Below are positions 1 to 64,000 of a stretch of DNA of 64,000 nt, piece after piece. Both the position numbers and the translations under genes were made by a program. The first letter of the stretch is position 1. Every line of letters starts with the position of its first letter. This DNA comes from Lysinibacillus sp. OF-1 (GTDB lineage: Bacteria; Bacillota; Bacilli; Bacillales_A; Planococcaceae). The DNA lies in the NCBI RefSeq assembly GCF_028356935.1, contig NZ_CP102798.1, positions 2,232,001 through 2,296,000 of the forward strand, read 5' to 3'. Below the pieces are notes generated by a model that made no database searches, was not told where the DNA came from, and saw only the letters and a program-made list of their open reading frames with translations.

Positions 1-249
1 GATTTACAAGAGACCTTGAATAGCATGGTTGCTTATTATGCTTCCAAACAAGCAAAGATCCATTTCTCTAATACCGATATTCAAGCTATTCGTATAGAAG
101 GCCAGCATCTTATTCTACGTGCTAAAACGGAATATGTTTTGACGAATGCTGCAGGGCAGGAGGCACTTGCCCATTCCATCATACTGTATGAAATCGAAAA
201 AAATGAACAGGGCGAGTACATGCTACTTCGTCTAACAAACGAGGAGTGA
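1..249 (+). CDS. 3' end of an unrecognised protein gene (truncated by window start)
   Basis: The reading frame is open from base 1 to the TGA at 247-249, so this is probably the C-terminal part of a longer gene; a TTG at 16 and an ATG at 25 are in frame but have no convincing ribosome site. The visible 82 residues are mixed charged/hydrophobic with no motif I recognise. The gene ends 7 bases before recQ, and its last codons hold the GAGGAG ribosome site of recQ, so the two are probably cotranscribed and translationally linked. Function unknown. Confidence 0.55.
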
Positions 250-256
250 ACTTTGC

Positions 257-2029
257 ATGGAGCAAGCAAGACAAATGCTACAGCATCATTTTGGCTATGA
301 AGCCTTTCGCCAAGGACAAGCCCAAATTATAGAACAAACATTACGAGGGCAGTCGAGCCTGTGTGTCATGCCAACTGGTGGCGGGAAATCCATTTGCTAT
401 CAAATTCCTGCATTAATGCTAGATGGGTTAACTATTGTCATTTCCCCCCTTATATCTCTGATGCAAGATCAGGTGGAGGCTTTACGTGCGGCGAACATTC
501 CTGCCGCCTATATTAACAGTACGTTGTCGGCACAGGAAGTAGATGAAACGATGCAACTAGCGAGCGCAGGTTATTTAAAACTTCTCTATATTGCGCCTGA
601 GCGATTGGAAAGTGTATCCTTTCTGCAAGCACTATCCTATTTACCTGTGCCGTTAATAGCGGTAGATGAGGCACACTGTATCTCGCAATGGGGGCATGAC
701 TTTAGACCAAGCTATCGCTCCATTCAAAAGCTGTTTACACTATGGTCACAAAAGCCCACGGTTTTAGCGCTGACAGCCACTGCGACACCAGCTGTCTGTG
801 ATGATATCCGCCAATTACTAACAATTGATGAGCAAGCGACAGTCATGACAGGCTTTTCACGTGAAAATTTGGCGCTGTCCGTACTAATTGGTGAAAATAA
901 AGAACGTTATGTAAAAAATTATGTACAACAAAATAAACAGGAAGTCGGCATTATTTACGCGGCCACTCGAAAAGCAGTAGACGCGATTTATGACATGCTG
1001 AGTCGCTCTGGTGAAGCGGTTGCGAAATATCATGCGGGTCTGTCAGAGGACTTGCGAATAGCTGAGCAGGAGCGGTTTTTAAAAGATGAAGCACGTATTA
1101 TGGTAGCAACGAATGCTTTTGGTATGGGGATTGATAAAAGTAATGTGCGCTTTGTGTTGCATTATCAAATGCCTCGTAATATGGAGAGTTATTACCAAGA
1201 AGCGGGTCGTGCAGGACGTGATGGTCTGCCGAGTGCCTGTATTTTATTATATGCTTCTGGGGACGTCCAAACACAGCGTTTTCTAATTGAACAAACACAG
1301 GATGAAGCACGTATAGCCCAAGAATTAGCCAAGCTCCAAACGATGGTCGATTATTGCCATACAGAGGGCTGCTTACAAAATGCGATTTTATCCTATTTTG
1401 CTGAAGAGCCAGAGGAGCCTTGTGGGCGTTGTAGTAATTGCAATGATGGGCGAGCAGTGACAGACGTGACTGAGGATGCACAAAAGGTGTTAGCCTGTGT
1501 GGTACGCATGGGACAAAAATTCGGCAAGACCATGGTGGCTCAGGTGTTGATTGGCTCCAAAAATCAAAAAATAACGGAATTTGGCTTTGCACGTTTATCG
1601 ACCTATGGCATCTTAAAAGGAAAATATGCCTCAAAGGATGTTTCGAACTTTATTGAATTTTTAATTGCGGAAGGTTTACTTGCTGTGAAGCATGGGACAT
1701 TCCCAACCATATATGTATCAGCGAATGGCAAGGAAGTACTGCTTGGCAATCGACAGGTTATGCGCAAGGAAGCTGTAGCAGTGAAGAAGCTGGTGGACAA
1801 CGATCCTTTATTCGAACATTTACGCGTATTGCGCAAAGATATTGCAGATGAAGAAAAGGTGCCACCATTTGTAGTGTTCTCTGACAAAACATTGCGTGAT
1901 TTATGTGATAAGAAGCCAGCCGTACTGGAGGATTTACGACAGGTGAGCGGTATTGGTGAGGTGAAATTTGACAAGTACGGTAAGCGATTCTTTGACGCAT
2001 TACAATCGTTTTTAGAAGCTTCCGTGTAA
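257..2029 (+). CDS. recQ: ATP-dependent DNA helicase RecQ
   Basis: RecQ-family 3'-5' DNA helicase acting in recombination and stalled-fork repair. The 590 residues show the full family layout: Walker A PTGGGKS at 39-45, DEAH box at 137-140, the arginine-finger motif [10 protein letters not shown] near 314-323, a zinc site with Cys at about 367, 372, 389, 392 and 395, a winged-helix RQC region, and a C-terminal HRDC domain from about 510. Length equals that of Bacillus RecQ (about 590) and exceeds the shorter RecS type, which lacks HRDC. The ATG at 257 has GAGGAG at 241-246. It closely follows an unrecognised gene and ends at a strong terminator. Confidence 0.95.
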
Positions 2030-2046
2030 TAGTGCTTATTACGTAG

Positions 2047-2080
2047 AAAGAGGTGTCTCTCCATTGTGAGACACCTCTTT
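2047..2080. terminator. Bidirectional intrinsic terminator between recQ and msrA
   Basis: A perfect 13-bp stem (AAAGAGGTGTCTC at 2047-2059 with GAGACACCTCTTT at 2068-2080) with an 8-base loop; T-rich on both flanks. It lies between convergent genes and can serve both. Confidence 0.85.
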
Positions 2081-2083
2081 TCA

Positions 2084-2605
2084 TTATTGTTCCCAGTGCT
2101 TTGTTATGAATGTATCACGGCCAGAAATGGCACGATCTTGCTGATAGTGTTCCGTCTCTTTTTTATAATAATCTTGGTGATAGTCTTCTGCTGGATAGAA
2201 GCGTTCAGCATCGCGAATTTTGGTTACAATAGGTTTATCAAAGCGTCCACTATTGGCAAGCTTTTCTTTTGAGGCCTCTGCGATTTGCTTTTGCTCATCT
2301 GTGTAGGTAAAAATAGCTGTTGTATAGGATTCTCCACGATCATGGAACTGTCCATAAGCATCCGTTGGGTCAATTTGCATCCAGTAAATATCCAGGAGCT
2401 GCTCATAACTAAAAATAGCAGGATCGAATTCAATTTCGACCACTTCTAAATGGCCCGAAGACCCTTCCTTAACATCTTCATAGGTTGGGTTTTCTAAATG
2501 GCCGCCCATATAGCCAGAAGTCACTTTATGTATACCGTCCCACTCGACGAATGGCTTCACCATGCACCAAAAACATCCGCCAGCAAATGTAGCTTTTTCG
2601 ATCAT
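2084..2605 (-). CDS. msrA: Peptide methionine sulfoxide reductase MsrA
   Basis: Reduces the S-epimer of methionine sulfoxide in free and protein-bound methionine, a cytosolic oxidative-damage repair function. The signature GGCFWC sits at residues 9-14 with catalytic Cys11 preceded by ATFA; the internal [12 protein letters not shown] and QDYY segments are also typical of MsrA. 173 residues is a normal length for a single-domain MsrA without fused MsrB. No MsrB gene is adjacent. It is convergent with recQ and shares the terminator at 2047-2080. A ribosome site (AAAGGATG) precedes the ATG on the minus strand. Confidence 0.94.
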
Positions 2606-2779
2606 TTACATCATCCTTTCTTTTGTGAAAATATTATAGCATTGTTTTGCTCGAAACTGAGTAATTAGGTGTAAAATAATGATGAGATAGAAAAACATGG
2701 AATAGCTGATTGCCAAAATGAAACTTTCTAGCTAATCAATCGTTACATTAACTATATCAAAATAGAGGAGTTAGTTGTT

Positions 2780-3730
2780 ATGGAAGAGCAAGATTATACG
2801 AGACGCTCCCAACGTCCTAAAAAACGTAAATTACGTAAAGGGAGAGCAATTTTTACACTATTATTACTGTGTATCATTGTCATCGTCGGATATGCTGTCA
2901 TGCAATATCGCAGCGGGCTTGAGCTGGCGAATGATACGAAAGTAGCGCAGGAGGATTTTTCTGGAGATACAATCAAAGGGGATATTGAGAACTATTTAAT
3001 TTTAGGAGTCGATACACGCGGCGAGGAAAAATCTCGTACAGATACGATGATGGTATTATCCTGGAATAAAGCAAACAATGATATTAAGCTTGTGTCCTTT
3101 ATGCGTGATATTTACGCAGATATCCCAGGCTATCAATCCTATAAACTTAATACAGCTTACTACCTAGACGGTGTACAGCTATTAAAGGATACATTGACAA
3201 ATATGTTTGGCTTACCGATTCATCATTATGCCCTAATTGATTTTAAAAACTTTGAATCATTAGTGGACATTTTAGCGCCAAATGGTGTGGAAATGGATGT
3301 AGAAAAGGATATGTCTGAAAATATTGGGGTAGAGTTAAAGCAAGGTGTTCATCATTTAAATGGACAGGAGCTATTAGGCTATGCTCGTTTCCGTCACGAT
3401 GCTGAAGGAGATTTCGGTCGTGTTGCCCGTCAGCAAAAAGTCATTGAGGCTTTAAAAACAGAGCTATTAACGCCTACGAACATGTTAAATTTACCAAAAT
3501 TTGTTGGAGCTGCACAGGGCTATATAACAACCGATTATTCATCTGCTGAGGAAATGCAGCAAGTGCTTAAATTGCTATCTAAAGGTAAGGTCAACATTGA
3601 AAAAGCAACGATTCCCATCGAAGGTAGCTATCAATTCCAAAACTTTAGTCATGCAGGCGATTCCATCGTCATTGATGTGGAGCAAAACAAAGCCTTTTTA
3701 AGTGAATTTTTAGGTATTTCACTGGAGTGA
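2780..3730 (+). CDS. LytR-CpsA-Psr (LCP) family cell-wall polymer ligase
   Basis: LCP enzymes transfer teichoic acids or other phosphate-linked glycopolymers from lipid carriers to peptidoglycan on the outer face of the membrane. After a strongly basic N-terminus there is one membrane segment at about 22-41; the rest is extracellular. The LCP core is clear: ILGVDTR followed by RTDTMM, the SFMRDIY stretch, and the YARFRHDAEGDFGR segment with Arg residues that bind pyrophosphate. 316 residues matches Bacillus TagT/TagU/TagV-type proteins, but which one cannot be told. GAGGAG lies at 2765-2770 ahead of the ATG. It appears monocistronic. Confidence 0.9.
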   Translation: MEEQDYTRRSQRPKKRKLRKGRAIFTLLLLCIIVIVGYAVMQYRSGLELANDTKVAQEDFSGDTIKGDIENYLILGVDTRGEEKSRTDTMMVLSWNKANNDIKLVSFMRDIYADIPGYQSYKLNTAYYLDGVQLLKDTLTNMFGLPIHHYALIDFKNFESLVDILAPNGVEMDVEKDMSENIGVELKQGVHHLNGQELLGYARFRHDAEGDFGRVARQQKVIEALKTELLTPTNMLNLPKFVGAAQGYITTDYSSAEEMQQVLKLLSKGKVNIEKATIPIEGSYQFQNFSHAGDSIVIDVEQNKAFLSEFLGISLE

Positions 3731-3794
3731 TGTTTCGCAAAAACCAACATTATCCTGTAATATAAAGGTAGAGCATTTGGATTGGGGTGGATAT

Positions 3795-4994
3795 ATGGAA
3801 AAAGAAAGACCAAAAGAGCGTTCAAGCCTACTAGCAACCAAGTTTATTCGTTTTTTAGGTGGTAGAAACCTATTATTTATGCTGGTGATTTTATTACTAG
3901 TTGCATGTGTTATTTTTATGTTTAATCAGGTTTCCTTTATCTTTACCCCGTTACAAGTATTATTTGAAGTAGTGATTTTACCAGGGGTACTAGCCGTCAT
4001 AGGCTACTATTTATTGCGTCCATTGTTGGCGATCTTGGTCAGATGGCGAATCCCAAGAATTTGGGGGATTTTAATACTCTACGTTGCGGTTATTGGTGTC
4101 ATTACACTACTCGTTGTGTTAGTTTATCCATTTTTACGCGACCAGTTCACGAACTTAGCACAGGAATTCCCAGAGTATTTCATGAAGTTTACACAAAATA
4201 TCGTTGCATTCTTGAACAATTCACGTTTTAACGATTATTTAGATAAAATTAATTTTGATTACAATGAAGTGGTTAAAAACTTCACTACAGATATGGTGAA
4301 AACTGTAAGGGAAACAGCTGCAAATGTAGCACAAGGTGTGGCCACAGGTATTACGGGCTTCCTTTCAACCTTAACGGGTATTGTGCTATCACTTGTAACG
4401 GTGCCATTCATTTTATTTTACTTATTAAAAGAGGGCGAAAAATTACCGAAATTTATGCTGAAAGTGTGCCCACCACGTATGCGTAAAGAAGTCACTGAAA
4501 TTTTCCATGACATGGACAAGCAAATTAGTTCATACATACAGGGGCAAATTTTAGTATCTATGTGTATTGGAGCAATGGTGACCATTGGCTTTTTAATCAT
4601 TGGCATGAAATATGCTTTATTGCTTGGATTCCTAGCGATGATTACAAGTGTAGTTCCTTATTTGGGGCCAGTCATTGCCATTACACCAGCCGTTATTATT
4701 GCCCTTGTCACATCTCCATTGATGTTGATTAAGCTGGCGATTGTATGGACGATTGTTCAATTAATCGAAGGAAAATTCATTTCTCCTCAAATCATGGGGA
4801 AATCACTCAGTATTCACCCGATCACGATCATTTTCGTCTTATTAACGGCAGGCTCATTATTCGGTGTTCCTGGTGTTATTTTAGGGATTCCAGGCTATGC
4901 GATCTTTAAGGTGCTGGTGACCCATTTATTCAAGCTCTTTAAACAGCGTTACAACCGTTACGAAGATGATGTTCATCAAAAATATGATGTGTGA
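3795..4994 (+). CDS. AI-2E family multi-pass membrane protein (putative transporter)
   Basis: Member of the AI-2E transporter (UPF0118) family, like Bacillus YrrI/YueF/YdbI. About eight hydrophobic segments surround a soluble central stretch (roughly residues 130-200), and the C-terminal [14 protein letters not shown] and [13 protein letters not shown] motifs are diagnostic. Substrate is unknown; some relatives act in sodium or autoinducer export. The ATG at 3795 with GGGGTGG about 6 bases upstream is preferred over an in-frame TTG at 3777, giving 399 residues. It lies 64 bases after the LCP gene with no terminator seen between them, so cotranscription is possible. Confidence 0.85.
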
Positions 4995-4995
4995 T

Positions 4996-5032
4996 AAAAA
5001 CAGCTACTGCCGTTTGACAGTAGCTGTTTTTT
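4996..5032 (+). terminator. Intrinsic terminator after the AI-2E gene
   Basis: 14-bp stem AAAAACAGCTACTG / CAGTAGCTGTTTTT with an 8-base loop and a T run, starting just after the stop codon of the AI-2E-family gene. Confidence 0.85.
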
Positions 5033-5085
5033 TAATGTGTGTTATCCTTATTAGTAGATTCATCAAAAGGATGGGGGAAAAGGGC

Positions 5086-5451
5086 ATGACATACATACCG
5101 ATTAATTTTCAAGAAAAATTAACTAAGTTTCAAGAGCATTGGTCTCCGAAAGTGATTGCTGAAATGAATGATTATCAATTTAAATTAGTTAAAGTACAAG
5201 GGGATTTTGTTTGGCATAAACATGATGATACGGATGAAGTGTTTATCGTCATTGAAGGGCAGCTAATCATCGAATTCAGAGATGGAGAAGTGCGTTTAAA
5301 TGAAGGAGAGATGTTTGTCGTACCACGCCATGTTGAACATAAACCTTATGCGGCTTCTGGGTGTAAAATTCTACTTGTAGAGCCGATGGGGGTTGTCAAT
5401 ACAGGCGAAGCACAATCAGAGCTAACTGCTGAAAATGATGTGTGGATTTAA
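5086..5451 (+). CDS. Small single-domain cupin protein
   Basis: A 121-residue cupin. Motif 1 is [16 protein letters not shown], with two His and a Glu that can bind metal, and motif 2 is PRHVEHKP. Single-cupin proteins of this kind are metal-binding isomerases, dioxygenases or ligand-binding proteins, and the reaction cannot be assigned. The ATG at 5086 was chosen because GGGGGAAA lies just upstream; an in-frame ATG at 5071 overlaps that site. It stands alone between two strong terminators. Confidence 0.8.
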
Positions 5452-5472
5452 CATTCCTGAATAGTCATAGTA

Positions 5473-5505
5473 AAACCCTTCTAACAGACAAGGTTAGAAG
5501 GGTTT
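5473..5505. terminator. Bidirectional terminator between cupin and aminotransferase genes
   Basis: Perfect 13-bp stem AAACCCTTCTAAC / GTTAGAAGGGTTT with a 7-base loop; A/T tracts on both sides, between convergent genes. Confidence 0.85.
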
Positions 5506-5522
5506 ATTATTTTTCAAAAGCA

Positions 5523-6698
5523 CTAGCTTTGTGCCAGTAATTGCACTTGTGCTAAGCGATCAACAGCTTCTTGAAGAAGTTCCTTTGGTTGCACCAATGC
5601 TAAACGTAAATAGCCTTGTCCAGCCGTACCAAATACGGTGCCAGGAACGGTTACAACGCCAACTTGTTCAATTAATTGAAAGGCTAGTTCTGTACAGTCC
5701 ATATCGAACGGATATTTTGCCCATACGAACATTCCACCATCAGATGGTGCGGCTTCCCAGCCTAATGCTTGTAAGCCGTTCATCAGGGTTTTATGACGTT
5801 CTGAGAATGTGGCACGTAAGCTTTCCGTAATTTCTTCTGCGTTATCAAGTGCGACGACAGCTGCATCTTGAATAGGCTCAAAAATACCGAAGTCTAAATT
5901 TGATTTTAATTGCTTAATAACGGCGATCATTTCAGCATTTCCTGCGATATAGGCAATACGCGTTCCTGCAAGACTAAAGCTTTTGGAGAGGGAGTTAATC
6001 TCCATGCCGACTTCTTTTGCACCTGGTGCTGCAAGGAAACTAATCGGACTGTCACCTGTAAAATAAAACTCGGAGTATGCCGCATCATGAAGGACGATAA
6101 TATTATATTTTTTGGCAAAGGCAATGACTTTTTCAAAATACGCTAAGGACGGCATCGCTGGTACAGGATTCCCTGGTAAGTTTAAAATCAATAGCTTTGC
6201 TCTCTCAGCAATTTCTTCTGGGACAGCGTCTAAGTCAGGTAAATAACCATTATCGGCCGTTTGAGGCATGTAATAAGGTGTTGCCCCTGCTAAGTGAATT
6301 CCTGCATCATAGGCAACATAGGCTGGGTTTGTGGATAACACGATGTCTCCTGGGTCACAAAAGGCTATCGGTAAATGGACAAGGCCTTCTTGAGAGCCAA
6401 TAGTTTGAATAATTTCCGTAGCGGGATCTAAATCGACATGGCTACGACGCTTATAGTAGCGACTAACGGCTTCATAAAAACGCTGTGTGCCTGTCAGTGT
6501 GTAGCCGTAAGATTCAGCTAACCCTGCGCGATAAGAAAGATGCTCACGTATTTTGGCATGTGGAGGAAGATCAGGGCTTCCTAAGCTTAAGTCAATCAAG
6601 GTCATGCCCTTTGCTTGCTGCTCACGGGCAAAATTTTTCAAATCTCCGAAAATTGCTGGTGTAAATAATGACATTTTTTTAGATGGTACGATTTTCAA
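5523..6698 (-). CDS. Class I/II PLP-dependent aminotransferase (LL-DAP/Asp aminotransferase-like)
   Basis: Fold-type I aminotransferase, 391 residues. Visible landmarks are SLGSPDLPP near 38-46, LNLPGNP at 172-178, the cofactor-contacting Asp in HDAAY at about 205, the Schiff-base lysine in NSLSKSFSLAG (Lys239) and the phosphate-binding Arg in GTRIAY (247). It resembles proteins labelled LL-diaminopimelate or alanine aminotransferase in Bacillales; substrate cannot be fixed from sequence. The start is TTG at 6698 with AAGGAGTG eight bases upstream on the minus strand. It seems monocistronic and ends at a shared terminator. Confidence 0.87.
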   Translation of the reverse strand: MKIVPSKKMSLFTPAIFGDLKNFAREQQAKGMTLIDLSLGSPDLPPHAKIREHLSYRAGLAESYGYTLTGTQRFYEAVSRYYKRRSHVDLDPATEIIQTIGSQEGLVHLPIAFCDPGDIVLSTNPAYVAYDAGIHLAGATPYYMPQTADNGYLPDLDAVPEEIAERAKLLILNLPGNPVPAMPSLAYFEKVIAFAKKYNIIVLHDAAYSEFYFTGDSPISFLAAPGAKEVGMEINSLSKSFSLAGTRIAYIAGNAEMIAVIKQLKSNLDFGIFEPIQDAAVVALDNAEEITESLRATFSERHKTLMNGLQALGWEAAPSDGGMFVWAKYPFDMDCTELAFQLIEQVGVVTVPGTVFGTAGQGYLRLALVQPKELLQEAVDRLAQVQLLAQS

Positions 6699-7519
6699 AA
6701 CTAGTACACTCCTTATCGTTGTATAAAGTGCAACGTCAATCCGTAGATGATTCTCTTGTCTACGCTAATTGTTTGTTTGCACAAATCGGGCTTTAACAGA
6801 CCATTGTTTGCTTACGGGCCTGTTTATGCGAGATAACAGAATAGTAGTACACATTTTATCATACTAAAGCACAGAAATGGGCAGATATTCTGAAAAAAGA
6901 AAATATTTATATAATGTAGAGGATGTGTGCATAGGCTAGCGAAAATAGATTGTCTGATGTTGGGATAAGCGACTATAAATACCTTCAAAGAGAAAATTGT
7001 ATTATACTGAGTATAAAGTTTTTCAGATGGGGAGAGCACGCATCTTAACGATTGAATAGCTGACTCAGTAGTGAACGATATGTTGCAAGGTTTCACTATT
7101 GTCTGCGCCGTAACAGAAACAACCTCCTTTTTACAAGATCGGACATAGACTTTGCTTACAGCTATACATACTGAATAGTATTAAAGGATAGCCATCGTAT
7201 TGATGTTCCCCTATTATTGACAGTGGCAATGCTGGATGAGTAGGGGCAAAACAAACTGCCTATGCAAGTGTACGACGAGGCAGTCTTTACAAAACATGAT
7301 GAATCGTTCAGCATTACGATTTTCAATTGTCTACAGCCAAGATAGAGAGGTATTAAAAAAGCTATATGCCAGCGGACTAGCGGGCATTGTATGTAAAAAC
7401 CTACGCAGCTGCTGACTATGATACTATGCGGAATACCATAGTTGCGGCATGCACACTATTTCGAAGCATGTATGATACTACCTGATACGCAAACCATTTA
7501 GTAAGGGAGGGAGAGGGCA
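6699..7519. other. 820-base intergenic stretch without a convincing gene
   Basis: No reading frame here has a ribosome site plus a recognisable family. On the plus strand around 7300-7420 a short open stretch (MNRSALRFSIVYSQDREVLK and onward, about 38 codons, ending TGA) looks like a gene remnant but cannot be assigned. A dense GGGAGGGAGAGG just before 7520 is the ribosome site of the next gene. Confidence 0.5.
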
Positions 7520-8335
7520 GTGAAGGTATATTCGTTAAGTGGACCAAGCGGCACAGGCAAAAGTACGAGTGCCCTTGCCTTTGCTCATAAATTAGGAGTG
7601 GAGGCTATCATTGATGATGGTCTTCTCATTGTCAATGGAATAAGAGTTGCTGGCATTTCTGCCAAATTCGAAAAAAATACAATTACCGCTGTACGACGTG
7701 CCATTTTTACGGAACAAGAACATCGTGAGGCTGTCAAAAAAGCGTTAGCAAGTCATAAGGTGCAGTCCATTTTACTGATTGGGACATCCACTAAAATGAC
7801 GAATAGTATTGCTAAGCAGCTAGATCTTGGACCCATTGAACATTATTACGATGTGGAGGATGTTCGTTCCTTTAAGGAAATTCAAAAAGCTCGTTTTATT
7901 CGTCAAACGCAGGGCAAGCATGTGATGCCAATTCCTTATCGACAAGTGGAGCAAAACTTTTTTAAACGATTGGTACAAAAGGGCATGGAGATTTTTTCAT
8001 CAAAGCGCGAAAAAATCGGGGAAACAACGATAGTGCGACCTGATTTTCAACGGGAGTACATTGAAATTAGCAAGCATGTTTATGTTCAGCTACTGACGTA
8101 TTGCTGTAGTCAACAAGCAATTGTACAAAAGGTGGAACAGGCCCAATTTTTGTTAGGAGATCAGGCTCAAGCTATTCTGACCATACAAGTAAAGCTACCG
8201 ATAGATTATCCATTAGCAGCGCGTTTACTAGAGCTACAGCAGGCGGTGCAGAAGGCGTTTTATTTACAATTTGGCTATGAATTAGATGCGATTCATGTTC
8301 ATGTCAAGACGGCTATACAAAAGAAAAAGTCGTGA
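7520..8335 (+). CDS. P-loop NTPase with C-terminal Asp23/Gls24-like domain
   Basis: The protein begins almost at once with a Walker A motif, GPSGTGKS (residues 8-15), followed by a kinase-like fold with IDDGLLIVNG and LLIGTST strands, so it probably binds ATP or GTP. Residues from about 180 (EYIEISKHVYVQLL) to 265 match the pattern of Asp23/Gls24 envelope-stress proteins, including the spaced hydrophobic strands and a final HVHVKTA strand. I infer a fusion of nucleotide-binding and Asp23-like modules; its role is unknown. Start is GTG at 7520 with a purine-rich ribosome site directly upstream. It is monocistronic. Confidence 0.7.
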   Translation: MKVYSLSGPSGTGKSTSALAFAHKLGVEAIIDDGLLIVNGIRVAGISAKFEKNTITAVRRAIFTEQEHREAVKKALASHKVQSILLIGTSTKMTNSIAKQLDLGPIEHYYDVEDVRSFKEIQKARFIRQTQGKHVMPIPYRQVEQNFFKRLVQKGMEIFSSKREKIGETTIVRPDFQREYIEISKHVYVQLLTYCCSQQAIVQKVEQAQFLLGDQAQAILTIQVKLPIDYPLAARLLELQQAVQKAFYLQFGYELDAIHVHVKTAIQKKKS

Positions 8336-8381
8336 AAAACAGGTACTCCCAACGCACTTTGCGACGAGAGTACCTGTTTTT
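8335..8381. terminator. Bidirectional terminator between convergent genes
   Basis: 14-bp stem AAAAACAGGTACTC / GAGTACCTGTTTTT with a 19-base loop and T tracts both ways; its right edge overlaps the stop codon of the crotonase gene. Confidence 0.85.
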
Positions 8382-9174
8382 ATTTTGGTTGACGGCTGAA
8401 CTGTGGCTGACGTTTTTCCACAAAGGCACGACAGCCTTCGGCGAAATCGCTGCCTACAAACGGTGAAGAGCCTTGCCATAAGGTCGGCACACTATCGAGA
8501 CATTCTTGAACGGATTGCTTCACAGCAAGCAAGGACTCTGGTGACATGCCTGCCACAAGCTTGCCCATGCGAATCATATATTTATTTAAATCCTTTTCGG
8601 CTACTAAGTAGTTAAGCATCCCAAGCTTGAAGGCTTCCTCCGCTTTAAACATGCGTCCTGTAAAGACTAAGTCCTTTGTGGTCGCAGGGCCAACGAGCTG
8701 TACTAAACGTTGCGCAAATTTATTGTTTATGGTGATGCCTAATTTTCCGACAGGAATGCCGAGCTTGGCTTTGTCTGAGCCAATGCGGATATCACAAGCT
8801 AATGCCAATTCTAAACCAGCGCCCATCGCAGGCCCGTTGATGACGCCGATTGTTGGAATCGGAAGGCGCTCAATTGTGGAAATGGTTTTTTCCATATGTA
8901 CAAACGCCTCCTCGGCTTGTTCAAGTGAGATGGCATTAAATTCTTTAATATCAGAGCCTGCGGTAAAGCTTTGACCAGAGCCTCGTAAAATGAGTACTTT
9001 ATTTTTCGGATTGTCTAATACTTGTAGTGCAATCTTTGCTAATTGATCCCACATGTTTGCGGTTAACGCATTTTTTGCCTGTGGTCGGTGAATCGTAATT
9101 ATCGCTAGTCCAGCTGTTTCTTGATAAATGATTTTTGCATCTTCTGCTTCCAATCGTGTCGTCTTTACTTGCAT
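8380..9174 (-). CDS. Enoyl-CoA hydratase/isomerase (crotonase) family protein
   Basis: Crotonase-fold enzyme acting on an acyl-CoA thioester, 264 residues. The two oxyanion-hole segments are visible: SFTAGSDIKEF near 69-79 and NGPAMGAGLELAL near 113-125. Glu122 matches the first catalytic glutamate of classical enoyl-CoA hydratase, but the second (normally in a PE dipeptide) is replaced by Val142 in GIPVGKLG. That makes plain hydratase activity doubtful and suggests isomerase, decarboxylase or another crotonase reaction. It is encoded alone, so no pathway partner is visible. Confidence 0.85.
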   Translation of the reverse strand: MQVKTTRLEAEDAKIIYQETAGLAIITIHRPQAKNALTANMWDQLAKIALQVLDNPKNKVLILRGSGQSFTAGSDIKEFNAISLEQAEEAFVHMEKTISTIERLPIPTIGVINGPAMGAGLELALACDIRIGSDKAKLGIPVGKLGITINNKFAQRLVQLVGPATTKDLVFTGRMFKAEEAFKLGMLNYLVAEKDLNKYMIRMGKLVAGMSPESLLAVKQSVQECLDSVPTLWQGSSPFVGSDFAEGCRAFVEKRQPQFSRQPK

Positions 9175-9540
9175 AGTGGAAAGCCTCCTACGTATTAATG
9201 TCTATCTTTATTATATAACACAATCAACTATAAACACGAAATGATATGAATTTTCACATAAAATTGCGTTGTTATACAAGAATGTAGGGAATAGTTAGCA
9301 TTTATTGTTCTATAACAGGGGAGCGGAATTTACTATTGTAAGAAAGCAAAAGATATGAGAAACTACTGTAGGAACATACGTTTCTTATGCACGTAAGGGG
9401 CATTTGAAGACTGGAAGCGGCTTGTGTATCGATATTACAGATTATCCGACACTAAACTATTATAAAATGAATTGAAACACACGCACCCAAAATATAGTAA
9501 AATAAAATGACATGACGCACAGCAAACAAGGAGGGGCAAT
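9175..9540. other. Intergenic stretch upstream of the degenerate recombinase
   Basis: Non-coding, AT-rich. A possible promoter (TTGAAA near 9473, AT-rich -10 near 9500) and an AAGGAGGGG ribosome site at 9529-9537 precede the next gene. Nothing else recognised. Confidence 0.4.
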
Positions 9541-10416
9541 ATGGTCACACTCAAGGAAGCATGGAATAGTTACATCTTACTGCTGCAATCATTGAAAAAA
9601 AGTGCTGCCACAAAAAAGCAGTACAACATAGATGGACAGCAATTTTTAACGTTCGCCCATGAACACCAATACTTGTATGTGGATCATCAATTAAAAAATC
9701 TATTACAGCTTTATTGTGACTATCTCAAGGAAACCTACTGCAATATCAATACATTTAACCATAAAATAGCGACATTGAGAGGCTTTGTAGACTTTATTTT
9801 TTTACGAGAATGGGTGACACCTTTTGATTATCAGCCCATTTTACAGCCGAAAAAAAGGCAAAAAGAGGTGCTGCAAGTACTGACCAATACGCAGATTATG
9901 CAAATTGCCAACGTCTGGCCAACCTATTTTCAATATGCAAAAACAGAGGAGCATGCTTGGCTGGCTAGACGCAATGGCTGTATAGTCCAAATGTTGATGG
10001 AAACAGGTTGTAAGCCTGCAGAGCTTGTGCGAATGAAATGGACTCATTTTAACGAAGAAAAGGCAACCCTTTTTATTGCGAATCGAAATGGCCGTCGAGA
10101 AATAAAATGTTCTCCTGTACTAATGGACATGCTAGCTCAGTATAAACTAGCGACAACAGTTTTACATGGGCAAGAGGTAGGGGAATGGGTTTGGGTAAGT
10201 GAGGCAACTATTGTGAAGCCAATTTCAACGAAGACGGTGGAGCGTATTTTTCAAACGATGTCACAAGATATAGGAAAAAACATAAGAGCAACCGATTTGC
10301 GATATACCGTTATGCAACGGGCTTTTCAGCAGGAAAAAACGCTGGAGCATATCCAACAAGAAATGGGCTATGTGAGGAAATGGGTGCTGACAGAAAGACA
10401 GCAACGCTTCGAATAA
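9541..10416 (+). CDS. Tyrosine recombinase-like protein lacking catalytic residues
   Basis: The fold pattern is that of XerC/D-type integrases: an N-terminal SAM-like helical domain (about 1-100) and a C-terminal catalytic-like domain. The active-site positions are mostly lost. The first arginine is Lys158 in METGCKPAEL, the HxLR motif reads TDLR at 251-254 (only the Arg remains), the LGH histidine is Tyr277, and no tyrosine follows Tyr277. The gene is intact in length (291 residues) with a strong ribosome site, so it may be an expressed DNA-binding protein without strand-transfer activity rather than a recent pseudogene. No phage genes adjoin. Confidence 0.75.
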   Translation: MVTLKEAWNSYILLLQSLKKSAATKKQYNIDGQQFLTFAHEHQYLYVDHQLKNLLQLYCDYLKETYCNINTFNHKIATLRGFVDFIFLREWVTPFDYQPILQPKKRQKEVLQVLTNTQIMQIANVWPTYFQYAKTEEHAWLARRNGCIVQMLMETGCKPAELVRMKWTHFNEEKATLFIANRNGRREIKCSPVLMDMLAQYKLATTVLHGQEVGEWVWVSEATIVKPISTKTVERIFQTMSQDIGKNIRATDLRYTVMQRAFQQEKTLEHIQQEMGYVRKWVLTERQQRFE

Positions 10417-10418
10417 AA

Positions 10419-10456
10419 GCGTGCAGTAATCGCGATTTATCACCATTACTGCACGC
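10419..10456 (-). terminator. Terminator of the transglutaminase operon
   Basis: 12-bp stem GCGTGCAGTAAT / ATTACTGCACGC with a 14-base loop; the T-rich tract (TTTTATT) follows on the minus strand, just past the operon's last gene. Confidence 0.75.
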
Positions 10457-10459
10457 CTA

Positions 10460-11314
10460 TTATAAATGATTCAATGCTTTGACACTCACTTTGACCGTTA
10501 AATCATGCTTGCCTCCACTATAAACACCTTCAACAGGGCTAATATCACTATAATCGCGACCTATACATAAAATAATATGATTTTCTAAAACTTCTACATT
10601 ATTTGTTGGATCAAGACCAATCCAGCCAATACCTGGTATCATGACTTCCACCCAGGCATGTGTAGCACTATCACCAATGAGCGCTGAATTTTCATCCACA
10701 TATAAGTAACCACTGACATACCGAGCGGGAATGCCTTTAGCTCGCAAAACAGCTAGCATGACATGGGTGAAATCCTGACAAACACCCCGTTTTAATGCAA
10801 ATGCCTCACTTGCTGTTGTCGTTACAACTGTCGCTGTAGGATCATACTCAAAGCTAGCATATAAATATTGCATTAAATTAAGTGAAAAGAGCACTGGATT
10901 TTCAGCATGACCAATCGCATGATAAACTTCCTCTAATTGCTGATCGGTCATAAAAGTAAAATGAGTTGCTTTTAAATACGGTAAATAATGCTCATAAAAT
11001 AGCTGTGAATGGAAAATGGTCTGCATTTCGGGCGAATATTGAATACGATGAATAAATGGTGCACGCTGAATACTAACAATCGAAGATGTATGAATTTCGA
11101 GTATTTGATGCTGCTCCGGTATATAAAAAGAACCAACTGTATTACCCCAAATATCCGTATGCTCACGGGTCAATGAGGAGGGCGTAATAGCAATTCGATA
11201 CGATAATAATCGCTGCCGCTCATCACTGCGAGGCTTTAAACGAATCGTATTCAAGCTTTGATCGACTTCAGACTCATATTGAAAAATATTGGTATGCTGA
11301 ATTTCAAATTTCAT
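10460..11314 (-). CDS. Transglutaminase-like cysteine peptidase-fold protein
   Basis: Bacterial transglutaminase-like protein with an N-terminal beta domain and a papain-like core. The triad is visible: Cys179 in RGVCQDFTH, His219 in THAWVEV and Asp235 in GLDPTNN. The ATG at 11314 gives 284 residues and has AGAAGGA upstream; longer in-frame starts would run into the preceding gene. It is the last gene of a three-gene minus-strand operon with an alpha-E protein and a circularly permuted ATP-grasp enzyme, a conserved set thought to make or cleave amide-linked peptides (Iyer and colleagues' amidoligase analysis). The substrate is unknown. Confidence 0.88.
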   Translation of the reverse strand: MKFEIQHTNIFQYESEVDQSLNTIRLKPRSDERQRLLSYRIAITPSSLTREHTDIWGNTVGSFYIPEQHQILEIHTSSIVSIQRAPFIHRIQYSPEMQTIFHSQLFYEHYLPYLKATHFTFMTDQQLEEVYHAIGHAENPVLFSLNLMQYLYASFEYDPTATVVTTTASEAFALKRGVCQDFTHVMLAVLRAKGIPARYVSGYLYVDENSALIGDSATHAWVEVMIPGIGWIGLDPTNNVEVLENHIILCIGRDYSDISPVEGVYSGGKHDLTVKVSVKALNHL

Positions 11315-11375
11315 CGTGTCCGCTTCCTTCTGCTTACTGACTTGCCTGTTGAAAGGGAGCTGTGGTGGGTTCCTT

Positions 11376-12341
11376 TCAAGGTTGTATGCTGGGTTCATAT
11401 AAATGATAAACTGTCGAAAAGGTATCACTAAAAGCTATACATTGCGACAGTCTTTCCTCCATTATAGTCATCGTTTCTTCAAGAGTCATTTGCCAAAAAT
11501 CAAGATGATTGATTGCTAGGATGAGGCTACGAATGCTTGTATGCAGTGTTAAAAATCTTGAGGATAAAGAATCATGTTCAATCGCCGTAATAGCTTCCTC
11601 TATTTTCTTTAGACAAAACATCACAGAACATGGGAAATGCTCATCCTGTACTAAATAGCGAATAACCGCAAGTAAATTCGTCTGGCAATGTTTCCGCATA
11701 TAAGACTCTCTTGCTGCTGTAAGCGCCAATAAAAAGCTACCATCATCCTCTAACAGGGATAGGCCCGACAGCTTCTGTTGTTCCACTATACTTAACGTCA
11801 TCCGCAACGTTTTTTCTGCTCGTTCAAGCCATTTGCCAACCTGCATGAAATAAAAGGGAAGATCACGATCCATCGTGCTCTCGATTAACCCGGTCTCCAT
11901 CCATAGAGTTTTTCTTACTTCCTGTAAAAATGCTTGAAGTTCAATAAGTGGGATTGGGCGTTCTCTTGTCAGTATGGCCTGTTGCTTCGTTAAATAAAAG
12001 GTATTTTGTATTTCCCATAGCTCAGTTGGTATACTATCACGCGTAACCCGTGCATTTTCTCGTATGGCACGTAATGTAACGTGGAGGGCATTGCCGTTTT
12101 TCTCGGAAAAAAGTAGATAGTCAATCAATGGGTTGACACGTATGGCTGAGTAATTCGCTAAATATTCCTCCTTAGAGGCACAAATAGCTAAGACAGCCTC
12201 CCAATGATCAAGATAAGCATGTTCTTGCCCCGATTGCTCCAACATATTCAACAGCTGTACCTGTAATATATGTGCATTTGATTGTGTGCGTTCACTATAC
12301 CGTGCCATCCAGTATAGCGCGTCGGCTACTCGACTTAGCAT
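11376..12341 (-). CDS. Alpha-E domain protein (DUF403)
   Basis: All-helical alpha-E protein; the N-terminus MLSRVADALYWMARYSERTQ is diagnostic. 321 residues is the usual length. No catalytic residues are known for the family. It is always found beside a circularly permuted ATP-grasp enzyme and usually a transglutaminase, as here. The ATG at 12341 has AAAGGAGGAG upstream on the minus strand, and the start lies 47 bases inside the 3' end of the ATP-grasp gene, implying translational coupling. Confidence 0.88.
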   Translation of the reverse strand: MLSRVADALYWMARYSERTQSNAHILQVQLLNMLEQSGQEHAYLDHWEAVLAICASKEEYLANYSAIRVNPLIDYLLFSEKNGNALHVTLRAIRENARVTRDSIPTELWEIQNTFYLTKQQAILTRERPIPLIELQAFLQEVRKTLWMETGLIESTMDRDLPFYFMQVGKWLERAEKTLRMTLSIVEQQKLSGLSLLEDDGSFLLALTAARESYMRKHCQTNLLAVIRYLVQDEHFPCSVMFCLKKIEEAITAIEHDSLSSRFLTLHTSIRSLILAINHLDFWQMTLEETMTIMEERLSQCIAFSDTFSTVYHLYEPSIQP

Positions 12342-13785
12342 GCTGCAACTCCTCCTTTAGTATCCACGTATCCTTAGCACCACCGCCTTGTGAGGAATTT
12401 ACGACAAGTGATCCTTCTTGTAGTGCCACTCGAGATAAACCGCCAGGCAACACGTAATAATCATCACCCTTCGTGACATAAACTCGTAAATCGACATGAC
12501 AAGGATAAAATCGTCCATTTTGAAAGGCAGGAGCTCTAGACAATTTAATCGTTGGTTGTGCAATATATTGAAATGGCTGCTTGCTAATTTTTTGCTTAAA
12601 CAAAGCAATTTCTTCCTCACTTGCATGCGGGCCAATCAACATATCATAGCCGCCAGAGGCACTCACATTCTTAATGACTAGCTCTTGAATATGTTCCAGC
12701 ACCCATGCTCGTTGCTTATCATCTCCTAAATGATAGGTTTTCACATTCGGTAAAATAGGCTCCTCCTGCAAGTAATACCGAATCATCTCTGGTACATAGG
12801 CATACATTGCTTTATCATCAGCAACCCCGTTGCCAACAGCATTTAAGATGGCAACATGGCCCGCTTGATAGGCTGCCATTAAATGAGGAACACCCAATAA
12901 AGAATCCTCACGAAAGACAACAGGATCTAAAAAATCATCATCAATACGACGATAAATAATATCAATTTGCTGTAGACCATAAATAGTTTTCATATATACT
13001 TTCAAATCCTGTACCACTAAATCACGACCCTCTACGAGCTGTATATTTAAATGCTGGGCTAAAAAGACATGATCGTAATAAGCTGAATTGTACATGCCAG
13101 CTGTTAGTAGCACAGCTTTAGGCTCTCTCTCTGCTTGCATGGAAGGTGGGCGGTGCACAAGAAGTGCTTTTTTCATATAAGCGATGTGTTTATCAAGTGG
13201 TTGGATGGTATGCTTAGAGAAAAATTCAGGATACACTTCCTTCATGACATCACGATTTTCAAAGACATAGGAAATGCCAGAAGGGTTGCGTAAATTATCT
13301 TCCAATACATGATAATCACCCTTTTCATCCCGTATTAAATCAATGCCTGCTAAAAATATATGATTCGCAATCGGTACTTGGAAACCCATCATTGTTGCTG
13401 TAAAATACGGATTATTTTCAACAAGCTGTCTTGGAATAAAACCGTCTCGAATAATCCTTTGTTGCCCATAAACATCCTGCAAAAATAAATTGAGGGCTTG
13501 CACACGCTGTTTGACGCCTGCCTCAATCATGGCCCACTTCGTTTGAGGAATAATAATGGGGACACAATCAAAGGGCATTGTACGCTCAGTTCCATCTTGC
13601 GCTCCATAGACGGTAAAGGTAATTCCTTGTCTGAGAAAGCTTGCTTGTGCTTGTCGATACTTTTCTTCAAGTTGCTCCTGAGAAAAAAAGGATAGCTTAT
13701 GATGAAAAGATTGATAATGAGGCTTCGGCTGATTGCCATCAAACATTTCATCGAAAAACAGACTAGAATCATATAAATTCATCAT
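12295..13785 (-). CDS. Circularly permuted ATP-grasp amidoligase-type protein
   Basis: First gene of the ATP-grasp/alpha-E/transglutaminase operon, 496 residues from the ATG at 13785, where CGGAGGCG provides the ribosome site; in-frame starts further upstream lack one. Typical segments are the AGIDLIRDEKGDYHVLEDN region with NLRNPSG, the YRRIDDDFLDP motif and the C-terminal GGLSRVAL and NSSQGGGAKDTW strands. By family knowledge it forms an amide bond using ATP, probably attaching amino acids to an acceptor. No dedicated substrate gene is adjacent. It is divergent from a hypothetical gene at 13862. Confidence 0.88.
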   Translation of the reverse strand: MMNLYDSSLFFDEMFDGNQPKPHYQSFHHKLSFFSQEQLEEKYRQAQASFLRQGITFTVYGAQDGTERTMPFDCVPIIIPQTKWAMIEAGVKQRVQALNLFLQDVYGQQRIIRDGFIPRQLVENNPYFTATMMGFQVPIANHIFLAGIDLIRDEKGDYHVLEDNLRNPSGISYVFENRDVMKEVYPEFFSKHTIQPLDKHIAYMKKALLVHRPPSMQAEREPKAVLLTAGMYNSAYYDHVFLAQHLNIQLVEGRDLVVQDLKVYMKTIYGLQQIDIIYRRIDDDFLDPVVFREDSLLGVPHLMAAYQAGHVAILNAVGNGVADDKAMYAYVPEMIRYYLQEEPILPNVKTYHLGDDKQRAWVLEHIQELVIKNVSASGGYDMLIGPHASEEEIALFKQKISKQPFQYIAQPTIKLSRAPAFQNGRFYPCHVDLRVYVTKGDDYYVLPGGLSRVALQEGSLVVNSSQGGGAKDTWILKEELQHAKSSSRRAILDGTV

Positions 13786-13861
13786 ATGGATCGCCTCCGA
13801 ATTCAAGTAGTAGTGAAAACATGTTACACTGTGAATAAATACATATAAGGAGCTAACAATC

Positions 13862-14275
13862 ATGACCATCATTAATTTAATGCAAGCTTATGAATTAGAT
13901 AAACTATCTAAATTAAATTTTTCAGAAGAAGAGATCTTAGGCGCTTTACGTACGGGGGATGTATCAGCTTGGCAAGAACAAGTACCAAACTATGAATTTA
14001 ATGAGACAATGGCTCTTTATAAAGAAGGGGAACAACAATTCATAGAAGCGTACCATGGCCATTATCGAATCAAGTATGTAACATTGCCAGGCATCCAACG
14101 TTTATTGCAACTTCGCTTTCAATTAGAAGAAGGGAAGGATTACCAACTGTTAGAAACAGGTATCCAGCATTTAACGTGTAATGAGGAGACAGTCGCAAGA
14201 CTTCAGCAAATGTTATCGACAAACTGGTCACTAACAAAACAGGCAGACGGTGCTTATTCAGTTTTTGTAAAATAA
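13862..14275 (+). CDS. Hypothetical protein, 137 residues
   Basis: Not recognised. Cytosolic, acidic, mostly helical, with no Cys-pair motif, signal or membrane segment. The ATG follows AAGGAGC at about 13848-13854. It is divergent from the ATP-grasp operon with only 76 bases between the two starts, so the promoters share this gap. The many Glu/Gln residues and the aromatic-rich YHGHYRIKYVTLPG segment are the only notable traits. Confidence 0.65.
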   Translation: MTIINLMQAYELDKLSKLNFSEEEILGALRTGDVSAWQEQVPNYEFNETMALYKEGEQQFIEAYHGHYRIKYVTLPGIQRLLQLRFQLEEGKDYQLLETGIQHLTCNEETVARLQQMLSTNWSLTKQADGAYSVFVK

Positions 14276-14303
14276 TACCATTCGTGTTGTGAGACGAATC
14301 GAC

Positions 14304-14326
14304 ATGGGTAGTGACCCATCTTCTAT
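14304..14326 (+). terminator. Probable terminator after the 137-residue hypothetical gene
   Basis: Six-bp stem ATGGGT / ACCCAT with loop AGTG, then TTCTATTTTTT; a second small hairpin (ATTCGT/ACGAAT) lies just upstream. Confidence 0.5.
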
Positions 14327-14597
14327 TTTTTCAAAGCGTCTCATAGGGCAAGCGAATTGCGACTCCTCGTAACTTTGTTTTCAAGTAAATAAACAATACT
14401 CAAGCTACCAAGTAGAAGTTACTTGATATTAATCACACCGATATTGCCATAAGACATAGCCCTTTTTGACGGTTTAGTAGAAGGTGGGCAAGACAAGCAT
14501 TTAAGCTGAATGAAGATGAAGTATACTAGATTTTAATATTCATTTAACGTGAACTTTATGACTATTTTCCTGCAACTGTCACAAAAGATTTAAAAGG

Positions 14598-14718
14598 AAA
14601 TCCTCTTTTTTAAAAAAGGGGATTTTTTTATTGCTTAAAAAGAACATTTGTTCTATATCATGAAAAAGGGCATTTTTTTTCAATAAAGTTCCCAAATTTA
14701 TATTTGGGAACGTTTTTT
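14598..14718 (+). terminator. Tandem intrinsic terminators upstream of the tyrosine recombinase gene
   Basis: Two hairpins with T runs on the plus strand: AAATCCTCTTTTTT / AAAAAAGGGGATTT at about 14598-14624, and a perfect 10-bp stem GTTCCCAAAT / ATTTGGGAAC at 14688-14711 followed by GTTTTTT. The second ends only 33 bases before the next start codon, so it insulates the gene or acts as an attenuator. The preceding stretch 14327-14597 holds no gene. Confidence 0.7.
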
Positions 14719-14751
14719 CGTGGTAAAATAGAGCAAATAGAGGTGATTAGC

Positions 14752-15714
14752 ATGCAAAATACCAAGCAACCGAAATTCATGAAGGATTTTCTAGTTTATT
14801 TAACGACCATCAAAGGAAAATCACAGCGCACAAGAAAAGAATATGAATATGACCTAACCTTATTTTTCCGTTTCCATAAAGCAATCCAGGAGGATCTGGA
14901 TATAGAAAATTTAGTAGCCATTGATATTGCCACTATTACAATAGAAGAAATTCGTGATATTACATTAGAGGATCTTTATTACTTTATGGAGTACTGTGAG
15001 GTACAGCGAGGAAATTCTGCTGCTTCGAGGGCACGAAAAGTGGCGACATTAAAATCCTTTTTCAAGTACTTGAAAGGAAAACGTCGACTTATTGAGGAAA
15101 ATCCAGCAGAAGAATTAGAAACACCAAAAATTGGCCGAAAAAGACCAATTTATATGAATCTTCAAGAGGCTACTCAATTTATTGATGGAATACCAACAAA
15201 TCAGGCATCACCAAGAAATTACTGTATGATGATGTTTTTCTTAAATTTAGGAATACGTGTGACGGAGCTTTGCCAGCTCAATAAAACATCTATTCAAGGA
15301 CGTTATTTAACGGTTGTCGGGAAGGGCAATAAGGAGCGTACTGTCTACTTAAACGATAGCTGTTTGCAGGCACTCGCAGATTATGAAAATAGTGGGAAAA
15401 CGCCTTATAAGGGGGACGGGGATGAGCCTCTTTTCGTCTCACAAAAAGGAACACGCTTTACGCGCCAAACTGTTGCCAAAATCGTGAAACGTATTAATCA
15501 ACAATCAGGTCTTCAAAAGGAACGACTTACACCACATAAGTTGCGTCATACATCTGCGACTATGATGTATAAAGCAGGTGCAGATATTCGGAGCTTACAG
15601 CATATCTTAGGACATTCAAGTGTAGCGACGACTCAAATTTATACGCATATAGAGGACGAGCAGCTACAACATGTTTTAGAAAATAATCCCTTTAATATTG
15701 TGCGCGAGAGATGA
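14752..15714 (+). CDS. Tyrosine-type site-specific recombinase (Xer-like)
   Basis: Intact tyrosine recombinase of 320 residues with an N-terminal core-binding domain (about 8-110) and a catalytic domain. All active-site residues are present: Arg169 in LGIRVTEL, the beta-hairpin lysine region VVGKGNKERTV (191-194), HKLR at 262-265, His288 in LGHSS and the nucleophile Tyr297 in IYTHI. It resembles XerC/XerD-type chromosomal recombinases more than phage integrases. The ATG at 14752 has AGGTG at 14741-14745. No attachment site or mobile cargo is visible, so a housekeeping or orphan role is likely. Confidence 0.85.
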   Translation: MQNTKQPKFMKDFLVYLTTIKGKSQRTRKEYEYDLTLFFRFHKAIQEDLDIENLVAIDIATITIEEIRDITLEDLYYFMEYCEVQRGNSAASRARKVATLKSFFKYLKGKRRLIEENPAEELETPKIGRKRPIYMNLQEATQFIDGIPTNQASPRNYCMMMFFLNLGIRVTELCQLNKTSIQGRYLTVVGKGNKERTVYLNDSCLQALADYENSGKTPYKGDGDEPLFVSQKGTRFTRQTVAKIVKRINQQSGLQKERLTPHKLRHTSATMMYKAGADIRSLQHILGHSSVATTQIYTHIEDEQLQHVLENNPFNIVRER

Positions 15715-15768
15715 TTTTTACCCCTCTCTGTCGAATATAGTAGTATGCCAAATGAAGGGGGTTAACTT

Positions 15769-16266
15769 ATGATGTTAGTAGCAAAAGAACAATTCGACGC
15801 AACAAGGGCGCAATTACTTCAAACGATTCAAAACTTAGACAATACAAGCTTTAATGACAAACCAGATGCACAAAGCTGGAGTGTAGCACAAATCTGTCAT
15901 CATCTTGTGTTAGTAGAGGAAGCAGCCAAAAAAGCCATTACATGGGGATTACAAGCCCAAGAACAATCATCACCTGCAAGAAAAAATGTTCAGCTTGTTG
16001 TTTTGGATAGAACAAAAAAATTTCAAGCACCAACTATTGTGGAGCCAATAGATCAGCCTTTTACCGTTCAGGAGATGCTAGATTTACTAGCCACATCAAG
16101 AATGAATTTTCTCGCTTTTTTACAAACAATCGAAGAACCTGAAATTTTAACAAAATATGCTGTGAAGCACCCAGCCTTAGGTACATTGCCACTCGATCAA
16201 TGGATTGAAATGGTTTATTTACACGAGCAGCGTCATATCGAGCAAATACAAGAAATAATGAAATAA
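15769..16266 (+). CDS. DinB/YfiT-like metal-dependent four-helix protein
   Basis: DinB-superfamily protein of 165 residues. The three histidines that usually bind a divalent metal are visible: His in ICHHLV near 45, and the C-terminal YLHEQRHIEQI pair. Members act as thiol-dependent transferases (bacillithiol or mycothiol linked) or have unknown function. Start is the first of two adjacent ATGs; AAGGGGG lies upstream. It sits 55 bases after the recombinase gene with no clear terminator. Confidence 0.8.
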   Translation: MMLVAKEQFDATRAQLLQTIQNLDNTSFNDKPDAQSWSVAQICHHLVLVEEAAKKAITWGLQAQEQSSPARKNVQLVVLDRTKKFQAPTIVEPIDQPFTVQEMLDLLATSRMNFLAFLQTIEEPEILTKYAVKHPALGTLPLDQWIEMVYLHEQRHIEQIQEIMK

Positions 16267-16355
16267 ACATATGGTAAGTAAGTATAGAGGGATTTGAGCA
16301 CACAAGTGTGAGCCAAATTCCTTTTATTGTTATATGTTTTTTCTATCATAACCTC

Positions 16356-16418
16356 TTGACGTGCTACATAATCTGTTATATATTAAATAAAAATAACAAC
16401 AACTGTTATAAAACAGTT
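16356..16418 (+). promoter_or_regulatory. Promoter and palindromic operator of the first microprotein gene
   Basis: SigA-type promoter TTGACG (16356-16361), 17-base spacer, TATATT (16379-16384). A perfect palindrome AACTGTT-ATAA-AACAGTT lies at 16401-16418, about where transcription starts or just beyond. The whole arrangement is repeated before the second microprotein gene. Confidence 0.75.
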
Positions 16419-16441
16419 TTCAAATCAAGGAGGAATTTTTA

Positions 16442-16591
16442 ATGACAAAGTATCGAGACGGCTATGAATTTTATTGTGAAATGTGTGAGCGTTATGGATT
16501 AGAGCCAATTTCTTTCCGCTATTATGTATTACAGTTATCACAGCAACAACTGTCTGCTTATAACATGCAAGCAAAACAATTAGGCATTTAA
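16442..16591 (+). CDS. Microprotein A (49 residues), first of a tandem paralogous pair
   Basis: A 49-residue protein starting MTKYRDGYEFYCEMCE, with AAGGAGGA nine bases before the ATG at 16442. It is clearly paralogous to the protein encoded at 16809-16979: both share the pattern YR-GYEFY, CE, GLEPI-F-YY-L-LS and QL-AYN. The sequence is aromatic-rich, soluble and probably two helices. I do not recognise the family; a small regulatory or adaptor protein is possible. It has its own promoter, palindromic operator and terminator. Confidence 0.75.
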   Translation: MTKYRDGYEFYCEMCERYGLEPISFRYYVLQLSQQQLSAYNMQAKQLGI

Positions 16592-16631
16592 AGGACGTGG
16601 TTATGACGGAAGCCGACGTGAATATTTTATG

Positions 16632-16670
16632 AAAAGCCCAGCCATACTAAATACAATGGTTTGGGCTTTT
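16632..16670 (+). terminator. Terminator of microprotein gene A
   Basis: Stem AAAAGCCCA...CCAT pairing with ATGG...TGGGCTTTT, 40 bases downstream of the stop codon. Confidence 0.8.
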
Positions 16671-16701
16671 GTGATTTATAAAAGAAATTTCAGATAATTT
16701 A

Positions 16702-16760
16702 TTGACAAGCATTACACTCTGTTATATATTTTTAGAAAATAATAATACTGTTATATAACA
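16702..16760 (+). promoter_or_regulatory. Promoter and palindromic operator of the second microprotein gene
   Basis: TTGACA (16702-16707), 17-base spacer ending CTCTGTTA, TATATT (16725-16730), then a perfect palindrome TGTTATATAACA at 16749-16760. Spacing and sequence closely match the unit at 16356-16418, suggesting control by the same DNA-binding protein. Confidence 0.75.
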
Positions 16761-16808
16761 AAAATAAAAAAACACATTTAGTAGCAATCATGAAAGGAAG
16801 TTAGAAGG

Positions 16809-16979
16809 GTGACAGATTATCGAGAGGGTTATGAATTTTACCGCCAAGTATGTGAGGAGCACGGACTCGAGCCTATTAATTTTCACTATTATATTTTAAA
16901 TTTATCGCAAGAGCAGTTACATGCATATAACCAATATGCAAAATCATCAGAAGAGTCAATCGAATATGAGGTTTCTTAA
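16809..16979 (+). CDS. Microprotein B (56 residues), second of a tandem paralogous pair
   Basis: Starts at GTG 16809 after GGAAGTTAGAAGG and encodes MTDYREGYEFYRQVCEEHG onward, 56 residues. About half of the positions match microprotein A, with the same order of conserved aromatic and Leu/Asn residues; a 7-residue acidic tail is extra. The two cysteines of copy A near residues 12-15 become Arg and Cys, so a metal site is not conserved. Function unknown. Confidence 0.75.
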   Translation: MTDYREGYEFYRQVCEEHGLEPINFHYYILNLSQEQLHAYNQYAKSSEESIEYEVS

Positions 16980-16984
16980 CTTGT

Positions 16985-17023
16985 AAAATACCTTATTACC
17001 TCTGTGGGTTCGTAAGGTATTTT
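16985..17023 (+). terminator. Terminator of microprotein gene B
   Basis: 11-bp stem AAAATACCTTA / TAAGGTATTTT with a T-rich tail. The following 340 bases to the next start hold no gene or recognised riboswitch. Confidence 0.8.
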
Positions 17024-17370
17024 TGCTTTCACAAAAAATTTACATAGCTGCATTCTCTTTATCTAGCATAATTGAAATTTGTATTTAATAGATAAATAGC
17101 CTAAAGAAAGCACTTTCAATAGTACAAAAGTATCAAAAAACTTTACGATTAGGTAAATTTAGGGTGTTTATAACCGCTATTTTTTGGCTATTTTCTCATA
17201 AATCCTCAAATAGGGCTTTAGATGTTTTTGATATTTGGGTTGAATTAACTGCTTTTCTAAGACTATAATATAATTACATAAAAAAGGGCGATATACCACA
17301 ACTTTATACCTCGCTGTAAGATAAAGCAAAAGTACCAAACCCTTCATATTTTAATGAACGGAGAATGAAA

Positions 17371-19077
17371 ATGATGAATATCACGCCTAATAGCATTAAT
17401 CAAATGAACTATAGTCTAAAAGAATTACAAGATATCTTTTCCGCCATGAATAGTTCCATCATTGTAGCGATTACCGATCGTACCGGGAAAATTACGTTTG
17501 TTAATGATCATTTTTGCAAAATTTCGAAGTATACGCGTGAAGAATTATTAGGTCAAGATCACCGTTTACTTAACTCAGGCTTCCATCCTAAATCTTTCTT
17601 TAGAGAGATGTGGAGAACAATAGGTAATGGTGATATGTGGAATGGCGAGGTGTGCAATCGTGCGAAAGATGGCAGTTTATATTGGGTAAAGACAACGATT
17701 TTCCCATTCCTTGATGAAAAGGGAAAGCCTTATCAATATATCGCCATTCGCGTCGATATTACAGCGCAAAAGGACATAAAAAAAATTACCCATATTGCCT
17801 ATCACGATGAATTAACAGGACTGCCAAATCGTCGTAAACTAGAACAGCGTTTAGAAAATGAATTCCATCAATCTCGACGTACAGGAGATAAATTTGCGTT
17901 ATTTTTCATTGATGTGAATCGATTCAAACACATTAACGACGGGCTTGGTCATATTATCGGCGATATGTTTTTAGTGGAAATGTCGAATCGTCTACGAAAT
18001 GTTGATTATACATCTAATTCATTCTATCGCCACAATAGTGATGAATTTGTCATGATTTTAAATGACGTCAGTCGCATTGACGAAATGGCCAAAGAAATCA
18101 TTAATGTCTTCAATGAAAGTTTCATCGTCGATACCTATGAATTTTATGCAAGCATCAGTATCGGCATTAGTATATTCCCAGATCATGCAAACTCTGTAGA
18201 AGAATTATTGAAAAATGCGGATATTGCCATGTATGCAGCAAAATCTACGCGTGGAAATCAGTACCGTTTATACCGTGACAATATGGATGAAGCCAACGAT
18301 AAATGGCTTCTATTAGAAACAAAATTACACCAAGCATTAAAACAGGACCGCTTAGAATTACATTACCAGCCTAAAATTGATTTAAAAACAGATACGGTCA
18401 TTGGCATGGAAGCCTTGCTACGCTGGTATGATCCTGAATTAGGTCATATTCCACCAGATCGTTTTATTCCATTTGCAGAAGAATGTGGGCTTATTAATGA
18501 TATCGGTGTTTGGGTATTACATAAAGCCTGTGCTCAAGCTCGTTTTTGGAATGAAGCACATAATTTAACATTGCGCGTAGCCGTCAATATTTCTCCGATT
18601 CATATTAGTACAAGTAGCTTTGTGGACATGGTGTGTGAAGTCATTGCAGAAACAGGCATTGACCCACACTTATTAGAAATTGAAATTACGGAAATGAGTA
18701 TGCTTGATTATACGGAAGATTTAATTGATACCATCAAGCAATTACGGGCATTGGGCATTACGATTTCATTAGACGATTTCGGGACAGGCTATTCATCGTT
18801 AAACTACTTAAAAAAATTCCCTGTGGATGTCCTTAAAATTGACCGTGCCTTTGTCCGTGACATTGTGCCTGAAAAATCAGGGATTGCGATGATTTCAGCT
18901 ATGATTTCCTTAGCACATGCTTTAAATCTTCAAGTAGTTGCTGAAGGTGTCGAGGAAGAAGCTGAATTGAACGTACTTCGTGAGCATGGCTGTGAGTATG
19001 TGCAGGGTTATTATTTCAGTAAGCCATTGTCTGTAGATGATTTTACAGATTTAATCGTTAATTCTGTGACAAAATAG
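17371..19077 (+). CDS. PAS-GGDEF-EAL protein, probable cyclic-di-GMP phosphodiesterase
   Basis: Soluble sensor protein: PAS domain about 25-135, GGDEF about 145-305 and EAL about 318-565 (numbering from an ATG six bases upstream). The diguanylate cyclase signature is degenerate (HNSDEF at 223-228 in place of GGDEF), so synthesis is unlikely. The EAL domain keeps its catalytic motifs: MEALLRW at 348-354, [27 protein letters not shown] and AEGVEE. I infer c-di-GMP hydrolysis, possibly tuned by the PAS ligand and by GTP at the degenerate domain. The ATG at 17371 is better spaced from CGGAG than the one at 17365. No membrane segment. Confidence 0.88.
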
Positions 19078-19184
19078 ACCAGTTATGAATTGCTATTCCT
19101 GAATGATTTTGCTAAAGTAGGATAAAGCCAAACAGTTCAGACAATATTCAATTTGATGATGTGGCCAAGTAAGTAAGAATTGTG

Positions 19185-19392
19185 AGACAGAAAATATAGC
19201 AATTGCTGAGAGCTATATCACCGCTTCTTTACTGAACACCTACCACGGAGATGTTATGCAAACATAACCGAGTCGTTTTCGTTACCAAACGTGAGAGGGT
19301 TTTAAGTTCTACTTAAAGCTAAATCAAGGTGGTACCACGTCTATCCAGCACAAAGACGTCCTTATTCAGAGGACAGCTTTGTGCTTTTTTCA
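19185..19392 (+). promoter_or_regulatory. T-box leader (proline) upstream of proS
   Basis: The conserved T-box core AAGGTGGTACCACG is at 19326-19339, followed by a terminator with stem AGCACAAAG / CTTTGTGCT at 19347-19385 and a T run. The upstream stem I region includes GAGAGCTAT and a candidate specifier CCT (19239-19241) in GAACACCTACC. Uncharged tRNA-Pro is expected to stabilise the antiterminator and allow proS transcription. The 5' boundary is approximate. Confidence 0.88.
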
Positions 19393-19501
19393 TTCAGCTT
19401 GATAGTAACAGCTCGCTGAAACAAGCTAAACGCCCTGGTAGATGGCACTGTTTTTCTTACACCAAGGCAACAATGATTTAACAAAAATTGGAGGAGATCA
19501 C

Positions 19502-20938
19502 ATGTCAAAACAATTAGAAGATTTTTCGAAATGGTATATTGAGACTATCCAAAAAGCCGATTTAATGGATTATACACCTGTTCGTGGCTGTATTGCCTTT
19601 AAACCTGATGGCTATGAGATTTGGGAGCATATTCAAGAGGAAATGGATCGTCGCTTTAAAGAGACAGGGCATCGTAATGCTTATTTCCCAATGCTTATTC
19701 CTGAATCTTTCTTCCAAAAAGAAAAGGATCATATCGAAGGATTCTCACCTGAGCTACCTTGGGTAACAGAGGCAGCAGGGGAACAATTAGAAGAACGTCT
19801 GGCACTACGTCCAACGTCTGAAACGATGATTGGCCATCTTTACTCCAATTGGATTAAAAGCTACCGTGACCTACCCGTTTTGATTAATCAATGGGCAAAC
19901 GTCTTCCGTTGGGAAAAGAAAACTCTTCCTTTTATTCGCACATCTGAATTTTTATGGCAAGAAGGACATACAGCGCACGTCGATGAAGAGGATGCTCGTC
20001 AAGAAACGATGCAAATGCTTGAAATCTATAAAGAAGTTGTAGAACAAGTACTAGCAATTCCAGTCTATGACGGACAAAAAACACCTTCTGAACGTTTTGC
20101 AGGTGCTGTCGATACGTATTCGATTGAGGCGATGATGAAAAATGGCAAGGCTGTGCAAGCTGGTACATCTCATTATTTAGGTACGAAATTTGCAGAAGCC
20201 TTTAACATTAAGTATTTAAATAAAGCGAACCAGCATGAGTATGTACACACAACATCTTGGGGTACATCTACGCGCTTAATCGGCTCGGTAATTATGGTGC
20301 ATGGTGATGAGCAGGGGCTTGTTTTACCTCCTCGCATCGCGCCAACTCAAGTTGTTTTAATTCCAGTGGGACCATGGAAAAAGAACCCTCAAATTATGGA
20401 GCATTTAGATGAAATTTTTGTCGCTTTAAAAGCGAAGGGCATTCGCGTACGCCTTGACGATTCGGACCAATCACCAGGCTTTAAGTTCAATGAATGGGAG
20501 CTAAAAGGGGTGCCAGTTCGCATTGAATTAGGACCTCGTGATCTTGACAACAATCAAGCTTTACTTAAAGCCCGTGATGAAGAGGAAAAACGAACAATTG
20601 ATTTAGCTACGATTATCACAGCCATTGAAGAAGAATTAACAACCATGCAAGCGCGCTTACTCGAAAAAGCACGTCAGTTCCGTGAAGCAAACACACATAC
20701 AATGATTGATTCATTACCACAATTACAACAGCATATTGAAGCAGCCAAAGCAAACGGTACAATTCCTGGCTGGGTACTAGCTGGTTGGTGTGGAGAAGAT
20801 GCATGCGAGGAAAAAGTGAAGGAAGAAACAAAATATACATCTCGTAATATGCCGTTTAATCCACCAACAACAAAAACAACATGTATTGGCTGTGGAAATG
20901 AAGCTAAACATACGGTTTGGTTTGCACAAGCCTATTAA
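19502..20938 (+). CDS. proS: Prolyl-tRNA synthetase, archaeal/eukaryal type
   Basis: Class II aminoacyl-tRNA synthetase charging tRNA-Pro. 478 residues and no insertion domain between motifs 2 and 3 mark the short archaeal/eukaryal-like ProRS. Motif 2 is FRWEKKTLPFIRTSEFLWQE, motif 3 lies in VLPPRIAP, the anticodon-binding domain follows at about 290-400, and the C-terminal zinc-binding extension has CGEDACEE, CIGCG and the typical ending WFAQAY. The ATG at 19502 follows GGAGGAGA; an in-frame ATG at 19442 lacks a site. Control by the upstream T-box is expected. Confidence 0.95.
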   Translation: MSKQLEDFSKWYIETIQKADLMDYTPVRGCIAFKPDGYEIWEHIQEEMDRRFKETGHRNAYFPMLIPESFFQKEKDHIEGFSPELPWVTEAAGEQLEERLALRPTSETMIGHLYSNWIKSYRDLPVLINQWANVFRWEKKTLPFIRTSEFLWQEGHTAHVDEEDARQETMQMLEIYKEVVEQVLAIPVYDGQKTPSERFAGAVDTYSIEAMMKNGKAVQAGTSHYLGTKFAEAFNIKYLNKANQHEYVHTTSWGTSTRLIGSVIMVHGDEQGLVLPPRIAPTQVVLIPVGPWKKNPQIMEHLDEIFVALKAKGIRVRLDDSDQSPGFKFNEWELKGVPVRIELGPRDLDNNQALLKARDEEEKRTIDLATIITAIEEELTTMQARLLEKARQFREANTHTMIDSLPQLQQHIEAAKANGTIPGWVLAGWCGEDACEEKVKEETKYTSRNMPFNPPTTKTTCIGCGNEAKHTVWFAQAY

Positions 20939-20946
20939 TAACGACT

Positions 20947-20980
20947 ACAACAGCCTCCTATTTAATTAGGAGGCTGTTGT
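20947..20980 (+). terminator. Hairpin after proS
   Basis: Perfect 14-bp stem ACAACAGCCTCCTA / TAGGAGGCTGTTGT with a 6-base loop; the T tract is weak. Confidence 0.7.
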
Positions 20981-21383
20981 TATGAGGTGGTGATCGATTA
21001 CATCCTTTGCTTTCGGGAAGTAGTCCAATTTTAAGCTTTCGCCATCCCTCATAGTGAGCCATCCATCTGTCTGATCTGCTAAAAAGACTGCCGTTACGCC
21101 CCCATTAGGATATTTAAAATAGTCCTGATAACCTGATAATATCGTTAAAAACTGAAGATTGTTTGCATGCAATTCTGTCTTTTCATACAGCTCTCACTTC
21201 GCTGTTTCTTCAAGGGTTTCCCCTAGTTCCATTGCTCCTCCAGGTAATCCCCACATTTCGATATCAGCACGAAATTGAAGTAGAACTTCTCTCGTTTGAT
21301 TTAAGACAATTACTGTAGAACCTACTAAAATAACAGGCATTGTCCCAATTAGTTGTCTTAATTATGGTTACATAATCACTCAT
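20966..21383 (-). pseudogene. Broken Nudix hydrolase gene
   Basis: Read on the minus strand from the ATG at 21383 (after GGAGGGGC), the frame gives MSDYVTI, then a frameshift, then a stretch with QLIGTMPVILVGSTVIVL, FRADIEMWGLPGGAMELGE and an in-frame TGA where the Nudix REL arginine should be. The frame then runs on to a normal stop through YPNGGVTAVF and MRDGESLKL. It is clearly homologous to the intact Nudix gene at 59659-60144. Besides the frameshift and the stop, the Nudix box has Lys and Glu where conserved Glu and Gly belong, so the copy is inactive. Confidence 0.82.
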
Positions 21384-21559
21384 AGCGCCCCTCCAACATA
21401 GTTAGCCAAATTTTTATTCTACTTATGATAAAATGAAGGGGTGTTATATCTTGAAAATTTCCTGAAGAAATGGGGATATAGCGATTAAAAATGATGCTAC
21501 TATGACTCAATTTTTTGATAAGGATGCTAACAGACTATTTTTGACAAGGAGATAAGGGA

Positions 21560-22246
21560 ATGACAGATACAACAGGCTGGAAACAGAATGCACAAAATCG
21601 TCCATTTATTGCCTCATTTAGTGGTGGAAAGGACAGTACTTTAGCTTTATATAAAGCATCCCAGGTAGGTCAGGCTGTAGGACTGCTTGTGATGCTAGAG
21701 GAGGAAGGGAAACGTTCGAGGTCACACGGCATGCCACCTGAGCTTATCCAGGCGCAGGCTGACTCGATCGGATTGCCTGTCTTTACGGCTGCAGCTAGTT
21801 GGGCAGACTACGAAAGTGTCTTTATGCACCTTTTAGAAAAGGCAAAACAGCAGGGGGCAGAAGTGTTAGTGACAGGTGACTTAGATATGCCTGCACATGG
21901 CTGCTGGCATGATAAGGTCACAAAAAATGCTGGGTTACAGCTAGGCATGCCATTATGGGAAATGGACCATCGCGAAGCAGTCGATGAATTTATTAACTTA
22001 GGATTTATCACGATGATTGTCACGGTCAACTTATCCTTAGGCATGACTGAGGATGATTTAGGGCGAATACTTACCCCTGAATATGTATTAGAACTAGAAG
22101 CTCGTAAGATTGACCCGTGCGGGGAGGGAGGAGAATTCCATACAACCGTCATTGATGGCCCTCTTTTTCAGCAGCCAATAGCTGTGCGCAAATGTCCAAT
22201 TATAAGAGATGGAGACTATGCATTTTTACCTTTAGAACGAGCGTAA
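21560..22246 (+). CDS. Dph6-like PP-loop ATP pyrophosphatase
   Basis: Adenine-nucleotide alpha-hydrolase family protein, 228 residues, related to diphthine-ammonia ligase. The PP-loop SFSGGKDS is at 19-26, and the C-terminal DPCGEGGEFHTTV segment is specific to the Dph6 group. ATP is expected to adenylate a carboxylate that is then amidated. Bacteria lack diphthamide, so the substrate must be something else; related bacterial proteins have been linked to B12 salvage or remain unassigned. Ribosome site AAGGAGA precedes the ATG. It stands alone between two decayed genes. Confidence 0.83.
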   Translation: MTDTTGWKQNAQNRPFIASFSGGKDSTLALYKASQVGQAVGLLVMLEEEGKRSRSHGMPPELIQAQADSIGLPVFTAAASWADYESVFMHLLEKAKQQGAEVLVTGDLDMPAHGCWHDKVTKNAGLQLGMPLWEMDHREAVDEFINLGFITMIVTVNLSLGMTEDDLGRILTPEYVLELEARKIDPCGEGGEFHTTVIDGPLFQQPIAVRKCPIIRDGDYAFLPLERA

Positions 22247-22342
22247 ATCCACAGCCTTTCTTGTGATGATCATGGTTTTTCCTTTTAATGTATATGGTCG
22301 TGTGTAATAAAATGATTACAGAGGAAAAATACATTAAATGGG

Positions 22343-22518
22343 GATGAATTACTATTAGTATTAAGTGCTTTGTCAAATCCTTATCGTTGAAAAATGATTG
22401 CCACTCTTCATCAAGAAAAGCAATATGTTAGCTGGCTAGCGCGAGAGTTAGGGAAGCTAAATTGATTAATGGTTATCACGAAATTTCTGAAAGTGGCAAA
22501 GCATTGAAAAAATACTGA
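22343..22518 (+). pseudogene. Remnant of an ArsR-like winged-helix regulator gene
   Basis: The plus-strand frame from 22343 reads DELLLVLSALSNPYR, stop, KMIATLHQEKQYVSWLAREL, which is the first half of an ArsR-like helix-turn-helix family. It then breaks at another stop. A second fragment in a different frame, EISESGKALKKY, occurs at 22480-22515 and matches the region that normally follows the recognition helix in that family. Internal stops, a deletion and a frameshift show it is dead. The rest of 22247-22828 shows no gene. Confidence 0.65.
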
Positions 22519-22767
22519 AACAAGTTGATTAGACAAATGAGCGTTTCTTAAATAAACGATTTCGAGTAATAGAGAAAACAATGAGTCAACATATAGGCTT
22601 ACTACATACTCTGGTTTTCATGGCTCTCATAATAAATTTAAAGAAATAGATACTAATAAATAATAATGAACGAAAAGTACAAAGGCTCTCACCTCTGTAC
22701 TTTTTTTGCATTTGGCTGTTTCTTCTTTATAGGTATAGAATCCATCTCATTTTGTCCAAAATAATCA

Positions 22768-22817
22768 TTGACTGGACACTAAATGGTGTCATATAATTAA
22801 GACACCATTTAGTGTCC
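22768..22817 (+). promoter_or_regulatory. arsR promoter with two ArsR-type operators
   Basis: TTGACT (22768-22773), 18-base spacer and TATAAT (22792-22797). Two 17-base arms, GGACACTAAATGGTGTC at 22774-22790 and its exact reverse complement at 22801-22817, flank the -10. Each arm is itself a GACAC-N6-GTGTC dyad. One operator fills the spacer and the other covers the transcription start, the expected layout for strong autorepression. Confidence 0.85.
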
Positions 22818-22837
22818 TATTAGAAAGGGTGGTGGTT

Positions 22838-23164
22838 TTGAATAATAATCATCAAGAGCGTGACGTTTATGTAGCCATTGCTGACCCTACAAGACGAAAG
22901 TTGATTCGTTTACTGGCAGAGGTAGATGAGTTACCGCTTCACGAATTAACCGCTCAATTTGACATGGGGCGTACCGCTGTTTCGAAACATTTAGCCATCC
23001 TGAAAGATGCAGGTCTTGTCGTTGCTCGCAAGGAAGGTAGAGAGACAAGGTATCGGCTGAATGCGGCCCCGTTGAAAGAAATACAGGATTGGGTATCGTT
23101 TTATGAAGGATTTTGGAAAGAAAGAATCGCTAAATTACATCTTTTATTGGAGGAAAAAAAATGA
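22838..23164 (+). CDS. ArsR-family winged-helix repressor
   Basis: Small ArsR/SmtB-type regulator of about 108 residues. The helix-turn-helix reads LPLHELTAQFDMGRTAVSKH, followed by the LKDAGLVVARKEGRETRYRL wing. No metal-binding Cys clusters are visible, so it belongs to the group paired with SRPBCC proteins rather than metal sensors. TTG at 22838 is chosen because AAAGGGTGG ends just before it; GTG codons at 22829 and 22832 overlap that site. Its stop overlaps the next start (ATGA). It is expected to repress itself through the double operator at 22774-22817. Confidence 0.87.
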   Translation: MNNNHQERDVYVAIADPTRRKLIRLLAEVDELPLHELTAQFDMGRTAVSKHLAILKDAGLVVARKEGRETRYRLNAAPLKEIQDWVSFYEGFWKERIAKLHLLLEEKK

Positions 23165-23571
23165 AACCAGATGTATCATTAGATTTTACGTTTACAAGTT
23201 CAATCGAGCAGGTTTGGCATGCTTTAACCGATTCAGATACGCTAGCAAAATGGATTTGGAATAATGACTTCCAACCAATCGTTGGGCATAAATTTCAATT
23301 TCGTGCTGAACCAAATGAATGGTGGGACGGCATTGTAGACTGTGAGGTACTTGTAGTAGAAGAGCCTCATACATTATCTTACACTTGGACAAGTGCTGGT
23401 GAAACAACGACTGTTACATGGACATTAACACAAGATTCAGATGGCACGACTCAGCTTCATCTTGATCAAAGTGGCTTTAGCGAAGAAACAAAAGCTCGTC
23501 AAGGGGCAATCGAAGGGGCAACATATGCTTGGACGAATATGAGCACACAGCTTGAAAAAGTACTAGCCTAA
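23161..23571 (+). CDS. SRPBCC (AHSA1-like) protein
   Basis: START/Bet v1-fold ligand-binding protein of 136 residues. Typical features are DFTFTSSIEQVWHALTDSDT at the N-terminus, the WWDGIVDCEVL strand, the LSYTWTS strand and the C-terminal helix containing GWTNM-like AWTNMSTQLEK. The family binds hydrophobic ligands in a central cavity. It is translationally coupled to the ArsR repressor, a frequent pairing in Bacillales, and may modulate or report a ligand for it. The physiological ligand is unknown. Confidence 0.87.
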   Translation: MKPDVSLDFTFTSSIEQVWHALTDSDTLAKWIWNNDFQPIVGHKFQFRAEPNEWWDGIVDCEVLVVEEPHTLSYTWTSAGETTTVTWTLTQDSDGTTQLHLDQSGFSEETKARQGAIEGATYAWTNMSTQLEKVLA

Positions 23572-23593
23572 TACAAATCAAACGATAACAAGG

Positions 23594-23630
23594 AGAGCGC
23601 AATTCCGTAGCAAGAATTGTGTTCTTTCAT
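23594..23630 (+). terminator. Terminator after the ArsR/SRPBCC operon
   Basis: 12-bp stem AGAGCGCAATTC / GAATTGTGTTCT (some G-U pairs) followed by TTCATTTTC. Confidence 0.55.
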
Positions 23631-23675
23631 TTTCACTCAAATTTTTTAATTTTCTAGACATGGAAGGATAACTAA

Positions 23676-26600
23676 ATGAAGATCAATCAACTAATTGCCA
23701 ACAATATCAACCGTTTAGATGTCGTCTTACCAGAACATCAATCATTGGGTATAGCCGGTTTGTCTGGCTCAGGGAAAACGACATTTTGTCAAACGATTGG
23801 GGAAGAATCCAAAAAACGTCTCGTTTCTTTATTACCTAAGGCGGAGTATCAATATTTATTTCCAAACATTATGGAAACGAACTTCAGTGCCATCAAAATG
23901 GAGGATATGCCCCTCGTACTTTTTTTAGGAAAATCCTCTATCTCCAGTAACCCACGTTCAACGATTGGTACTCATACGGGTGTTTTTAAAGAAATTCGTA
24001 ATCGACTGGCGGATGAATTTCAACTTTCTCCAGAAATGTTTTCCTTTAACAATGCATTAGGCTGGTGTCCTGCATGTAAAGGACGTGGCACGACGAAAAA
24101 TGTAGAATGTAAAAAATGCTCAGGTAAACGCTATAGTCCTGAAGTGGAGCAACATAAAATAGCTTTATGGAATGAATCATACAGTATTTCTGATATTCAC
24201 AATTTCAGTATCGAAACGATCTATTCCTTATCAAAAGAATTAAATATAAGTGAAGAGAAGCAACATATTCTTCAAAATATTATCCAGATGAATATTGGCT
24301 ATTTAACATTAAATCGTATTATGGGGACATTGTCGGGCGGAGAATTAACAAGACTTTACTTAGCAGAATTCATGGCTACTAGCGAAAACACGGTCATTAT
24401 TGTCGACGAAATTTCTGTTGGTCTTGACCATGACACATTACTAAAAATCTTAGAGCAAATCCAACAGTTGGGCACTAAAAACCAAATTTGGCTTATTGAT
24501 CATTCAGATACGGTGCTAGACACGGCAAATAAGCACCTATTCTTTGGACCAGGGAGTGGGAAATACGGCGGTAAAATCGTGGAAGAATCTCCTCGACCAC
24601 AGCCTATCTATTCAGAACGAAACCCATCAAAGCCAACATCCTTTTATCAATTCCGAGACTTATATTGCCGCAATATACAAATGGACGAAATAGCCATTCC
24701 GCAAAACCGACTTATTACTTTTACTGGGGAGTCTGGCTGTGGGAAATCAACGCTTGTGAATGAGTGTATCGCTAAAGATTTTGTCAAACGCTATCCAAAG
24801 GACAAACTAGTGATGGTCGGGCAGGATCGGAATCAGTCCATTACTAGTCGATCAACTGTCGCAACTTTCCTCGATATTAAAAAGAAACTAACCAAATATA
24901 GCGAGGACATTGATGCTATTTTCCAACGCTCGATTGAAGACATTATTGATGAACTTCCTCATGAAGATATCGCCCATAAACGTTTAAGCTTACTAATTAA
25001 ACTAGGGCTAGGCTATTTGACACTGGAAAGAAAAACACAATCGCTGTCGACTGGTGAATTCCAATGTGTGCATTTAGTATCGGAGTTATTTGCGAATTCG
25101 CGAAATCCACATACACTGTTTATTTTTGATGAGCCTTCTAAAGGATTATCTCAAAACATTTTAAACCAGTTTATTGATAGTGTAAGGGACATCCTTGAGG
25201 ATGAAGCTATCTCTATCATCATGATTGAGCATAATACCTATATGTTAGAGAGCTCTGATTTCATTGTAGACTTTGGTAAAAGACAGCAGGAGCCTGTGAC
25301 ACATCTTGAGGTAGTTTGTCATGAGGACTATTATAATCAGGTTAACTATACAAAAACGGCTCCATTACAAATCGCGTCTACGCTCGCATCAAGAAATGGT
25401 ATTCAATACTTAGAAGACCAACCTATAAGCTATTTTAAAAAGGCTGAAAATATTTATAAAGGTGGCATTTTAAAAAGCCTATCTTCAATGGCACGTCTCA
25501 TTTACGGTGACTACGAATCCAATAAAATAGCGCCTGTTATTGCGATCGACTTGGAAAGACATTTATATAGTCAGTATAGTTTTCTGTATGAAATGGGTGG
25601 TCTGATTAATCATATTGTCGCTGCACACCCAACGAATAAGGATACAAGAAGCTTCGATTTCTATAGCCAAGACAATCATTGTCCAAGCTGTTCAGGGAGA
25701 TTGGAAATTTCCAAATTCGATTTTGATCTAGTCGTACAAGATAAAAACGTGCCATTTTGGGATGGCTTATTACACCCAGATATTATGGAGGTCTTAAAAT
25801 ACTATCAACATGCGAAGCTGGAATTTCTTTTTGAAGAAATTAAAAATGAACTTGGTCAAGACATTAGTAAAAGTTACAATGCTATGACTGAGGAAGAAAA
25901 GCATACATTTTTATATGGGTATTGGGATAAGTCCTTTTATGATAAGGCAACAAAATCTTCGAAGAAATGGGAAGGTTTTAACTTTATCATTGGTCGCTAT
26001 ATCGTCATTTCAAAATCCTTTATTAAGGAGCAAATGAAGGAAACAAGAGAGATGATGCCTTGCCCAATTTGTCATGGCACTGTGCTTAACCACCAGAAAA
26101 AATTACAATTTGGGGACACAGATATTCGTGACTTGATTCGTCAACCTCTTGATGTGGTAATAAAAACTGTAGGGAACTTACCACAACTTGAAAAATTGAA
26201 AGCCATTGTAGGGGGTGACATGTCACTTCTACAAGATGTCTCCTTATTGCCAAGAGAAATACAAGTAGCGTTGAAAATGCTGGAATTAGAGCTAGCAAGC
26301 TTTGTTGGCTATGAAATGGTCCTACAAAATGCACTTCCATTCTGGGACAAAATCCAAGATTATATAAAGAACATCAGCCTAAAAAACCAAGTAACCATCT
26401 GTGATTTTGCCAATATTTACGAGACAAGAGAAAATATCATCGACCAGTATTTTACGAATGGAAAATACAAAAAATTAACGTATGTTTATGAAGCATTTGG
26501 CTATAAAAAAATTGTCACTCAAATCAATAAAGTAAAAGCTAGTCATAGTTGTCCATTCTGCAAAGGGAAAAAGGTGCTTTCAGAGGATGGATTGCATGAT

Positions 26601-26843
26601 GGGGTCAATAAATTAACCGTTCCATGTGTCAACTGTGGTGCAAGTGGTATAAACGATGAAGGTCGCCAGCAAATTGTTGATGGCATTGATGTGGAAACGT
26701 GGCTAACTGGTACTGTCAGTGATGTAGTAATAGAAGGCTCTCATCTTGAGGCAGTTGCCAATATTCCTATTTTCAATCGCATTCGTGAGTTGAATAAACA
26801 GGAAATGATGGCGGTTTATCAGTTCTTACAGCATAATAATTAA
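23676..26843 (+). CDS. UvrA-like twin-ABC ATPase with extended zinc-rich C-terminus
   Basis: Large UvrA-family protein of 1055 residues. ABC half 1 has Walker A GLSGSGKTT (28-36), a zinc module with Cys131, 134, 145 and 148, signature LSGGE (219-223) and Walker B VDEISVGLD. Half 2 has GESGCGKST (351-359), a variant signature SLSTGE (456-461) and FDEPSKGL. Both halves end by about 540. A further 500 residues carry CPSC, CPIC, CPFC and CVNC pairs that suggest more zinc sites. True UvrA is about 950 residues with another arrangement, so this is a paralogue, perhaps of the drug-resistance (DrrC-like) class rather than excision repair. Ribosome site GGAAGGA. Confidence 0.8.
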   Translation: MKINQLIANNINRLDVVLPEHQSLGIAGLSGSGKTTFCQTIGEESKKRLVSLLPKAEYQYLFPNIMETNFSAIKMEDMPLVLFLGKSSISSNPRSTIGTHTGVFKEIRNRLADEFQLSPEMFSFNNALGWCPACKGRGTTKNVECKKCSGKRYSPEVEQHKIALWNESYSISDIHNFSIETIYSLSKELNISEEKQHILQNIIQMNIGYLTLNRIMGTLSGGELTRLYLAEFMATSENTVIIVDEISVGLDHDTLLKILEQIQQLGTKNQIWLIDHSDTVLDTANKHLFFGPGSGKYGGKIVEESPRPQPIYSERNPSKPTSFYQFRDLYCRNIQMDEIAIPQNRLITFTGESGCGKSTLVNECIAKDFVKRYPKDKLVMVGQDRNQSITSRSTVATFLDIKKKLTKYSEDIDAIFQRSIEDIIDELPHEDIAHKRLSLLIKLGLGYLTLERKTQSLSTGEFQCVHLVSELFANSRNPHTLFIFDEPSKGLSQNILNQFIDSVRDILEDEAISIIMIEHNTYMLESSDFIVDFGKRQQEPVTHLEVVCHEDYYNQVNYTKTAPLQIASTLASRNGIQYLEDQPISYFKKAENIYKGGILKSLSSMARLIYGDYESNKIAPVIAIDLERHLYSQYSFLYEMGGLINHIVAAHPTNKDTRSFDFYSQDNHCPSCSGRLEISKFDFDLVVQDKNVPFWDGLLHPDIMEVLKYYQHAKLEFLFEEIKNELGQDISKSYNAMTEEEKHTFLYGYWDKSFYDKATKSSKKWEGFNFIIGRYIVISKSFIKEQMKETREMMPCPICHGTVLNHQKKLQFGDTDIRDLIRQPLDVVIKTVGNLPQLEKLKAIVGGDMSLLQDVSLLPREIQVALKMLELELASFVGYEMVLQNALPFWDKIQDYIKNISLKNQVTICDFANIYETRENIIDQYFTNGKYKKLTYVYEAFGYKKIVTQINKVKASHSCPFCKGKKVLSEDGLHDGVNKLTVPCVNCGASGINDEGRQQIVDGIDVETWLTGTVSDVVIEGSHLEAVANIPIFNRIRELNKQEMMAVYQFLQHNN

Positions 26844-26859
26844 AGCCAATATGTTAGAA

Positions 26860-26886
26860 AGCCCATTTGCACTGAGCAGATGGGCT
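26860..26886 (+). terminator. Hairpin after the UvrA-like gene
   Basis: 11-bp stem AGCCCATTTGC / GCAGATGGGCT (one G-U pair), short T-rich tail. Confidence 0.6.
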
Positions 26887-27006
26887 ACTTTCATTTGACT
26901 AGAATCACACACTAATTTTTCCAAAAACATTCAAATCTGTATCGTCTTTGAGCTTTTCATCGTACTATAGGAATAGCCAGATTGGCAGGAAAAGGGAGGA
27001 TATTCT

Positions 27007-27960
27007 TTGGTAAAAAAAGTGCTGTTATTTGGGGATATTGGCATTGATGATACCGTAGCATTAATTTATGCCAGGCTCAATCAGGAAATAGAAATTGTTG
27101 GGTTAGTGGCAGACTACGGCAATGTATCGCGAGAAGATGCGGTATCCAATATTTATTATGTCATGAGATTGTTTAACTTCCCTCAAGGGATTCCCGTTAT
27201 TTTAGGGGCAGAAGTACCTTTAACTGGTGAACAGCCGACTTACTATCCAGAAATACACGGCGAACGGGGATTAGGACCCATTATTCCAAATGATGATCAT
27301 GAATTAAAAATTGAAAACTTTTTTGAAATCGTCAATATTATAGAAAGATATAAAAATGATGAACTAACAATTGTTAATATTGGGCGATTGACCTCGCTCG
27401 CAACGATGTTTATCCTCTACAAAGAGCTTATGAAACATGTCAAGGAATTTTATATTATGGGTGGAGCGTTTTGGGTTCCTGGCAATGTCACAACAGTGGC
27501 AGAGGCAAATTTTCATGGTGATCCGTTTGCAGTTAATATCGTGCTTACCTATGCAAAGAATGTCACAATCATTCCCTTGAATGCTACACAAAAGGCGATT
27601 GTCACGCCAGGTATGGTAGACTATATTGATTCATTTGGACAAACAAAAATCCTCAAGCCATTAATGGAATACTATACTCGCTTTTATCAAGAACGGGACC
27701 CCTCACTTTTAGGGAGCCCTGTGCATGATGCGTTAACGCTGATGGCTATAATGGAGCCTGACATGTTTATATATGAGTCCTATCCCGTAACTGTTGTCGA
27801 TAAATTAGAAGGCCCTGCAAGAGGGCAAAGCATTGCTGAAACACGGCCTTATGAAAGTATAAACAATGGCGAGAAAAAACATCGTATTGCCTTTGATATC
27901 CAATACGAGAAATTTTTCCACCACTTTTTGACGATCATGACAGGGCAACCATTGCAGTAG
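27007..27960 (+). CDS. Nucleoside hydrolase (IunH family)
   Basis: Inosine-uridine-preferring nucleoside hydrolase family, 317 residues, releasing the base and ribose from nucleosides in the cytosol. The calcium-binding N-terminal motif is altered, reading FGDIGIDDTVAL where most members have DTDPGIDDALAL; the paired Asp residues remain. The mid segment IVNIGRLTSLATM, GGAFWVPGN, NFHGDPFA and C-terminal SPVHDALTLMAI with its conserved HDA are typical. Start is TTG at 27007 behind AAAAGGGAGGA. It is convergent with the germination operon, stops only 1 base from it, and could influence germinant nucleosides, though that is inference. Confidence 0.85.
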   Translation: MVKKVLLFGDIGIDDTVALIYARLNQEIEIVGLVADYGNVSREDAVSNIYYVMRLFNFPQGIPVILGAEVPLTGEQPTYYPEIHGERGLGPIIPNDDHELKIENFFEIVNIIERYKNDELTIVNIGRLTSLATMFILYKELMKHVKEFYIMGGAFWVPGNVTTVAEANFHGDPFAVNIVLTYAKNVTIIPLNATQKAIVTPGMVDYIDSFGQTKILKPLMEYYTRFYQERDPSLLGSPVHDALTLMAIMEPDMFIYESYPVTVVDKLEGPARGQSIAETRPYESINNGEKKHRIAFDIQYEKFFHHFLTIMTGQPLQ

Positions 27961-27961
27961 C

Positions 27962-29086
27962 TTATTCAAAAACACCGTTCCGTAAAATCACAAAATCAAC
28001 ATGGACATTTACTTTCATATCTTTATACATCTTATGCCATTTTTCTTTAGTGAGTTCAGAATGTCTCACAGAGCTTCGGTATTTTTCACCGAAACCAAAA
28101 ATATCGGATTCGACTTCCTGACTATGGGCAATCACTCTTGATACTTCCTTCGACAATTTTTTCTCAATCGCTTTTTCTAGTGCCGATACACTTTTTGGGT
28201 CACCTTGGTTAATATCTGGGTACACTTCTAATACTCTTGACTTGATTTTGATGTTTAGGTCAAATGTTGGTTTATCCGCATCGATTAATTGTATTTCTCT
28301 TTTCGAATGAATCGCATCAAAGGCTACTGTGATTTTGTTGGCTTTTTTTTGAAGGATCTTGGATGGAACATCTTCGTTGTCCAGTATAGTTTCATATAGT
28401 CCCACTTTGAATGTGTCTCGAACGATTTTTACGTAAAAGCTATCTTTAACTGGTAGGGTGCTGACCATTTTACTTCCTTTAAAAAGAGCGACACCACTTA
28501 ACTCCACTAGCTCATCATCTCTTTTTAATATGGGCATAGCTAAATCTTTGCCAATTGAGTAATAATCGTGGGCAATTTGATGAAGCGTGGACGAAATCAT
28601 ATATTCCTGCTTGACGTTTTGTTCGATGAGCCTAAAAATATGCTGCCCAATGTCCTCGATATTTTTGTATTCGTATTTCAGTAATGGTGCTGCTTCGCCT
28701 TCCACAACTGCCATAAAGATTCCATTGCTGACACTTGCATTTTCTAGATTTGTATCAAGATAATAACGAAGATCCTCTTTCGCAAGTTCTTCACCGAACA
28801 AAATTACCCTCATTTGACCAACCATGATTTTTTTCGAAAGCTTGCGATTGGCTTCCATTCGATTCCCTTTACTTGTATCGTTTTCCGTTGTTAGAACTTC
28901 CACATTGCTTTGGAATTCAGGATTTACTTCACGTATGACGGCTGTCGTTGCAATTTTTTCTTCTTTTCCTATATCGTAGCCGACTAAAGTGGTTAATCCT
29001 ACTTTATCCAAAATATTCGTTTGGGCACATCCATATAAAAAAACAATCGATAGAAGAACCAACCATTTTCCTTTAAGCTTGTTCAT
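27962..29086 (-). CDS. Ger(x)C-family spore germination lipoprotein (C subunit)
   Basis: C subunit of a GerA-type germinant receptor. The N-terminus is a lipoprotein signal with lipobox LYGC (Cys20), so it is anchored outside the inner membrane of the spore. The NILDKVGLTTLVGYD start of the mature region and the C-terminal GFGEKYRSS segment are family hallmarks. 374 residues is usual. Third gene of the operon; its start overlaps the end of the B-subunit gene by 14 bases. Confidence 0.9.
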   Translation of the reverse strand: MNKLKGKWLVLLSIVFLYGCAQTNILDKVGLTTLVGYDIGKEEKIATTAVIREVNPEFQSNVEVLTTENDTSKGNRMEANRKLSKKIMVGQMRVILFGEELAKEDLRYYLDTNLENASVSNGIFMAVVEGEAAPLLKYEYKNIEDIGQHIFRLIEQNVKQEYMISSTLHQIAHDYYSIGKDLAMPILKRDDELVELSGVALFKGSKMVSTLPVKDSFYVKIVRDTFKVGLYETILDNEDVPSKILQKKANKITVAFDAIHSKREIQLIDADKPTFDLNIKIKSRVLEVYPDINQGDPKSVSALEKAIEKKLSKEVSRVIAHSQEVESDIFGFGEKYRSSVRHSELTKEKWHKMYKDMKVNVHVDFVILRNGVFE

Positions 29087-30194
29087 TCTTTTTCACCTTC
29101 TTTGATGTGAGGTTCTTCTTCAGTAGGGCGATTGGCCATAGCACAAGAGGGTAGACAAAGATCACAAAAAATGCCACTTGTCCAAACACCGTGTTGATTG
29201 TATTGATCTGTGTGCGTGTTTGAATAAGTAATGTTCCAATGAAAACAAAGAACGAAAGTATCCAGACAAAAGTCGTTCCACTTATATTGACTAATCGAAT
29301 TGCTCCCCGATAGGCCGCCCATAAATACAGACAAAGATTAGGTAAAATAATCAACATCCAAAAACAAACGGCTACAAATTCAAAGCGTTCCATGAAAGGG
29401 AAGCTAATAAAGCTAAACAATGTCAAAGTTGCCCAAATTGTTTTCAGTAGTTTGCCTTCACTGTAGTAGGTGATAGACACCAGCATGACGGCTAAATAGA
29501 TGACCGTTGAAGCCAATAACCCTAAATGGACAGGTTTTCTAACATTTTCCTTGTCTTTCACAAAGGGATAAATCACGTTCAAAATTTCAAAGCCAATGAT
29601 GGTAAAAGTCATCGAATGGGCACCCTTTAAAATCGAGCGAAAGTCGTTTTCTAAAATAGGAAAGAGACTTTCTGCTGAGGAATACTTCAAAGGGAAGGCT
29701 AACATCGGCATAATCCATAACGATAGGATGATACTAAAAAAAGACACCCCAACAATTACTCGAAGCCCACCCGTAAAGGCATAAATAATAATGATTAATA
29801 ACGTAGCAGATAGAAACCATGTCCCAATACTTGGGAAAATCCATGCTTGTATAACTTCTATATAGTTTCGCAAAACGGAAAAGAATGCTACAGAACAATA
29901 GATGACATACATAACATTTAAAAAATTGCCAATCCATTTGCCAAAAATATCGATTTGAATTCCATATAAATCATTGGAGCCATAGATCTCTAAAGTTTTA
30001 ATCATACAAAATGTGACGATATGTGTAGCAATACCAGCCAGTAGAACTGAAATCCATGCATCTTGTCTTGCATCCTGATAGATAATGCGTTGAAATCCCT
30101 GTATACCAACCCCAATTTGTGCACCGTGTACCACAAAAAAAAGCAAATAAGCATTGATCATATCTTTAGGGCTAAGTTGTATAGGTTTTGCCAT
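29073..30194 (-). CDS. GerAB-type spore germination permease (B subunit)
   Basis: Integral membrane B subunit of the germinant receptor, APC-superfamily fold, 373 residues with about ten membrane segments. The opening motif QLSPKDMINAYLLFFVVHGAQIGVG is typical of endospore germination permeases. B subunits bind the germinant, so this gene should decide ligand specificity. It lies between the A and C genes, with 16 bases to the A gene. Confidence 0.9.
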   Translation of the reverse strand: MAKPIQLSPKDMINAYLLFFVVHGAQIGVGIQGFQRIIYQDARQDAWISVLLAGIATHIVTFCMIKTLEIYGSNDLYGIQIDIFGKWIGNFLNVMYVIYCSVAFFSVLRNYIEVIQAWIFPSIGTWFLSATLLIIIIYAFTGGLRVIVGVSFFSIILSLWIMPMLAFPLKYSSAESLFPILENDFRSILKGAHSMTFTIIGFEILNVIYPFVKDKENVRKPVHLGLLASTVIYLAVMLVSITYYSEGKLLKTIWATLTLFSFISFPFMERFEFVAVCFWMLIILPNLCLYLWAAYRGAIRLVNISGTTFVWILSFFVFIGTLLIQTRTQINTINTVFGQVAFFVIFVYPLVLWPIALLKKNLTSKKVKKNEQA

Positions 30195-30210
30195 TTATCT
30201 CACCTTCAGT

Positions 30211-31731
30211 TCAACTTTTTTCCGGTTTTACAGGCTCAGGCTCGAATTTATAATCATCCTTCGGTCTTGTTAAAGCAGGTCTTTTTGCTGTTAAGGGAAT
30301 AGGCATTCTGATAATACTATCCCGCATTTCCTTCAATCTTGGTGGGTAGAAAGGAGACATATATGGTGCTCCCAAGCTTGTCTGGCGTAACAGATGGATA
30401 AGAATAAAACAAAAAGCCAGCATGATGCCGTAAAAACCCCAAAATCCTGCAAGTATAATAATAGGGAAGCGAATAAGACGAACCACATTGCCCATCATAT
30501 AACTCGGTGAGGTAAATGATGCTAAAGCACTTAGTGCAATAATAATCAGTAAAATATTACTTGTTATACCTGCCTGTACAGCTGCTGTCCCGATAACGAT
30601 ACCGCCAACGATACCAATCGTTTGTCCAATTTTAGTTGGCAATCTGGCTCCAGCTTCTCTCAATAATTCAATGATAATTTCCAGCAGTAAAGCTTCAAAT
30701 ATCGGTGGGAACGGAACCAAAGCCCTCGATTCACTTAATGGTACGAGGAAGGCTTGCGGAATTACCTCGTAATGAAAGGTCAAAGCTGCCACGTAAAAAG
30801 GTGTTAAATAAACGGACAAAAAAAAGGCAGTAAGTCGCAATAAACGGAGAAAAGTAGCAATTTGCCATCTTAAATTTTGATCTTCCTGACTTTGGAAAAA
30901 CTCAGTAAAGGCTTGGGGGCCAATGATGGCCATTGAGCTACCATCTACAAGAACGCCCACCTTGCCATCTAAAACCGCATCACAAAATCTGTCAGGTCTT
31001 TCTGTCAGCAGCATCTGTGGGAAGACTGATAATGAATTATCATCAATCATTTCTGCTAGAACCGCACTATCGAGCAATTCATCGATCGTAAGGTCTGTAA
31101 TTCGCTGGCGTAACGTCTGGACCATTTGATCATTAGCAATCCCATGCATATATAGGAGTGAAACAGACGTATTGGTGCGCGTGCCAACTTTTATTTTTTC
31201 ATTGCAAAGATTCGGACTTACTATGTAGCGACGAATTAAGGAAATATTCGTTGAAAGACTCTCATTGAAACCAACCTGTGTACCAATTACTTGTGATTCA
31301 TTTTCAGGAGCTGACAAAGCTCTAGATTCTCGGCTAGCGATATTGGCTAAAATCACTTGTGAGCTACCGTCTACATGAATCACAACAGATCCATTGACCA
31401 TTGACGCTACAGTTTCCTTTAATAAACTGGCTTGACTTACTTCAGCAATAGAAAGGGCCATCACAATGTCCTCTGGTGTTTCATGTGGCTTGTTCTGTAA
31501 ACAGGCGATAATATCATTATTCAAAGATTGATCATCAATTAAGTTATCGATATAAATAAGGGTCAATTTTGGAGGAAGTGATTTAATAATTAAATCAGCT
31601 GGATCATTTGTTGCATTTTTGATTGATTGAATAAAATGTTCTGTTGTATGTGCAACCCTCACAAGATTTTCTTTAGGTGCCTCTTTGATGGAAGGTGGCT
31701 GTTGTTTATTGAAAGGTAGTTTAAATTTCAT
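30211..31731 (-). CDS. GerAA-type spore germination receptor A subunit
   Basis: A subunit of the receptor: a soluble N-terminal region to about residue 250, then four or five membrane segments and a C-terminal tail. The PDRFCDAVLDGKVGVLVDGS segment and VPFPPIFEALLLEIIIELLREAG are strongly conserved in GerAA/GerKA/YndD. The ATG at 31731 (MKFKLPFNKQQPP) gives 506 residues and has GAAGGGAG about 13 bases upstream; the frame stays open to 31842, so a longer start is possible. First gene of the operon; expression in the forespore is expected but I could not fix a SigG promoter. Confidence 0.88.
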   Translation of the reverse strand: MKFKLPFNKQQPPSIKEAPKENLVRVAHTTEHFIQSIKNATNDPADLIIKSLPPKLTLIYIDNLIDDQSLNNDIIACLQNKPHETPEDIVMALSIAEVSQASLLKETVASMVNGSVVIHVDGSSQVILANIASRESRALSAPENESQVIGTQVGFNESLSTNISLIRRYIVSPNLCNEKIKVGTRTNTSVSLLYMHGIANDQMVQTLRQRITDLTIDELLDSAVLAEMIDDNSLSVFPQMLLTERPDRFCDAVLDGKVGVLVDGSSMAIIGPQAFTEFFQSQEDQNLRWQIATFLRLLRLTAFFLSVYLTPFYVAALTFHYEVIPQAFLVPLSESRALVPFPPIFEALLLEIIIELLREAGARLPTKIGQTIGIVGGIVIGTAAVQAGITSNILLIIIALSALASFTSPSYMMGNVVRLIRFPIIILAGFWGFYGIMLAFCFILIHLLRQTSLGAPYMSPFYPPRLKEMRDSIIRMPIPLTAKRPALTRPKDDYKFEPEPVKPEKS

Positions 31732-31852
31732 GATGAATTGTAGGCTCCCTTCATTGCTAACTTCTTTTATAGAATTGTCTTGAAAGGGGTATTCTATACT
31801 TATTTCCTTCATTTTCATCATCAAGTAGACAGTACTTAACAAAAAGTGGTAG

Positions 31853-32127
31853 TATAATAGTATTCTTAAAAACAGAAGGGAGATCAGCCGTTTATGCTAA
31901 AACTAATTATCGCAAATTAAATTCCAATGAATTTAATAAAGGGGCTATTCTATAATTTTTTGTGAATTATAGGGTTTATTTAGTATGGCCCTCTTGCGAT
32001 AACGAAGAGCAGCATAATCCTGTCTGATCCATGTAAACAGAGATCATTGGTAGTTACTTAAGTGGCTAGCATTATTTTCTGTATATAACAAAGGACTTTA
32101 TGAGTTTGTTCTCATAAGGTCTTTTTT
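31853..32127 (+). promoter_or_regulatory. Leader-peptide attenuator upstream of the GNAT gene
   Basis: A -10 TATAAT at 31853-31858 is followed by a ribosome site, a 9-codon reading frame (31894-31920) and a 14-bp terminator hairpin at 32091-32127 with a T run, all before the GNAT start at 32195. TTATCGCAA inside the leader frame (31907-31915) is exactly complementary to TTGCGATAA at 31994-32002. That second segment can instead form a local CTCTT/AAGAG hairpin. This is the layout of ribosome-mediated attenuation; the inducer is unknown. Confidence 0.6.
31894..31920 (+). CDS. Putative leader peptide MLKLIIAN
   Basis: ATG at 31894 preceded by AAGGGAG (31876-31882, 11 bases away) encodes MLKLIIAN then TAA. 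The codons ATT ATC GCA pair with a downstream segment, so ribosome position on this frame could change the RNA fold. Too short for family evidence. Confidence 0.5.
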   Translation: MLKLIIAN

Positions 32128-32194
32128 CTGTTTTTAGGAGGTGAGTATTCCCACAATAATGAGCTAATAAAACATAAAATCGGAGGGAATAGAC

Positions 32195-33079
32195 GTGATA
32201 AAATATGAGTTAGTGAGTAATTATCGTCATGATGAAAAATTGAAGGCCAGCTTTAATGATTTAGCCATCGAAACATTCGGCTTAGATTTTAGAGGCTGGT
32301 ACAACAAAGGCTATTGGAATGATCGATATATTCCGTATTCTTTTGTTCAGGGAGGAAAAGTGATTGCCAATGCCTCTATTCATAAAATGTCTGTACTAAT
32401 AAATGGTCAACAATTAAAAGGGATTCAAATTGGTACGGTGATGACCGATGAAAAGTATCGCCATCAAGGTTTGGCTAAGCAGTTAATGCAGCATATTCTC
32501 AAGGAATACGAAGATGCCTGTGATTTTATGTATCTTTTTGCCAATGATACGGTACTAGATTTTTATCCAAAGTTTGGCTTTACACGAATTCATGAAAGCG
32601 AATTTAGCTTAGACCTCACGGAAAAGCCTATTCCACTGAGGGAGGATGCCATCGTCCGACAGTTGACAATTGAACAGGATCTAACACTCCTTGAAAACTA
32701 TGCGAAAAATCGTCATATCCTTTCAAATATTGTAGATGTTGAACAAAACGAGAGTTTATTAATGTTTTATTTCACCCTAGTATTCCAACATGCCATTTAC
32801 TATTTAGAAGATTTAGCAACCATTGTGTTAATGGAGGAAGAGGACGGGATATTAAATATTTACGATATCATCTCCCAGCAGGCAATCAATGTGGAGGCTG
32901 TGTTAGCAAGCATTGTAAAACAAACAACGAAAAAGGTGGTATTTTATTTCACACCTAACTTTGCGATGGACGACATGACAACAACCATCACACCAAATGA
33001 TGACGACGCCCTATTCATCCTATCGAAAAACCCACTCCTACAAGGTAACTTTATGTTCCCTTTAACATCCCATTGTTAG
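32195..33079 (+). CDS. GNAT-family N-acetyltransferase (two-domain, Eis-like)
   Basis: 294 residues with an N-terminal GNAT domain: strand GIQIGTVMTDEKYRHQGLAK holds the acetyl-CoA pyrophosphate-binding motif (Q/RxxGxG/A variant RHQGLA), followed by LFANDTVLDFYPKFGF, a typical C-terminal GNAT motif. The remaining half resembles the second domain of Eis-type acetyltransferases. Substrate unknown; the attenuator-style leader argues for an antibiotic- or stress-related acceptor. Start GTG at 32195 follows GGAGGG. A terminator at 33136 ends the unit. Confidence 0.82.
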   Translation: MIKYELVSNYRHDEKLKASFNDLAIETFGLDFRGWYNKGYWNDRYIPYSFVQGGKVIANASIHKMSVLINGQQLKGIQIGTVMTDEKYRHQGLAKQLMQHILKEYEDACDFMYLFANDTVLDFYPKFGFTRIHESEFSLDLTEKPIPLREDAIVRQLTIEQDLTLLENYAKNRHILSNIVDVEQNESLLMFYFTLVFQHAIYYLEDLATIVLMEEEDGILNIYDIISQQAINVEAVLASIVKQTTKKVVFYFTPNFAMDDMTTTITPNDDDALFILSKNPLLQGNFMFPLTSHC

Positions 33080-33135
33080 TCTGGACATGAGTGCTTTTAA
33101 CAAAAATTCATCAAAGCAAAAATAACATGAATACT

Positions 33136-33167
33136 AGCTCGTACCTTCAAAGGTGCGGGCTTTTTTT
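33136..33167 (+). terminator. Terminator after the GNAT gene
   Basis: Hairpin AGCTCGTACCTT / AGGTGCGGGCT with loop CAA and a run of seven T. Confidence 0.8.
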
Positions 33168-33253
33168 AGCCATTTATGATATTTTGTCAAATGGCTGTAA
33201 CATTGTTGTTTTACGATACAAGCATCACATGAATGGAATTGAGGTTAAACACT

Positions 33254-33796
33254 ATGAAAAAAATAATCATCATCTTATTTGCAGTAATGATAAGCTTGTA
33301 CGTAGCCAAACTATGTGGGCAGGACAATAACGATGAAATGAAATTTGTCGACGACATTGCGCCAATCGCTGTTGCATTACATCAACAAAACGGAGAGATA
33401 TTGCCTAGTATAACAATCGCGCAGGCTATTTTAGAATCCAATTTTGGACGGAGTGAATTGGCTGTCAATGCCAATAATTTGTTTGGGATAAAGGGACGGT
33501 ATCAAGGGAAGTCCATCAAAATGCCGACAATGGAATATCAAAACAATAAAAGCTATACAACCGAAGCTGAATTTCGAGCCTATCCTGATTGGAAAAGTGC
33601 ATTAAAGGACCATCGTCAGCTATTATTAAATGGAACGAGCTGGAATGCCCATCAATATGATGAGGTGCTGAAGGCAACCAATTATCAAGAGGCAGCCTAT
33701 GCCTTAAAAAAAAGCAATTACTCGACAGACCCTTTATATCCTGAAAAATTAATTGCGATTATCGAACAATATCATTTAGGAAAATATGATCAATAG
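33254..33796 (+). CDS. Secreted or membrane-anchored N-acetylglucosaminidase (GH73)
   Basis: Glycoside hydrolase family 73 peptidoglycan hydrolase, 180 residues. After an N-terminal hydrophobic segment (about 3-19, likely signal or anchor) come the family motifs: PSITIAQAILESNFGRSELA with the catalytic Glu, NANNLFGIKG, and the YTTEAEFRAYPDWKSALKDH loop. The ATG at 33254 has GAGGTT upstream and gives a clean signal; an in-frame upstream TTG/ATG at 33233 does not. The gene lies 12 bases before a two-component system with no terminator, so it may be the target of, and cotranscribed with, that system. Confidence 0.87.
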   Translation: MKKIIIILFAVMISLYVAKLCGQDNNDEMKFVDDIAPIAVALHQQNGEILPSITIAQAILESNFGRSELAVNANNLFGIKGRYQGKSIKMPTMEYQNNKSYTTEAEFRAYPDWKSALKDHRQLLLNGTSWNAHQYDEVLKATNYQEAAYALKKSNYSTDPLYPEKLIAIIEQYHLGKYDQ

Positions 33797-33808
33797 GAGT
33801 TCTATAAA

Positions 33809-34447
33809 ATGAATATACTCATTGCTGATGATGAATTAGATATGTTAAAGATTTTACAAAGCTATTTTCAAAGGGAGGGATTCACTGTCTTTACTGCTAT
33901 AAACGGGGAGGAAGCACTTGCGATATTTTATCAACAAAAAATTGATTTAGCGATTTTAGATTGGATGATGCCTAAAATAGATGGCATTACAGTTTGTCGT
34001 GAGATGAAAAAAACACAAAAAATCAAGGTTTTAATGCTTACAGCAAGGGACACTGGTGAGGATGAATTTCAAGCGCTAGCAGATGGAGCTGATGATTATG
34101 TCCATAAACCATTTTATCCAAAGGTACTCATTATGAGGGTGAAAAAATTGCTGCACATAGAGTCTGTCCAGCAACTAAAGGAAGTATCCTTCGATATCGC
34201 TAGCAAGCGCGTTTGGCGAGCAGGGACAGAAATTGAGTTAACCAAAACAGAATTCGAGCTGTTACGCGTTTTTAGCCAGAATCGCAGACAAATCTTAACG
34301 AGAGATCAGCTCTTAGATTTAGTGTGGGGACTGGAATATGTCGGAGATCCTCGTACCGTCGATACACATATTCGACGATTACGAGAAAAAATAGGAGAGG
34401 ATATTATCCAAACACATAGAGGTGTTGGCTATAGTACAAGCGAATGA
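33809..34447 (+). CDS. OmpR-family response regulator
   Basis: Receiver plus winged-helix output domain, 212 residues. Phospho-acceptor Asp51 (LAILDWMMP) with acidic Asp7-Asp8, Thr in MLTARD and Lys in YVHKPF are all present. The DNA-binding domain covers about 120-212 with VDTHIRRLREKIG recognition helix and GVGY wing. It overlaps the histidine kinase gene by ATGA. Target genes are unknown; the adjacent glucosaminidase is the nearest candidate. Confidence 0.93.
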   Translation: MNILIADDELDMLKILQSYFQREGFTVFTAINGEEALAIFYQQKIDLAILDWMMPKIDGITVCREMKKTQKIKVLMLTARDTGEDEFQALADGADDYVHKPFYPKVLIMRVKKLLHIESVQQLKEVSFDIASKRVWRAGTEIELTKTEFELLRVFSQNRRQILTRDQLLDLVWGLEYVGDPRTVDTHIRRLREKIGEDIIQTHRGVGYSTSE

Positions 34448-35784
34448 AGCAAAAAATTGGCACTAAATTAACCATTTATATCACATTCGTTGTGATTGTT
34501 ACGTTTACGATTTCGCTTGTCGTCAGCCAATTTTTTCTGCCTAAATATTATCTCTATCAGTTAAATAAAAAAGTAGCAGACGCTTATGAAACGTATCAGA
34601 CCAAGGATGAACCTAGCCTAGTGGAACGACAATTTGATGTCACAATCATCACTGTGCCTCTTGAAGGCTCCATCGATAATCTGAACGAAAATTTAAGACT
34701 ACAGCTGGCGAGAGAACAGATCGCTCTTAATAAATTTTGGGTTTCAGAAGAAGTGCTACAAGACATAGCTGGAGAAAAAATAGTAGGCAAACTGTATGAT
34801 CAAGGAAAACAAAAATCGAGCTTTCTTGTACATTATGCCAAAGAGGGAAATCAGCTTATAATGATTGGGGCCTCTATGGCTCATTTTACGGATATTGCTT
34901 CTTTTATCAATCGCTTTAATTTCGTCTTTTTAATTGCCAGTATTTTAGTAATTATCATGGTGACAGCCCTCTTATCTCGCAAGCTGACCAATCCATTAAA
35001 TGAGCTACAACAAGTGGCACAGGAAATTGGCGCACTAAATTTTCAGCAGGCAAACATTCAAACAGGTGATGAAATCGAAGAATTAGCCAAAAGCATTAAT
35101 AAAATGAGTCAAACACTGGAATCAGCCCAACAGCAATTAACGCAACGCAATCTGGATTTGAAGCAATTTATGGTAGGCTTAACACATGAGCTAAAGACGC
35201 CTCTTGCCTTAATCAACGTATATGCAAGTGGAATGGAAGATGGGATGGATGATGGAACCTATTTAACCGTTATTCATCAGCAAATAGATCGAATGGAAAA
35301 AATCATCACAGATATGCTTTATTTCGCTAGAACTGAAGAAAACGATTCGAAAGTATCCAGCTTTGATGTTATTCAGCTACTGCAACAAATCATTCATAGC
35401 TATCAGCCGCTGCAGGGAGATAAACAAATTTTTCTTCAATCAGAACTAACCGAATTCATGCTAAACACCGAGCAAGAGAAAGTCCATTTTATTGTAGAGA
35501 ATTTGATCAGTAATGCTGTCAAATATACCTCTGGTCGTGACATATTCATCTGCTTCGATTCACATGGTAGGCTAGAAATTACGAATGATACTACACTGCC
35601 AGATATCTCTAAAATATGGCAGCCATTTTATGTAGGGGAAAGCTCTCGAAACAAGCATATTTCAGGAACTGGTCTCGGTCTCGCCACAGTGAAAAGTCTT
35701 GCTGAACAATTAGGCTACACGACTAAATCCACATTAGCCGATGGGAAAATCACCTTTACAATTAATTTTTGGCAGAGGGGATAG
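34444..35784 (+). CDS. Sensor histidine kinase
   Basis: Membrane sensor kinase of 446 residues: membrane segments at about 11-31 and 160-178 bracket an extracytoplasmic domain of about 125 residues, then HAMP (about 180-230), the HisKA motif with His248 in LTHELKTPL, and HATPase_c with N-box FIVENLISNAVKYT and GTGLGLATV. It pairs with the response regulator just upstream (4-base overlap). The extracellular domain is not one I recognise, so the signal is unknown. Confidence 0.93.
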   Translation: MKQKIGTKLTIYITFVVIVTFTISLVVSQFFLPKYYLYQLNKKVADAYETYQTKDEPSLVERQFDVTIITVPLEGSIDNLNENLRLQLAREQIALNKFWVSEEVLQDIAGEKIVGKLYDQGKQKSSFLVHYAKEGNQLIMIGASMAHFTDIASFINRFNFVFLIASILVIIMVTALLSRKLTNPLNELQQVAQEIGALNFQQANIQTGDEIEELAKSINKMSQTLESAQQQLTQRNLDLKQFMVGLTHELKTPLALINVYASGMEDGMDDGTYLTVIHQQIDRMEKIITDMLYFARTEENDSKVSSFDVIQLLQQIIHSYQPLQGDKQIFLQSELTEFMLNTEQEKVHFIVENLISNAVKYTSGRDIFICFDSHGRLEITNDTTLPDISKIWQPFYVGESSRNKHISGTGLGLATVKSLAEQLGYTTKSTLADGKITFTINFWQRG

Positions 35785-36163
35785 TGCCTTACTCTTTACA
35801 ATGATGTAGATGGGGACTATTTCCTCCAATAGAGGAGCTAGACAATGTTTTCCACGAGGATTTTCTTTACATGTAGAGGTATTTGCAACAGAGTAAAGTG
35901 GGGCAGCCATTATCTATGCTGATTGAAACTCAACAAATCAATAAAAGTGATATCTTTTAGCAAAAATGAAGGTGTTCATCCCTCATTTTATCGATGGCTG
36001 TTGTGACTAATACTTCTTCACATTGAAAATAAGAACGTATTCTTCTCCTAATGATGTGCTATTTTATTCATTACTACTTACTAGTAAGAAAGACAAAAAG
36101 CCACTTAAGATTGGAGTAAAGCCAGCGTCACTCTTAGGGGATTAGCATCATCTTTCAACATGA
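35785..36163. other. Intergenic stretch, no gene seen
   Basis: About 380 bases between the kinase gene and a terminator. All frames are broken by stops and I recognise no remnant, promoter or structured RNA. Confidence 0.4.
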
Positions 36164-36197
36164 AAAAGGGGAGGTCACATGAAGTGACCCCCCTTTT
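36164..36197 (-). terminator. Terminator of the MFS gene (possibly bidirectional)
   Basis: Stem AAAAGGGGAGGTCAC / GTGACCCCCCTTTT with a 5-base loop and one mismatch; A/T tracts on both sides, immediately past the stop of the minus-strand MFS gene. Confidence 0.75.
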
Positions 36198-36202
36198 GTC
36201 TA

Positions 36203-37405
36203 TTAGGAAAGTATACGCATAGTTGAATCGGTTTTTGTTCTCACTTTTAACGTTAGCAGCATGAGAACAAACATTACCACTAATAGGGCGAAAAGGGCAA
36301 CGTCAAATGTATTAGTGACATCTTTTATGACCCCAACAAGCATCGGAATAATTCCACTAATAATATAGCCACCAAATTGAATCATGGCTGTCCATTCGCT
36401 TGCAGCTTTTGGTGTAGTCGTTGCATCTAAAGGCAGAATCATAGCTAATGGGAATAAACCACCAGCACCTATCCCCGTTAATGCGGCACAGAGAATTGGA
36501 GAAGTCCCGCCAATTATTAATAATAGGATGCCGATAAAGGAGCTGAAAGCACATAGTAGCATCCAAGGTTTTCTCTTCACACTATTATTAATGATAATTG
36601 GAATAATAAAGCTACAAATCATTTGCATAACAGAAAAAATAGTAACCGTTGTTGCGGCATATGCATCACTATAACCCATGTCCTGTACTTTTGGCGCAAG
36701 CCATGTTGCCAAGGAATAATAAACACCCGATTGTAAACCAAACATCACCATCAAAAGCCAAACATAACGATTTCCCCAAGGTAGTCGGCTTTTTTGACTG
36801 ACAGCTTGCTCTGCTATGTTTTGTGATTGATGTGATTTTTTTATAATAGGAATCCAAACGATGATTCCTACTAGTGCAAACAAAGACCAGATCGCTAAAG
36901 CGATGTTCCAAGATTGGTGAAAAGCATGCATAACAGGCACGACTAAGCCAGCACTTAAAGATGCACCAATCCCCATGCCAGCTGAATAAACACCAATCAT
37001 CGAGGATGAGGATTTAGGAAAATGCTTTTTAATATAACCAGAAATTAGTGGACCTGTAATGGCAATGCCTATTCCGCTAAAGACAGCTGTCAATAATAAA
37101 AGAAAAGGGAAAGTCGCTACTAAACGTAATGCAGTTGATACGCCAATTAATAAAATCGATAACGCAATCGTCAGCTCAATGCCCCACCGTGCACTTAACT
37201 TTCCAGCCAGTGGTGCAAAAAGCCCCATACAAAAAACGGGTAAAGCCGTTAGTAAACTGACGACAACACTCGACATCTGTAAATCGGCCTGGATATTTTT
37301 CAGCACGGGTGAGATGGATGTAATGGAAGCTCGTAGATTCATAGAGAGTATGAATAAAGAAAAAACGCTCCAAATAATATATAGATTTTTTGATTTTGCT
37401 ATCAT
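36203..37405 (-). CDS. MFS transporter, CynX/NimT-like
   Basis: Twelve-segment major facilitator, 400 residues from the ATG at 37405, where AGAGGTG provides the ribosome site. The first segment carries NLRASITSISPVLKNIQ, typical of the CynX/NimT (cyanate/2-nitroimidazole) subgroup, followed by GLFAPLAGKLSARWG. Substrate is unknown. It is divergent from an XRE-cupin regulator that most likely controls it through the repeats in the 142-base gap. Confidence 0.86.
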   Translation of the reverse strand: MIAKSKNLYIIWSVFSLFILSMNLRASITSISPVLKNIQADLQMSSVVVSLLTALPVFCMGLFAPLAGKLSARWGIELTIALSILLIGVSTALRLVATFPFLLLLTAVFSGIGIAITGPLISGYIKKHFPKSSSSMIGVYSAGMGIGASLSAGLVVPVMHAFHQSWNIALAIWSLFALVGIIVWIPIIKKSHQSQNIAEQAVSQKSRLPWGNRYVWLLMVMFGLQSGVYYSLATWLAPKVQDMGYSDAYAATTVTIFSVMQMICSFIIPIIINNSVKRKPWMLLCAFSSFIGILLLIIGGTSPILCAALTGIGAGGLFPLAMILPLDATTTPKAASEWTAMIQFGGYIISGIIPMLVGVIKDVTNTFDVALFALLVVMFVLMLLTLKVRTKTDSTMRILS

Positions 37406-37446
37406 TGAAAGCACACCTCTTTTTGTCAATATAGATGATTATTTGA

Positions 37447-37509
37447 TATACTATAATTAACTTTTTATTTTAAAAATAAACTATAATTTATCGACTTGTA
37501 TACTATAAT
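37447..37509. promoter_or_regulatory. Repeated ACTATAAT operator in the MFS/XRE divergent gap
   Basis: TATACTATAAT occurs at 37447-37457 and again at 37499-37509, with a partial copy CTATAAT at 37481-37487, all in the same orientation. Probable binding sites of the adjacent XRE-cupin regulator overlapping both promoters. Confidence 0.5.
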
Positions 37510-37547
37510 ATACTTAATATACAAAGTCAATGAAAGGGGTGCGCATA

Positions 37548-38102
37548 ATGAATGAGGAAAATATTGACTTATCTGGTCAAGTCGGGGTTAATCTAAGAGA
37601 AATTCGAAAAAACAAAAGGATGAGTTTAGAGGAGCTAGCGAATGTCAGCAATGTTAGTAAATTGACATTAGGGAAAATTGAAAGAGGGGAAACAAATCCA
37701 ACCGTCAATATCCTGTGGAAAATATGTAGAGGACTCAATATTCCACTCGTTTCTTTATTAACATTTGAAGAACATACAGAAGTCCATCGATTCGGCTCGG
37801 AGTATCAATTTGCAGGGCATAATAACGACTGGTTTGTCGAACCATTATTTAAAACACATGGATCAGAGTGGTATAGAGGCTGTATCGAGCCAAATAGTAA
37901 GTACAGTGAATGTCACTTAGCAGGGTCTGAAGAAATTGTACTTGTGTTAAATGGACAATTAGAGCTGAAGGTCGGAGAAAAATGCCATCAGTTAAACCAA
38001 TGGGATGTCATTAAATTTAAAGGTGAAGAACTTCACACTTACATCAATCGCTCAAATGAAAAAGTACATTTAATGCTGTCGTTAACGTATACAACGCCCT
38101 AA
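37548..38102 (+). CDS. XRE-family regulator with C-terminal cupin domain
   Basis: 184 residues: helix-turn-helix at about 14-70 (LREIRKNKRMSLEELANVSN, then LGKIERGETNPTV) and a cupin ligand-binding domain at about 105-180 (SEEIVLVLNGQLELKVG, VIKFKGEELHTYIN). Such proteins sense small metabolites and repress neighbouring transport or catabolic genes. AAAGGGGTG precedes the ATG at 37548. The divergent MFS gene is the likely target. Confidence 0.88.
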   Translation: MNEENIDLSGQVGVNLREIRKNKRMSLEELANVSNVSKLTLGKIERGETNPTVNILWKICRGLNIPLVSLLTFEEHTEVHRFGSEYQFAGHNNDWFVEPLFKTHGSEWYRGCIEPNSKYSECHLAGSEEIVLVLNGQLELKVGEKCHQLNQWDVIKFKGEELHTYINRSNEKVHLMLSLTYTTP

Positions 38103-38306
38103 TTATCCCACAAAAGCTAGGCAGAAACCTGACTCTAAAAAGGTTGATGTAAAAAATAGAAAGAACCCCCTTTTAATAAAGAGGTTATACAAATACACAA
38201 TAAGTATCATTAATTTTCTCAGTTATACCTGTTCTAAAGCAACCCCTTATCAGTATCGCCACAACCATTTACGAATGAACGGGGAAGGTTTAATAAAAAT
38301 ATAATG

Positions 38307-38347
38307 AAAAAAAGTCGCATTCCTATAGTTTAGGAATCGACTTTTTT
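38307..38347 (+). terminator. Intrinsic terminator downstream of the XRE-cupin gene
   Basis: AAAAAAGTCG...TTCCTA pairing with TAGGAA...CGACTTTTTT; lies about 200 bases past the stop codon. Confidence 0.75.
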
Positions 38348-38415
38348 GTGAAAATAATTTATGTAAACACATTGAAATAAAGCATGTCTTATGATAAATT
38401 TATATAGATAGACGT

Positions 38416-38432
38416 TGTATATTTATTATACA
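38416..38432. promoter_or_regulatory. Candidate TetR-type operator upstream of the DHA2 exporter
   Basis: Dyad TGTATA-N5-TATACA at 38416-38432, extended by flanking G/C pairing. About 230 bases before the exporter gene. The TetR-like gene remnant downstream of that exporter may once have encoded its partner. Confidence 0.4.
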
Positions 38433-38518
38433 GCGCACTACCCCTATTTTAATTATATAATACATTCTATTCTTTCGTCAACACTTTTAATAGTCTTTTT
38501 TTTTGAGGGGTGGTTTTG

Positions 38519-38660
38519 ATGAAGTCAACAGGGGCAAAACAGCAGATTGGGGGAAAAATGAACGAAGCAGTTCAAATCTTTTAAGGACTTAAAGGTAATC
38601 GAAAGGCTTCCTAAACATGTGAATGAAATTGAAAAAGATAAAGAAAGTAGGACTGATACT
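38519..38660 (+). pseudogene. Possible frameshifted small gene before the exporter
   Basis: An ATG at 38519 behind GAGGGGTGG opens MKSTGAKQQIGGKMNEAVQI and stops after 21 codons. Removing one T in a TTTT run would continue the frame as FKDLKVIERLPKHVNEIEK and run into the exporter start. Family not recognised; it may be a remnant or a short leader frame. Confidence 0.3.
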
Positions 38661-38662
38661 AT

Positions 38663-40192
38663 ATGTCAGAGAAAACCATTTCAGTTGAGACAAAAACGCC
38701 ATACGGCATGATTGCCATTTTATTTATTGGGGCCTTTGTTGCTATATTAAATGAAACCTTACTAAACATTGCGCTTCCAGCCATTATGATTGAATTCGAT
38801 GTGAATGCAACGGCAGTACAATGGCTTTCAACAGGTTATATGTTAATTAACGGTATTTTAATTCCCGCCAGCGCGTTCTTCATTCAACGCTTTACGGATA
38901 AAAAATTATTTATTACCGCGATGGCCTTGTTCACATTGGGTACATTTTTAGCTAGTATTGCACCTGCATTTGGTGTGTTACTAGGGGCGCGAATGATTCA
39001 AGCTGCAGGATCAGCGATTATGATGCCTCTATTAATGAATGTTATGCTGACTGCATTTCCGGTCGAAAAACGAGGCGCTGCAATGGGGATGTTCGGTCTC
39101 GTAATGATTACAGCTCCAGCTATTGGACCGACTCTTTCGGGGTGGCTAATTGAGCATTACAGTTGGAGAATGTTATTTGATCTTGTGCTACCAATTGCCA
39201 TTCTAACATTAATTTTCGCAGCCTTTAAATTAAAAAATGTGACGCCACAACGTCCTATTAAGCTCGATGTAATTTCACTTATTTTATCAAGTATTGGATT
39301 TGGTGGCTTGCTTTATGGCTTTAGTTCTGCTGGAGAAAAAGGATGGGATAATGCCCTTGTATACGGAACGATCATTATTGGAACGCTCGCTTTAATTACC
39401 TTTATCCTTCGTCAGCTACGACTGGAGGAACCAATGCTTGAGTTTCGTATTTTCAAATATCCAATGTTTGCCTTATCATCAGCTATTTCCATTGTCATTT
39501 CGGTGGCAATGTTTTCAGCTATGATTTTAATGCCGATTTACGTTCAAACAATCCGTGGTATTTCACCAATGGATTCAGGTCTACTCATGCTACCTGGTGC
39601 GATTGTGATGGGGATCATGTCACCTATTACAGGGAAGCTTTTTGATAAATATGGGGCAAGAAGCTTGGCCGTATTTGGCTTGATTATCACCATTGTGACG
39701 ACGTATTACTTTAGCAAAATTAGTATGGATACGGCTTATTCTACACTAGTGGTGCTGTATACATTACGTATGTTTGGGATGTCCATGGTAATGATGCCAG
39801 TAATGACAAATGGTTTGAATCAGCTACCAGCGCATAATAATCCACATGGAACAGCGATGAACAACACATTACAACAAGTTTCAGGCGCAATAGGTTCAGC
39901 AGTATTGATTACGATTATGAACAATAAAACAACTGTCAAAGCAGAGGAATTAGCTGCAAGTGCGATGAACAATATGAGTGCTAATGCAACTCAAACAACG
40001 TCACAGTCTGCTGCGGAATTAAAGCAACAATTGATGAACGAAGCCATGCTACATGGTATAACTTATACATTCTTCCTGTCAACATTGATTGCAGCGATTG
40101 CACTCGTCCTTGCCTTCTTTATTAAGCGAGTTAAACCTAGTCATGAAAATCATGCTAGTGGGGAAGTTAATGAAAAAATAGTGGAAGAATAA
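38663..40192 (+). CDS. DHA2-family MFS multidrug exporter (EmrB/LmrB-like)
   Basis: Fourteen-segment MFS drug/proton antiporter, 509 residues. The DHA2 hallmarks are visible: LNETLLNIALPAIM in segment 1, WLSTGYMLINGILIP, the ARMIQAAGSAIMMPLL stretch, and motif C GLVMITAPAIGPTLSGW. Likely exports hydrophobic antibiotics such as lincosamides or related drugs, by analogy with LmrB; that specificity is inference. The ATG at 38663 has AGAAAGTAGG upstream. It is followed by its own terminator and by a decayed TetR gene. Confidence 0.9.
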   Translation: MSEKTISVETKTPYGMIAILFIGAFVAILNETLLNIALPAIMIEFDVNATAVQWLSTGYMLINGILIPASAFFIQRFTDKKLFITAMALFTLGTFLASIAPAFGVLLGARMIQAAGSAIMMPLLMNVMLTAFPVEKRGAAMGMFGLVMITAPAIGPTLSGWLIEHYSWRMLFDLVLPIAILTLIFAAFKLKNVTPQRPIKLDVISLILSSIGFGGLLYGFSSAGEKGWDNALVYGTIIIGTLALITFILRQLRLEEPMLEFRIFKYPMFALSSAISIVISVAMFSAMILMPIYVQTIRGISPMDSGLLMLPGAIVMGIMSPITGKLFDKYGARSLAVFGLIITIVTTYYFSKISMDTAYSTLVVLYTLRMFGMSMVMMPVMTNGLNQLPAHNNPHGTAMNNTLQQVSGAIGSAVLITIMNNKTTVKAEELAASAMNNMSANATQTTSQSAAELKQQLMNEAMLHGITYTFFLSTLIAAIALVLAFFIKRVKPSHENHASGEVNEKIVEE

Positions 40193-40194
40193 AT

Positions 40195-40234
40195 AAACGG
40201 GCGTTGCTAAGCTTGAGCAACGCCCGTTTTTATT
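40195..40234 (+). terminator. Terminator of the DHA2 exporter gene
   Basis: 14-bp stem AAACGGGCGTTGCT / AGCAACGCCCGTTT followed by TTTATTT. Confidence 0.88.
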
Positions 40235-40289
40235 TGGATAAAGGGGATTTATAAAAAAAATTATCGATACAACTCAATAATTTGGCCGG

Positions 40290-40605
40290 CTATCTATTCA
40301 GAGCTAAAATGAATCCCATCTTTGAGCAACTCCTAGTACAGAAGAAGCAAGAATATCCATTGATAATGTTATTTCTTTAGGATTCGCAAACTCTCTCTAT
40401 CACGATCAAGTCCGTTAACATCATATAAACTTTTCTTTTGAAGCAAGGGTGTCAATCTGCAAAGTCAGCGTTATTTTTACCGACAAATCGTTGGAAATAT
40501 CGTACACTACTTGTTTTAATAGATCGTTCATATCTATAAAATGCAAATAAAAAGTGGCTCGATTTAGCTCGGTACGTTCGGCTAATATAGCGTTTATCTT
40601 AATCT
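40290..40605 (-). pseudogene. Remnant of a TetR-family regulator gene
   Basis: On the minus strand, from about 40600 downwards, one frame reads KINAILAERTELNRATFYLHF then IDMNDLLKQVVYDISNDL, a textbook TetR helix-turn-helix and following helix. The upstream start is missing, the frame stops at about 40430, and further fragments resembling a TetR C-terminus (for example SSVLGVAQRW) lie in other frames down to about 40300. Disabled by truncation and frameshifts. Confidence 0.75.
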
Positions 40606-40667
40606 ATTTATATAATTTTGATGTGAATATAATTAGTGCGGGCTTTGGAGGTGGGGAGCTACAGAAC

Positions 40668-40704
40668 AAAAAAGGCGTCTCATCCATAGATGAAACACCT
40701 CTTT
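40668..40704 (-). terminator. Terminator of the NlpC/P60-SLH gene
   Basis: Read on the minus strand: GGTGTTTCATC / GATGAGACGCC (G-U pairs included) followed by a T run. Confidence 0.75.
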
Positions 40705-40712
40705 GAAGTTAG

Positions 40713-41627
40713 TTATTGAGCTAATCGTTGGATAAAAGCATCTAATTGTACGAGTGTAACATTGTCATTCACCCCAAATACATTGTCACCTTTACCAACT
40801 GTAACTTTATTGGAAGCGAGGATGGATACATAATTGTTTGCCCAATGCGCACTTGGAACATCGACAAATTGTTCTGCCGCTCCTTGTTGTTTTAAATGAA
40901 ATGCTTCCACTAAAACTTTCGATAATTGACCGCGTGTCATAGGAGAACCTGGATTGAATTTGCCATTTTCATCCCCCGTAAAAACGCCGATTTTTTTTAG
41001 TGCCTCAGCAGCACCCGCATATTTAGACGATGGTTTTACATCAGGAAAACTTGAATTGGTGTTACTAGTATCTAATTGTAATTGCTTAGCCAGTTTAAGA
41101 GCTACTTCTCCACGTGAAGCATAAACGCTAAAGTCGATTTCAGCATCTTTTACTTCTCCAAACTCATTTTCAGTGAAGTTCGTCACGCGTTTTGCCCCTA
41201 CGTAACGAGATCCCCAGTAATAAGGGTCATTGATGTTATCAATTTTAACACCAGAACTTGTAGTAGCTGAAATAAAACTGTTGTCACCTATGTATATGCC
41301 GACATGGGAGATACCACTTCCCGAAGTATTAAAAAATACTAGGTCACCAGTCTTCAATTGATCTTTAGCAATCGAAGTACCTTGCTGATATTGAGCTTTG
41401 GATGTACGTTCTAGTGAAATCCCTAGCTTTGAAAAAACAATTTGTGTAAATGCAGAGCAATCCACACCTGTCTTAATATTTGTGCCCCCGTATTGATAAG
41501 GAACACCTATATATGCTTTTGCTGTATTTGTTATATCTGCTATTGTTGCCGCTTTCGCTTCATGAACACCTATGCCTGTGAAGAACATAAATGAGGCGAA
41601 AATGGGTAGTAACCATTTTTTCTTCAA
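40713..41627 (-). CDS. Secreted NlpC/P60 endopeptidase with SLH repeats
   Basis: Peptidoglycan endopeptidase cleaving stem peptides at the cell surface. Signal peptide 1-26 (cleavage after AKA), NlpC/P60 domain about 28-150 with nucleophile Cys57 in GVDCSAF and His108 in ISHVGIYIG, then two to three S-layer-homology units (about 165-304; FPDVKPSSKYAGA, FVDVPSAHWANNYV) that bind pyruvylated secondary wall polymer. 304 residues. The SLH anchor fits a species with an S-layer. Monocistronic with its own terminator. Confidence 0.92.
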   Translation of the reverse strand: MKKKWLLPIFASFMFFTGIGVHEAKAATIADITNTAKAYIGVPYQYGGTNIKTGVDCSAFTQIVFSKLGISLERTSKAQYQQGTSIAKDQLKTGDLVFFNTSGSGISHVGIYIGDNSFISATTSSGVKIDNINDPYYWGSRYVGAKRVTNFTENEFGEVKDAEIDFSVYASRGEVALKLAKQLQLDTSNTNSSFPDVKPSSKYAGAAEALKKIGVFTGDENGKFNPGSPMTRGQLSKVLVEAFHLKQQGAAEQFVDVPSAHWANNYVSILASNKVTVGKGDNVFGVNDNVTLVQLDAFIQRLAQ

Positions 41628-42041
41628 TTAAATCTTACTCCTTTCAAAAAACTTTCGCTTTTGAACTAAAGTAAGAATAGCATGAAAGAGACAAGCGTTA
41701 TTTTTCAATAATATTACCGATTACCCCTAAACAGCTAAATTGAAACCTTAATTTTAACTGTGTAAAACTTCTGCAATAATCACGGGTAATTTTACCAAAA
41801 ATATATGAAATTATTGGATGTGTAGGGATATAAGTGCTATTTTATATATTTCATCTATATTAAAAAACCAAAAACCATTGAACAAAATATAAAAACATAG
41901 AATTATGACAAATGATTTGGGAAGAATTAGTCGATAATCAAGAGGTGAAAAAATCCATTCAAAGAGAGGGACATCATTTTAACAGGAAATGAAATTAACC
42001 TGTGAACCTCATTACTTAATAACCTGATAGGAGGGATTCTA
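41628..42041. other. Intergenic stretch upstream of the DUF4304-like gene
   Basis: No full gene. A 24-codon frame (ATG near 41910, MIWEELVDNQEVKK onward) has no ribosome site and is probably a gene fragment. A possible ribosome site AGGAGGG at 42031-42037 serves the next frame. Confidence 0.4.
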
Positions 42042-42494
42042 TTGCAGCAGATTTTTAATAAGTTAATAAAACAGAACATCAAGCCATTCCTTTCGATGCT
42101 TGGCTACAACAAGAAAAGTTTGAATTTCTATAAAACAACCGACAATCTTAACTATATGTTCAATTTCCAAAAGTCTGCTAATAACATGTTTTATATGAAT
42201 TGCTATATTTACGCAACCGAGTTGGCACACGTTCAATCGAAAGAGATTCTGACAGCATCAAAAGAAGCAGAATGTCACTTCCGAGCAAGAATTGAATCAA
42301 TTGTCGAAGGTACCACCTGATCTCTATTTTCCATCCATCCTACTACGAATATGGATGGTCTAAGAAAAATGCTACTTCTAAGCGTTATTATCATGAATTG
42401 CAGAAAAGCATGGAACTGAACAGCGATGGGCCATTTTCGAAAAAAATATAAGACTATCTTCAATCAATTTGGAGTGAAACTTGATGAAGAGTAG
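42042..42494 (+). pseudogene. DUF4304-like gene, probably frameshifted
   Basis: The frame from 42042 (TTG start, AGGAGGG upstream) encodes 92 residues resembling the N-terminal half of DUF4304 proteins: IKPFLSMLGYNKKSLNFYK and NFQKSANNMFYMNCYIYA. It stops at 42320, but family-like sequence seems to continue in other frames (KVPPDLYFPS, then MGHFRKKYKTIFNQFG) to about 42494, so a frameshift or small deletions are likely. DUF4304 proteins often sit with immunity genes of polymorphic toxins; no toxin is seen here. If real as a 92-residue protein it would be truncated. Confidence 0.5.
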
Positions 42495-42543
42495 CTATCA
42501 CAAAACTAGAACTCCTTCTTCATCGAGTAGCTGGTTTTCTATT

Positions 42544-43161
42544 TTAGCTTTTATTTTGATCATTTACAGTCGTATTCAGTAGAGTATCTAGTATTCTTCC
42601 AGTAATGGGCATAAAGAAATGCAGGATAAAGCCACCTAAGCAAACCGTTAATAATGTACCGACACCGATCGGTCCTTTACACAACATCGCCAACACTAAG
42701 AAAAAGAGGTAAATAACCGTTCTTGAGAAAAAAATCGATTTGTTTGTTAGCTCTTTTATAATTAAGGTTAGTCGGTCTACAGGAATTGGCGCAAAATTTG
42801 TATGTAAATAGGTTGCCGTTCCTAATCCTGTCACAACTAGCCCTATGCCAAAATAAACCACCTGATTATACCATAGTATTGCTAAATCATTTAATAGCAG
42901 TAACCACATATCAATTCCTATACCTGTGATAAATGCTGTGATCAGCCCTACTATTTCAGGCTTTTGTCTAGCTAATATGGAATTACTACCGACTAATAGG
43001 ATAGCTAAAATGATTTCCCAGCTTCCTACAGTTAGACCTACATGATTAGACAATCCGACTAAAACCGCATCAAAAGGGGAAGTCCCAAGGTTGGAATGAA
43101 TTGTTAGAGAAATACCTAGCGTTAAAATGAAAATGCCTACTACATAAAAGATATATTTCAA
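42544..43161 (-). CDS. YczE/YitT-like integral membrane protein
   Basis: Five- or six-segment membrane protein of 205 residues. The segment GISLTIHSNLGTSPFDAVLVGLS is characteristic of the YczE/YyaS family, whose biochemical role is unknown (Bacillus YczE affects lipopeptide synthesis). The gene is divergent from the PaiA-like acetyltransferase, and the 124-base gap carries two inverted repeats that may regulate both. Confidence 0.82.
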   Translation of the reverse strand: MKYIFYVVGIFILTLGISLTIHSNLGTSPFDAVLVGLSNHVGLTVGSWEIILAILLVGSNSILARQKPEIVGLITAFITGIGIDMWLLLLNDLAILWYNQVVYFGIGLVVTGLGTATYLHTNFAPIPVDRLTLIIKELTNKSIFFSRTVIYLFFLVLAMLCKGPIGVGTLLTVCLGGFILHFFMPITGRILDTLLNTTVNDQNKS

Positions 43162-43185
43162 ACGAAAGCCCTCTTTTCATTTTTA

Positions 43186-43246
43186 TTGCAAATACAATAA
43201 AATTACGTTAAATTGACTATATACTCTTTTTGTTGCATTTGCAATA
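43186..43246. promoter_or_regulatory. Inverted repeats in the yczE-like/paiA-like gap
   Basis: ATTGCAAATACAAT (43186-43199) and TTGCATTTGCAA (43233-43244) are separate dyads sharing the TTGCAAAT half site, with a candidate SigA promoter between. Probable operators for a regulator acting on both divergent genes. Confidence 0.4.
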
Positions 43247-43249
43247 TAA

Positions 43250-43804
<555 letters not shown>

Positions 43805-43808
43805 AGTG

Positions 43809-43850
43809 AAAATGGCAGAAACGTTGATAAAACAACATTTCTGCCATTTT
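43809..43850. terminator. Bidirectional terminator between paiA and paiB
   Basis: Long stem AAAATGGCAGAAA...GTTG / CAAC...TTTCTGCCATTTT with a 6-base loop; A/T tracts both sides. Confidence 0.88.
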
Positions 43851-43852
43851 TA

Positions 43853-44470
43853 TTAGTCATTTCTATTTTTCTTCATGGCATCTGCCAATGCATCAGCTTG
43901 AGGTTGTTGTTCTTTATAAAGCTCGCTAATAATATTGGCATAATCATTAGCATTACGATTTTGGCTTAATTTATAGGCAGCCTGCACTTCGTCTATCTTT
44001 ATTTTAAATCCTTTAATCCCTTTTATTTCTTGCTGTAAAAGCTCAGGCGATAGTTTATCCCACAAAACAGAGTTTTCACGGAATTTCTCATATTTTTCTA
44101 GTAAGCTAGTCAAATCTTGCTCTAACTCTTTTCCGTTCATAAGGCTTGCTTTTCCGTATATATGGACAGCTTGATAATTCCAAGTTGGCACATTTTCATG
44201 CTCATACCAAGAGGAAGAAATATAGGCATGAGGCCCATTAAATATGACGAGAAGGTCATTCACGTCCTCAAAGGTCTTCCATAAAGGATTTCCATAAGCT
44301 AAATGACCTGTCAGGTAATAGTCATCCTGAATTTTATTCAGCAGTACAGGGATATGGGCTGCTATTGGTTTACCTTTTCTAATTGAAACAATTGTCGCAA
44401 AGGCATTGTTTTGAATAAAATCTTTGATTTCTTCAAAATCTGTTATTTTGTAGTACTTTGGAACATACAT
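43853..44470 (-). CDS. paiB: PaiB-like FMN-binding repressor-type protein
   Basis: 205 residues of the PaiB/FMN-binding split-barrel family: MYVPKYYKITDFEEIKDFI at the N-terminus, the KPIAAHIPVLL strand, YLTGHLAYGNPLWK, and AYISSSWYEHENVPTWNY, the most conserved stretch. B. subtilis PaiB is required with PaiA for repression of protease genes. AGGAGAGG precedes the ATG. It is divergent from the MocR-type regulator at 44639, which may control it. Confidence 0.88.
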   Translation of the reverse strand: MYVPKYYKITDFEEIKDFIQNNAFATIVSIRKGKPIAAHIPVLLNKIQDDYYLTGHLAYGNPLWKTFEDVNDLLVIFNGPHAYISSSWYEHENVPTWNYQAVHIYGKASLMNGKELEQDLTSLLEKYEKFRENSVLWDKLSPELLQQEIKGIKGFKIKIDEVQAAYKLSQNRNANDYANIISELYKEQQPQADALADAMKKNRND

Positions 44471-44638
44471 GCAAACCTCTCCTTATCTCATCAAATCATT
44501 GTGAGCTTTTTGAATAAACAAACTATTGTGATTACACGTCTTTACATTTTCCCCTCTACAATGTAGATTTTATTATAATCAATCACTGGTACCTCTTAAA
44601 AGTGCCAGTAAAGCTATTTTCAAAGGAGCCAATAAGCC

Positions 44639-46054
44639 ATGCTCGAAATGACACCTAACTTGCATAATGAAGAACCACTTTATCTTCAGTTATATAGCTA
44701 TATAAAAGTTGAAATTCAAAATGGAAATATTTTAGCTCAAACCAAATTGCCGTCTCAGCGCAGCTTAGCTAAACATTTACAGATTAGTCGCAACACGGTT
44801 GATGCAGCTTACCAGCAGCTTCTTGCAGAGGGCTATGTAATTAGTAAAGAACGAGAGGGGCTTTATGTTGTAGAACTCGAAAGGGGCTATTTTCAAACAA
44901 GTTCTAATCATTTTGAGCCGCAGTTAGCAACTCCGCAAGAACAACAACTACCTTCAATTAAGTACAACTTTAATTATGGAGATATCAATTTAAAAGATTT
45001 CCCCTATAAAATATGGCGTACATTAACACTGCAAAGCCTGAATGAAGAGCAGGCTCATCTGCTTTTATATGGAGATCCGCAAGGGGAGCTTGAATTAAGG
45101 AATTACATTGCAAGCTATCTTTATGAAGCAAGAGGGGTACAATGCCAAGGAGACCAAATTGTCATTGGTGCAGGTTTGCAATTTCTAATGGGCATCGTAT
45201 GTAATTTAATTGGAAGAAATGAGCTTTTTGCTATGGAAGATCCAGGGTATTATCGCGTTCGTTACTTGTTTAAGGATCATGGTATAAAGGTGAAACCTAT
45301 CCCTCTCGACGAACATGGCATTCATATCAGCCAGTTAAGAAATAGTAGGGTCAAGGCTGTTTATGTCACCCCTTCCCATCAATTCCCCATCGGAACGGTC
45401 ATGCCGATTTCAAGAAGACTAGCATTATTAGAATGGGCCAAGGATGAAAATGCTTATATTATTGAGGATGATTATGATGGGGAGTTTCGATATGCAGGTA
45501 AACCTATACCTGCTCTACAAGGATTAGATTCGAATGACCGCGTCATCTATATGGGCACTTTTTCAAAATCATTGATTCCTTCCATCAAGCTAAGCTATAT
45601 GGTTTTACCAAGGGAATTAACCCTTTTATTTAATAACAACAACTACTATGTTCAAACTGTATCGAGACTTCATCAGCATACCTTACAGTTATTTATGGAA
45701 AGTGGGCATTGGGAGAGACATTTGAATAAAACACGAAATGGCTATAAAAGAAGATATGAGGCTTTACTAAAGTCCATTCATCAAATATTAGGGGATAACG
45801 TGAAAATACATGGGGCTAGTAGTGGCTTACATATTCTACTCGAACCAAATAATAAAATGTCTGAAGAAGAACTAATTGAAACAGCAAAACGGGTAGGTGT
45901 AAAAGTATACCCAACCTCTATTTTTTACGCCAATCCTTCCGTCATACAGCACGCAAAAGTTTTGCTTGGATTTGCAAATTTAGGGGTAGAAGAGATTGAC
46001 AAGGGGATTAAGCTATTAAAACATGCTTGGTTTGATAGCCCCAGCATGTCGTGA
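44639..46054 (+). CDS. MocR/GabR-type PLP-dependent transcriptional regulator
   Basis: Chimeric regulator of 471 residues: GntR-type winged helix at about 10-75 (LPSQRSLAKHLQISRNTVDA) and a fold-type I aminotransferase-like domain with VTPSHQFPIG, IEDDYDGEFRY (cofactor Asp) and the PLP lysine in MGTFSKSLIPSIKLSY. Family members bind PLP plus an amine or amino acid and switch adjacent genes. AAAGGAGCC lies upstream of the ATG. The divergent paiB is the nearest candidate target. Confidence 0.9.
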   Translation: MLEMTPNLHNEEPLYLQLYSYIKVEIQNGNILAQTKLPSQRSLAKHLQISRNTVDAAYQQLLAEGYVISKEREGLYVVELERGYFQTSSNHFEPQLATPQEQQLPSIKYNFNYGDINLKDFPYKIWRTLTLQSLNEEQAHLLLYGDPQGELELRNYIASYLYEARGVQCQGDQIVIGAGLQFLMGIVCNLIGRNELFAMEDPGYYRVRYLFKDHGIKVKPIPLDEHGIHISQLRNSRVKAVYVTPSHQFPIGTVMPISRRLALLEWAKDENAYIIEDDYDGEFRYAGKPIPALQGLDSNDRVIYMGTFSKSLIPSIKLSYMVLPRELTLLFNNNNYYVQTVSRLHQHTLQLFMESGHWERHLNKTRNGYKRRYEALLKSIHQILGDNVKIHGASSGLHILLEPNNKMSEEELIETAKRVGVKVYPTSIFYANPSVIQHAKVLLGFANLGVEEIDKGIKLLKHAWFDSPSMS

Positions 46055-46105
46055 CTGTCTTTGAAAGCTCTATTTCTATAGATTAGTGGAAGTGGAGAGG
46101 GACTT

Positions 46106-46204
46106 ATGCATGTAACAGCAAAAGTTATGTTAAATCATATTATTGCGGAATCAGCATATTTTATTGGCATTGCACAAACCATCTTTTTTCAACATAAATG
46201 GTAA
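46106..46204 (+). CDS. Candidate 32-residue microprotein
   Basis: ATG at 46106 preceded by GGAGAGGG encodes MHVTAKVMLNHIIAESAYFI plus 12 residues, moderately hydrophobic, ending before the terminator at 46219. Weak evidence: ribosome site and position only. It could be a fragment of a lost gene. Confidence 0.3.
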   Translation: MHVTAKVMLNHIIAESAYFIGIAQTIFFQHKW

Positions 46205-46218
46205 TACTTGGCGAGTTA

Positions 46219-46262
46219 AAAAATGGAGTTTGATAGAAGAAACTCTTACCAAATTCCATTTT
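46219..46262. terminator. Bidirectional terminator after the MocR region
   Basis: AAAAAATGGA / TCCATTTTTT outer stem with an inner GAGTTT/AAACTC hairpin; A/T tracts both ways between convergent units. Confidence 0.75.
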
Positions 46263-46287
46263 TTATAACGCTATCTTTGTCACAATA

Positions 46288-46653
46288 TTAACTATTCGGA
46301 ATTTTCTCTTTATACTTTAAGGAAAGAAGGCTTAAAGAATAATTCTTAAGTGTATCTGTGTTAATAAAATCATTTAGAATACCTTCAATGGAACTACAAT
46401 GCTGATTAATTAAATTGATTTCTTCTATATAATTTGAATCAATCGAAGCTTCTCTTAACGTTTTAAACACTACTTTCTGTTCATTAAACAAATAGACCAA
46501 TTCAAACCTAGCATTCAGTATCAAAATAGTAATCTCTGGAAAAACAATTCGATCTTTTAAAACTTCAAGAATGCAATCGACAGACTTTACGCCTTCTATC
46601 GCATGCAAAGATGAAAAAACACCATGTAATAATTCTTCAAAATCAACCTTCAT
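46288..46653 (-). CDS. Hypothetical protein, 121 residues
   Basis: Not recognised. Soluble, alternating hydrophobic pattern with three cysteines (two isolated, one in NQHCSSIEG). A strong ribosome site GGAGGATTTAA precedes the ATG on the minus strand, and a terminator lies beyond the stop, so it is probably expressed alone. Confidence 0.6.
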   Translation of the reverse strand: MKVDFEELLHGVFSSLHAIEGVKSVDCILEVLKDRIVFPEITILILNARFELVYLFNEQKVVFKTLREASIDSNYIEEINLINQHCSSIEGILNDFINTDTLKNYSLSLLSLKYKEKIPNS

Positions 46654-46845
46654 TTAAATCCTCCATCAATCATAAATCCTTTCTGATCATAACACTTTCT
46701 CAGAAAAATTTTAATGCTTAATATTTTCCTTCAATAATGTGGAATGGACTCATGCAAACGATAAAGATAATAAAGATTTAGCATTAAGGAGTTCCCACAA
46801 ATGGGATGATAGAAAAAATGTTAATTATAAAATTATTTAACAAAA

Positions 46846-46884
46846 GAAGAAGAATCGGAAAAATTAAATTTCCCATTCTTCTTT
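46846..46884 (-). terminator. Terminator of the DUF3888-like gene
   Basis: Stem AAGAAGAAT-GGAAA / TTTCC-ATTCTTCTT with one unpaired C on each side; it overlaps the stop codon of the minus-strand gene. Confidence 0.75.
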
Positions 46885-47620
46885 ATATATACCAGGGTAA
46901 TTGATGCTGCATTTTCTTACCTGGCTTACTTGCTTTATTTATTACGGTCCATGTGCCGTCTTTCTTTTGCAGCTGATAGCTTACATTGGTCCCATCTGCC
47001 CTTTTAAAGAGCATATAGCCTGTATTGTCTTTGATAAAGGTGACAGGGTCAACTACATTTTTATAGGGTATCTTTCGCTCAGGAAATAAAATATTGTTTG
47101 CTATTTCATCTGCAATCGTAGCAAGAGGCTTCATTTCATTATTTATTTCAGCCTTGTATTGCAATTGATTGTATCGATAGGAAATGAACGAGGCTAAATT
47201 CAAATTAAAGCTCTGCTGTATGTCTAAAAGTGTTGTGCGATAGAATGCATCTATTGCTTTTTCTACATTATCTGCCTCATGTTTATAGTGAAGGGTGTTC
47301 ACATCAGTTGGACTGATTTCAAACGTAATGATTTCCTTGCTATATGGTGGGGAATGGGCATGTTCAAAAGTAGTAACTTGAACGTTAACCCTAAAGCTAA
47401 ACTGACTTTCCCTAATAACGTTCAAAATGTTCGCATCATACAAGCCATACTGCTTAGGATAGCCGTAGTAATGGTCAATTTCCTTTTCTATAAATGGATT
47501 AAGGATTGTTATCAATGTATCAGTGATGAGTTTCTCATCAGCTTGTTCGCTTTGTGCATAAATCTTACTGGGCATAATCAAAATAGTGACTATAGTCATT
47601 AAAGTAGCGATTTTTTTCAT
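46883..47620 (-). CDS. Secreted DUF3888-like protein
   Basis: 245 residues with an N-terminal signal peptide (MKKIATLMTIVTILIMPSKIYA, cleavage near 22). The mature part matches the pattern of Bacillales DUF3888 proteins: LITDTLITILNPFIEKEIDHYYG, YGLYDANIL and VTTFEHAHSPPYSKEIITF. Function unknown. The start at 47620 is chosen for the signal peptide and AGAAAGG site; the frame extends upstream to 47671. Confidence 0.7.
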   Translation of the reverse strand: MKKIATLMTIVTILIMPSKIYAQSEQADEKLITDTLITILNPFIEKEIDHYYGYPKQYGLYDANILNVIRESQFSFRVNVQVTTFEHAHSPPYSKEIITFEISPTDVNTLHYKHEADNVEKAIDAFYRTTLLDIQQSFNLNLASFISYRYNQLQYKAEINNEMKPLATIADEIANNILFPERKIPYKNVVDPVTFIKDNTGYMLFKRADGTNVSYQLQKKDGTWTVINKASKPGKKMQHQLPWYI

Positions 47621-47738
47621 GGGATTGCTAGCCTTTCTATAAAATATTTCTTTATAGTGTGCGTCGATCACAGAAAATTATTAAACGTTTTATAGTTAAA
47701 GATAAAAATAATAAAGGTGTCACTTGGTTTCATTAAAA

Positions 47739-47769
47739 AGAAGAATCCATTTTGAAAATGGACTCTTCT
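47739..47769 (-). terminator. Terminator of the ABC-F gene
   Basis: 15-bp stem AGAAGAATCCATTTT / AAAATGGACTCTTCT with one mismatch, just beyond the stop codon of the minus-strand gene. Confidence 0.75.
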
Positions 47770-47782
47770 CTAAATGATTCCT

Positions 47783-49264
47783 TTATGACAAAGCTATTGT
47801 TTTCGTTGCCACGGTTTGTTGAAAGGCTTGGTCATGCTCCACAAAAATCATTGTAGGATTAAAACTTTGAATAAGCTCTTCAATCTGCATGCGCGAATAA
47901 ATATCAATAAAATTTAAGGGTTCATCCCAAATATAGAGATGTGCTTTTTCACACAAACTTTTGGCAATCAACAGCTTTTTCTTTTGCCCACCTGAATAAT
48001 GTGAGATGTCTTTATCAAATTGAATCCGCTCAAAGTCCATCTTTCGCAGAATAGATTTAAATAACGTCTCATCTATAGCATGCTCTTCAATAAAATCCGA
48101 TAATGCTCCCTTCAAATGAGCAGTATCCTGTTGAACATAGGAGATAATAAGGCCAGCAGCTAAATGTATAGAGCCTGTATGCTGTATAGGCTTGCCAAGA
48201 AGCAGCTGTAGGATACTACTTTTTCCGCTTCCATTTTTGCCATCGAGAACAATGCGATCACCTTGCGCCACTTTGAAGCTAATAGGCTGATTCACAAAGT
48301 TGTCGTCATACTGAATTGATACATCCGTTACAACAACCATGTCTTTTGATGGAAATGCTAATGGTTGTACTTTTAAAGATTCCGTTTTTTCAACATTTTT
48401 TAGCAGTTTTGATTTTTCATGAATCGCTTTTTGCTGCCTAGATTCCAAGTTCTTTGCTCGCTTCATCATCTTGGCTGCTTTATGTCCAACAAAGCCTTTA
48501 TCTAGCTTAGAACCCGAATTCGTAGTTCCATTTTTGGAAGCCTCCACTTGATTAGACCAACCTACCGAACGCTTGGAAGACTGCGTTAAACGGTCGATAT
48601 CTTTTTGCAGACGTTGATTAGTTGCTTCTTCATGTTCCTGCTGTCGATCAAAATTTAACTTCCAAGTTGAGTAGTTACCACTTTGAACATCAATATTGGC
48701 TCTATTGATCGATAAAATATGATCAACACAGCCATCTAAAAAGGCTCTGTCATGCGAAATTAAAATAAATCCTTTTTTCTTGCGTAGATAATTAGAGATC
48801 GTCTTTCGTGCATCTGTATCGAGATGATTGGTTGGCTCATCAATTAATAGAAACTGTCCCTCTGTTAAAAAGAGCGCTGCAAGCAACACCTTTGTTTGCT
48901 CTCCATTAGATAATGTTTGAAAAGGGCGATACATGACCTCAGCATCGACATCTAGATAGGCTATTTCACGAATATATTCCCAATCTTCTGCCAGAGGGCA
49001 AATTTCTTCAAAAATTTCGTACGTATATTTATTTGGGTCTGAAACAGGATAGGGGAAATAAGTAAATTCTACTGAAGAAATGATGTTCCCACTATACTCA
49101 TAATTCCCTAATAGCAAATTAAAAAATGTTGTCTTCCCACGACCATTCCTACCGATAAATCCAAGTTTCCAATCTGTATCAATCTGAAAGTTGACACCCT
49201 CAAAAATATAATCAAAGCTGCTTGGGTAAGAAAACGTTAAGTCTTGTACTTGTATCATTGACAT
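47783..49264 (-). CDS. ABC-F ATPase, Lsa/Vga-type ribosome protection protein
   Basis: Twin-ABC protein without membrane segments, 493 residues. ABC1: GRNGRGKTT (38-46), LSNGE (118-122), LLIDEPTNHLD (139-149). A long basic linker (about 190-305) should reach the peptidyl-transferase centre. ABC2: GKNGSGKSS (342-350), YSGGQKKK, YIWDEPLNFID. The size and the absent C-terminal extension fit Lsa-type proteins that remove lincosamides, streptogramin A and pleuromutilins from ribosomes; the exact drug range is inference. The ATG at 49264 has AAAGGAGGAATT. Preceded by a two-step attenuator leader. Confidence 0.86.
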   Translation of the reverse strand: MSMIQVQDLTFSYPSSFDYIFEGVNFQIDTDWKLGFIGRNGRGKTTFFNLLLGNYEYSGNIISSVEFTYFPYPVSDPNKYTYEIFEEICPLAEDWEYIREIAYLDVDAEVMYRPFQTLSNGEQTKVLLAALFLTEGQFLLIDEPTNHLDTDARKTISNYLRKKKGFILISHDRAFLDGCVDHILSINRANIDVQSGNYSTWKLNFDRQQEHEEATNQRLQKDIDRLTQSSKRSVGWSNQVEASKNGTTNSGSKLDKGFVGHKAAKMMKRAKNLESRQQKAIHEKSKLLKNVEKTESLKVQPLAFPSKDMVVVTDVSIQYDDNFVNQPISFKVAQGDRIVLDGKNGSGKSSILQLLLGKPIQHTGSIHLAAGLIISYVQQDTAHLKGALSDFIEEHAIDETLFKSILRKMDFERIQFDKDISHYSGGQKKKLLIAKSLCEKAHLYIWDEPLNFIDIYSRMQIEELIQSFNPTMIFVEHDQAFQQTVATKTIALS

Positions 49265-49275
49265 GATAATTCCTC

Positions 49276-49310
49276 CTTTGTATAGCAAATCATTTTTCTT
49301 TTATACAAAG
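49276..49310 (-). promoter_or_regulatory. Ribosome-site-sequestering hairpin of the ABC-F gene
   Basis: On the minus strand CTTTGTATA (49310-49302) pairs perfectly with TATACAAAG (49284-49276), which runs straight into the GAGG of the ABC-F ribosome site. Upstream, CTCCGTATAAGT (inside leader peptide 2) pairs with ACTTATACGGAG, and CATCCATC with GATGGATG, giving alternative folds as in erm-type translational attenuation. Confidence 0.65.
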
Positions 49311-49357
49311 TCGGTACATCCATCTATGCTAAATTTCTCCGTATAAGTTGATGGATG

Positions 49358-49411
49358 CTAACGACTTATACGGAGCATCACATGCGTCACAATAGGTTCA
49401 GAATCGCTCAT
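49358..49411 (-). CDS. Leader peptide 2 (MSDSEPIVTHVMLRISR)
   Basis: 17 codons from the ATG at 49411 with AAAGGAGAG seven bases upstream. Its last codons contain the 5' arm of the CTCCGTATAAGT hairpin, so a ribosome stalled on this frame would change the downstream fold and expose the ABC-F ribosome site. Confidence 0.65.
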   Translation of the reverse strand: MSDSEPIVTHVMLRISR

Positions 49412-49472
49412 TTTTTTCTCTCCTTTATTAGGTAGATGAAAGATACAGAATAAACTATGAGAGCAAGAAAAA

Positions 49473-49593
49473 ATCCCCCCAATTGGATATTGGAAGGATT
49501 AGTCTCTCACTGAATAAACTTTATTTGCCAATGACATCATGACAAATAAACGCAAACTGATTGTTAAAAATGGATAGACTAATCCTATATTTT
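49473..49593 (-). promoter_or_regulatory. Transcription attenuator (terminator/antiterminator) of the ABC-F gene
   Basis: Terminator on the minus strand: ATCCTTCC (49499-49492) pairs with GGGGGGAT (49480-49473), then TTTTTTC. Antiterminator: AGGATTAGTCT (49586-49576) pairs with AGACTAATCCT (49505-49495) and so consumes the terminator's 5' arm. Anti-antiterminator: CTAATCTATATTTT in leader peptide 1 (49634-49621) pairs with AAAATATAGGATTAG (49593-49579). Stalling on leader 1 should permit read-through. Confidence 0.7.
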
Positions 49594-49613
49594 GTCGTTT
49601 GAAGTGATTCATT

Positions 49614-49649
49614 TCAAATAAAAATATAGATTAGTTCATCATTGTCCAT
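49614..49649 (-). CDS. Leader peptide 1 (MDNDELIYIFI)
   Basis: 11 codons from the ATG at 49649, with AGAGGA seven bases upstream and a promoter about 30 bases before. The second half of the frame forms segment 1 of the attenuator. The hydrophobic IYIFI end recalls macrolide-type stalling peptides only loosely. Confidence 0.6.
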   Translation of the reverse strand: MDNDELIYIFI

Positions 49650-49677
49650 TCATCAGTCCTCTCATAATTGTATTTTT

Positions 49678-49706
49678 ATAGTAACAAATTTTTTTATGGA
49701 ATACAA
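49678..49706 (-). promoter_or_regulatory. Promoter of the ABC-F leader transcript
   Basis: On the minus strand TTGTAT (49706-49701), a 17-base spacer and TACTAT (49683-49678); transcription should begin near 49671, giving a leader of about 400 bases. Confidence 0.6.
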
Positions 49707-49832
49707 TGTAGCCTTATCTTCTTAAACCAATCCCTACAATAATTATAGAAATAATTTAGATAATCGTATAAAAATTATTTCTACTATTCTGAAAGATATG
49801 TTATAGTAGGAGCATAATTGAATAATGTGTAA

Positions 49833-50025
49833 GAATTGGTGCCAAATGAAAGTTTGGCTTAAAAGGGAAGTCGGTGCAAATCCGACGCTGTCCCGCAACT
49901 GTTATTCGGAGCAAATCACAAAGGCCACTGGGAAACCGGGAAGGCTGTGAGGCGTGTTGATGAGAAGCCAGGAGACCTGCCAATTTCTAGTACACACCAA
50001 ATACCTACGTGGAAATAGGTGGTGA
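49833..50025 (+). promoter_or_regulatory. Cobalamin riboswitch 1 (metE)
   Basis: Adenosylcobalamin-type aptamer: GGGAAGTCGGTGCAAATCC, GACGCTGTCCCGCAACTGT, B12-box-like AGGCCACTG, and AGCCAGGAGACCTGCC, followed by the CCTACGTGGAAATAGG peripheral hairpin. It lies about 150 bases before metE and a terminator intervenes, so cobalamin should terminate transcription. Confidence 0.94.
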
Positions 50026-50119
50026 AAAGTGACCAAATCGGCACTGTGCGATAACAAATGATTTATGCGAAAGTAGATACTTTTTTCGTATTGTTTTAGC
50101 ATTAAAAATTTCAACTAGC

Positions 50120-50158
50120 AGCCATTCTCCTCCTTGGAAAATGGCTTTTTATTTTTTT
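50120..50158 (+). terminator. Riboswitch-controlled terminator before metE
   Basis: AGCCATT-TCC / GGA-AATGGCT hairpin (one mismatch) and TTTTTATTTTTTT, ending about 20 bases before the metE start. It is the expected expression platform of cobalamin riboswitch 1. Confidence 0.8.
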
Positions 50159-50177
50159 CTGAAAAGGAGATATAAAA

Positions 50178-52475
50178 ATGACCTATACAAGCACACTCAT
50201 TGGTTACCCGTATATCGGGGAAGATCGCGAATGGAAAAAAGCATTAGAAGCATTTTGGCGCAACGAGCTTTCTGAAGAGGATTTTGAGGATAGTTTAAAA
50301 AAAATCCGTTTAGCTAGAATTGACAAGCAGCTACAGCTTGGCATCGACATGGTGACAGTTGGCGATTTTACGTATTACGATAGAATGTTAGATACAGCAT
50401 TAATGTTTGGTCTCATCCCAAAACGCTTTAACTGGCAGGGAGGGAAAGTAGATTTATCTACCTACTACAGCGTAGCAAGAGGGAATAAAACAGCTGTAGC
50501 TAGTGAGATGACAAAATGGTTTAATACAAACTATCACTATATTGTTCCTGAATACGAGGGACAGGCCTTGAAACTAACAGAAAATAAAGTGTTGGCCGAT
50601 TTCTTAGAGGCGAAAGAAACGTACGGTATTATTGCAAAGCCAACATTGATTGGTCCCTATACATTCTGCAAGTTAACAAAAGGCTATAGCAAATTCACAC
50701 AGGTTGAATACTTATTAGCTCTAATACCGCTCTATACACAAGTATTAAAAGAATTAGTAGATGCAGGTGCAAATTGGATTCAACTAGAAGAGCCATCACT
50801 TGTCACAACCCTTGATCCAGCAGACATCAAGCTTGTGCAAGAGATTTACGACCAGTTAGCCGTTGCGGTTCCAGAAGCGAAAATCATGCTGCAAACTTAT
50901 TTTGAAGCATTATGCAACTATGAAACATTGATTACATTGCCTGTAGAAGGATTTGGCCTAGACTTTGTTCATGGCTATAAAGGAAATATGGCGTCACTTC
51001 GTCAATATGGTTTCCCTCAGGACAAAGTATTGGCAGTCGGGGTTGTTAATGGACGTGATATTTGGCGTTCCAACTTAGCGGAGGTCAATGCTACAATTCA
51101 GGCAATTGAGCATTTAAGTAATGCAGCAGAGCTATGGATTCAACCATCCAGCAATCTACAACATGTACCGATCACAACTGCTCTTGAAAATGAGATTGAC
51201 CCTGTTCTGAAGCATGCCTTAGCCTTCGCAGATGAAAAGATTGTAGAAATCACGGAGCTAACTAAATGTAGACGAGATACAGAGGGTATCTTACAGCATA
51301 ATTTTTCTGAAAGTATGAAGGCAATTGAGGCTCTAAAAAACCATCCAATCCGTCAAAACAAGTTGATCCATCAAGCAGTTCAAACTGTGACAACGCAAGA
51401 TTTTGAACGACATAGTGAATTTGCTCAGCGTCAAAAGATGCAGCAGCAAGCGTTAGCGTTACCGCTATTCCCAACAACAACAATCGGAAGCTTCCCACAA
51501 TCTGATGAGGTGAAAAGGAATCGTAATGCTTGGCGTAAAAAACAATTATCGAATGAAGCCTATGAGGCATTTATAGAGCAGGAAACAAAACGCTGGATTA
51601 CGATACAAGAGGAACTAGATATCGATGTACTCGTTCACGGTGAATTTGAGCGTACAGACATGGTCGAATACTTTGGTGAAAAGCTGACTGGCTTTGCCTT
51701 TACAAAAAAAGCATGGGTCGTTTCCTATGGCTCACGCTGTGTCAAGCCACCGATCATTTATGGAGATGTTGCGTGGTCTTCAGCAATAACTGTAAAAGAG
51801 TCAGCCTATGCTCAAAGCTTAACAAAGCGCTTTGTAAAAGGTATGCTGACAGGACCAGTGACGATATTAAATTGGTCCTTTGTACGAGACGATCTGTCAC
51901 GTAAAGATGTCGCTTATCAAATTGCATTAGCACTTCGCAAAGAGGTTGAGGCACTCGAAAACGCAGGTATTTCAATTATTCAAGTGGATGAGCCAGCTCT
52001 AAGAGAAGGTTTACCGCTACGAAAAGAAGAATGGGGAGCTTACTTAGAATGGGCTGTTAATTCCTTTAAGCTGGCTACAGCTAGTGTCAAAGATGAAACA
52101 CAAATCCATACACATATGTGCTACTGCGAATTTAACGATTTCATCGAACCGATTAGTGCACTTGATGCAGACGTGATTTCCATTGAAACATCAAGAAGTC
52201 ACGGGGAGCTCATTACATCACTGCAAGGGCAACCTTATCAAAAGGGCATTGGCTTAGGCGTTTATGATATTCATAGTCCTCGTGTGCCAAGCAATGAAGA
52301 AATGCTAACTATTATGAGAGATAGTTTACAGGTGTTAGATTCCCATCAATTTTGGGTGAACCCAGATTGTGGTTTAAAAACAAGAAAAGAAACTGAAACT
52401 GTTGCAGCTTTGGCTAATATGGTTGCTGCAACGAAAACATTACGCCAGGAAGTACAACAATCTATCTCGAGATAA
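50178..52475 (+). CDS. metE: Cobalamin-independent methionine synthase
   Basis: MetE transfers methyl from 5-methyltetrahydropteroyl-polyglutamate to homocysteine without B12. 765 residues, two fused barrels; the zinc site is visible in HTHMCYCEF (His and Cys) and the C-terminal NPDCGLKTR Cys, with the conserved SFPQSDEVKRNR and HGEFERTDMVEYFG segments at the start of the second barrel. AAAAGGAG lies upstream of the ATG. The B12 riboswitch should silence it when cobalamin allows MetH to work; no metH is in the window. Confidence 0.97.
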   Translation: MTYTSTLIGYPYIGEDREWKKALEAFWRNELSEEDFEDSLKKIRLARIDKQLQLGIDMVTVGDFTYYDRMLDTALMFGLIPKRFNWQGGKVDLSTYYSVARGNKTAVASEMTKWFNTNYHYIVPEYEGQALKLTENKVLADFLEAKETYGIIAKPTLIGPYTFCKLTKGYSKFTQVEYLLALIPLYTQVLKELVDAGANWIQLEEPSLVTTLDPADIKLVQEIYDQLAVAVPEAKIMLQTYFEALCNYETLITLPVEGFGLDFVHGYKGNMASLRQYGFPQDKVLAVGVVNGRDIWRSNLAEVNATIQAIEHLSNAAELWIQPSSNLQHVPITTALENEIDPVLKHALAFADEKIVEITELTKCRRDTEGILQHNFSESMKAIEALKNHPIRQNKLIHQAVQTVTTQDFERHSEFAQRQKMQQQALALPLFPTTTIGSFPQSDEVKRNRNAWRKKQLSNEAYEAFIEQETKRWITIQEELDIDVLVHGEFERTDMVEYFGEKLTGFAFTKKAWVVSYGSRCVKPPIIYGDVAWSSAITVKESAYAQSLTKRFVKGMLTGPVTILNWSFVRDDLSRKDVAYQIALALRKEVEALENAGISIIQVDEPALREGLPLRKEEWGAYLEWAVNSFKLATASVKDETQIHTHMCYCEFNDFIEPISALDADVISIETSRSHGELITSLQGQPYQKGIGLGVYDIHSPRVPSNEEMLTIMRDSLQVLDSHQFWVNPDCGLKTRKETETVAALANMVAATKTLRQEVQQSISR

Positions 52476-52526
52476 CGACATCATTTTATAAATCTACTAC
52501 AACTACTACATCTTCTCTCCGAAATA

Positions 52527-52566
52527 CAACAAAGACCAGGAAAAAAATGGACCTGGTCTTTTGTTG
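52527..52566 (+). terminator. Terminator of metE
   Basis: CAACAAAGACCAGG pairs with CCTGGTCTTTTGTTG; strong hairpin 50 bases after the stop codon. Confidence 0.85.
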
Positions 52567-52664
52567 TTTCATTCTTTTAAGATTTTTATTATATTCAGAA
52601 AATAAAATTGACGTGAACAATCGAGCATGTTATGTTTATAACGAATTTCATAGCGATCATTACA

Positions 52665-52870
52665 AGTTTGAGTGAAAAAGACTTTCATTCAATTAAAAGG
52701 AAAATGGGTGTAAATCCCATGCTGTCCCGCAGCTGTAAATGAGGAGTTTTGTTTCAAATACCACTAAGTGATTACTTGGGAAGGTGAAGCAAAATCATGA
52801 TTCATGAGCCAGAATGCCTGCTTGTAAGGAGATTCATTGATGATCTACGAAAGATAGGGAGATGGATGGA
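52665..52870 (+). promoter_or_regulatory. Cobalamin riboswitch 2 (metal/peptide ABC transporter)
   Basis: AAAAGGAAAATGGGTGTAAA, then CCCATGCTGTCCCGCAGCTGT, a B12-box-like ACCACTAAG and GAGCCAGAATGCCTGC, ending in a CTACGAAAGATAGGGAG peripheral hairpin. Core positions match riboswitches 1 and 3, with a slightly diverged 3' part. Confidence 0.88.
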
Positions 52871-52896
52871 GGCTTACTCATTGTAAGTTTTTCTGT

Positions 52897-52927
52897 CCTT
52901 ATTCTTTTTTAGAATAAGGTTTTTTTA
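52897..52927 (+). terminator. Riboswitch-controlled terminator before the nikA-like gene
   Basis: Stem CCTTATTCT / AGAATAAGG with a short loop and TTTTTTT; expression platform of cobalamin riboswitch 2. Confidence 0.85.
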
Positions 52928-53225
52928 GTTTGATTCAGCAAATGTTTTTGTAGTAGCACATACAGAAGACTTCTTTTTCTATAAGAAGATAAATAGTCAA
53001 TGGCTGTTTAAATGCCCTCTGAACGTCAAAAAGCACCACGTCCTGTGGCAATGTCGGTGTGTCTAAAGCCTCTAGCGGATATCACAAACTTTGAAAAGGT
53101 GTCTGCACAATGCAAATCAACTTCTACTCGTTAGCTCGAAAAATTTGAACGCATTGTTGATACCTTCTTTCCATCTATCTATAACTAGATTCATTTGTAC
53201 CACGAATAGAGATAGGAGACAGAAA
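52928..53225. other. Untranslated stretch between riboswitch 2 terminator and the nikA-like gene
   Basis: About 300 bases with no independent gene. A frame upstream of and joined to the nikA-like gene lacks a ribosome site and is probably leader. AGGAG at 53215 precedes the chosen start. Confidence 0.45.
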
Positions 53226-54839
53226 ATGAGATTGACTAAGTATGTACTTCCCTTCATCCTTGTGTTAACTTTCAGCGTACTTGCTGGTTGTACAAGCACA
53301 GATCAAGAAAAGGGAGAGACAGGAACACAGCAAACAAATGAAAAAATGATAACAATTGGGTGGCCATTAGATGTCGGCCCATTGAACCCCCATACATATT
53401 TACCCAATCAAATGACCGCACAAGCGATGGTCTATGAATCTTTGGTGGAATACAACGACGATGGAACTGTTAGTCCAAAGCTAGCAGAAAGCTGGGACAT
53501 ATCAGAAGATAAAACGACTTATACTTTTCATTTAAGAAAAGATGTTAAGTATTCAGACGGAACTGCGTTTAATGCAGATAATGTGATTCGTAATTTCAAT
53601 GCAGTATTAGCGGATCGGGAAATGCATTCTTGGATGGGTATGGTCAACCATATGAAAGAGGTTGTGAAAGTGGATGATTTTACAATTCGCTTGCAATTAG
53701 ATGAACCTTATTATCCTGTCTTAAACGAGCTTGCCTTTGTAAGACCATTCCGTTTTTTAGGGGATAATGGATTCCCAGCCGGAGATGCGACACAAGATTC
53801 GATCAAGGCACCTATTGGAACAGGTCCATGGGTATTAACCGAGTACAAAAAAGATGAATATGCTTTATTTAGTCGCAATGAAAACTATTGGGGAGAAAAG
53901 CCTCTCGTAGAACAAATTAAAGTTAAAATTATCCCAGATTCAGAATCGATTTCATTAGCATTTGAAAACGAGGAATTAGATTTAATTTATGGTCGTGGCA
54001 TCATTAGTTTAGATAACTATACGTATTTAAAAGATAGCAGTAAATACAAAACCGCTACCTCTGAGCCTTTGTCTACGAAAGCGTTACTCTTCAATACTCA
54101 GTCGGGACCGTTAGCCGAATTAAAGGTTCGTCAGGCCATTCAATATGCTATCAATAAGGAACAAATGGTTGACAGTATTACACATGGTACAGAACAAGTG
54201 GCTAACACATTATTTTGGGATGCCATTCCTTATGCCAATATAGAGTTAGCGCCAATCTTATATAATCCTGAAAAAGCGCAGCAACTACTAGATGAGGCAG
54301 GGTGGACGTTACAGAAGGGCGAAAAAATTCGTTCGAAAAACGGGCAACCATTATCATTAGATTTAATCTACATCGCAACAGATGCAATCCAAAAGCCAAT
54401 GGCGGAATTAATGCAAGGTGAACTAGCAAAAATAGGGGTACAGTTGAATTTAGAAGGTGCAGATGTGATGGTCGGTCTTCAAAAATTAATGGATGATCAG
54501 GTGGATATTAATTTCTGGCGTACAAACGGACCACCAACCGACCCACATAGCTTTGCAAATGAGTCAGCTACGCCAAATGCTAGTGGTGTTTATGAGGCAA
54601 AATTAGGCTTATCTAACGCTACAGACATCGATACGAAAATCCATCAATTATTAGTGGGAACAGATGAAGAGGAACGAGTGCAGCTTTACACGGATATTTT
54701 ATCCATATTCCATGATCAAGCACTTTTCTATCCTATCTCTTACGAAACAAATAATGTAATTTATCAACCATATATGAAGGATTTTGCTCCACGTGCATCT
54801 GAATATGATATTCCCTATGCACAAATGGATAAAGAGTAA
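53226..54839 (+). CDS. Nickel/cobalt-type ABC transporter solute-binding lipoprotein (NikA-like)
   Basis: Cluster-C solute-binding protein of 537 residues, lipobox LAGC (Cys22). The segments WPLDVGPLNPHTYLPNQMTA, MVYESLVEY, LAESWDISEDKTTYTFHLRK and ELAFVRPFRFLGD are characteristic of NikA-like binding proteins rather than OppA. A B12 riboswitch directly upstream suggests the cargo is cobalt (or a cobalt chelate), since B12-regulated importers usually carry cobalt or cobamides; nickel or a peptide remains possible. First gene of a five-gene operon. The ATG at 53226 starts a proper lipoprotein signal. Confidence 0.85.
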   Translation: MRLTKYVLPFILVLTFSVLAGCTSTDQEKGETGTQQTNEKMITIGWPLDVGPLNPHTYLPNQMTAQAMVYESLVEYNDDGTVSPKLAESWDISEDKTTYTFHLRKDVKYSDGTAFNADNVIRNFNAVLADREMHSWMGMVNHMKEVVKVDDFTIRLQLDEPYYPVLNELAFVRPFRFLGDNGFPAGDATQDSIKAPIGTGPWVLTEYKKDEYALFSRNENYWGEKPLVEQIKVKIIPDSESISLAFENEELDLIYGRGIISLDNYTYLKDSSKYKTATSEPLSTKALLFNTQSGPLAELKVRQAIQYAINKEQMVDSITHGTEQVANTLFWDAIPYANIELAPILYNPEKAQQLLDEAGWTLQKGEKIRSKNGQPLSLDLIYIATDAIQKPMAELMQGELAKIGVQLNLEGADVMVGLQKLMDDQVDINFWRTNGPPTDPHSFANESATPNASGVYEAKLGLSNATDIDTKIHQLLVGTDEEERVQLYTDILSIFHDQALFYPISYETNNVIYQPYMKDFAPRASEYDIPYAQMDKE

Positions 54840-54842
54840 TAA

Positions 54843-54884
54843 AAAAAGAGAGAGTATGTCTTGCAAAGACAGCTCTCTCTTTAT
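54843..54884 (+). terminator. Intra-operon terminator/attenuator after the binding-protein gene
   Basis: AAAGAGAGAG...TGTCTT pairs with AGACA...CTCTCTCTTT; T tract short. Probably lets the binding protein be made in excess over the permease. Confidence 0.7.
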
Positions 54885-54910
54885 CATAGGAGTGAGTAGG
54901 AAGTGACAGC

Positions 54911-55864
54911 ATGTATGAATCGACATGGATGTTTTGTTTAAAAAGAATTTTGACTTTGCCGTTTGTCTTACTAGGAGTTTCCATCCTAACCTTTGTATTT
55001 ATTCGTTTTGTACCGATAGAGCCTGCTGAGGTCATCCTACGATTGGCAAGAGTTGCTCCAACCGAGGAAGCTGTTCAGGCATTACGCGAAGAACTAGGGA
55101 CGGACAAACCTTTCGTTCTTCAATATTTGCTATGGGGAAAAGGCGTTTTACAGCTAGATTTTGGTACATCCTTTGTGAGTAAATTACCAGTAGCACATGA
55201 GCTATTCGCGAAATTACCTGCAACCATTGAATTAGCTCTTGCCGCATTTGTCCTCATTTTAGTATTCAGTATACCATTAGGGATTATGAGTGCATTGTCT
55301 AAGTATGCCATCATCGATAAAATCATTAGATTCTTTAGCATATTGAGCGTATCCATTCCAACATTTTGGTTAGGTTTCCTACTGCTCTATCTATTTAGCT
55401 TAAAATTAGGGCTCTTTCCGACAAACGGAAAGGGCACACTCGCTCATTTAGTTTTACCATCCTTCGCACTAGCATTGCCAACCATTGGTCTGTTCATCCA
55501 GTTTATTCGTTCCACTATCCAGGAAGAATTACAGCAGCAATATGTTCAATATGCGCAGCTAAGAGGATTAAAAAATTCTGTAATCCTCATACGTCATGTG
55601 TTACGAAATGCTGCCATACCTTTGACTTCCTTATTAGGTATGACGCTTGGTAGTTTACTAGGTGGAGCTGTAATTGTGGAGCAAGTTTTTAGTTGGCCAG
55701 GACTCGGTAGGTATTTAATCGAATCCATTACGAACAGAGATTACCCCGTTGTACAATGCTATGTATTGATTATTGCTGTGATCTATGTGTTGACCAATCT
55801 ATGCACAGATGTATTGCATCGTCTATTGGACCCTCATCTGATGATGAAGGACAGGAGAGATTGA
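54911..55864 (+). CDS. ABC transporter permease 1 (NikB/DppB-like)
   Basis: Permease of 317 residues, six membrane segments with a large periplasmic-side loop after the first (typical of NikB/DppB). The EAA loop reads QYVQYAQLRGLKNSVILIRH and the C-terminal GSLLGGAVIVEQVFSWPGLG is highly conserved in this group. Cotranscribed with the binding protein; start ATG at 54911, GGAGTGAG upstream. Pairs with the next gene to form the channel. Confidence 0.9.
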   Translation: MYESTWMFCLKRILTLPFVLLGVSILTFVFIRFVPIEPAEVILRLARVAPTEEAVQALREELGTDKPFVLQYLLWGKGVLQLDFGTSFVSKLPVAHELFAKLPATIELALAAFVLILVFSIPLGIMSALSKYAIIDKIIRFFSILSVSIPTFWLGFLLLYLFSLKLGLFPTNGKGTLAHLVLPSFALALPTIGLFIQFIRSTIQEELQQQYVQYAQLRGLKNSVILIRHVLRNAAIPLTSLLGMTLGSLLGGAVIVEQVFSWPGLGRYLIESITNRDYPVVQCYVLIIAVIYVLTNLCTDVLHRLLDPHLMMKDRRD

Positions 55865-55865
55865 C

Positions 55866-56678
55866 ATGAAGCGATTACGAAAAAGAAGAGATCCTATTCT
55901 AGGGTTATTTAGCTTATCCCTCCTTGTAATCATTGTCTTACTGGGATTGTTTGCACCCATTTTAATGCCACATGATCCGTTAGCTGTCGATATAACTAAG
56001 AAATTTTTAGCCCCTTCCTGGGATTACCCATTTGGTACAGATCACTTAGGAAGATGCGTCTTTTCTCGCATGCTTTTAGGTATTCGCTATTCATTAGGAT
56101 CCGCACTCTTCATTCAAGTCGTTGCTATTGTTTTAGCTGTCCTACTTGGTGCCTTTGTAGCGTTGAAAAGAGGTATAATCGATGTGGTATTTATTCGAAT
56201 ATGTGATGTTTTATTAGCTTTTCCGACACTGGTACTTGCATTTGGACTTTTAGGTGTATTAGGCCCTAGCTTAAAAAATGTTTTAATAGCCCTTATTTTT
56301 ACACAGCTTATTTATTACTCCAGAATGGTTCGAAGTTTATGTATTGGGATGAATGAAAAAGACTTTATTCAAGCTGCTAAGATTACTGGCACTACAGGCA
56401 TTAAATTAATCATTCGCCATTATATCCCTAACATACTGCCAGCTATTGTCACGATTGTGGCGTTAGATATCGGGAAAGTCATTTTAGAAATCGCTGGCTT
56501 TTCCTTTATAGGTCTGGGCGTGCAGGCGCCGATTCCAGAATGGGGCATGATGGTAAATGAAGGGAAACAATATATCCGTCAGCATCCCGATTTAATGCTT
56601 TATCCTGGGCTTGCCATTGTCCTAGTGGTGTTATTGTTTAATCATTTAGCCAATTGTTTAAAGAAGTTTGATTCGTGA
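55866..56678 (+). CDS. ABC transporter permease 2 (NikC/DppC-like)
   Basis: Second permease, 270 residues, six membrane segments. N-terminal PILMPHDPLAVDITKKFLAP and FGTDHLGRCVFSRMLLG are DppC/NikC hallmarks, with the EAA loop DFIQAAKITGTTGIKLIIRH and C-terminal GFSFIGLGVQAPIPEWGMM. It starts 1 base after the first permease gene ends, so translation is coupled. Confidence 0.9.
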   Translation: MKRLRKRRDPILGLFSLSLLVIIVLLGLFAPILMPHDPLAVDITKKFLAPSWDYPFGTDHLGRCVFSRMLLGIRYSLGSALFIQVVAIVLAVLLGAFVALKRGIIDVVFIRICDVLLAFPTLVLAFGLLGVLGPSLKNVLIALIFTQLIYYSRMVRSLCIGMNEKDFIQAAKITGTTGIKLIIRHYIPNILPAIVTIVALDIGKVILEIAGFSFIGLGVQAPIPEWGMMVNEGKQYIRQHPDLMLYPGLAIVLVVLLFNHLANCLKKFDS

Positions 56679-56689
56679 AAGGTGAAGTT

Positions 56690-57463
56690 ATGGAGAAGGT
56701 TTTAGAAGTGAAAGATTTAAACGTCAAAATTGGGGAGAAAAATGTATTAACCACTATCAATCTGACAGCCTATAAAGGGCGTGTCTTAGGAATCATAGGA
56801 GAAAGTGGTAGTGGCAAGACCATGCTTTGCCATGCCATCATGCAAACATTACCATCTATCGCACAGGTGACACAAGGGGAAGTTCTTTATCAGCAGGAAA
56901 ATTTAATGAATGTTTCGGCTACTCAATTAAGAGCATATCGTGGGCGGCATCTTTCGATGATTTTGCAAAATCCATCCGCTGCCTTCGATCGTATCCAAAC
57001 GATTGAAGGCCATTTCAGAGAAACATTAAAGGCACACTTTAAGCTGACCAAAAAAGAAATGAGACAAATAGCTCTTGATGCCTTACATAAAGTGCATTTA
57101 CCAAATTCAGAGCAGCTTTTACATTATTATCCTTTTCAGTTGAGTGGTGGCATGCTACAGCGAGTGATGATTGCCTTATCATTGGCGCTACAAGCCTCCC
57201 TCTATATTGCTGATGAACCAACGACAGCTCTTGATACGATCAATCAAAAACAAGTATTAACACTATTTGATCGTATTCGCGTAGAAACAGAAGCTGCCAT
57301 ACTTCTTGTTACACATGATTTAGGTGTTATTGCTGAACTAGCTGACGATGTGGCTGTTATGTATCAAGGAAAAATCATTGAGCAAACGAATGTCTATGAT
57401 TTCTTTGATGCACCTCAGCATGCCTATACAAAGAAACTATTACAAGCAAGAATGCTATTTTAG
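56690..57463 (+). CDS. ABC transporter ATP-binding subunit 1 (NikD-like)
   Basis: 258-residue ATPase: Walker A GESGSGKT near 35-42, Q-loop MILQNPSAAFD, signature QLSGGMLQRV, Walker B YIADEPTTALD and switch His in LVTHD. The GGMLQRVMIALSLAL wording is typical of NikD/DppD. AAAGGTGAAG precedes the ATG at 56690, while the in-frame GTG at 56675 overlaps the previous gene. Works with the second ATPase as a heterodimer. Confidence 0.88.
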   Translation: MEKVLEVKDLNVKIGEKNVLTTINLTAYKGRVLGIIGESGSGKTMLCHAIMQTLPSIAQVTQGEVLYQQENLMNVSATQLRAYRGRHLSMILQNPSAAFDRIQTIEGHFRETLKAHFKLTKKEMRQIALDALHKVHLPNSEQLLHYYPFQLSGGMLQRVMIALSLALQASLYIADEPTTALDTINQKQVLTLFDRIRVETEAAILLVTHDLGVIAELADDVAVMYQGKIIEQTNVYDFFDAPQHAYTKKLLQARMLF

Positions 57464-57473
57464 AGGTGAAAAA

Positions 57474-58274
57474 ATGACGCTGCTAGACGTGAAAAATATT
57501 GATATGCATTACGCTCAAAGACCATTTCTATTCCAGCGTAAGCAGGAAGTTCCCGTATTACAGAAGGTGTCATTCTCACTTCAGGAGGGGGAATGTCTAG
57601 GAATAGTCGGTCAAAGTGGTTCAGGAAAAAGCACATTAGGTCGTATTATTTTAGGAATCGAACGACCAACAAACGGGGAGTTGCTCTTTCAAGGTGTCAA
57701 TTTATACGAAGCACCAAGCAAGCATAAAAAAAGAATACGTAGAGATTTACAGGCAGTTTTTCAAAATAGCTATCATTCATTTAATCCGAAGCAGACGATT
57801 TTTGAAATACTCGAAGAACCGTTTCTGAATTTCGAGCATTTTAGCAAAACAGAGCGACAACATAAAGTAAGGGAATTACTAGACTGTGTAGAGTTAGAGA
57901 GAGCAATGGCTCAAAACTATCCTTCGCAGCTTAGTGGGGGGCAACAGCAACGAGTCAACATCGCTAGAGCTCTTGCGCTAAAGCCAAAATTAATTGTCTT
58001 AGATGAAGCGATTAGCAGTCTTGATATGATTTTACAGAAGAAGATTATACAGTTACTACAAACACTTCAAAAAGAGCGACAGCTTGCCTACATTTTCATT
58101 TCGCATGATTTACAGGCAACACGTTTTATGTCAGACCGTATCCTTGTCATGCAGCATGGTCGGCTAGTGGAGGAGATTGGAAAGGATGGAGCATATCAGC
58201 ATCCCGCTTCACAACAATTATATCATGCTATTTTGCCTTCACACCCGCGAGAAAGAAAACATAAAACGAAATGA
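57474..58274 (+). CDS. ABC transporter ATP-binding subunit 2 (NikE-like)
   Basis: 266-residue ATPase: Walker A GQSGSGKST, Q-loop VFQNSYHSFNPKQT, signature LSGGQQQRVNIARAL, Walker B LIVLDEAISSLD, and switch FISHD. The NikE/DppF-type start MTLLDVKNIDMHYAQR and the RLVEEIG tail are typical. AGAGGTG precedes the ATG at 57474, 10 bases after the previous gene. Last gene of the riboswitch-controlled operon. Confidence 0.88.
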   Translation: MTLLDVKNIDMHYAQRPFLFQRKQEVPVLQKVSFSLQEGECLGIVGQSGSGKSTLGRIILGIERPTNGELLFQGVNLYEAPSKHKKRIRRDLQAVFQNSYHSFNPKQTIFEILEEPFLNFEHFSKTERQHKVRELLDCVELERAMAQNYPSQLSGGQQQRVNIARALALKPKLIVLDEAISSLDMILQKKIIQLLQTLQKERQLAYIFISHDLQATRFMSDRILVMQHGRLVEEIGKDGAYQHPASQQLYHAILPSHPRERKHKTK

Positions 58275-58387
58275 TCATAATATAGAAAACACGTATACAA
58301 TGGTCATGGAGGTATGGGCTGGTAATGATAGAGGCCAGTTGGATTACCTCATTTGCTCCAAACATTAGTAAGAGTCATCTATTAAAG

Positions 58388-58418
58388 AAACGCCATTTTG
58401 CATTAGAATGGTGTTTTT
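58388..58418 (+). terminator. Terminator of the transporter operon
   Basis: Stem AAACGCCATT / AATGGTGTTT with a 9-base loop and T run, about 110 bases after the last gene. Confidence 0.78.
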
Positions 58419-58546
58419 CTTTTTATTAATAATATTAATTAGGTAATTAACTTTATTGATATTTTCATTGAATAAATTAATTTTATTATTTACTTTTTTA
58501 AATTATTTGGTATATAATCAATTTAACTTAAAGGAAGGAGTTCACT

Positions 58547-58912
58547 ATGGCTTATCAAGTAATCACAAATTGTCCTGTCTGCAGTAAAACATTAAAAATT
58601 ACGAAGTTACAGTGTTCTCATTGTCAAACGACGATTGAAAATGAGTTTGAATTGTCGAAGCTAGCATCCTTATCACAGGATCAGCTTCATTTTGTGGAAG
58701 TATTTTTAATATGTCGAGGGAATATTAAGGAAGTAGAAAAGGAACTGGGCATTTCGTACCCAACTGTGCGAGGCAAGCTAAATGACATTATCTCATCTCT
58801 TGGCTATGTCCAAAAGAAGAAAAATGAAGTAGACGAGAAAAAAATTGTAAGCATGTTGGAAAATGGCGAAATCACAACTGATGAGGCCATAAAGCTCTTA
58901 AAAGACGAATAG
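58547..58912 (+). CDS. DUF2089 zinc-ribbon/HTH protein
   Basis: 121 residues. An N-terminal zinc ribbon has Cys9, 12, 23 and 26; a helix-turn-helix-like region follows (FVEVFLICRGNIKEVEKELG, then ISYPTVRGKLNDII), and the C-terminus has a SHOCT-like helix GEITTDEAIKLLKD. DUF2089 proteins are presumed regulators. AAAGGAAGGAG precedes the ATG. First gene of a three-gene unit with the two small genes downstream, which it may control. Confidence 0.82.
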   Translation: MAYQVITNCPVCSKTLKITKLQCSHCQTTIENEFELSKLASLSQDQLHFVEVFLICRGNIKEVEKELGISYPTVRGKLNDIISSLGYVQKKKNEVDEKKIVSMLENGEITTDEAIKLLKDE

Positions 58913-58925
58913 GGAGGAATGCTAC

Positions 58926-59312
58926 ATGAAAGAGGAAATTACTAAAGTGTTAACCATGATTCAAGAGGGGAAAATTGATGCTGAAAAAGGGTCAGAGCTG
59001 ATTCAAGTGTTACAAGAGAAAGAGGAGTCAGGTAACAAATTTCTGGAAAAAACGAAGTATTTAGATAAAACGTTAAAGGTTCGTGTGGTGTCCACTGAAA
59101 ATGATAATGTCACTGTGAATTTGCCTATAAAACTTGTCAAGGCTGTGTTAATGGCTGGACACAGTATCGCTGCGAGTATTCCGCAATCGGAAAAATACGT
59201 GAAAGATATCGATATCAATCTTCTTCTTGAAGCCATCGAAAATGAATTAGATGGACAAATTGTGGACATAAAATCGGCAAACGGAGATACCGTTTCAGTT
59301 TTCATTGAGTAG
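58926..59312 (+). CDS. SHOCT-like small protein, YvlB-N-type
   Basis: 128 residues: a SHOCT-like helical hairpin at the N-terminus (MKEEITKVLTMIQEGKIDAE) followed by a beta-rich region (LKVRVVSTENDNVTVNLPIK, then LVKAVLMAG) repeated in style in the next gene. Such proteins accompany DUF2089 and DUF4097/PspC-type envelope-stress genes in Bacillales. It is 13 bases after the DUF2089 gene. Function unknown. Confidence 0.75.
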   Translation: MKEEITKVLTMIQEGKIDAEKGSELIQVLQEKEESGNKFLEKTKYLDKTLKVRVVSTENDNVTVNLPIKLVKAVLMAGHSIAASIPQSEKYVKDIDINLLLEAIENELDGQIVDIKSANGDTVSVFIE

Positions 59313-59321
59313 AGGCGACTT

Positions 59322-59603
59322 ATGATGCATGTAAAAGTGAAAGCAAAAGACGTTCGCTTTACCGTTCCTGTTCCATATGCTGTGCTAACCATTGTTCTTT
59401 CCATTTTGACTTCAAAATGGATTCAGCAAAGTGTCAACAAATGGACAAAGGCATACTTCGACAGAAAAAAAATCGACTTTTCCTTTCCATTCATTGACAA
59501 AGAAATGCTCAAGCCTATTATCAAGGAACTACAAAATTATAAAGGGCTCGTGCTAGTAGATGTCAAGGCGCAAGACGGTACAGAGGTTAAGGTTAGACTG
59601 TAA
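59322..59603 (+). CDS. Small beta-rich protein with one membrane segment
   Basis: 93 residues starting MMHVKVKAKDVRFTVPVPYA, then a hydrophobic segment AVLTIVLSILTS (about 20-31) and a C-terminal part, KPIIKELQNYKGLVLVDVKA, resembling the end of the preceding protein. Probably a membrane-anchored partner of it. Two adjacent ATGs at 59322 and 59325 are possible starts. Family not named with confidence. Confidence 0.7.
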   Translation: MMHVKVKAKDVRFTVPVPYAVLTIVLSILTSKWIQQSVNKWTKAYFDRKKIDFSFPFIDKEMLKPIIKELQNYKGLVLVDVKAQDGTEVKVRL

Positions 59604-59622
59604 TAGCCTAATAGTTAAGATG

Positions 59623-59651
59623 AGAGCATGTTTTCATAAAAAGCATGCTCT
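59623..59651. terminator. Terminator between the DUF2089 operon and the Nudix gene
   Basis: AGAGCATG / CATGCTCT stem with an A/T-rich extension, between convergent genes. Confidence 0.7.
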
Positions 59652-59658
59652 TTGTTAT

Positions 59659-60144
59659 TTAAAGAGAATTCTTTGCAAAAGAACTATCTAAATTCCACAA
59701 TTTGTCCTCTAGATTGTCTAAGCGTGTTTTTGTTCTTTTCTCAAGATAATCTGGTAGCTCATTTTTACTGAAATAGGTAAGATTCAAACTCTCACCATCC
59801 CTCATCTCTAGTATACCACTGACATTTTTCGCACTATAAAGATGAATAACTGTATAGATTTCATCCCCATTTGGATATTGAAAATAATAATCTGGCCCTG
59901 AAAAAACACCAATCAAGTCCAATTCATTCGCTACCAGTCCTGTTTCTTCATGAAGTTCACGAGTAGCAGCTTCTTCTAGCGTTTCATTCAGTTCCATTGA
60001 GCCACCAGGTAATCCCCAATCCAACGTATCTGAACGATGTTGAAAGAGAATTTTCTTATCATCGTTGACTACAAGAATTGTCGCCCCGATACTGATAATC
60101 GGTCTACTACCGATGTGTTTCCTTAATTCTGAAATATAGCCCAT
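59659..60144 (-). CDS. Nudix hydrolase
   Basis: Nudix pyrophosphohydrolase of 161 residues. The Nudix box is complete at about 47-70 (GGSMELNETLEEAATREL then HEETGL), with metal-binding Glu residues. The following SGPDYYFQYPNGDEIYTVIH and MRDGESLNLTYFSKNELP segments are shared with the broken copy at 20966-21383, so both derive from one family of uncertain substrate. Ribosome site AGGAGGAG on the minus strand. Confidence 0.9.
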   Translation of the reverse strand: MGYISELRKHIGSRPIISIGATILVVNDDKKILFQHRSDTLDWGLPGGSMELNETLEEAATRELHEETGLVANELDLIGVFSGPDYYFQYPNGDEIYTVIHLYSAKNVSGILEMRDGESLNLTYFSKNELPDYLEKRTKTRLDNLEDKLWNLDSSFAKNSL

Positions 60145-60402
60145 ATGTGCTCCTCCTCTATATTATAAAAAAACTATTCGCCTTTTTTATTATAAAGACC
60201 TCTATTTTACTTATAACCCTTGAAAATGGATTTATTGGTATAGATGAACAATCTTTTTTTGTACAAAATAATGCTCAAAAATGCAGAATAGTCAATCAAA
60301 AATGAAAAATAGCTTTTTATAATCAGTCTTTTCTGAATTTTACCTATATTGATTGTTTTGAAAACTCTATGTTAAGGTAAATAGACAAATTGAATATGCT
60401 AA

Positions 60403-60620
60403 ATTTTGGTGGTTCAAATGGGGTTCATTCCATTTGATTAAAAGGGAAGTTGGTGAGAGTCCAACACTGTCCCGCAACTGTATTTAGGAGCTCGATAACA
60501 AGGCCACTGTTTTGTTTGTCAAAATGGGAAGGTGTTATTGAAGTGTTGATTATAAGTCAGGAGACCTGCCACAAAATAAGCATCAATTGACCTACGAGGA
60601 TAGGGAGGTGTTAGCTACTG
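60403..60620 (+). promoter_or_regulatory. Cobalamin riboswitch 3 (methylcitrate cycle operon)
   Basis: AAAAGGGAAGTTGGTGAGAG, then CCAACACTGTCCCGCAACTGT, AGGCCACTG, and AAGTCAGGAGACCTGCC with a CCTACGAGGATAGGGAGG peripheral hairpin. All invariant segments of the B12 aptamer are present, and a terminator follows before prpC. Confidence 0.94.
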
Positions 60621-60682
60621 CATGATTTTTGTGAATTCCTGTAAATTCACTGTTATTTGGTCTGTCATGCTTTTGTAGATTA

Positions 60683-60717
60683 ACAACTTCTAAAAAGGGG
60701 TAGAAGTTGTTTTTTTG
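60683..60717 (+). terminator. Riboswitch-controlled terminator before prpC
   Basis: Perfect 10-bp stem ACAACTTCTA / TAGAAGTTGT with an 8-base loop and seven T, about 65 bases before the prpC start. Confidence 0.88.
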
Positions 60718-60780
60718 TTGTTCTTTCGTGTTGGAATGGTAACGCTTACAAGAATAATTAAACAAAGGGGCTGTCATTGA

Positions 60781-61902
60781 ATGGAGTTAACTTATTCACC
60801 AGGTCTTGATGGGGTCATTGCTGCTGAAACAAAATTATCTTTTTTAGACACTGTAGGAAGTCAAATTGTTATTCGAGGCTACGACTTGATTGAATTATCA
60901 CAAAGATATTCGTATTTAGACATTGTCTACCTACTACTGCATGGCGAAATTCCTACTGCCGAGCAACAGGCTGACTTACAGGACAAATTAAAAGCACATT
61001 ATCAGGTTCCACAAGAGATCTTCCAAATCTTCAAGCTCTTGCCTAATGAAACACATGCGATGGATGGACTGAGAACTGGAATTTCTGTTTTAGCAGGCTT
61101 TGATCAGCACATCAATGATCGTTCTACTGAAATGAACTTGACGCGAGCTTATAGACTTTTAGGCGGTATGCCTAACATCGTAGCCAATAGCTATCGTGTC
61201 TTAAACGGACAAGATGTTGTGGAGCCAGATAGTCAGCTTTCCTATAGCGCCAATTTTTATTACATGATTACTGGTAGAAAACCAACGGCGTTAGAAGAAG
61301 AAATTTTTGATCAGTCTCTCGTTTTATATAGTGAGCATGAGATGCCAAATTCGACGTTTACAGCTCGTGTTATTGCCTCTACACAATCTGATTTGTACGG
61401 TGCTTTAACTGGAGCTGTCGCATCATTGAAAGGAAATTTACATGGAGGGGCCAACGAGGCAGTCATGTACATGCTTCTAGAAGCCAAAACAGTAGCAGGC
61501 TTTGAAGCCTTGCTGAAAAATAAACTGCAAAATAAAGAAAAGATTATGGGCTTTGGTCACCGTGTTTATATGAAAAAGATGGACCCAAGAGCACAAATTA
61601 TGAAAGAGGCTTTGCATAAATTATGTTTGGCACAAGGGGATGATCGCTTATATCACATGTGTGAAGCTGGTGAGAAGGTGATGGCACAAGAAAAGGGCTT
61701 GTACCCAAATTTAGATTATTATGCAGCACCAGTATACTACATGCTTGGCTTGCCAATTGAAATCTATACACCTATCTTTTTTGGCTCACGAACAATTGGC
61801 TTATGTGCTCACGTCATTGAGCAGCATGACAATAACCGATTATTTAGACCTCGTGTCCATTATATTGGCGAGCGTCATAACCTTGAAGAATTGTCGGTAT
61901 AA
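60781..61902 (+). CDS. prpC: 2-methylcitrate synthase/citrate synthase
   Basis: Citrate-synthase fold, 373 residues, joining propionyl-CoA (or acetyl-CoA) to oxaloacetate. Catalytic residues His221 (LHGGANE), His260 (MGFGHRVY) and Asp312 (LDYYAAPVYY) are present, and the spacing fits Bacillus MmgD/CitA-type enzymes. The methylcitrate role is taken from the neighbours prpD and prpB. AAAGGGGC lies upstream of the ATG. The B12 riboswitch at 60403 should turn it down when cobalamin is present. Confidence 0.9.
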   Translation: MELTYSPGLDGVIAAETKLSFLDTVGSQIVIRGYDLIELSQRYSYLDIVYLLLHGEIPTAEQQADLQDKLKAHYQVPQEIFQIFKLLPNETHAMDGLRTGISVLAGFDQHINDRSTEMNLTRAYRLLGGMPNIVANSYRVLNGQDVVEPDSQLSYSANFYYMITGRKPTALEEEIFDQSLVLYSEHEMPNSTFTARVIASTQSDLYGALTGAVASLKGNLHGGANEAVMYMLLEAKTVAGFEALLKNKLQNKEKIMGFGHRVYMKKMDPRAQIMKEALHKLCLAQGDDRLYHMCEAGEKVMAQEKGLYPNLDYYAAPVYYMLGLPIEIYTPIFFGSRTIGLCAHVIEQHDNNRLFRPRVHYIGERHNLEELSV

Positions 61903-61927
61903 TCAAGTTTTAACAACTCGCCATAGA

Positions 61928-61959
61928 GCTGATGGGCATTCTGACCAATGCCTATCAGC
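61928..61959 (+). other. Intergenic hairpin between prpC and prpD
   Basis: 13-bp stem GCTGATGGGCATT / AATGCCTATCAGC (one G-U pair) without a T tract; more likely an mRNA-stability or processing element than a terminator. Confidence 0.55.
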
Positions 61960-62000
61960 ATACTAGTATATCAAATTCATGCCTTGAAGGGAAGATATAG

Positions 62001-63434
62001 ATGATTAAAACAAATGACATATCTAAGACAGATCAATTACTTACAGATATTGCGGATTATGTAGTCAATACAACTATTACAAGTGAAGAAGCATACGAAA
62101 CGGCACGCTATGTATTATTAGATACATTAGGGTGTGGCATTTTGGCCTTACAATATCCTGAATGCACGAAACTTCTTGGCCCAGTAGTACCAGGCACAGT
62201 CGTTCCTAATGGTACACGAGTTCCAGGCACTTCCTATGTTCTTGATCCTGTAAAAGGTGCCTTTAATATCGGTTGTATGATTCGTTGGCTGGATTACAAC
62301 GACACTTGGCTTGCGGCTGAATGGGGACACCCTTCCGATAATTTAGGGGGCATATTAGCTGTGGCTGATTATTTGAGTCGCGTGCGTGTTGCTGAAGGGA
62401 AAGAGCCACTTAAAATGAAAGACGTATTAGAAATGATGATACAGGCCCATGAAATACAAGGTATTCTCGCATTAGAAAATAGCTTAAATCGTGTTGGGTT
62501 AGACCATGTACTGTTTGTCAAAATTGCGACAACAGCTGTTGTGACAAAGGCATTAGGTGGCACTCATCAGGAAATTGTCAACGCCTTATCAAATGCTTGG
62601 ATTGATAATTCGAGCCTACGAACATATCGCCATGCACCGAATACGGGTTCTAGAAAATCATGGGCTGCTGGTGATGCAACAAGCAGGGCAGTACACTTAG
62701 CCATGATGGCTGTGAAAGGCGAAATGGGCTATGCAACGGCCTTATCTGCACCTGGCTGGGGCTTCCAAGATGTTCTCTTTAATAAGCAAGAATTAAAGCT
62801 TGCTAGACCACTAGCATCTTATGTGATGGAAAATGTTCTATTTAAAGTTTCTTATCCAGCTGAATTCCATGCACAAACAGCTGCCGAATGTGCCGTTCAT
62901 TTACACAATGAAGTGAAAAATCGTTTACAGGACATTGAACGCATTCAAATTACGACCCATGAATCCGCTATACGAATTATCGATAAGGAAGGACCTCTTA
63001 ATAACCCAGCTGATCGTGATCACTGTCTTCAATACATTACAGCAATAGGGCTTATCTATGGCGATATTACAGCAGACCACTATGAAGATGAAGTGGCTGC
63101 AGATCCACGTATCGATAATTTAAGAAATAAAATGGTGGTTGTGGAAAAACCCCAATATACAATTGATTACCTAGATCCTGAGAAACGTTCGATTGCCAAT
63201 GCTGTTCAAGTTTATTACAAAGATGGCACATCATCTGAGCTTATTGAATGTGAATATCCTTTAGGACACCGTTTCCGTCGTGAGGAAGCATTCCCTCAAA
63301 TCATCGATAAGTTCCAGCAAAACATTAGCACCCATTATTCCCAAAAACAATACAGTAAGATTAATGAAGTTTGTGCTGATCAAGCACTTCTTGAAAATAG
63401 TGCTGTTCATGAATTCGTTAATTTATTTGTTTAA
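62001..63434 (+). CDS. prpD: 2-methylcitrate dehydratase
   Basis: MmgE/PrpD family, 477 residues, dehydrating 2-methylcitrate to 2-methylaconitate. Typical stretches are [41 protein letters not shown] (WLDxNDT motif) and [28 protein letters not shown] precedes the ATG. Second gene of the riboswitch-controlled operon, 98 bases after prpC. Confidence 0.94.
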
Positions 63435-63453
63435 CTTCTTTCAGGAAATTAAA

Positions 63454-63580
63454 GCCTCTGGCGAATGTCACGAATCGGGAAGGAGTTAATAAAGGATGTT
63501 AGCCTAAAATCCTCCCATCCTTGCGATAACGGCTAACTGACCTGCATCACAGCCGCTTTCGGACGTAAATATGCCGAGGC
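63454..63580 (+). repeat. Structured intergenic element between prpD and prpB
   Basis: About 127 bases closed by GCCTC-T-GGC (63454-63462) and GCC-GAGGC (63573-63580). Inside, AAGGAT (63492-63497) can pair with ATCCTT (63517-63522) and GTTAGCC (63498-63504) with GGCTAAC (63531-63537) in interleaved order, that is, a pseudoknot. GC-rich against its surroundings. I infer a dispersed palindromic element or structured RNA; no second copy is visible in this window. Confidence 0.45.
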
Positions 63581-63608
63581 ATCATTGATTATTAGGAGGT
63601 TTTTATAG

Positions 63609-64000
63609 ATGGCGTGGATTGTAAATGAAGCAATAGCACAAAAACAATTGGCTGAACAATTTCGAACACTCATTACTCGTTCAACGATTTTACAAATCCC
63701 AGGAGCTCATGATGCAATGGCTGGCTTAATGGCTAAAAAAGTTGGCTTTGAGGCATTATATCTTTCTGGCGCTGCCTACACTGCCAGTAGAGGCTTACCT
63801 GATTTAGGCATGATTTATTCAAATGAAGTTGCACAGCGTGCGAGCGAAATTATTCGTGCGACTAATTTACCGTTGCTAGTGGATATCGATACTGGCTTTG
63901 GTGGTGTCTTAAATGTTGCCCGCACAGCTCGTGAAATGGTAGAGGCTGGAGTAGCTGCTGTACAGCTAGAGGATCAAAATCTTCCAAAAAAATGTGGTCA
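63609..64000 (+). CDS. prpB: Methylisocitrate lyase (5' part, cut by window end)
   Basis: Isocitrate-lyase/PEP-mutase superfamily; splits 2-methylisocitrate to pyruvate and succinate. The 130 visible residues contain FRTLITRSTILQIPGAHDAM, GFEALYLSGAAYTASRGLPD and the metal-binding LLVDIDTGFGG strand, ending in QLEDQNLPKKCG just before the active-site loop. AGGAGG lies at 63595-63600. Third gene of the prpCDB operon. Confidence 0.93.
   Translation, partial: MAWIVNEAIAQKQLAEQFRTLITRSTILQIPGAHDAMAGLMAKKVGFEALYLSGAAYTASRGLPDLGMIYSNEVAQRASEIIRATNLPLLVDIDTGFGGVLNVARTAREMVEAGVAAVQLEDQNLPKKCG

What the first reader, a model, noticed from the sequence alone, without database searches (positions are those of the whole stretch)
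49276..49706. Two-leader-peptide, transcription-plus-translation attenuator before an ABC-F resistance gene
The minus-strand leader holds a promoter, an 11-codon leader frame with its own ribosome site, and mutually exclusive anti-antiterminator, antiterminator and terminator pairings. It then holds a second 17-codon leader frame and a hairpin that hides part of the ABC-F ribosome site. Single-step attenuation is known for vmlR and erm-type genes; a serial two-step version is unusual.
Basis: partly seen in the sequence, partly recalled or inferred. Interest (0 to 1): 0.8.

Follow-up and report, generated by a model that had tools for sequence, protein, structure and literature searches.

The report
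Two stacked antibiotic-sensing RNA switches
In front of a Lysinibacillus gene of a ribosome-protection resistance family lie two stacked, conserved RNA elements, each with its own tiny leader frame, which are predicted to act as switches that let first the messenger RNA and then the protein be made only when an antibiotic stalls ribosomes.

Summary
The leader of an Lsa-family ABC-F gene (47783-49264, minus) has two separable modules. Module 1 (49467-49675) is Rfam RF02452/ncr1575 (143.8 bits); its consensus holds the MIN leader frame proved in Bacillus subtilis vmlR. Module 2 (49268-49426) has no Rfam match. It has a 17-codon leader with conserved Val-Thr-His and two competing helix sets, each 98.3% paired over 41 Bacillales sequences; in 8 Clostridia rows a different helix replaces helix B. 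All 34 loci with strong model hits precede lsa. A plasmid search found module 2 before lsa(B) too. Nascent-RNA folding predicts a switch when a ribosome stalls near V-T-H; full-length folding shows only a weak effect. At least two other terminator types replace module 1 elsewhere, so the stages look like independent units. Two leaders serving a transcription stage and then a translation stage is best called a new variant of known ABC-F attenuation. Induction, stalling and inducing drugs are untested.

The parts
49678..49706 (-). possible promoter TTGTAT-17-TACTAT (weak)
   Evidence: sequence reading only; not listed by the consensus scan
49657..49663 (-). GAGAGGA, likely ribosome site of leader 1
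   Evidence: like the SD mapped by toeprint in vmlR, AGAAGGG (PMC9226507 section 23); coordinates
49631..49642 (-). leader frame 1, Met-Met-Asn-stop (vmlR MIN position)
   Evidence: tripeptide in 62 of 62 copies, MxN in 60
   Evidence: open in 15 of 62 copies
49578..49635 (-). core of anti-antiterminator hairpin
   Evidence: 95.2% of cells paired, 30 sequences
49496..49585 (-). antiterminator: 49576-49585 pairs with 49496-49505
   Evidence: 96.0% of cells paired, no double changes
49467..49500 (-). intrinsic terminator hairpin (49472-49500) and U run
49467..49675 (-). module 1, RF02452 (ncr1575), vmlR-type attenuator
   Evidence: 143.8 bits
49420..49426 (-). AAAGGAG, likely ribosome site of leader 2
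   Evidence: sequence, alignment A2
49358..49411 (-). leader frame 2, MSDSEPIVTHVMLRISR-stop
   Evidence: homologous frame in 49 aligned rows
49382..49390 (-). Val-Thr-His codons, proposed stall site
   Evidence: V 47, T 48, H 49 of 49, with silent changes
49337..49375 (-). helix A (OFF): 49364-49375 with 49337-49348
   Evidence: 98.7% of cells paired, 41 sequences
49276..49310 (-). helix C (OFF): 49302-49310 with 49276-49284, covers part of the lsa ribosome site
   Evidence: 97.8% of cells; GC to UA on both sides in 7 sequences
49308..49367 (-). helix D (ON): 49362-49367 with 49308-49313
   Evidence: 99.6% of cells paired
49317..49357 (-). helix B (ON): 49350-49357 with 49317-49324
   Evidence: 97.2% of cells, two pairs with double changes; a different helix, GGUGA with UCACC, in Clostridia
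49255..49323 (-). possible third small frame MDVPTLYKRKMICYTKEELSCQ overlapping the lsa start
   Evidence: an ATG here in 41 of 41 Bacillales rows, 0 of 8 Clostridia; peptide not conserved
49272..49279 (-). AAAGGAGG, lsa ribosome site
   Evidence: sequence
47783..49264 (-). Lsa-family ABC-F ribosomal protection gene
   Evidence: NF000167 798.5 bits, cut-off 750; Lsa(A) 7nhk E 1.5e-126

Best explanation
The leader carries two conserved RNA modules in series, likely working as two checkpoints: a vmlR-type module predicted to stop transcription unless a drug holds a ribosome on a Met-x-Asn tripeptide, then a module predicted to hide the lsa ribosome site unless a ribosome stalls at Val-Thr-His in a second leader peptide. 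Shown by sequence: both modules, both leader frames and two competing sets of pairings in each; in module 2 these carry compensating changes, in module 1 they are mostly invariant. Inferred for stage 1: an initiating ribosome arrested on leader 1 stops the anti-antiterminator, the antiterminator forms and polymerase reads through (transferred from vmlR, where it was tested). Inferred for stage 2: with no stall, helices A and C form, or a ribosome at the leader-2 stop covers arm D, and lsa is poorly translated. A ribosome held with V, T or H in the P site covers the start of helix A but leaves arm D free. Helices D and B would then form on the nascent RNA, take up the 5' arm of helix C, and leave the lsa ribosome site open.
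For: RF02452 match. A second copy in the same genome precedes a VmlR/ExpZ homologue (6ha8, E 4.8e-195) and the genome has only one module-2 match, the window's. MxN tripeptide 60 of 62. OFF and ON helices each 98.3% paired in 41 sequences; covariation score reached by 0 and 1 of 500 shuffles; slid controls 18-61% paired. V-T-H kept with silent changes; D or E three codons before V in 49 of 49, by all four codons. The LRIS codons after it are kept as RNA rather than peptide: L036 and L039 lack one base there, so the frame differs while the helix stays. Nascent-RNA folding: helix D above 0.5 in 44 of 44 sequences when the first free base is +3 to +8 of helix A, in 23-32 of 44 at -6 to 0, in none from +13; with a footprint reaching 15-16 nt past the first P-site base this is P site on V, T, H or the next codon. 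34 of 34 loci with E below 1e-8 precede lsa. A terminator lies 44-134 nt before the V codon in 45 of 57 module-2 loci (39 of 51 distinct), against 7 of 228 shuffles, and is of at least three kinds.
Against: No expression, toeprint or induction data. In full-length RNA at equilibrium helix C stays dominant: mean probability 0.84 with the boundary before helix A, 0.68 at lowest, and 0.87 at lowest in the window itself, so the ON state must be kinetic. The minimum-energy fold of module 2 holds helix A but not C; only the centroid shows both. With the boundary before helix A, helix D already competes with A in about half of the nascent sequences (5 of 49 rows dropped by a pattern failure). Module 1 covariation is weak: AAT 151, AT 500, terminator 50 of 500 shuffles reach the score. 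12 of 57 module-2 loci show no terminator by my rule. In the 8 Clostridia rows nothing covaries and helix D pairs in 86.3% of cells. No promoter support. That the ON window meets V-T-H by chance was not tested.
Confidence: 0.65

Rival explanations
1. One working stage: module 1 alone controls lsa as in vmlR, and module 2 is a passive brake that hides the ribosome site in read-through RNA, like SL-4 of vmlR; leader 2 is not a sensor.
For: vmlR and cplR combine both levels with one leader (PMC9226507 section 18; PMC10201436 passages). Helix C dominates at equilibrium.
Against: The V-T-H peptide is kept in 49 rows of Bacillales and Clostridia with silent changes; module 2 occurs without a found module 1, in three loci right behind a cfr-like gene.
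Confidence: 0.17
2. Module 2 works by translational coupling through a third small frame (49255-49323): opening helix A frees its ribosome site, and its translation opens helix C.
For: An ATG in helix B of 41 of 41 Bacillales rows; 40 of 41 frames run through the 5' arm of helix C.
Against: Absent in 8 of 8 Clostridia rows that keep the rest; peptide and frame not conserved; GGAG lies 13 nt before the ATG in the window.
Confidence: 0.1
3. Leader 2 senses amino-acid shortage (Thr or His) or slow translation in general, not a bound drug.
For: Conserved Thr-His codons; VmlR is induced by compromised protein synthesis (PMC9226507 abstract).
Against: Single codons, not runs; strong hits always before a resistance-family gene.
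Confidence: 0.05
4. Module 2 is a decaying remnant or an RNA protein-binding site without regulatory stalling.
For: It is decayed before lsa(E) and not found in 24 of 80 lsa loci.
Against: Conservation, compensating changes, and 6-nt spacing from His to helix A in 56 of 58 frames.
Confidence: 0.03

Closest known systems
vmlR leader of Bacillus subtilis (Takada 2022, PMC9226507)
   Same: Module 1: MxN tripeptide at the same place, AAT/AT/terminator; vmlR also hides its ribosome site (SL-4)
   Different: vmlR has one leader frame; here a second leader with its own conserved peptide and its own competing helices follows the terminator
cplR leader of Clostridioides difficile (Obana 2023, PMC10201436, passages)
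   Same: Transcription and translation attenuation act together
   Different: One MRI leader; the terminator itself hides the ribosome site
lsa(A) leader of Enterococcus faecalis (same paper, passage)
   Same: Lsa-family gene with a short leader
   Different: Reported leader is MAGN; no V-T-H second leader in the passages seen
are5sc and tiaA leaders of Streptomyces (PMC12421871, passages)
   Same: ABC-F genes with short leaders; are5sc has two predicted overlapping leaders
   Different: Only one of the two was translated in toeprints; no serial second stage in the passages seen
ermC translational attenuator (passage in PMC10219788; details recalled)
   Same: Stall on a leader peptide frees a hidden ribosome site
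   Different: One stage; other peptide; other helices
ermA leader with two peptides (recalled, no call)
   Same: Two leader peptides in series
   Different: Recalled as translational only, without a terminator stage

Membership tests
RF02452 ncr1575 | covariance score over the gathering cut-off, full length | tested here: met
   143.8 against 60, positions 1-212
vmlR-type transcription attenuator | MxN-like tripeptide leader in the AAT region | tested here: met
   MMN at 49631-49642; MxN in 60 of 62
vmlR-type transcription attenuator | mutually exclusive AAT, AT and terminator | tested here: met
   95-98% of cells paired; AT without double changes
vmlR-type transcription attenuator | antibiotic-dependent read-through | not testable with these tools
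   needs a bench test
vmlR-type transcription attenuator | NusG-dependent pause | not tested
   -
translation attenuator (ermC-like in action) | leader frame with ribosome site before a helix that hides the gene's ribosome site | tested here: met
translation attenuator (ermC-like in action) | alternative pairing that frees the site | tested here: inconclusive
   D and B helices are conserved, but win only on nascent RNA, not in the full-length RNA
translation attenuator (ermC-like in action) | drug-dependent stalling at a set codon | not testable with these tools
   only predicted
Lsa family ABC-F | NCBIfam NF000167 over cut-off | tested here: met
   798.5 against 750

The most novel reading that the evidence does not exclude
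A modular two-input gate for drug resistance in Bacillota: stage 1 reads drugs that freeze initiating ribosomes (its leader needs little more than a start codon, and is AUG-UAA in three Paenibacillus) at the level of transcription, and stage 2 reads drugs that freeze elongating ribosomes on a new arrest peptide, [D/E]-x-x-V-T-H, at the level of translation. Different first stages have been plugged onto the same second stage, and the cassette has travelled with lsa(B) on plasmids of clinical staphylococci.
Probability: 0.4. Interest if true: 0.77.

Novelty: new variant of a known kind. Interest (0 to 1): 0.6.

Why it matters
If true, one resistance gene checks for two kinds of ribosome arrest before it is expressed, which would explain tight control and predicts which drugs or mixtures induce it. 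V-T-H would be a new context-specific arrest motif to test. Thr as penultimate residue with His in the P site would fit the reported weaker preference of chloramphenicol and linezolid for Ser or Thr, after Ala, at that place (PMC8987054 passages), although lsa(B) is listed for lincosamides, streptogramins and pleuromutilins. It also shows that an Rfam entry filed as an sRNA looks like an attenuator leader.

Tried and rejected
The 11-codon first leader was rejected: not conserved. A strong promoter was not supported. Thermodynamic switching of the full-length RNA was tested and is weak, so I rely on nascent folding. A peptide-coding third frame was tested and not supported by conservation. The joint alignment with Clostridia misplaced helix B, so the groups were counted apart. 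The first module-1 counts used one row, L157, cut at wrong coordinates; I repeated them with the right ones, and the report gives the repeat. Literature: six leader-peptide strings found no relevant paper (five unrelated hits on the two shortest strings). Searches on lsa with attenuation, lsa with cfr and leader peptide, two leader peptides, and ncr1575 listed nothing that names module 2 (listings only, apart from papers named in the report). The library lacks most subscription papers, so this is not proof of absence.

Full report
What the gene is. The window lies in a Lysinibacillus chromosome (G000, 4.71 Mb); the closest named relative found, L. fusiformis Juneja 3, has an ABC-F 99% identical. 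The gene at 47783-49264 (minus) passes the NCBIfam Lsa cut-off, 798.5 against 750, and its best solved relative is Lsa(A) (7nhk).

Module 1. The leader 49467-49675 matches Rfam RF02452, ncr1575, at 143.8 bits against a cut-off of 60. Rfam files it as a Bacillus sRNA. Its consensus holds AUG-AUU-AAC-UAA, the MIN leader frame that Takada et al. proved in vmlR by toeprint and by start-codon and SD mutations (PMC9226507; abstract, sections 18 and 23 and some passages read). All 32 Lysinibacillus genomes searched have at least one match over the cut-off, and B. subtilis is the only one of 14 control genomes that rings. The second full match of the window's own genome (C1:4389794-4390055) precedes a VmlR/ExpZ homologue (6ha8, E 4.8e-195), and the genome's only module-2 match is the window's. 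So module 1 is a vmlR-type attenuator that lsa also uses.

The first leader frame. In 62 copies (30 lsa loci, 30 genus loci, 2 plasmids; rows overlap) a tripeptide frame stands at the MIN position in all 62, MxN in 60; exceptions are MIQ in L019 and MIY in L111. The window has MMN. MDN and MDK variants work in vmlR (PMC9226507 section 23). AAT, AT and terminator pair in 95.2, 96.0 and 98.0% of cells in 30 sequences (29 lsa leaders, the window among them, and the vmlR leader L157; the near-copies L001 and L006 left out). AAT has three pairs and the terminator one pair changed on both sides, AT none; covariation is weak because most pairs do not vary.

Module 2. A second frame, MSDSEPIVTHVMLRISR, follows the terminator; no Rfam match up to E 1 covers 49262-49432. 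Homologous frames were read in 58 of 84 loci by a first pattern. It missed L007 and L044 (IITH, VITH), which were added by hand. After leaving out identical rows, L001 (near-copy of the window) and three short forms (L011, L018, L028), 49 rows remained, 41 Bacillales and 8 Clostridia. Codon counts over the 49: V 47 and I 2; T 48 and V 1; H 49; D or E three codons before V in 49, written with four codons. Silent positions vary (ACG 28, ACA 20), while other codons nearer the start change freely. His to helix A is 6 nt in 56 of 58 frames, 5 in L036 and L039, where the frame after VTH differs but the helix stays. The peptide is thus conserved up to VTH, and the RNA after it.

Competing structures. 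OFF: helices A and C, 98.3% of 820 cells paired. ON: helices D and B, 98.3% of 533 cells. Slid controls give 18-61%. The covariation score is reached by 0 of 500 shuffles (OFF) and 1 of 500 (ON); the shuffles ignore relatedness, as the tool states, and the count of pairs with double changes is not beyond shuffles (97 and 69 of 500). Compensations: helix C GC to UA in 7 sequences, helix A CG to UA in L114, helix B CG to UA in 2 and AU to CG in 2. In Clostridia helix B is a different helix (GGUGA with UCACC) and helix D is GUCGG with CCGAC; pairing is 92.9% ON and 94.4% OFF, but the eight rows are too alike to show covariation. In the short forms, and in L124, helix A itself hides the lsa ribosome site.

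How the switch could work. With full-length RNA at equilibrium a stall has a small effect: mean helix C probability falls from 0.84 to 0.69-0.68 when the first free base is +3 or +4 of helix A, and from 0.99 to 0.91-0.87 in the window. On nascent RNA ending before the 3' arm of helix C the effect is sharp: helix D exceeds 0.5 in 44 of 44 sequences for a first free base of +3 to +8, in 23-32 of 44 for -6 to 0, and in none from +13 (five of 49 rows skipped by a pattern failure). With a footprint reaching 15-16 nt past the first P-site base, the ON window means V, T, H or the next codon in the P site, which is where the peptide is conserved. A ribosome at the leader stop would cover arm D and favour OFF. 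This geometry is inference, and its chance level was not tested.

Distribution. A covariance model of module 2 (R1) hit 15 of 398 genomes of the class and 32 of 200 of the family at E up to 0.001 (the sets overlap; strict filters). Of 42 loci examined, 37 have lsa downstream, and all 34 with E below 1e-8 do, L152 with a shortened match. The five without lsa are weak hits (L126, L129, L153, L155, L156; L153 lies at a contig end). Plasmids: 11 of 72,556 records match; four were read. L111, L112 and L113 (Lysinibacillus capsici, Staphylococcus epidermidis, Enterococcus hirae) carry lsa(B) predictions, in two pieces in L111, and have both the tripeptide-terminator leader (read by eye and, for L111; not scanned with Rfam) and module 2; L114 is Priestia. 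Before an lsa 62% identical the first stage is MYNFSC and module 2 is decayed; 109 plasmid records match that stretch, and the 15 listed are annotated lsa(E).

Independent stages. In 82 loci (80 lsa loci and two plasmids): RF02452 with long module 2, 25; with short, 2; RF02452 alone, 3; NFSC-type leader with module 2, 10; NFSC alone, 17; module 2 without either label, 19 (18 long, 1 short); neither, 4; plasmids with tripeptide and module 2, 2 (20 of the 80 loci were not scanned with Rfam). Looking at eleven of the unlabelled loci, some have diverged ncr1575 (L027, L035, L036), others the AAGAAAG/CUUUCUU terminator type (L030, L039, L042, L044) or a third type (L031), and three show none to my eye (L041, L048, L051). 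A terminator by my folding rule stands 44-134 nt before the V codon in 45 of 57 loci, 39 of 51 distinct ones, against 7 of 228 dinucleotide shuffles; 12 have none found, including L032, which does match RF02452. Exchange of first stages on a constant second stage argues that the two are separate working units.

What is new. Dual control with one leader is published for vmlR and cplR (PMC9226507; PMC10201436, passages only). Two overlapping leaders are reported in Streptomyces are5sc, of which one is translated (PMC12421871, passages). My searches found no description of module 2. I call the system a new variant of a known kind.

Noticed in passing
L030, L039, L044: In three Paenibacillus (of five loci looked at) the first-stage leader is an AUG directly followed by UAA before a TTCTTGC element, a start-stop frame, which suggests that stage 1 needs only an initiating ribosome.
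   Followed up: partly
27 of 80 lsa loci, and L127, L128, L154: Clostridial lsa genes and an lsa(E)-like gene carry a different first-stage leader, M-x-N-F-S-C or similar, mostly with a CTTTCTTG-type terminator; it shares M-x-N with the vmlR tripeptide.
   Followed up: partly
L031, L020, L045 upstream of lsa: A third first-stage leader type, MLTVFGIMFGG-like, with an ACCGAT/ATCGGT terminator (L020 and L045 read by eye).
   Followed up: no
L004-L006, L010, L022, L026, L029, L034: A gene whose C-terminus looks like Cfr/RlmN (recalled motif DIDAACGQLY) ends just before the lsa leader; in L026, L029 and L034 module 2 follows it directly.
   Followed up: partly
window 49255-49323 (-): Possible third small frame starting inside helix B and overlapping the lsa start; an ATG in 41 of 41 Bacillales rows, fused in frame to lsa in 5.
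   Followed up: yes
Rfam RF02452: Filed as an sRNA gene although it looks like the vmlR-type attenuator leader.
   Followed up: yes
window 49820-49998, 52647-52839, 60393-60587 (+): Three cobalamin riboswitches in the window; the first faces away from the lsa leader and precedes a metE-like gene at 50178-52475 (name recalled).
   Followed up: no
L152 upstream of lsa: About 100 extra bases sit inside module 2 between helix A and helix B, and the best lsa match there covers only 194 residues.
   Followed up: no
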